DNA of 21,327 bases from positions 1-21,327 of the IMG/VR virus record IMGVR_UViG_3300037778_000215, one strand, 5' to 3'. The stretch's first letter is position 1. Each line of letters opens with the position of its first letter. Below, piece by piece: positions 1 through 21,327 of the stretch. Below the pieces are notes generated by a model, which was not told the origin of the DNA, did no database searches, and was given only the letters and a program-made list of their open reading frames with translations. Origin of the DNA: a virus. The translations under genes were made by a program, and so were the position numbers.

Positions 1-13
1 CGTAGGTGACGCC

Positions 14-1168
14 ATGAACGCTGCAATCCAGGAATGGATGGGTGATTCAAAAAAAATCGACTATTCCATCCTGGCTCTCTCCAGAGCATCCCGCCCGGGG
101 GATAATTTCCTGGAAACCCTTGATAAAAATTTTGGTTCGCAGAATGTCGTGGAACGTCGCGGATTGTCGTGGCTTGTCGAATATATCCGGTTGATCAATT
201 CGAGCTGTCCTGCCATCCTAATCGGCATGGACAAAAAGCACCGTTCTCCCAACGAAACCTATCGGTTCTCGTTTGCAGATTCTCCCGTTGCCATTCCCAC
301 GCCCAAGGAGGGCGATGCCCGGACGTTTTCTGGCGTCGCCTATTCTGGACGCGTGATCCAGCAGCACTGGAAATGGGGGAATCTGATCTTTGACTTAAGC
401 TCAACGACCGTCCCATCACGGCTGCCAATCCTACTTGGCCACGATCCCGCCAAGATCGTGGGTTTCCTGACCTCCTCCTCTGTTGGACAGGATGGGCTCC
501 GGATTTCCGGGGCCCTGTCCAAACGGACCACCGCCGCCGCCGAGGTGACCGCGTTGGCCGACGAGGGCTTCCCATGGCAGATGTCCGTCTCGATCAAGCC
601 TGGGAGAGTGGAGCGTGTGCAAAAAAATAAAACCGTGGAGATCAACGGCCAGGCGTTCCAGGGACCAGGGACGATATTCCGTGATTCGGTGATCCGCGAG
701 GTCTCTTTCGTCCCGGTGGGGGCAGATATCAATACCTCCGCCACGGTGATGGCGGATCAGGATCAGGAGCAGGAAGAAATGGCCATGCAATCCGACGCTT
801 CCACCCGGCCGGGCAGTAGCCGTGTGCCGGATCAGAGCGTTACGGCGGAGCTTGAAAAATTCACCGAGGAAAACGCGACTCTGCGGGCAGAAATGAAAGC
901 GCTGCGCGAACAAATGCTGGCCGACAAGCAGCAGCGCCGCGAAGCGGAAATTCGTCAGCTCTTCCATGATGTTGGGCGTGAGTTTTCCGCCGATGCGGCC
1001 AAGCCGTATCTGGAGCTGTCCGAGTCGTCATTTTTGGCGGTGGTAAAGGATATGCGCGCCATGCGTCCCGCCGTGGATGCCGCCTCCACGCTCTTCAGCG
1101 AGCAGGCCGTGGAGGGCCGCGATGCCGCCAAGATGGAACAGAAACTGATCGACGATTGGCCCGCGTAA
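14..1168 (+). CDS. Prohead protease with C-terminal scaffold-like region
   Basis: A capsid maturation protease of the HK97/U35-like prohead protease type, expected to cut scaffold and capsid precursor inside the procapsid. Residues ~95-240 look like the protease domain: a candidate catalytic His143 in LLGHDPAKIVG, a candidate Ser191 in PWQMSVSI, and the typical closing strand REVSFVPVGADI. Residues ~275-315 are a charged heptad-like helix, as in a scaffold. The chosen start has AGGTGA just upstream. However, residues 1-71 do not resemble the family, and the in-frame ATG at 227 (MDKKHRS) is an alternative start with no clear ribosome site. It lies directly before the decoration and major capsid genes, the lambda C-D-E order. 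The family call is firm; the catalytic residues and N-terminus are inferred. Confidence 0.85.
   Translation: MNAAIQEWMGDSKKIDYSILALSRASRPGDNFLETLDKNFGSQNVVERRGLSWLVEYIRLINSSCPAILIGMDKKHRSPNETYRFSFADSPVAIPTPKEGDARTFSGVAYSGRVIQQHWKWGNLIFDLSSTTVPSRLPILLGHDPAKIVGFLTSSSVGQDGLRISGALSKRTTAAAEVTALADEGFPWQMSVSIKPGRVERVQKNKTVEINGQAFQGPGTIFRDSVIREVSFVPVGADINTSATVMADQDQEQEEMAMQSDASTRPGSSRVPDQSVTAELEKFTEENATLRAEMKALREQMLADKQQRREAEIRQLFHDVGREFSADAAKPYLELSESSFLAVVKDMRAMRPAVDAASTLFSEQAVEGRDAAKMEQKLIDDWPA
779..1168 (+). CDS. Possible internal in-frame start giving a free scaffold
   Basis: In-frame ATG codons at 779 and 785 (residues 256 and 258 of the protease) follow purine-rich GGAG (766-769) and AGGAAG (771-776). 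A product starting here would be 127-129 residues and contain only the Q/E-rich linker and the coiled-coil tail, without the protease domain. Lambda makes its scaffold Nu3 in this way, from an internal start in gene C. The ribosome-site spacing is suitable for ATG 785. The motif is visible; use of the start is inference. Confidence 0.35.
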   Translation: MAMQSDASTRPGSSRVPDQSVTAELEKFTEENATLRAEMKALREQMLADKQQRREAEIRQLFHDVGREFSADAAKPYLELSESSFLAVVKDMRAMRPAVDAASTLFSEQAVEGRDAAKMEQKLIDDWPA

Positions 1169-1176
1169 AAGGCCAT

Positions 1177-1208
1177 AAAAAAACGCCGCGAGGTGGCTGC
1201 CTCCGGCG
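1177..1208 (-). terminator. Hairpin with T-run on the minus strand
   Basis: A GC-rich stem pairs CGCCG (1184-1188) and GAGG (1190-1193) with CCTC (1200-1203) and CGGCG (1204-1208). It has one bulged C at 1189 and a six-base loop. Seven A residues (1177-1183) lie on its left side, so on the minus strand the hairpin is followed by seven T, the form of an intrinsic terminator for leftward transcription. On the plus strand there is no T-run after it, so rightward transcripts should pass, perhaps with a structured leader before the decoration gene. Confidence 0.5.
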
Positions 1209-1248
1209 GAATGGCAACAATCTGAAGATTTTGGAATCGAGATAAACC

Positions 1249-1821
1249 ATGCCTCAATTCATTCAGGAAACGATTCAGGGGCCGGTCTACCCCTCGTCCA
1301 TTCTCTCCGGAGACGGGCATTATTTCGCCGACCGCCCCATCGATGAAAACCAAACGTTGGCCCTGGGGCAACTTCTGGGGATGTCCACCGCCACGGGCCG
1401 TTGGGCCGCACTTGATGAGACCGTTCATACCGTCGCCCTGTCCGGAGACGGCGCCGCCACGGCGTTTGACCTGGATCACGACTCCGTCGATCCGGACACA
1501 ATTTTGGCTTTCGTGGCGGGGGGGCTTGACCCGCTGGTCACGGTCTCCGCTGGCACTGGTACGGACGGCGTGGATCAGGTCGTTTTCGAGTCTCCCCCCG
1601 CGAACGGCGCGGCGATATCGGTCCGCTATCAGCGCAGCGTGGCCCGCGTGGCTGGCGTGCTGTTTTGCAACGGTGTGGTCACCGGGGCCGGTGAATATCC
1701 GACGTTCCCCGTCGTGCAGACCGGCGCGGTGTTGCGGGAAAAGTTGGTGGGACTGCCCCCCCGCTACAACGTGCCCGGCAGGATGATCGGCGGGCTGATC
1801 ATTGAGGATGGCGTTGAATGA
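1249..1821 (+). CDS. Head decoration protein, lambda gpD-like with insertion
   Basis: A capsid-stabilising trimeric decoration protein expected to bind the outside of the expanded head. The C-terminal part has the gpD-like pattern of a 'VAGVLFCNGVVTG' strand followed by 'VVQTGAVLREKLVGLP' (residues ~134-169). At 190 residues it is much longer than lambda gpD (about 110). The extra length is mostly residues ~60-128, which look like a separate beta-sandwich (AFDL, then ILAFVAGGL, then VVFESPPANGAAISVRY). This block resembles small Ig-like modules often inserted in virion proteins. Position between protease and major capsid gene supports the role. It overlaps the next start by four bases (ATGA). 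The gpD assignment rests mainly on C-terminal pattern and context. Confidence 0.75.
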   Translation: MPQFIQETIQGPVYPSSILSGDGHYFADRPIDENQTLALGQLLGMSTATGRWAALDETVHTVALSGDGAATAFDLDHDSVDPDTILAFVAGGLDPLVTVSAGTGTDGVDQVVFESPPANGAAISVRYQRSVARVAGVLFCNGVVTGAGEYPTFPVVQTGAVLREKLVGLPPRYNVPGRMIGGLIIEDGVE

Positions 1822-2783
1822 GCATTCCATTCAGTTCCACAGTATTGAGCGGCGTGATCGACAAGCGCCGCCCGGTAAAGACCCCCATCGTGGACCGGCA
1901 CTTCACCAGTTTCGTCCAGTGGGGCATCCCATACGGGCAAATCGACGTCGTCACCGACCCAGAAGGGCTGGCCGTCGTCGTGTCTCATGGGGCGAAGTCC
2001 CTGCGGGCTCCGGATGGGGCAGAAAGCGGCAAGACGATCAGTCTCCCCCGCTTCACCGAGCATTTCACAGTCGCTGCCGTGGATTTGATCGGGTTGCGTC
2101 AACCTGGATCAATGGGGCAGCGCACGCAACAGCAGGTTTACAACCGCAAGATGGACACCGTCCGCGCGCGCTTCGATCGCACGCTGGAATATATGGCCAT
2201 ACGTGGGTGCCAGGGCCAGGTCACGGATGGCAAAGGGAATGTCCTGGCCACGTACGATGTCCCGGCCATTGATGAGGTTGATTTCACCAACGCTCCCGCT
2301 GATGGGGGGGACGATCCCATCGATGTTTTTGACGATCTCGGTACGGTGATCGGACGTGCTCTGGGCGGTGACCCGGGCGTGCTCAGTGTTTATGCGGGGA
2401 CGGAAGCTTACAAGATTATCCGCCGCAATCCTAAGATTTTGGAGATGATGCAGGGAACCCAGGCCGCCGTCACCCTGCTCGAAAGTGGCGAGCTGCGTCC
2501 CATCAGCGGCGTGTCGATCCGCAAGCACCCGCACGTCTACGCCGATTTTGGCGGAAACGACCACCTGTTCTTGGCGGAAAACGAGCTGCTGATTCTGTCC
2601 GATGCTGCCAAATTCCAACTGATCGCCGGTCCGGTGGAGACGCCACAAGGGCTGAAATCTCAGCGATGGTACGTGGACTCGTGGGATGAGCGTGATCCCC
2701 CAGCCAATATCTGCCGTGTGGAGACGAGTATTCTTCCTGTTGTGACACGTCCAGAAGCGGTACGCCGGTTGAGGGTGGTCTGA
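1818..2783 (+). CDS. Major capsid protein, lambda gpE-like
   Basis: The main shell subunit, assembling into the icosahedral head with an HK97-type fold. Its 321 residues are close to lambda gpE (341). The family pattern is visible: an N-terminal segment setting up contact strands (PIVDRHFTSF), a middle region with ISLPRFTEHFTVAAVDL, a helix rich in Arg and Gln (residues ~97-125), then LEYMAIRGCQGQVTDGKG, and the C-terminal ELLILSDAAKFQLIAGPVET. It starts by a four-base overlap with the decoration gene and ends at TGATG over the endolysin start, so translation is probably coupled in both directions. The order D-then-E matches lambda. No cleavable N-terminal delta domain is evident, so the protease probably acts mainly on scaffold. 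Confidence 0.9.
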   Translation: MSIPFSSTVLSGVIDKRRPVKTPIVDRHFTSFVQWGIPYGQIDVVTDPEGLAVVVSHGAKSLRAPDGAESGKTISLPRFTEHFTVAAVDLIGLRQPGSMGQRTQQQVYNRKMDTVRARFDRTLEYMAIRGCQGQVTDGKGNVLATYDVPAIDEVDFTNAPADGGDDPIDVFDDLGTVIGRALGGDPGVLSVYAGTEAYKIIRRNPKILEMMQGTQAAVTLLESGELRPISGVSIRKHPHVYADFGGNDHLFLAENELLILSDAAKFQLIAGPVETPQGLKSQRWYVDSWDERDPPANICRVETSILPVVTRPEAVRRLRVV

Positions 2784-3142
2784 TGAGCAAACATTTTATC
2801 AATGCAGAATTTGCCTGCAAGTGCGGGTGCGGCACCAACAAAATCCGCACAGAATTCATCACTCGTCTGGACCATGCGCGCGACCGTGCTTCGGTGCCGT
2901 TTGTGATCACCAGCGGCTATCGCTGCCCTGATCATAACCGGCGTGTGGGGGGTGTACCCGACAGCGCCCACGCCCACGGCTGGGCGGCGGATATCGTATT
3001 CCGCAACGGCCACGATGGGTTCTTGATCCTGGAGGCGCTGCTGAACGTCGGGTTCACCCGCGTCGGGATCGATTCCAAGCGAAAATTTATCCATGTGGAT
3101 GCTGACCCGTCCAAACCAGCCCAGGTTATATGGGGGTACTGA
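2783..3142 (+). CDS. M15-family peptidoglycan peptidase (endolysin)
   Basis: A small zinc peptidase of the M15/VanY-like family that cleaves the peptide stem of peptidoglycan; in this setting it is the phage endolysin. Metal ligands are visible: His63 and Asp70 within SAHAHGWAAD (the SxHxxGxAxD motif) and His104 in FIHVD. The conserved GYRCPDHN segment is at 45-52 and the N-terminal CKCGCG is typical of the M15_3 group. There is no signal peptide, so it should depend on the holin-like gene just downstream for release. At 119 residues it is a single catalytic domain with no wall-binding module, usual for Gram-negative phages. Start and stop overlap both neighbours. Confidence 0.92.
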   Translation: MSKHFINAEFACKCGCGTNKIRTEFITRLDHARDRASVPFVITSGYRCPDHNRRVGGVPDSAHAHGWAADIVFRNGHDGFLILEALLNVGFTRVGIDSKRKFIHVDADPSKPAQVIWGY

Positions 3143-3324
3143 TGCGTAGTATTTTGCAGCGTTTTTCCGAGCCGTCGAGCTGGGCCAGTATTTCCGCCGC
3201 GTTGGTGGGACTGATGGGCTTCACCACCGATGAGGCGGATGTGATCATCGGTGCGGGGGCCGCCCTGTGCGCCGTGATGGGGATCATTCTGAAAGAGGGT
3301 CGGGACGATGGAGGCCTGACGTGA
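3142..3324 (+). CDS. Small holin-like membrane protein
   Basis: A 60-residue protein with a hydrophobic segment around SISAALVGLMGF (residues ~15-26) and a second one, DVIIGAGAALCAVMGIIL (~33-50), followed by a charged tail KEGRDDG. This two-helix layout matches small holins and holin-like proteins, which open the inner membrane to the endolysin. The ATG at 3142 overlaps the endolysin stop (TGATG) and is preferred to the upstream in-frame ATG at 3130, which lies inside the endolysin gene. The call rests on size, topology and position; sequence alone does not identify the holin family. Confidence 0.65.
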   Translation: MRSILQRFSEPSSWASISAALVGLMGFTTDEADVIIGAGAALCAVMGIILKEGRDDGGLT

Positions 3325-3635
3325 GCACCACGACCGAGCGCCACATACACACGGTGCTGGGTGGATTGATACTGGCCGCACTTCTGTGGGTGGGTGGCGC
3401 TGTGCTGGATTTTAGCCAGCAGATCAGCGTGTTGCAGGTGCAGGTCGCGGAGCTGACCCGCCGATTGGACGAAAAAACGGGCGACCGCTACCGGGGAGAC
3501 GACGCCAAACGCGACTTCGCCTTGCGGGATCAACGGCTGGGCGCCTTGGAACAACGTGTATCACGCCTTGAAGCCCACCCGATGCACAGCCGCCGCGATG
3601 CGGGTGAGGATACGAGCGAGATTGGACGCAGATGA
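3321..3635 (+). CDS. One-TM coiled-coil protein, inner-membrane spanin-like
   Basis: A 104-residue protein starting at GTG 3321, which overlaps the previous stop as GTGA. One transmembrane helix (residues ~11-29, VLGGLILAALLWVGGAVLD) is followed by a periplasmic-type coiled coil (VLQVQVAELTRRL, then LRDQRLGALEQRVSRLE). This is the architecture of an i-spanin (Rz), which links inner and outer membranes in the last step of Gram-negative lysis. Third position in the lysis cassette fits. I looked for an embedded or overlapping Rz1 lipoprotein (signal peptide plus lipobox) in the other two frames and did not find one. It could instead be a lysis accessory membrane protein of unknown role. Confidence 0.55.
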   Translation: MSTTTERHIHTVLGGLILAALLWVGGAVLDFSQQISVLQVQVAELTRRLDEKTGDRYRGDDAKRDFALRDQRLGALEQRVSRLEAHPMHSRRDAGEDTSEIGRR

Positions 3636-3865
3636 CCAGTCAAATGCATCTAGAAGCAGTGTTTTCCGCTGCCCAGAAATATTTGGACGACTGCCGTCAG
3701 TCCGTGCGGATTGAGGCTGACGGCACGGTGTACGTGGATAGTGATCTGACAAGCAGGAAAAAACCATTGAGCATGACGATTGACTATCTGCGAGGCGATT
3801 TGGAGGTCAAACATGGCACCGCCAGGGCCGGACAGATCGTGAACAGCGTGATCCGTCGGATTTGA
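3632..3865 (+). CDS. Hypothetical 77-residue protein at end of lysis cassette
   Basis: I do not recognise this family. It starts at ATG 3632, overlapping the spanin-like stop as ATGA, so it is translated with the lysis cassette. The product is soluble, with an N-terminal helix (HLEAVFSAAQKYLDDCRQ) and then beta-like segments (VRIEADGTVYVDSD, LSMTIDYLRGDLEVKHG). No signal peptide, lipobox or membrane helix is seen, so it is not an obvious o-spanin. It could be a small head or neck accessory protein, since the head-completion genes follow after an 80-base gap. Confidence 0.6.
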   Translation: MTSQMHLEAVFSAAQKYLDDCRQSVRIEADGTVYVDSDLTSRKKPLSMTIDYLRGDLEVKHGTARAGQIVNSVIRRI

Positions 3866-3902
3866 CATGGGCGAGACATGATATTCGAAATTAGCGACAA
3901 TA

Positions 3903-3918
3903 TCGGATTTTGATCCGA
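3903..3918. other. Small inverted repeat before the gp36-like gene
   Basis: TCGGAT (3903-3908) and ATCCGA (3913-3918) form a six-base stem with a four-base loop in the 80-base gap between the lysis cassette and the head-completion genes. There is no T-run after it, so it is not a convincing terminator. It may be an RNA processing or translation-control hairpin, or chance. Confidence 0.25.
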
Positions 3919-3945
3919 ATTGCCAGTATTTCAACGGTAAATGCG

Positions 3946-4368
3946 ATGTATTGCACTCAAGACGACCTCACACAGCGCTACGGCGAAGACGAAGTCCTCC
4001 TCTGGCAGACGGACCGCAACGGCGACGGGAGCCCAGACGACGGCGTGATTGAACAGGCAATCGCCGACGCCGTGGGATTGATCGACGCATATATCGGCAA
4101 ACGTGTGGCGCTCCCTTTGCCCAGCGTGCCGGACTCGCTACGGCAGGCAGCGTGCTCCATCGTGCGCTACCGGATCAACGCAGAAAACGCTACGGATCGC
4201 ATCCGCGCTGACTACGATGACGCCATGCGATTTCTGCGGGATTTGGCTGATGGCCGCGCCTCCCTGGGACTGATCGAAGAGGAAGAGGCCGCCGTCACGG
4301 CGCCCGGCATGGTGGTGAAATCGCGCCCCCGCATTTTCACGGATAGCCTGCTGGCGAGGATGCCCTGA
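3946..4368 (+). CDS. Head-tail connector, Mu gp36-like (DUF1320)
   Basis: A head-completion protein of the Mu gp36/DUF1320 type, which joins the portal end of the head to the tail. The start is set at ATG 3946 because family members begin with a short 'MYxTxxDLxxRxGE' segment, here MYCTQDDLTQRYGEDEV. An upstream TTG at 3910 would add twelve residues that do not fit. A helical bundle follows (VIEQAIADAVGLIDAYIGKR, then LRQAACSIVRYRIN), then the typical tail with SRPRIFTDSLL. Length is 140 residues, usual for the family. The neighbours are gpG-like and tail-terminator-like proteins, the same order as in Mu-like genomes. Confidence 0.88.
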   Translation: MYCTQDDLTQRYGEDEVLLWQTDRNGDGSPDDGVIEQAIADAVGLIDAYIGKRVALPLPSVPDSLRQAACSIVRYRINAENATDRIRADYDDAMRFLRDLADGRASLGLIEEEEAAVTAPGMVVKSRPRIFTDSLLARMP

Positions 4369-4832
4369 TGCCCAGCGTCGATGGAATCAGCGTTGAAGTC
4401 CACGACCAGGCCGTCACGGATATGCTCCGCCGCCTGACCAGTGCGGGACGGGACGCCAGCGAGGCGATGGGAGCCATTGGCGCGGCGCTGCTGTCCAACG
4501 TCGGCCAGCGCAGTGTCCAAGGGCAGATGGACCCAGACCGCAGACCGTGGGCTCCACTGGCGCCGTCTACCATCAAATCACGACGCCGTGGGCGTGATGG
4601 TGTCCATATCCTGCGGGATACCGGGGTGATGATGGGGTCTCTAAACGCGCACTCCGGGCGGGATTTCGTTACGGTTGGATTCGGAGTCGAGTACGCCGCT
4701 TATCATGAGTTCGGAACGCGCAAGATACCCCGCCGTGGCCTGCTGCTCTCCGATCCGGAAGCGGGCGTCTTCAGCGCCGAGGACCGCGCCTCGATCACCG
4801 GGATCATCCGCACTTTCCTGGAGACGGCATGA
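4368..4832 (+). CDS. Virion morphogenesis protein, Mu gpG-like
   Basis: A member of the phage virion morphogenesis family (Mu gpG, P2 gpS-like), needed for tail completion and head-tail joining. Diagnostic segments are RRPWAPLAPSTIKSRRRGR (residues ~58-76), the ILRDTGVMMGSL strand that reads like the family 'L..tG.L..S', and EYAAYHEFGTRKIPRRGLL (~108-126), equivalent to the conserved 'YAxxHxFG....PxRxFL'. Length 154 is normal. It overlaps the gp36-like gene by one base and the next gene by four bases, so the three neck genes are probably translationally coupled. Confidence 0.88.
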   Translation: MPSVDGISVEVHDQAVTDMLRRLTSAGRDASEAMGAIGAALLSNVGQRSVQGQMDPDRRPWAPLAPSTIKSRRRGRDGVHILRDTGVMMGSLNAHSGRDFVTVGFGVEYAAYHEFGTRKIPRRGLLLSDPEAGVFSAEDRASITGIIRTFLETA

Positions 4833-5275
4833 TCGATAATCATTTTTTCCTGGAGCCGATCATCATCCAGCGCCTGCGGGAGCAGATCCCGGAGCTGCGT
4901 TTGGTGACCGGCACGGGAGATATGGATCGGGTGTTTGACAGCAGTGCCCCGATACCCGCCGCGTTCGTTGTTTTCTCAGGGGATTCACCGCTTCAGGGTC
5001 CGCGCGCGAATATCCGTGGCTCTCAACTGATCCAGCAGCACTGGACCGTCGTGATCGTGGCGCGTGGCGCGAGTAACGCCGGGGATCAAAACGCCCGCGA
5101 TACCGCCGGACCACTGATTGCGCGCGTCCACGGCGCGCTGCTGGGGTTGGAGCCTGACCTAGGCGTGAAGGCGTTGTACCTCGCGCAATCCCAGGGCAGA
5201 CCAGAATACGCACGGGGGCGGGGCTATTTCCCGGTACGGTTCGCGACCGAGTTCACCGTTACAAAGCGAGCATAA
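4829..5275 (+). CDS. Tail terminator-like protein (Mu gp37-type)
   Basis: A 148-residue protein with the look of Mu gp37/tail terminator proteins, which cap the tail tube and make the joint to the neck. It has an N-terminal helix (IIIQRLREQIPELRLVTGTG), a central beta-sheet with QHWTVVIVARG, an alpha segment (TAGPLIARVHGALLGLEP) and a last strand (GYFPVRFATEFTVT). This alternation is the common terminator fold. It begins by ATGA overlap with the gpG-like gene and is followed after 20 bases by the tail tube gene, the usual place for a terminator. The fold is inferred from pattern and context. Confidence 0.72.
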   Translation: MIDNHFFLEPIIIQRLREQIPELRLVTGTGDMDRVFDSSAPIPAAFVVFSGDSPLQGPRANIRGSQLIQQHWTVVIVARGASNAGDQNARDTAGPLIARVHGALLGLEPDLGVKALYLAQSQGRPEYARGRGYFPVRFATEFTVTKRA

Positions 5276-5295
5276 TGCCTCGCGGGGGATAACAG

Positions 5296-6027
5296 ATGGA
5301 ACGCTACACGTTTATGGGCGAGGGAGATTTGTATCTCCGTCCGTTTGCCGGGGGCCGGTTGCGCCGGGTTGGAAACTGCCCGCAAATGCAGGTTGAAATA
5401 ACGGAAGAAGTCAAGGAACTTGAAAGTTTCCGCCCCGGTGGTGGGCTTTATAACTCGGTGCGCCGTGTGAAAAAGGCCATGCTGAAGTTGACCCTGGACG
5501 ACTGGACACAGGAGAACATGGCGCTGGCGCTGTACGGAGATGCGCAATCGGTCCCGTCAGGCAGCGTGACCGACGAATCGCACACCGCCTGGCTGGATGG
5601 CGTGGTGCGTTTGGCACAGGCTCCATCCGCCATCACGACCGTGACCAATGCCACCGGCGATGTGACTTATGTCGAGGGCACCGATTACGAGATCGAGGCT
5701 GGCGGCCTGCTGATCCCGGAGGATTCCACGATTCCGGATGGGTCTGAAATTCTGGTGGATTACAGCCATGGCGCCGCCGACGTGCTGGAGGCGCTGACAA
5801 ATTCAGGTCAGGAGATGACTATCTATCTGTCCGGCAAGAATTTGGCCGAAGGCAGCGCGGTCAACCTGGTGGATGTCTACCGGGTGCGGTTTGGGCCGAC
5901 CAAGAACCTAGCGTTGCTCGGTCCGGATTACGCCAAGATCGAGCTGGAAGGCGACATGATCAAGGACGACTCGAAGACAGGCGCCGGCATCAGCCAGTTT
6001 ATGCGCATCCAACGACCCGCTGCTTAG
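5296..6027 (+). CDS. Major tail tube protein
   Basis: The likely tail tube subunit of a siphovirus tail: a 243-residue beta-rich protein placed just after the terminator and before the chaperone and tape measure genes. The N-terminal strand (YTFMGEGDLYLRPF), the pattern RVGNCPQMQVEITEEVKEL and VKKAMLKLTLDDW match tail tube proteins in which a tube strand is followed by an arm. Residues ~110-160 (VTNATGDVTYVEGTDYEI to EILVDYSHG) look like a small inserted Ig-like module. The C-terminus has a strand AKIELEGDMIKDD. A good ribosome site (GGGGG, 5285-5289) precedes the start. No sheath gene precedes it, so the tail should be non-contractile. Confidence 0.78.
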   Translation: MERYTFMGEGDLYLRPFAGGRLRRVGNCPQMQVEITEEVKELESFRPGGGLYNSVRRVKKAMLKLTLDDWTQENMALALYGDAQSVPSGSVTDESHTAWLDGVVRLAQAPSAITTVTNATGDVTYVEGTDYEIEAGGLLIPEDSTIPDGSEILVDYSHGAADVLEALTNSGQEMTIYLSGKNLAEGSAVNLVDVYRVRFGPTKNLALLGPDYAKIELEGDMIKDDSKTGAGISQFMRIQRPAA

Positions 6028-6040
6028 GAGGAGTACATAG

Positions 6041-6370
6041 ATGGATCGTTTCCAGATGGTAGTCCTGCCAGATGACCGCACAGTCAAGGTGCATCGCGCC
6101 ACCGTGGGCGATATCGCCGATATGCTGGAGCGTAACAAGGCCACGGAAGGCGGATCGTTCGACCGTGAGTTGGATGGCTGGTTCAACGTGACCACTGGGG
6201 CCACGCTCTCCGACCTGCTGACGCTGACAGACCTGACCCCGGAAGAAATACGGTGTATCGATGTTGGTGACCTGGAGCGCATTGCCCAGACAGCCCGGGC
6301 GTTTAACCCTGATTTTTTCGTCCAAAAAGAGCGCGTGGAAGCGTATCTCCAGGAGCTGATGCGGAGATAG
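6041..6370 (+). CDS. Tail assembly chaperone, short form
   Basis: The zero-frame product of the gene between tail tube and tape measure, 109 residues, preceded by a strong AGGAGG at 6027-6032. It begins with a strand pair (FQMVVLPDDRTVKVHRATVGD) and continues as helices (LSDLLTLTDLTPEEIRCIDVGD, LERIAQTARAF), typical of the small acidic chaperones that coat the tape measure before tube assembly. This position is held by lambda G and its counterparts. The function is assigned mainly by position and the frameshift signal near its 3' end (T TTT TTC at 6313-6319). Sequence alone would not name it. Confidence 0.75.
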   Translation: MDRFQMVVLPDDRTVKVHRATVGDIADMLERNKATEGGSFDRELDGWFNVTTGATLSDLLTLTDLTPEEIRCIDVGDLERIAQTARAFNPDFFVQKERVEAYLQELMRR

Positions 6371-6489
6371 CGGTCTTCCATGGCGTGGTCATATCGGTCA
6401 TCGCTCGCCTGCACGTGGATGTGTGGGGCTGGCCATGGGGGCGGTTTCTCACGGCAGTCGATGCGCTCTTGGAGATGGATAAAAAATGA
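6041..6489 (+). CDS. Tail assembly chaperone, -1 frameshift fusion (G-GT type)
   Basis: If ribosomes slip -1 at T TTT TTC (6313-6319), the first 93 residues join a 56-residue extension in the overlapping frame. That frame ends at TGA 6487-6489 and shares ATGA with the tape measure start. The extension begins RPKRARG and then reads IAVFHGVVISVIARLHVD, VWGWPWGRFLTAVDALLEM: a coherent, Trp-containing helical sequence. Without a shift, 6371-6485 would be a 115-base gap in an otherwise gapless operon. Long-tailed phages commonly make a G/GT pair this way, with the long form bridging tape measure and tube. Slippery site and open frame are visible; the efficiency is unknown. The fusion would be 149 residues. 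Confidence 0.72.
6313..6319 (+). promoter_or_regulatory. Slippery heptamer for -1 frameshift
   Basis: T TTT TTC in the zero frame (codons GAT-TTT-TTC) is a canonical X XXY YYZ slippery site: both Phe tRNAs can re-pair after a -1 slip. It lies just downstream of the last stop codons in the -1 frame (6304-6306 and 6310-6312), the only place where a slip gives a long fusion. A seven-base stem (TATCTCC 6344-6350 with GGAGATA 6363-6369) lies 24 bases downstream, farther than usual for a stimulator. Confidence 0.65.
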
Positions 6490-9400
6490 GCACCCAGGAA
6501 ATCCAATTCGGTGTGACGCTGCGCTTGCGCTTGGATCAGTATTTGTCCGGCCTGCGCCAAGCTGCGGGCGCGCATCGGGGTGCCGTGGATCAAATCAGCT
6601 CGCAGACCGCGCGGGCGTCCCGTTCTCTGGCGTCCGCTGGTGGTGATGGCCGGATACTGGTGCAATCTCTCGCCGATGCCGCCGGACAGGCGCTCGGACT
6701 GGCCGCCGCCCTGTCCGGGATTGTGTTACCCGTCAAAGCCGCCATCGAGTTTGAAGCGGCCATGGCCGACGTCAAAAAAGTCGTGGATTTTGAGGAACCC
6801 ACTGGGCTTGCCCAGCTCTCCGATGATCTTCTCCTCATGTCTCGCCGCATCCCATTGGCGGCCACAGCCCTGGCCCAAATCACCGCCGCCGGTGGTCAGA
6901 TGGGCATCGCTGAGCGTGACCTCACCCGATTCACGGAGATCGTGGCCAAACTGGCTGTCGCATTAGATCTGCCAGCGGACGCGGCTGGTGAGTCAATGGG
7001 AAAAATCGCGAACATCTTTCATATGACAATGGATCAGATGGAAGAGCTTGGTGATGCAATCAACCACCTGTCGAACAACTCCGCATCAAAGGCTTCTGAA
7101 ATTATCAATGCATTGCGGCGCATAGGTGGCGTTGCAAATCAATTCGGTCTAACGGCAGAACAAGCGTCTGCCCTGTCTGCAACGCTAATTTCGCTTGGGC
7201 AAGCGCCTGAAATCGCTGGGACGGCTATCAATGCCATGCTCCAGAAACTTCAAAATGCCACTGCCGGGTCTAAAAAGTTCAAAGAAGCACTTAAAGAACT
7301 TAGGATCGATGCGGGACAACTTGAGGAATCAATTCGCAAAGATGCTCAGGCCGCGCTATTGGATTTTTTCGAAGCTATTGAAAATGTTGATAAATCCAAG
7401 CGTGGTGGACTGCTAACAAATCTGTTCGGGATGGAGCATAGCGATACAATATCTATCCTCGTCGGCGCCATGGATGAGTACCGAAATGAGCTTGATCTCG
7501 TCGCGGATAGGACGAAATATCTTGGCTCTGCCCAAAAAGAGTTCGAAGCCAAAGCCGCCACGACCAAAAACGAAATCCAACTGCTTGGCAACGCCGTCTC
7601 GGAGCTGGGTATTCGCATTGGCAATACGCTGCTCGCCCCACTGGGTGACGCCACAAAATTTCTGCGCAACCTGACCGCGTCGATATCGGATTTTGTTTAC
7701 AAGCATCCGGAGATGACCCAGGCGATCACGTATCTCTCTGGCGCCCTGGTGGGGCTGACGGGCGTGATGGGCGCGGCGCGGTTGGCGGCGCTGGCGCTGG
7801 GCGTGACCCTGCCGGCTCTGGGTGTGGCCGTGGCGGGTGTGACGTATGTCGCGGGGGCTATCGGCCTTGTGGGCTCAATGGTCGAGGCCGCCGATGCCAC
7901 GAAAGAGGTGGAAAAGCGCGCAATAAGGGCCAATGAAGCCTATGCCGGGCTGGCTCTGGCGGCGGACGACGCGCGCCGCGCGGTTGCTGATACGGCGCTG
8001 CTTCCAGGTCTGAGCGACGATGATCTGGTCCACGCCCGTGAGATGGTCAGGCTGAAATTACAGGCCATCGAGGGCGAGCGCCAGCGGTTGGAACTGGAAC
8101 AGCAGCGCCCAATCGCTGGCTATTTCACGGATCACTCCGACGAGATTGCCCGTCTCGCAGCGGAAGAAAAAGAATATCTGGCCGTGGCCCAGGCGGTGGG
8201 GCTGGAGCTGGCCAAACGCCCCGCCCTGGCCACCGCCGCCGGAAATGCGACCCAAGGCGCCGCAAGCGCAACGGCGCAAGCCACCGCCGAAATAAAAAAA
8301 CAATACGCCGATCTGACCCGGCAGCGGGAGAATGCCACCAGCAAGGTCGCCGAGGCGGAAAAGGCGCTGGCCGCCGAGCAGACCAGGCTGACGCGCGAAG
8401 TCCTGAACAACAAGATCAGCACGATCAAGAAGGAAATCTCTGAACGCGAGCGTGCCATCGATGAGAGCATCCGCGCGGAAGAGCGGCTGGCCAAGCGCAT
8501 CGCCGATCTGCAAGACAGCCGCCGCCGCGCCGCCCTGGACACCGATGGGATGATCCGCGACGTGCGCCGACGGGGGATGACCGACCGGCAAAAAGAGGCG
8601 GACGTCGAGCAGGAAATCGCGGAAAAGATCAACCGCGCCAAGCAGTTGGCGTCAAGCGGTTCTCAGTCGGACCGCCGCCTCGCCGAGGACCAGGCGCGCG
8701 ACGCGCAACGGCTGGCCGCCGGGCTGAAAGACGCCGGGACCGCCATCTCCGGCATCAAGGCCGCCGGTCAGGTATTGGACGATATTCACAGCGCCCAGGA
8801 GGCGGTAGCCCGGCAAGAGTACGGCAAGCAGCGGCAAGAGACCGCGTCCCTGGCGGACCAGATGGAGCGAGCTAAAAAAGAGGTCCAGGAGCTGAAGCGC
8901 TTCCTGGAGGAGATTCCGAAAGAACAGACCAAGGAAATAGAACTCAAAGCGGATGCTGCCCATGCCAAACAAGAGCTGGACAGCGTCAACGCTAAACTTG
9001 AAGAGCTGCAAATCAACGCGGAAAAGGCAGGCGTTTCCCTGGCCGCCCTGGGGAAATCCAAGCCAGGTGGGGCGCCAGAGGATGAACACCTGTTTGACTC
9101 GCTTGTAAAAGAGGTTGAACAGAAGCCGGTCAAAGTGCAGGTGGACACGTCCGAGATGAAAGAGGGGATCGACAACACCATCGAGCCCTACGCCATCAAG
9201 GGGTTCAAGATGCCGGTTGGCATGGACCCGGCAAAATTCCAAGAGGGACTGAAGTGGCTTGAAGAAGAGCTGAAGAGAAAAAACATCAAAATACCGGCCA
9301 CGCTGGACGTGCGGAATGATGCGCCGACCAAAAGTGTAGGGCGATTCGCTTCCGGTGGACTGATTAGCGGCCCGGGTGGCCCCACGGATGACTCGATTTT

Positions 9401-9734
9401 CGCGGCACTGTCCAATGGGGAGTACGTGCTGCCAGCCGCACAGACCCGGGTCGCGCTGCCGCTGCTGGAGTGGATGCGGGGCGCGTCTCCGCCGGTATTG
9501 CAGGACTGGGTCAAGCATCTGCCGAAATTCGCCCAGGGGGGGATCGTCAGCAATCTGCGCCTTCCGGACCTGCCAGCCCTGCGAACGATACGCTCTGCCT
9601 CGATCCCGGAAACGGGCGTAATGCGGATCGAACTGACCCTCCCAGGCGCCGCCAAGCCGCTGCCCCTGTGGGCCGAGCAGAGCACGGCGGAGACGTTGAG
9701 GCGTGAGTTGGCGCGTTTGGCGAGGGGACGCTGA
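6486..9734 (+). CDS. Tail tape measure protein, TP901-type
   Basis: Sets tail length and is later ejected ahead of DNA. Residues ~85-300 carry the tape-measure core of the TP901/PhageMin_Tail type: FEAAMADVKKVVDF, then an ALAQITAAGGQMGI segment, helices around VALDLPADAAGESMGKIANIF, and a GGVANQFGLTAEQASALSAT segment. A long hydrophobic stretch lies at ~412-467. Coiled coils with many Arg, Glu and Lys run from ~500 to 850. The C-terminal SGGLISGPGGPTDDSIFA and NGEYVLP (~955-985) are typical closing motifs. At 1082 residues the tail would be about 160 nm by the usual ~0.15 nm per residue. Bases ~6990-7540 are visibly poorer in GC than the flanks. The start overlaps the frameshift product (ATGA). 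Confidence 0.93.
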   Translation: MSTQEIQFGVTLRLRLDQYLSGLRQAAGAHRGAVDQISSQTARASRSLASAGGDGRILVQSLADAAGQALGLAAALSGIVLPVKAAIEFEAAMADVKKVVDFEEPTGLAQLSDDLLLMSRRIPLAATALAQITAAGGQMGIAERDLTRFTEIVAKLAVALDLPADAAGESMGKIANIFHMTMDQMEELGDAINHLSNNSASKASEIINALRRIGGVANQFGLTAEQASALSATLISLGQAPEIAGTAINAMLQKLQNATAGSKKFKEALKELRIDAGQLEESIRKDAQAALLDFFEAIENVDKSKRGGLLTNLFGMEHSDTISILVGAMDEYRNELDLVADRTKYLGSAQKEFEAKAATTKNEIQLLGNAVSELGIRIGNTLLAPLGDATKFLRNLTASISDFVYKHPEMTQAITYLSGALVGLTGVMGAARLAALALGVTLPALGVAVAGVTYVAGAIGLVGSMVEAADATKEVEKRAIRANEAYAGLALAADDARRAVADTALLPGLSDDDLVHAREMVRLKLQAIEGERQRLELEQQRPIAGYFTDHSDEIARLAAEEKEYLAVAQAVGLELAKRPALATAAGNATQGAASATAQATAEIKKQYADLTRQRENATSKVAEAEKALAAEQTRLTREVLNNKISTIKKEISERERAIDESIRAEERLAKRIADLQDSRRRAALDTDGMIRDVRRRGMTDRQKEADVEQEIAEKINRAKQLASSGSQSDRRLAEDQARDAQRLAAGLKDAGTAISGIKAAGQVLDDIHSAQEAVARQEYGKQRQETASLADQMERAKKEVQELKRFLEEIPKEQTKEIELKADAAHAKQELDSVNAKLEELQINAEKAGVSLAALGKSKPGGAPEDEHLFDSLVKEVEQKPVKVQVDTSEMKEGIDNTIEPYAIKGFKMPVGMDPAKFQEGLKWLEEELKRKNIKIPATLDVRNDAPTKSVGRFASGGLISGPGGPTDDSIFAALSNGEYVLPAAQTRVALPLLEWMRGASPPVLQDWVKHLPKFAQGGIVSNLRLPDLPALRTIRSASIPETGVMRIELTLPGAAKPLPLWAEQSTAETLRRELARLARGR

Positions 9735-10105
9735 TGGTGCTGCTTGGTGGGATAGTCTTGCCGGATCAGACGTTGTGGACGGATCGATACGACTGGCAGC
9801 CCGTGGCGCAAAGCACCATCCGCAGCCTGGCCGGGACGCAAACCGTTTTCACCGCGCCGTTGATCGCCGGGCAGCCCATCACCCTGGAGTGGCAGGAGCG
9901 CGTGGCGTGGCTCACCCAGGCGCAGGTGGACGCTCTCTCCGCGCTGGCGTCACAGCCTGGCGCCGTGTCGGTACTAAATTATCATGGCGTGATACTTAAC
10001 GTTATCGTGCGTCATCACGATTCCCCGGCCTTATCCGTCCAGCCGATCTGGCCGCTGGCAGACACCTTCACCGGCATGCTCAAACTTGAAACCGTAACAG
10101 CCTGA
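9734..10105 (+). CDS. Small distal tail/minor tail protein
   Basis: A 123-residue beta-rich protein beginning at TGATG over the tape measure stop. It has strands TLWTDRYDWQPVAQST, PITLEWQERVAWLTQAQVD and a last portion SVQPIWPLADTFTGMLKLETV. The position straight after the tape measure is that of lambda gpM and other distal tail or minor tail proteins, which cap the tube and carry the tip. The phrase 'W.....F.g.lkL..v' at the end is like small beta-sandwich tip proteins. The exact family is not recognised; the call is positional with weak sequence support. Confidence 0.6.
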   Translation: MVLLGGIVLPDQTLWTDRYDWQPVAQSTIRSLAGTQTVFTAPLIAGQPITLEWQERVAWLTQAQVDALSALASQPGAVSVLNYHGVILNVIVRHHDSPALSVQPIWPLADTFTGMLKLETVTA

Positions 10106-10106
10106 T

Positions 10107-11018
10107 ATGAAAAAACTTTCCACTGCTGTCCATCTCCAGTTCGGCGGGCAATCCGGAGTCGAATCCGGGTTGTCTCTCCGTTGGGGCGAGGTGTGTGTCG
10201 GGCGCCCAATCGGAGCGATGGCCGATGCCGGGGATTTCGGGCAAATTGAATTTCCCGTCTATTGGGAGGTGATTGTATCCAACCGGGCGGACGCGGAGCG
10301 CCAGGTGGTCGTCGAGTGGATCACGCCGGATTATCCGGCCAAAAACACCAAAGTGACTGCGCCCAAAGCCGGGACGAAGCTTTCGCCCACCACTACATCG
10401 CCCTGTAGGCAGACGCTTACGCGTGCGGAGCCGAGCCACCCCAAGGCGGGCGAGATCGGTGTGTGGTTACCAATTGGGACTTACCGAATTGGGAAACATG
10501 GCATTTGTTGCGTTGAGGTGAAGGGCTTGGGCGTTGGGCTGGAGCGGGAGATAAATCTTGATTTAATTCCAAGTGCTGGAGGGTTTTCCCCTGATTTTAC
10601 ACCTCTTGATGACGGATCGCCGTCAGGAGAATTGCCGTCAATCGAAACTATGTCGGAAGCACTAAACAATCTAATTGCTAGGATGCTAGTTGAAGATGGA
10701 AGTGCAATCAAAAATGTATCGTATCAAGAAGGGGACGTATCTACAGTAATTGAAAATTGCAAAGTTACTGAATACATTACGGATGTCAAGGTAGATGGAA
10801 AATTTAAGCGCATGCTGATTGCATCCATCACTGACCCACTCGGAGCGTATTTTAAAAGTACAGCGACCTTTACAGAAGTGGCGAGGGAAGAACAAACGTT
10901 CTCGGTTGGTGAAGGTGTTTTCGTCAGCAATGCGACAGAGATGCTTTTCACTTCCGAGGATAATAGTCGCTCTATAAAATTCATCATAAAACCGCCGCTC
11001 ACACCACAGGCTGGTTAA
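10107..11018 (+). CDS. Tail-tip protein of mosaic composition, unknown function
   Basis: A 303-residue protein that I do not recognise. The first ~120 codons share the GC-rich base use of the tail module and encode a beta-rich segment (FPVYWEVIVSN, RQVVVEWITPDY, then GVWLPIGTYRIG). From about base 10470 the DNA becomes clearly AT-richer. The second half begins with a short helix (SEALNNLIARMLVED) and continues with strands such as SATFTEVAREEQTFSVGEG. This looks like a conserved anchoring N-terminus joined to an exchangeable C-terminus, as in many tail-tip and fibre proteins. It is the first gene of a low-GC block with 11021 and 11361. A role in receptor contact is inferred from position and mosaicism only. 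Confidence 0.6.
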   Translation: MKKLSTAVHLQFGGQSGVESGLSLRWGEVCVGRPIGAMADAGDFGQIEFPVYWEVIVSNRADAERQVVVEWITPDYPAKNTKVTAPKAGTKLSPTTTSPCRQTLTRAEPSHPKAGEIGVWLPIGTYRIGKHGICCVEVKGLGVGLEREINLDLIPSAGGFSPDFTPLDDGSPSGELPSIETMSEALNNLIARMLVEDGSAIKNVSYQEGDVSTVIENCKVTEYITDVKVDGKFKRMLIASITDPLGAYFKSTATFTEVAREEQTFSVGEGVFVSNATEMLFTSEDNSRSIKFIIKPPLTPQAG

Positions 11019-11020
11019 TC

Positions 11021-11383
11021 ATGTCATTACATTTGCCAAGCCTTGGTCTGTTTCAGCGTTTTATTGTGTCTGATCATTATGGTGTAGGAACTATTGTTCT
11101 TGAGAAATGGAGACACAAAAGTTACGAGGCGTGGTATCAATTCCTGGCGTTGGATAGACCAATACCGGCCATATGGTACGATAGCTGGGCGAGAATCACA
11201 GGGCTCCAGTCCGGCAAAATCACGACAGTTCCACTGAGGCCTGACAGTTCCGACTTTGGAATCGATCCTCGGAGCGTGTCCCGGGTGCTCATGGCTAGAG
11301 GCGCTGGTTCTACACAGCAGAACAGGTTGGTTGGGTGGATCGAGGGGGAGAAGGCTAGCTATGACATTATTGCTGCGCCGTGA
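11021..11383 (+). CDS. Hypothetical protein upstream of the beta-propeller gene
   Basis: A 120-residue protein of unknown family. It is rich in aromatic residues (KSYEAWYQFLALDRP, AIWYDSWARI) with beta-like ends (GVGTIVLEKW, NRLVGWIEGE), and lacks a signal peptide or membrane helix. It starts two bases after the previous stop and overlaps the beta-propeller gene by 23 bases, so the two are probably co-translated. It could be an adaptor that attaches the propeller protein to the tail tip. That is inference from gene order only. Confidence 0.55.
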   Translation: MSLHLPSLGLFQRFIVSDHYGVGTIVLEKWRHKSYEAWYQFLALDRPIPAIWYDSWARITGLQSGKITTVPLRPDSSDFGIDPRSVSRVLMARGAGSTQQNRLVGWIEGEKASYDIIAAP

Positions 11384-12314
11384 TGTACCTGGGCTTTGTG
11401 TTTCATCGGAGATGCCATTTTGTCTTGATCCAGAGGATATCGGCGGGTTTGCGGTCAATACGCCACTACTCATGGAGCATGATGGCATTGTGAAAATGCT
11501 GTTTATAGCCTCTCTTGACGGAGATAACCATGAGAGGAATTACGATCTTTGGCTTATGCCAAGCAGTGGTGCGCAACCTGTGAAGGTTCTTGAGTTTAAC
11601 GATTGTGTTCATAATCCGTGGATCGTCAAGGAAAAGGATTTTGTCAGGTTATATATCACCGTCATGGAACATGCCGACGACCCGTCACGATATAGGAGTG
11701 CTATTCATGCATTTAGGTCACGCGATCTTAAAGTATGGGAGCATGAGGATGAAATCATTACAGGAGATGAGTTCTTCCCTGAGGTGGAGGGCGCATCTGT
11801 CATCAAGAGGCCGGACGGGAAATATGTTGGGTATTTCACAGTCGCTGCTGCTGGGGATGCAAAACATCCCAGATTTTCGGAAAATTATACTATTTTCTAT
11901 GCGCTTTCTGACGACGGTATTCATTTTGGCGAGTGGCAGTGGCCGGATGGCCTTGAGTCTGTCCAGGGGGAGTCCGACAGAGGTATGTATGCTCCAAAGA
12001 TATATCCTGTCGGTCCGTCCGACTATTGCGCGTTGATATCTGTTGTTCCGTGGATACACCGGTTTTTTGTCGTCGCATATCGCAGCAGGGATTTACATTC
12101 ATGGTCAAGGATTGGGCAGTGGACGCCCAAACTTCTGGGGCAGGAAAAAGGTGTGCGCCACGTTCTGAAGGCGACATTGTTCCGTGGCCACTTCACTTAC
12201 GCGATGCGCGACAATAATTTCAGGACATGGATAAGAACTGAATCGGTCAATTTAAGCGATATGTGCCCTGAATGGGAGCCATATTTTAAGCCGTTCAATA
12301 TTTTTCGATGCTAA
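11361..12314 (+). CDS. Five-bladed beta-propeller glycosidase-like protein
   Basis: A 317-residue protein with the repeated blade signatures of the GH43/GH32/GH117-type five-bladed propeller fold. 'SRDLKVWE' follows AIHAFR (115-127), 'SRDLHSWS' follows VVAYR (237-249), 'SDDGIHFGEWQ' lies at 183-193, and HNPWIVKEKDFVRLYITV lies at 84-101. Glu143 in VEGASVIKRPDGKY sits where the acid residue of these enzymes is often found, before a GYFTV strand. I cannot place all the acidic catalytic residues, so it may be an enzyme or only a sugar-binding propeller. The start at ATG 11361 has GGAGAAGG (11348-11355) upstream; in-frame upstream codons overlap the previous gene. In a tail operon it would act on host surface glycans. 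Confidence 0.7.
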   Translation: MTLLLRRDVPGLCVSSEMPFCLDPEDIGGFAVNTPLLMEHDGIVKMLFIASLDGDNHERNYDLWLMPSSGAQPVKVLEFNDCVHNPWIVKEKDFVRLYITVMEHADDPSRYRSAIHAFRSRDLKVWEHEDEIITGDEFFPEVEGASVIKRPDGKYVGYFTVAAAGDAKHPRFSENYTIFYALSDDGIHFGEWQWPDGLESVQGESDRGMYAPKIYPVGPSDYCALISVVPWIHRFFVVAYRSRDLHSWSRIGQWTPKLLGQEKGVRHVLKATLFRGHFTYAMRDNNFRTWIRTESVNLSDMCPEWEPYFKPFNIFRC

Positions 12315-12325
12315 TGAGGTGGAAG

Positions 12326-12472
12326 ATGCCGGTTCAGCCAGGTGATTTAAAGTTCCTCAAATCAGAACAAATATCCTTTGCCACCCCTGCTCAGAACGGT
12401 GGGCGTATGTCCACCGTGGAGTCGGTCAGCGGCGCGAAAGGGAATACATTTCCACCGGCACAAGAGGAATGA
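12326..12472 (+). pseudogene. Truncated paralog of the 12656 gene
   Basis: A 48-codon reading frame with a good ribosome site (GAGGTGGA at 12317-12324). Its product matches the N-terminus of the 12656 protein: MPVQPGDLKFLKS here against MPIQSSDFRFFKS there, then AQNGGRMSTVE against AQNGGRESTVE, then a weaker match that includes a shared KG. It stops after FPPAQEE, where the intact gene continues into the TER-x-x-G-x(4)-RK region. After the stop, sequence similarity to the family is lost. This is therefore a remnant of a third family member left by recombination. A short expressed peptide is possible but less likely. Confidence 0.7.
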
Positions 12473-12655
12473 TGTAAACGCTAATATGATAATACCAAGC
12501 CATCCATTTATGCGTGCAACAGTGGTTAACCCTGGCTTTGGCGTTGCTGTTGGATCTGGATAGGCGAGGCAGACAATCATAAAGCCCATATGATCAAGCA
12601 TCATCAAGATTCATTAAGAAGAGTTGAATACTTACATGCTGGGATATGACTAGAA
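12473..12655. other. AT-rich orphan spacer after the gene remnant
   Basis: These 183 bases lie between the broken gene copy and the next intact copy and resemble neither. One plus-strand frame reads HPFMRATVVNPGFGVAVGSG up to TAG 12561-12563. A minus-strand frame (12607 to 12362, TTG start) gives 81 residues with a hydrophobic WLGIIILAFTSFLL stretch and no evident ribosome site. I see no convincing promoter, terminator or insertion-sequence ends. It may be debris of an earlier insertion or deletion. Confidence 0.4.
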
Positions 12656-13675
12656 ATGCCCATCCAATCATCAGACTTCCGCTTTTTTAAGTCGTCCCTC
12701 ACCTCCGACACCACTTCTGCCCAGAACGGCGGGCGTGAATCAACGGTTGAGATTATTGATAATGTCAAGGGATTATTCCCAGACGTGCCGCAAACGGAGC
12801 GCACGGCGGGCAGCACGAAGCTGCGCAAGACCTACGCGCGGATCATGGTGTTTATTGAGTTGGTGGACCCGAAAATCTGCTACACGGCGCCATCGGACGG
12901 CGATGATTTTTGCCTGCTCCAGTATACCGGCAGCCACGTGGACACGCAGGATCAGATTCCGAGCGGCGCGCGGCACTACGGCGTCGGCACCTTGCGGGAT
13001 AGCGCGGCGCTCGGGGCGACAACACTTGTCGTCACGCTCGAACATCCGCTCATGGGCACCACAACCACGCTCCGGCCTTTTCAGGCGGGCGATCTGGTGC
13101 GCATTTCCAATCAGCGACGGGCGGCAGATAGCGGCAGCTCTGAATACCGTACCGTGGAGACTGTTACTTACGACGGCGGAGAGGCCACCATCACCTTGAC
13201 CGCGCCAGGCACAACCTACGCATGGGACGCCGCGACGCCGATCTTTATCTCCAGCGTCGTGCAGCCCGGCGATATCCTGCCGCGTCTATCCGATGTGACA
13301 GTGTCGTCCACTGGTGGGACATGCGATACCGGGCAGATCAGCATGAGTGCAGTTGGCGTGATCCGCCAGACCTGGACCCTCACGATCACCAATGCCAGCA
13401 CGGGCGCGTTCCGCCTGGACGGGGATTCCCTCGGCGGCAATGTGGCAACGGGCTCCACCGGAGCGGACTTTACCCCGGACAACGCCGGCGTTGGCGCGCC
13501 CTATTTTACGTTGCCATCTACCGCCTGGAGCGGCGCGTGGGCTGCTGGCGACACGCTGGTGATCACCACCACGCCGGGATCGGTCCCCCTATGGGAAAAG
13601 CGGATCATCCCCGCTGGCGCTGCGAGCATCGCAGTGACGGGCACCAACCTGGCCATCATCGGGGAGAGCGCATAA
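12656..13675 (+). CDS. Tail-tip family protein, copy 1
   Basis: A 339-residue beta-rich protein of a family I cannot name. It is paralogous to the next gene along its length. Shared landmarks are the NGG near residue 26, PD-V-x-x-TER-x-x-G-x(4)-RK at ~42-59, R-x-YG-x-G-x-L at ~106-112, GDSLG near 256, and the strong C-terminal PYFTLP-x(2)-AW-x-G-x-WAAGDTL at ~282-302. The middle contains a DGGEATITLTAP strand pattern. It probably forms part of the tail tip or baseplate-like ring. The N-terminal 40 codons are AT-richer than the rest. The next gene starts immediately after the stop, so the two copies are coupled. Confidence 0.7.
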   Translation: MPIQSSDFRFFKSSLTSDTTSAQNGGRESTVEIIDNVKGLFPDVPQTERTAGSTKLRKTYARIMVFIELVDPKICYTAPSDGDDFCLLQYTGSHVDTQDQIPSGARHYGVGTLRDSAALGATTLVVTLEHPLMGTTTTLRPFQAGDLVRISNQRRAADSGSSEYRTVETVTYDGGEATITLTAPGTTYAWDAATPIFISSVVQPGDILPRLSDVTVSSTGGTCDTGQISMSAVGVIRQTWTLTITNASTGAFRLDGDSLGGNVATGSTGADFTPDNAGVGAPYFTLPSTAWSGAWAAGDTLVITTTPGSVPLWEKRIIPAGAASIAVTGTNLAIIGESA

Positions 13676-14662
13676 ATGGCTGTCCAGAATGACGAGATTG
13701 TGATTTGCCGCTCCTTCGGATGGGTGAGCGATCCCGCCGCGAACGGTGGCGTGATGACCTCCATTGCCATCCCGTCGGACGAAATGAACAACGTCTGGCC
13801 GGATATCTCCGTAACCGAGCGCGCCGAAGGCGTGGAAACATGGCGCAAGGTTTTTGTCCACGTGCGCAACCAAGATTCGCTTGGGCTGATCGGTGCCGCT
13901 GCGTTTGTTCTGGGTCCGACGCCCGCCGGGGACCGGACGCTGATCCGCCTGGGCACGCAGACCGATTTTCGGAGCGGGCTATCCCCGACGCGGTATTACG
14001 GCTCGGGCGATCTGCACGCCACGGTGCTGGCTGGGGATACGTCCTTGTCGGTAGACGTAGAGGACGCGGTGGACGCGGTTTTCCAGGATGGGGATTTGAT
14101 CGCCATCTCAACGGCTTCCGGTCCGCGTGAGTTTTTGCGATTGGCGGCGAGCGGCGCGGTCTCCTGGTCCGGCAATACCGCCACGCTCACGCTGACTGCT
14201 GGCGAGACGGTCCAGTCCCAGTACAACAGCGGGGCCAGCGTGACGGTCGCATCCGTGCTGCCGCTGGGGGATATCAAGGCCAGCATAGCCACGGCTATCT
14301 CCTCCACCAGTGGGACTTTTGATGGTGTGCAGGCTGCCCCGGACGGGAATGGCTCGGTCGAGCAGGTTTTTACCCTGACGTTCACCTCCGCCACCGCCTT
14401 TGACTGCGTTGGGGATAGCCTGGGCGCGCTGGGGTCCGGCAATACGGGGTCCGATTTTGCGCCGCAAAATCCAGATTTTACCCGGCCATATTTCACCTTG
14501 CCCGCCGCCGCTTGGGGTGGGACGTGGGCAGCGGGCGACACCCTGACCGTGACCACGCATCCGGCGGCAGCTTCGATATGGGAGCGGCGCATCGTCCCGG
14601 CGGGGATCGATTCGGTGGCCAATAATCGGGTGCAACTGGTGGTGCGGGGAGCGTCGGAATGA
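13676..14662 (+). CDS. Tail-tip family protein, copy 2
   Basis: A 328-residue paralog of the preceding protein. It keeps the family landmarks: AANGG near residue 24, PDISVTER and the RK that follows (~42-58), RYYGSGDL (~104-111), GDSLGALGSG (~248-257), and PYFTLPAAAWGGTWAAGDTL (~271-290) ending WERRIVPAG. A hydrophilic central region with GNTATLTLTAGETV differs between copies. Both lack membrane segments and Cys-rich motifs. Tandem copies of one fold suggest a heteromeric ring at the tail tip, with the two copies occupying different places. That is inference. The start directly follows TAA of copy 1, and its stop overlaps the next start as ATGA. Confidence 0.7.
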   Translation: MAVQNDEIVICRSFGWVSDPAANGGVMTSIAIPSDEMNNVWPDISVTERAEGVETWRKVFVHVRNQDSLGLIGAAAFVLGPTPAGDRTLIRLGTQTDFRSGLSPTRYYGSGDLHATVLAGDTSLSVDVEDAVDAVFQDGDLIAISTASGPREFLRLAASGAVSWSGNTATLTLTAGETVQSQYNSGASVTVASVLPLGDIKASIATAISSTSGTFDGVQAAPDGNGSVEQVFTLTFTSATAFDCVGDSLGALGSGNTGSDFAPQNPDFTRPYFTLPAAAWGGTWAAGDTLTVTTHPAAASIWERRIVPAGIDSVANNRVQLVVRGASE

Positions 14663-14943
14663 CCGAACAAGAACTCTCCGAAGTGCAGGGCATTGTCAGT
14701 GTGTTGAGCTACGCGGCCGACATGCTGGGCATCGTGGCACGTGGCGGTCTTGAGACCGGCGAGATCAGTCAGCTGACCATCGACAATGTGTCTGAGCACG
14801 TGCGCGGTGCCCGCGACAAGGCCCTCGGACTGATGGAGGTGCTGGCCCTGAATGACGCACTGGAGCGCCAGGCGCTGGAGCGGGCCAATGCGCGCATCGC
14901 GGCGTTGGAAGCGCAATTGGAGGCGCTTTTAAATGGCGGTTAA
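14659..14943 (+). CDS. Small helical coiled-coil protein
   Basis: A 94-residue, almost entirely helical protein. The last third (NDALERQALERANARI, then AALEAQLEALLNGG) is a clear heptad coiled coil; the first part (EVQGIVSVLSYAADMLGIVA) is an amphipathic helix. There is no signal peptide or transmembrane helix. It overlaps copy 2 of the tail-tip family by four bases and the fibre-like gene by eleven. It may be a trimerising adaptor or chaperone for the fibre that follows. I do not recognise a named family. Confidence 0.6.
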   Translation: MTEQELSEVQGIVSVLSYAADMLGIVARGGLETGEISQLTIDNVSEHVRGARDKALGLMEVLALNDALERQALERANARIAALEAQLEALLNGG

Positions 14944-15415
14944 CACAAGATTTTTGCCGGAACAGGCGGCGGTCGACGAAAACGATCTGCTCTATCTGAT
15001 CGATCCAGACGACGCCACCGAGCACGCCGACGGCACCGCCAAGCGGGTCTCGATCGAGACGCTTCACACCCGCATGACCATCCGGGGATATCGGGAGCCG
15101 GTGGCGGTGGTGGCGTCGAGCGGCGGCGTGCTCAACCTGGACGTATCCAGCGGTGTCAATACCTTTCGTTGCGCCCTCTCCGAGGCAACCGCCGTCAATG
15201 TCGTCAACGCGGACGCTGGATTTGAGTATCCGGTGGTGCTGGTGCTGACGCAAAGCGCATCGGGACACCTGGTCACGTGGCCGCCCGGCACCGTCTGGTC
15301 TGGAGGACAGGCGCCGGATGTGAGCGCCGCAGGTATCCACAAAATCCTGCTCGCATATTACGACGATGGCAATAGCGTCCAAATATTGGCCAATGCCTCA
15401 ACAGGATATGCATAA
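14933..15415 (+). CDS. Short tail-fibre-like protein
   Basis: A 160-residue protein with the N-terminal attachment-like motif of many short fibre proteins: AAVDENDLLYLIDPDD followed by GTAKRVSIETL. The second half is beta-rich and has the phrase LVTWPPGTVWSGGQAPDVSAAGIHK, then LLAYYDDGNSVQIL, a common C-terminal sandwich of phage fibre or tip proteins ('l.WP.GtvW.gG.aP'). It sits between the coiled-coil protein and the LamG protein, in the receptor-binding part of the operon. Likely role: structural fibre or adaptor carrying the carbohydrate-binding neighbour. Confidence 0.7.
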   Translation: MAVNTRFLPEQAAVDENDLLYLIDPDDATEHADGTAKRVSIETLHTRMTIRGYREPVAVVASSGGVLNLDVSSGVNTFRCALSEATAVNVVNADAGFEYPVVLVLTQSASGHLVTWPPGTVWSGGQAPDVSAAGIHKILLAYYDDGNSVQILANASTGYA

Positions 15416-16164
15416 TGCATGCGCATCAATTCTTTTCAACAGCAGGATCAATGCAGAATTATAGTGATTTGGTGCTGTCGCATTTGCCTGATTTGTATTT
15501 CCCGCTGAATGAGGATAAAAAGCCCGCCGTTGATCTGGTCGGCGGCGTATCTACGATAGTCTCTGGCGTTACGTTTGGGTCGGACTTGCTCGTACGTAAA
15601 GGCGGCACATCCGCAACATTTGCAAGCAATAAAGCGGATTATATATCTGTAGATACTGCGATTCCAAGCGCGTTTCAAACGCCGGATGCATCCAACCATA
15701 CGATAGAAATGTGGATACGTCCCGACGAAACGTTTACCGGGTCGATGAGCTCAAGGCTTTTGGGCATTTATCCAGCATCACACAAATCGCTTCACCCGAT
15801 ATATATATTTAACAGCTCCGGGAATTATGTTGGGTATCAGGTGGGATATGGCGTATCACAGCGCATCGGAAGATACAGCAGCGCAGGAAGCGTCCCAGCA
15901 GGGCAAGTTCATCACTTGTGCTTTACGTGGGACGCGTCCGCTCGCATTATAGGTGTGTTTGTCAATGGCGCGGCAGTGCAAAACGATCAGGGCAATTCCG
16001 GTAACGGATATGGTTCATATTTTTCTAAAATAGATATCGGCAGGTTACAAGATAACTCAACAGCAAGCTATTCATATGCCGGTGATATGGGTCACGTTGC
16101 TTTCTATTCCCGTGTGCTGACTACTGCCGAAATCGCCGCCCACTACGCCGCCGGGAGGCTCTGA
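15415..16164 (+). CDS. LamG/concanavalin-like carbohydrate-binding tail protein
   Basis: A 249-residue protein with a concanavalin-like LamG_3 domain from about residue 25 to the end. Landmarks are the HTIEMWIRPDETFTG strand, AGQVHHLCFTWDAS with VFVNGAAVQN (the classic 'H....tWd....vyvNG'), FSKIDIGRL, and the closing AGDMGHVAFYSRVLTTAEI followed by AHYAAG. Such domains bind sugars or proteins and often form receptor-binding heads on phage fibres. Base composition is AT-richer than the flanks. The start overlaps the fibre-like gene (TAATG). Together with the beta-propeller it points to a surface-glycan receptor. Confidence 0.85.
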   Translation: MHAHQFFSTAGSMQNYSDLVLSHLPDLYFPLNEDKKPAVDLVGGVSTIVSGVTFGSDLLVRKGGTSATFASNKADYISVDTAIPSAFQTPDASNHTIEMWIRPDETFTGSMSSRLLGIYPASHKSLHPIYIFNSSGNYVGYQVGYGVSQRIGRYSSAGSVPAGQVHHLCFTWDASARIIGVFVNGAAVQNDQGNSGNGYGSYFSKIDIGRLQDNSTASYSYAGDMGHVAFYSRVLTTAEIAAHYAAGRL

Positions 16165-16478
16165 TGGCCGTTACTGACTACCTGCTGCTCTCGCCGGGTG
16201 GCGAGCCGCTGCTCTCCCCTGGTGGGCAGGAGCTGCTCACTGTGGGCGCGGTGCGGGAAATTCTAGGCACGGTTGACGGCCCAGCGCCTGACCAGTCCAC
16301 CATCCGGGCTTACCGCCACGACACGGGCGCGTTGCTGGGGGGCGCATCGCCCGCTGCCGACGGATCGTACCGGGTTGCGGTTGGGCAGTATGCCGGAGAG
16401 ATTTTCGTCGCGCATGTCCCTACGGCGTCAGACGAATACCCACGACCGATCCATCACCATGTGACACCAGACTGGTAA
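16164..16478 (+). CDS. Small beta-sandwich protein with SPGG repeats
   Basis: A 104-residue protein with two short N-terminal repeats (LLLSPGGEPLLSPGGQELL, residues ~7-25). A beta-sandwich-like segment follows: 'IRAYRHDTGALLGGASPAAD' then GSYRVAVGQYAGEIFVAHV, the pattern of carboxypeptidase-regulatory-like or transthyretin-like domains. The C-terminus is His-rich (RPIHHHVTPDW). It starts one base before the end of the LamG gene (TGATG). It may serve as a linker or decoration piece on the tail tip. The fold is inferred from pattern and the family is not known to me. Confidence 0.6.
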   Translation: MAVTDYLLLSPGGEPLLSPGGQELLTVGAVREILGTVDGPAPDQSTIRAYRHDTGALLGGASPAADGSYRVAVGQYAGEIFVAHVPTASDEYPRPIHHHVTPDW

Positions 16479-16481
16479 CTC

Positions 16482-18584
16482 GTGGCCTACACTCCGCCCG
16501 TAAATGACGCCGTGAGTTTCCAGGCGATCCCCGAGGACTACGCGCCGCCGGCGCACGACGCGGTGGATTTCCTGGTGCCCGGTGCGGACCTTGTGGTCAT
16601 CCACGTTCAACCGTACACGGATGCGGCGATCGCGGTGACGCACGTCCAGGCGTATCGCGCCCTGGCAGGCGCGGATCAAGCCCAGCGGTATCACGCCCTG
16701 GCAGGCGCGGATCACGCGCAGCGATATCACGCCTTGGCGGGCGTTGAGCATATCCAGCGCTACACGGACCGGACCACCACCATCGTACACGCGCAGCCCT
16801 ACCGCGCCCTGTCGGGTGCTGGGCACGTCCAGCGCTACACGGACCTGACCACCACCATCGTACACGCGCAGCCGTACCGCGCCCTGGCGGGTATTGGACA
16901 CGTCCAGCGCTACACGGACGCCACCGCCGGTGTGACGCATGATCAGCCGTACCGAGTTTTTACCGGCGCGGATCGCATGGGTCGGTGGGAGATGCTGCCC
17001 CTGGAAGCGCGCCCTGCGGCGGATCGCAGGGGACGATGGGAGCTGCTCCCGCTGGAAGCCCGCCCCAGGGCGGATAGATTCTCGCCGTTCGGGATTCAGG
17101 TGGCGGCGGAGCGGCGGTTTCGGCAGTCGGCGTTGCGGGTGTCCGGGCGTGACCGGCTGACGCTGTGGACGATCAATGCGCCGGTCGAGGTGGACAGGGC
17201 GACACCGTTCATGATCCTGGAGCTTGATCCTGTGTCGGTGGACCGTTTCGCACCGTTCAGCATGGCCGTTGTGGAGATGGATCGTTTTGTCCCGTGGGGG
17301 GATTTGTCCCCGGTTTCGGCGGAGCGTTTTTCCCCGTGGGGCGGCATGATCCCGGTCGAGGCGGAGCGCCAGACGTTCTGGAGTATTTTGCCGCTCGTGG
17401 TCGCGGATCGTTTCTCGCCGTTCGCAATGACATCTCCGTCCAGCGTGGACCGGCAGGCACGTTTCGAGATCCTGGATCACGACCCGGTGGTCGTGGATCG
17501 GCGGGCGATTTTCTCAATCCACTCCGGGGATGTGCGCCTGATCAGTGATCAGCCATCGCTGATCCACCAGGGACGGCGCATCCCGATAGCGCGGGCGGAG
17601 GTGCGGGCGGATGACGGGTCGCATGTCTGGCTGGCCGATATCACCCTGACGCGCCCCGCGGACTACGCGCGCATCCGCCTGGGCGATCCGATCCAGGTGG
17701 ACTTGTATGGCGAGATTTTCAGATTGTTCGTGGACCAACGTCACTTTTCACATTCCGAATACGGCGCTGTGCCAGACCTGCGCATTTCCGGAATCAGCCC
17801 CCTTGCGGCGCGTGGGTTGCCGTATGCCGCGCCGTTGACGTGGACGTGGGCCGGCCCGGTGGACGCATACGCAGTGGTGACGGAGCTGATCGGATCGGTC
17901 GCGTGGTCACTGCCGCACTGGAGCATCCCGGCGGGGCGGGTGGCCATCGAGGGCGGTGATCCACTCACATTGGCGCGGGCCATTGTGGCGGCGGCGGGTG
18001 GTGTGATCGATAGTCATCCGGATGGGTCTGTGACCTGTCGCCCGCGCTATCCGGTGTCGGTCCCAGACTGGCGGACGACAACCCCGGCGCACGATCTGAC
18101 CGACGAGGACGTGGTGTCCGTGTCGGAGTCCCACGAGTACCTGGAGTTTTTTGATCGGGTTGCGATATCCGACGTTCCTCCGGCTGTCGGCGGGTTGGAT
18201 GTCGAGTATGAGCAGGACGAGACGGACCGCTACCGGGGCACGCTGCGCGCCTACCCGGTCCCGTGGACCGCGCTGACGGCCAGCCACTCCGGAGACGGGG
18301 CGGTGTCCCTCTCACCGAGGGGGGCGATGACACGGACCGAGGAGGAGCTGGTCGATATTGTGGACGGCTACGGCACCACTCGGTATCCGATCTGGTCGGT
18401 CGTGTCCACAAAGTGGCAATACCGGAGCCTCGGCACGGTGTCGTTTGATCAGGGCTCCCGCGAGGTGGCTACATCCCTCCCGGGCACGTCGCTGCTTCGG
18501 ATCAAATATCGGACGCAGGCGCAGGAGTGGGCGGCAGCAGACCCGAGGGACGAAGAAATTCTGGCCGAGGTCATTGGAGGATAG
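16482..18584 (+). CDS. Tail-hub-like protein with N-terminal repeat array
   Basis: A 700-residue protein starting at GTG 16482. Residues 1-35 hold two 'Y-x-PP-x(2)-DAV' units. Residues 41-164 are an array of 25- and 12-residue units built on H-x-Q-[RP]-Y and AL[AS]G. Residues ~165-346 are about a dozen 12-17-residue units with the pattern [DE]-R-x(3)-[FWQ]. From ~350 on it looks like a tail hub: RADDGSHVWLADITLTRP, then RIRLGDPIQVDLYGEIFRLF, GGDPLTLARAIVAAAGGVI, GSVTCRPRYPVSVP, and a final IKYRTQAQEW. Hub proteins close the tail tube and hold the tip fibres. The repeat array is unlike standard hub domains and may form a stalk or needle. The hub call is by pattern. Confidence 0.65.
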   Translation: MAYTPPVNDAVSFQAIPEDYAPPAHDAVDFLVPGADLVVIHVQPYTDAAIAVTHVQAYRALAGADQAQRYHALAGADHAQRYHALAGVEHIQRYTDRTTTIVHAQPYRALSGAGHVQRYTDLTTTIVHAQPYRALAGIGHVQRYTDATAGVTHDQPYRVFTGADRMGRWEMLPLEARPAADRRGRWELLPLEARPRADRFSPFGIQVAAERRFRQSALRVSGRDRLTLWTINAPVEVDRATPFMILELDPVSVDRFAPFSMAVVEMDRFVPWGDLSPVSAERFSPWGGMIPVEAERQTFWSILPLVVADRFSPFAMTSPSSVDRQARFEILDHDPVVVDRRAIFSIHSGDVRLISDQPSLIHQGRRIPIARAEVRADDGSHVWLADITLTRPADYARIRLGDPIQVDLYGEIFRLFVDQRHFSHSEYGAVPDLRISGISPLAARGLPYAAPLTWTWAGPVDAYAVVTELIGSVAWSLPHWSIPAGRVAIEGGDPLTLARAIVAAAGGVIDSHPDGSVTCRPRYPVSVPDWRTTTPAHDLTDEDVVSVSESHEYLEFFDRVAISDVPPAVGGLDVEYEQDETDRYRGTLRAYPVPWTALTASHSGDGAVSLSPRGAMTRTEEELVDIVDGYGTTRYPIWSVVSTKWQYRSLGTVSFDQGSREVATSLPGTSLLRIKYRTQAQEWAAADPRDEEILAEVIGG
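16602..16973 (+). repeat. Type-1 coding repeats, 75- and 36-base units
   Basis: In-frame tandem units: 16602-16676 (75), 16677-16712 (36), 16713-16748 (36), 16749-16823 (75), 16824-16898 (75) and 16899-16973 (75). Units at 16749 and 16824 differ at about eight of 75 bases by my count, so this part is a recent duplication. The encoded core is H-x-Q-[RP]-Y followed by TD or RALAG. Confidence 0.85.
16974..17519 (+). repeat. Type-2 coding repeats with [DE]-R-x3-[FWQ] core
   Basis: Residues 165-346 of the hub-like protein contain about twelve diverged units of 12 to 17 residues. Examples: RMGRWEMLPLEARPAAD, RRGRWELLPLEARPRAD, RFVPWGDLSPVSAE, RFSPWGGMIPVEAE, RQTFWSILPLVVAD. Each has an aromatic (Gln once) four positions after Arg and, in most, an acidic residue before the next Arg. 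DNA identity is lower than in the type-1 array. Confidence 0.8.
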
Positions 18585-18585
18585 C

Positions 18586-19095
18586 ATGGCACAGTTGAGG
18601 GCGACGACGCGATTGAGTTTTGGCGAGCGTGCCACAGGGCGCGAGGTGTTGAGCGTCGAGGTGGACAGTAGGCCGGAGGGGCTGAATTCAGGACGAACAT
18701 CTTTTGATCCTGGCGATACGGCTTACATTTTGATCTATAAATCAGAAAACGTAAAAGTAAAGTCGGTTCGCGCCAGCACGGGGTCAGTTGTAACAAAATC
18801 CGTCGGAACGGTTGAAAAAGAATCCGACGTGTTTTTTGACGATGCTAATGAAGGTGTGCTTGATTTCCCGGCAACAAGCATAGATCAAAACAAAGTTGTG
18901 TGGATGGGAACCTCTCTCGGGAGCCTGTCGCTACAGCCTGATGGTGTTACAGTTAAATCGGCCAAAAAAGGACTTGCCGTGGCGCGTGTTACATACAAAG
19001 CCGCCCCTGAAGCCCGTGGCATTGTATCGCCAAAAACATTGGGAGGGCTAGAAAGCTTCTCGATCAATGTGCTCGTGGAGGGGCTCGCTGGTTGA
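18586..19095 (+). CDS. Beta-rich tail-tip protein, unknown family
   Basis: A 169-residue protein with GGAGG (18576-18580) and a suitable gap to ATG 18586. It looks like an all-beta tail protein: TTRLSFGERATGREVLSVEV, then TSFDPGDTAYILIYKSENV, VDFPATS-like strands, and a closing SFSINVLVEGL. The 'F.pGDtAyillYkSeNV' phrase is reminiscent of proteins I associate with the hub region of similar phages, but I cannot name a family. The 5' end is GC-rich, whereas bases ~18700-19075 are AT-rich, with repeated GTT, AAA and ACA codons. This suggests an exchanged domain. The next gene starts by TTGA overlap. Confidence 0.6.
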   Translation: MAQLRATTRLSFGERATGREVLSVEVDSRPEGLNSGRTSFDPGDTAYILIYKSENVKVKSVRASTGSVVTKSVGTVEKESDVFFDDANEGVLDFPATSIDQNKVVWMGTSLGSLSLQPDGVTVKSAKKGLAVARVTYKAAPEARGIVSPKTLGGLESFSINVLVEGLAG

Positions 19096-19400
19096 CCATT
19101 TCCATAGAGGTCTACCGGGGCGCTGGATCGGTGCGCGGTCCGGATATTACAGATCACTATATCGGCTCCGACGCCTGCGCCCTCTCCCGTGGCCGTGCCG
19201 CCCTGGACGAGTCCGCCCACCGCCGGAGCCGAGTGGAGACTGTGGCCCTGCATCGTCCCGGAGTACGTGTCGGTCAACTCGTGCGGGTCGGGGTGGAGGG
19301 CGAACCTCTCTGGACCGGTCAGGTATCCAGAGTGCGCCATATTGCCGCTGACGGGCAGCTCCTGACAATGCTATCTATCGAGAAAATAATGGAGAATTAG
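19092..19400 (+). CDS. Small OB-like tail-hub accessory protein
   Basis: A 102-residue protein starting at TTG 19092, which overlaps the previous stop (TTGA). It reads as a small beta-barrel: ISIEVYRGAGSVRGPDITDH, then VETVALHRPGVRVGQLVRVGV and LWTGQVSRVRHIAADGQLLT. The 'GQLVRV....PLWTGQVsrVrH' phrase is like the small OB- or beta-barrel parts of hub proteins, and resembles the part of the 16482 protein around RIRLGDPIQVDLYGEIFRLF. It is probably a hub-associated piece. The TTG start is inferred from the overlap and the tight operon. Confidence 0.6.
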   Translation: MTISIEVYRGAGSVRGPDITDHYIGSDACALSRGRAALDESAHRRSRVETVALHRPGVRVGQLVRVGVEGEPLWTGQVSRVRHIAADGQLLTMLSIEKIMEN

Positions 19401-19401
19401 C

Positions 19402-20040
19402 ATGGCAACACCCGCCGCCGATATTGCGAGACTGCTACGGCAACCGGGCGGCGGGAGCGTTATCGGCACAGTCACGACGGTGCGCGGCAGCCGGGTGGAT
19501 ATCGTCACCGGGACCGGGGCCGTCTCCGCGCATGCGTTCACGGCGCTCCAACCCGGACAGCGGGTGCGTGTTGTAGACGGTGTGGCGTACCCGCTCGCCA
19601 CGGCAGCCAGGCAATACCCTCTAGGTGGCAGCAGTTATCAACCCCAGGTGCCGATCGCTCCGCCGCCGGTGGAGACCGAGTGGGGTGTGATCCGGCTCAC
19701 GGCGGCGGTGCCAATCGGGGCGAGGAGGGCCGTGACGGTAAATGCGGATGGGAACGCGATTTATGCCGATTCCGGGCGCGTTGATCACGCAAATAAAACC
19801 ATTGGTATCAGTGTGCGGGCAGCCGCAGCATGGGAGAGTGTCACCCTCCAGCGGGCCGGAGATATGACTGACCCAGGGTGGCAGTGGACGCCGGGGGGAC
19901 CGATTTTTGTTGGGGGCGCCGGGGTGCTGGCTCAAATACCACCCACGGCTGGGCAGTTGACACGGATTGCGCTGGCGCTGGCGCCAACGCGGATAGAGGT
20001 AATGCGTACACCTTCGATCATCTTTAACTTGGGGCTATAA
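19402..20040 (+). CDS. Tail protein with OB-like and C-terminal beta-barrel domains
   Basis: A 212-residue protein in two parts. Residues ~15-65 are an OB-like barrel (GTVTTVRGSRVDIVTGTG, LQPGQRVRVVDGVAYPL), as in baseplate spike or hub proteins. Residues ~95-212 are a second barrel: WGVIRLTAAVPIGARRAVTV, then MTDPGWQWTPGGPIFVGGAG and LTRIALALAPTRIEVM. The same barrel appears to recur in the next gene (20044), so these are probably structural relatives. A Pro-rich linker (PQVPIAPPPVE) joins the parts. A spike-like or fibre-base role is inferred. Confidence 0.6.
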   Translation: MATPAADIARLLRQPGGGSVIGTVTTVRGSRVDIVTGTGAVSAHAFTALQPGQRVRVVDGVAYPLATAARQYPLGGSSYQPQVPIAPPPVETEWGVIRLTAAVPIGARRAVTVNADGNAIYADSGRVDHANKTIGISVRAAAAWESVTLQRAGDMTDPGWQWTPGGPIFVGGAGVLAQIPPTAGQLTRIALALAPTRIEVMRTPSIIFNLGL

Positions 20041-20043
20041 CAC

Positions 20044-20556
20044 GTGGCTGATAAATATCTTTTTGCGACTCCTGAGGGGGATGTCGTTGAGCGTGAGGCA
20101 TCAACCGCATCGGCTGGGGCGGGGAGTGCCGGAAAAATTGCAGCGCTGGGCGTTGACGGGCGCCTGGACCTGACAATGATGCCCACCGGCGTGGGTGCAT
20201 CAACAAAACTTGTACCAGCATCTGGTGCGTTGAGCGCTGGGGATGTGGTTAATCTCTTTGATGACGCCGGGACCCTCTCCGCGCGACGCGCAGATGCCAC
20301 AACGGCTGGGACTGAAGCCAAAGGCTTTGTCGTGGATTCATTTGCAGACGGCGCTTCAGCGCTGGTGTATTTGTCGGGTGTCAACTCAGCGCGAACGGGG
20401 TTGACGCAGGGAGCGCGGTATTTCCTCTCTACAACGGCGGGCGGAATCACGACAACCGCGCCCACGGGGAGTGGTAATCGAGTGCAGATTGTTGGGCACG
20501 CCATCTCAGATACGGAACTCCAGTTTAATCCGCAAAATATTTGTGTCCGTGCGTAA
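20044..20556 (+). CDS. Beta-barrel tail protein, relative of the 19402 C-terminus
   Basis: A 170-residue protein starting at GTG 20044. The N-terminus is a short flexible segment with TASAGAGSAGKIAALGVDGRL, the pattern of a fibre attachment linker. Residues ~55-170 form a barrel: ALSAGDVVNLFDDAG, then EAKGFVVDSFADGASALVYL, GLTQGARYFLSTTAGGI and RVQIVGHAISDTELQF. This matches the layout of the C-terminal barrel of the 19402 protein (unit ending 'i.G.Als.tei.i'). Such barrels are common in fibre and decoration proteins. The role is inferred. Confidence 0.65.
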   Translation: MADKYLFATPEGDVVEREASTASAGAGSAGKIAALGVDGRLDLTMMPTGVGASTKLVPASGALSAGDVVNLFDDAGTLSARRADATTAGTEAKGFVVDSFADGASALVYLSGVNSARTGLTQGARYFLSTTAGGITTTAPTGSGNRVQIVGHAISDTELQFNPQNICVRA

Positions 20557-20559
20557 AAA

Positions 20560-20937
20560 ATGACTTTACACCGTCCACTTGCGTTTATCGGAAATGATGT
20601 TTCCGAAATCCCCAACGGGGATGGGTGCGCATTGTGTGGCGTCGGACGGATCTCCGTCGCGATCCCTGGGGATGGGGAGTGGTACCAGATCGACGGTTTT
20701 CCCCCGGACAGTGTGCAGGTGGGATGCCAATACACCCTGGCGGTAGTCAGCGCCCACGGGCGCGCAATAATCAATTACGCGGTGCTATACAACAATGATA
20801 CGTGGGATGTGAGTGTCGGTATCACCCACGGCATGTCTGATTATATAGATTTGCGCATACGTTTAACCAACGATGTTATTGTGGAGGTAAAATGCACAGT
20901 TGACACCAATATGTCATGCAAAATAGACAGGTTTTAA
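20560..20937 (+). CDS. Hypothetical 125-residue protein
   Basis: I do not recognise this family. It starts at ATG 20560, three bases after the previous stop, without a good ribosome site. The product is beta-rich (ISVAIPGDGEWYQIDGF, QYTLAVVSAHGRAIINYAVL, YIDLRIRLTNDVIVEVKC) and contains five Cys. The 3' third is AT-rich. It probably belongs with the tail-tip genes upstream, but nothing in the sequence identifies a role. Confidence 0.5.
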   Translation: MTLHRPLAFIGNDVSEIPNGDGCALCGVGRISVAIPGDGEWYQIDGFPPDSVQVGCQYTLAVVSAHGRAIINYAVLYNNDTWDVSVGITHGMSDYIDLRIRLTNDVIVEVKCTVDTNMSCKIDRF

Positions 20938-20968
20938 TGTGGTAACAAACGAGTGTTAAGGATGAAAT

Positions 20969-21327
20969 ATGGCAACTTCCCCTTCATTACCAAAACAATT
21001 CTGGATTGGCACTGGTGCTGACCGTACCTTGATGGTGAGCGACCCCAGTGGGGCAACCATTGACGCTGTCGATCATCCCGTAGGCACCTACGTCAACACC
21101 AGCAGTGGCATCCAGATCAAGCGCGCCTCCGGTACCGGCTCTGATAAATACGAGCTAATCGGCAAGTCCGGCGTGGACCTGGAAGCCATCGCGGGTGATG
21201 CCGCCCTGGCCGATCAGGCAGCAGTCATCGCGGCCCTGAACCTGGATAACCAGGTGGGCGGCGCCATCGTCGAGCCGTCCGGCGGCGATATCAACAAGCT
21301 GCAAGCCATGGTGTTCGCGCCGCTGGC
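20969..21327 (+). CDS. Partial gene running off the window
   Basis: An open frame from ATG 20969 to the window end (119 complete codons), with AAGGATGAA (20958-20966) just upstream. The product begins MATSPSLPKQFWIGTGADRT and has strands (YVNTSSGIQIKRASG) and an Ala-rich segment (AIAGDAALADQAAVIAALNL). The GC-rich third-codon bias matches the tail genes. It is probably the next tail or fibre gene, but the visible part is too short to assign a family. The ATG at 20962 in another frame does not give a better protein. Confidence 0.7.
   Translation, partial: MATSPSLPKQFWIGTGADRTLMVSDPSGATIDAVDHPVGTYVNTSSGIQIKRASGTGSDKYELIGKSGVDLEAIAGDAALADQAAVIAALNLDNQVGGAIVEPSGGDINKLQAMVFAPL

Follow-up and report, generated by a model that had tools for sequence, protein, structure and literature searches.

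Tail hubs of the Mu gp44, T4 gp27 and VgrG type share a two-barrel fold and a common place in the genome, between the tape measure gene and the genes for small tail proteins. Hubs of the gp27 type are trimers. We know of no short-repeat array at the N-terminus of any hub of this type. A homologous system is the hub of SIO-2-like Vibrio siphophages (PHROG 24698, about 430 amino acids), which begins with only five or six short units that are not annotated as repeats. For the repeats themselves, a point of comparison is the triple beta-spiral, whose repeats are about 15 residues long. In fibre shafts of the adenovirus type, these short strand-turn-loop repeats are intertwined in a trimer (PMC8869412).

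We analyzed a viral record of 21.3 kb (the window, meaning this entire stretch of DNA). It also encodes a capsid protein, a tail terminator and a tape measure gene, and from this gene content we infer a siphovirus-type phage. A PhageMin_Tail protein (6486-9734) precedes the gene under study, which places that gene in the tail module, 3' of the tape measure gene. The order of tape measure, hub and small tail proteins is also seen in Vibrio phages. The features of the region are:

15415 to 16164, plus strand: LamG/concanavalin-like protein, upstream of the hub (Pfam Laminin_G_3, E = 4.9e-16)
16482 to 18584, plus strand: array-plus-hub protein, 700 amino acids, an open frame with a GTG start (PHROG 24698, E = 4.8e-36; PHROG 6079, tail, E = 2.5e-12; both on the hub part)
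16488 to 16571, plus strand: two distal 17-residue units, Y-x-P-P-x3-A-V-x-F, residues 3-13 and 20-30 (residue listing)
16599 to 16970, plus strand: ten H/Q-x-Q-x-Y units of 12 or 13 residues each, residues 40-163 (unit fit, autocorrelation)
16713 to 16919, plus strand: 75-bp tandem copies, 2.8 copies (TRF)
16971 to 17537, plus strand: thirteen [DE]-R-x3-[FWQ] units of 12-17 residues, residues 164-352 (unit fit, autocorrelation)
17364 to 17537, plus strand: conserved terminal module, the last four units, with anchors W300, F314, F328 and F344 (spaced 14-14-16) and a D-P-V motif (array alignment)
17547 to 18581, plus strand: tail hub domain, gp27/Mu gp44-like, residues about 356-700 (AlphaFold, Foldseek, Vibrio homologues)
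18586 to 19095, plus strand: gene downstream of the hub, fused to it in some Magnetococcales (match to PHROG 24905)
19092 to 19400, plus strand: gene downstream of the hub, likewise fused to it in some Magnetococcales (match to PHROG 22220)

The C-terminal half of the 700-residue protein is a tail hub, and in a phage that is probably of the siphovirus type it would be the central one. The PHROG matches are confined to this half (PHROG 24698 spans residues 397-685), and 31 Vibrio phage records match the hub by tblastn. AlphaFold gives residues 356-700 or so a two-barrel hub fold with pLDDT mostly 80-95. (Residues 524-569 are poorly modelled.) Foldseek matches the model to the hub proteins of Mu, MuSo2 and Neisseria and to VgrG (PDB 9ki1, 3d37, 3cdd; E = 3e-7 to 6e-4), although the identity in the structural match is just 14-18%. 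Homology and fold thus bear out the initial annotation, which had called the protein tail-hub-like.

The N-terminal 350 residues or so (1-355) consist of short units: two of the Y-x-P-P type, ten H-x-Q-x-Y and thirteen [DE]-R-x3-aromatic. With an unsupervised fit, in which the register was not set by hand, the H-type units are spaced 13, 12, 12, 12, 13, 12, 13, 12 and 13 residues apart (score 244, versus 124 ± 7 for shuffled sequences). The DR-type units are spaced 17, 17, 12, 14, 14, 16, 13, 14, 14, 14, 14 and 16 apart (277 versus 162 ± 10). Autocorrelation of the H part peaks at lags 25 (z = 13.4) and 12 (z = 7.4), and that of the DR part at lags 14, 17 and 28; none of 300 shuffles reached the observed maximum. 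Both main arrays are far beyond chance. (Unit 14 has a glutamine and breaks the aromatic rule.) The initial annotation was right about a short-repeat array of two unit types. Its "about twelve" DR units are thirteen, its period of 25 reflects spacings that alternate between 12 and 13, and it missed the two Y-x-P-P units ahead of the H units. Units of the Y-x-P-P type are also N-terminal in three related loci (L034, L035 and L076) and in phage B8b.

It had also named no standard hub domain of this form, and our searches agree. For residues 1-355, Pfam yielded no family match (the sole hit, EAD6, was below threshold at 13.1 bits against a cut-off of 27), PDB sequences yielded no match, and PHROG covers only the hub. 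Searching the sequences of solved structures with the window protein, the hub profile or a Pseudomonas relative gave nothing useful. Within the part of the literature that our searches covered, no such array is described. An array of this kind on a phage tail hub appears to be undescribed so far.

The window protein alone found no relative in viral and genome contig collections; relatives came through alignments. Profile-led scans found hubs in IMG/VR and in metagenome-assembled genomes of Magnetococcales, Thioalkalivibrio and another gammaproteobacterium. The hub closest to the window's is L034, from Magnetococcales (49% identity). Except for the truncated L037, these hubs are preceded by short units, each with its own word: AEHRARLDLL in L034, RVTLPYGEVSRLQA in L021, EFEAPYSL in L016, QWSLPYGL in L036 and RLRLPWDI in L038. 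The Vibrio hub proteins that we examined begin with F-x-S-S-Y-type units, in contrast to H-x-Q-x-Y and D-R-x3-F in the window, yet they share the hub, the terminal module and the gene order. Outside a group with split genes (see below), every full-length relative examined has an array, though the words differ. Across Vibrio siphophages, IMG/VR viruses and Magnetococcales genomes, the arrays have 5 to about 29 units at the equivalent place. One distant relative turned up in a plasmid collection (L017, NZ_CP091517.1, Kingella potus); its N-terminus is repetitive, with ALPLPF and RRCT words.

What these arrays share is spacing. We made a gap-free alignment of the final 61 residues from 42 arrays, whose median pairwise identity is 14%. 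Aromatic residues occupy offsets 0, -16, -30 and -44 from the hub end in 93%, 79%, 83% and 83% of the arrays, against a background of about 8%. (The last anchor was chosen by eye, and the resulting bias is limited to offset 0.) The exact aromatic triple at -16, -30 and -44 is present in 29 of the 42 arrays, and the runner-up spacing in 8; these counts are not independent events, because the arrays are related by descent. With automatic anchors and stricter removal of redundancy, the triple occurs in 22 of 41 arrays, versus 5 for the runner-up (background 0.078), and the register-free unit fit likewise gives 14-14-16 endings. Conservation extends to other sites: position -14 is hydrophobic in 93%, and positions -10 to -8 carry an N/D-P-V motif. 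The window has this ruler (W300, F314, F328, F344), which we define here for the PHROG 24698 hub lineage. Departures are 12-14-16 in L034 and L035 and 14-14-14 in L014. Unit lengths have thus been kept while the sequences were lost. The initial annotation had suggested that the two unit types are one ancient repeat that diverged twice. This gains support and can be widened to the whole family, because an 8-residue layout and the terminal spacing recur with unrelated words.

The units also have a strand-like pattern. Hydrophobic residues prefer even offsets (0.475 versus 0.214; column permutation p of about 1e-5, or about 2e-4 with the anchors left out), and even exceeds odd hydrophobicity in 41 of the 42 arrays. 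Extended strands with one buried face would give this pattern. The window's outer array includes spacings of 13 and 17, and for this part we rejected the idea that lengths must be even. On a composition scale, the window's array (0.068) is near its own folded hub (0.087). AlphaFold gives the window's array a pLDDT of 20-38 and no strands. For L021 it places about one weak strand in each unit at a pLDDT of about 30-41, which is only a hint. Because neither array is confidently modelled, we do not trust a fold search with them. Position and fast evolution fit a host-facing appendage but do not fix its fold, which may or may not be the beta-solenoid stalk or receptor needle of the initial annotation. 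The window's unit lengths (12-17) and alternation would fit a triple beta-spiral. That likeness is a lead; the AlphaFold monomer gives the array no fold.

In our reading, the array is a stalk or appendage of beta strands that is carried by the hub and probably faces the host, and we give this a probability of about 50%. Residues 1-355 would leave the hub at its N-terminus. Judging from the alternating hydrophobicity and the even unit lengths, every unit would comprise a single beta strand, about 8-10 residues long, and a turn. The last four units, marked by the 14-14-16 ruler, would be a conserved base that docks on the hub. Recombination or slippage would add, remove and homogenise the outer units. 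The stalk is probably trimeric, as gp27-type hubs are trimers. Its outer face or its distal end, which carries a discoidin or SPRY domain in some relatives, would meet the host surface. Several results count against this reading: the low pLDDT of the array in the window and in L021, the odd spacings of 13 and 17 outside the terminal module, a set of paralogues in the genome G040 (see below), and the more distant PHROG 6079 branch (B8b and Pseudomonas U8), whose array ends in a proline-rich linker and in which the ruler is not visible by eye.

An unlikely alternative is that each unit docks as a strand into a single copy of a different protein, either a tail protein or an adhesin. The array would then be a multivalent holder and not a self-standing stalk. 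The 8-residue alternating hydrophobic core, the variable number of units and the lack of a predicted fold for the array alone would all suit such a scaffold, as would the conserved small proteins encoded by adjoining genes. But independent beads would need neither a fixed 14-14-16 spacing nor even parity across the linkers, and no partner was identified.

Gene fusions bear on which proteins act together. L048, L049 and L054 encode the array on a gene of its own (379-414 residues). This gene stops next to the hub start, and its last strand resembles the first strand of the hub. (We rejected constant fusion of array and hub, as several Magnetococcales encode the array as its own gene just upstream.) The hub gene of L049 matches PHROG 24698, 24905 and 22220, of which the latter two are separate downstream genes in the window. 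These fusions suggest that the hub, the array and the PHROG 24905 and 22220 small proteins work together. The LamG/concanavalin-like protein is a candidate partner in host binding.

It is unlikely that the array instead wraps the hub or tail tube as a structural collar, an assembly part with no host contact. Conservation of the terminal module even in five-unit Vibrio phages, and the separate array gene of some genomes, could be explained this way. However, the array usually evolves faster than the hub: identity is 0.62 versus 0.91 for L019 and L021, and 0.50 versus 0.81 for L093 and L101. Also, F5/8 type C (discoidin-type) and SPRY domains lie N-terminal to two arrays as optional, adhesion-type domains at the distal end. 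(By eye, L030, L031 and L033 have CAP-like segments, which have no Pfam match.)

In Pseudoalteromonas phage B8b, ORF28 (Contig1_ORF28) was detected in purified virions by mass spectrometry, with four peptides (PMC4294664, Table 1). This protein is a distant array-plus-hub relative: its hub matches the profile and its N-terminus has Y-x-P-P-type units. Position, fast evolution, distal domains and detection in virions would suit a part of the tail tip that is exposed and faces the host.

In G040, the array does not evolve faster than the hub. This 4.7-Mb genome has seven hub copies (L086-L092), each adjoining an array gene, with 83-93% mutual identity; they are apparently seven related prophages or tail clusters.

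Arrays can change in length by whole units. L021 and L025, whose hubs are 89% identical, differ by an array gap of 70 residues, or five units of 14, with L021 the longer. In the window, the closest pair of 75-bp copies is 92% identical, with two synonymous and three non-synonymous codon differences, and TRF also reports a 51-bp pair. We found no close relative of the window in which to count units. The change in length by slippage that had been read from the 75-base copies is partly supported by L021 and L025. Against it stand the ten Vibrio phages examined, all of which keep the minimal array, and the seven paralogous array genes of G040, every one of which has 378 residues. In L033, units seem to be duplicated in three-unit blocks (12-14-16, 42 residues), a higher-order repeat.

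Tandem near-copies and very low pLDDT would also be expected of a disordered, slippage-expanded linker with no defined structure, but this is very unlikely given a ruler kept at 14% identity and an order-like composition: the window's array has no lysine, and 18 of its 350 residues are glycine.

A broader proposal is tentative, and we doubt it more than the stalk itself: the array may be either a fibrous beta fold of a new kind or a scaffold of tandem donor strands, with unit length conserved and sequence free. It would give a widespread phage group a host-contact appendage on the hub itself, quick to change in sequence and adjustable in length. If our reading of the array is right, the fast-evolving part of a large phage group, most of it unannotated, would be on the central hub and not on a separate fibre. 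The words are too different for sequence searches to link the arrays. Spacing does link them, which offers a route to annotation and a target for structural work.

As for the host, the class to which the Magnetococcales genome belongs has matches to the hub profile in 40 of 48 genomes, versus 6 of 274 in a gammaproteobacterial sample, a group that was itself picked through a hit. Because of this difference, a host near Magnetococcales is plausible for the window.

We made several other observations in the window. The protein encoded at 11361-12311, within the tail gene block, has a weak match to Glyco_hydro_43 (E = 1.3e-6, under the curated cut-off), and this is the window's stretch of lowest G+C (0.48-0.51, versus about 0.6). 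The adjoining genes at 12656-13675 and 13676-14662 are a tandem duplication, because their products are homologous (35% identity). In several related loci, relatives with the motif NGGR...FPDV..ERT..G are encoded upstream of the hub. The small gene directly upstream of the hub starts with a 24-base tandem repeat (16184-16238) that encodes LLLSPGGEP-type units. Finally, the neighbouring genes at 19402-20037 and 20044-20553 each match PHROG 4368, with no direct similarity between the two.
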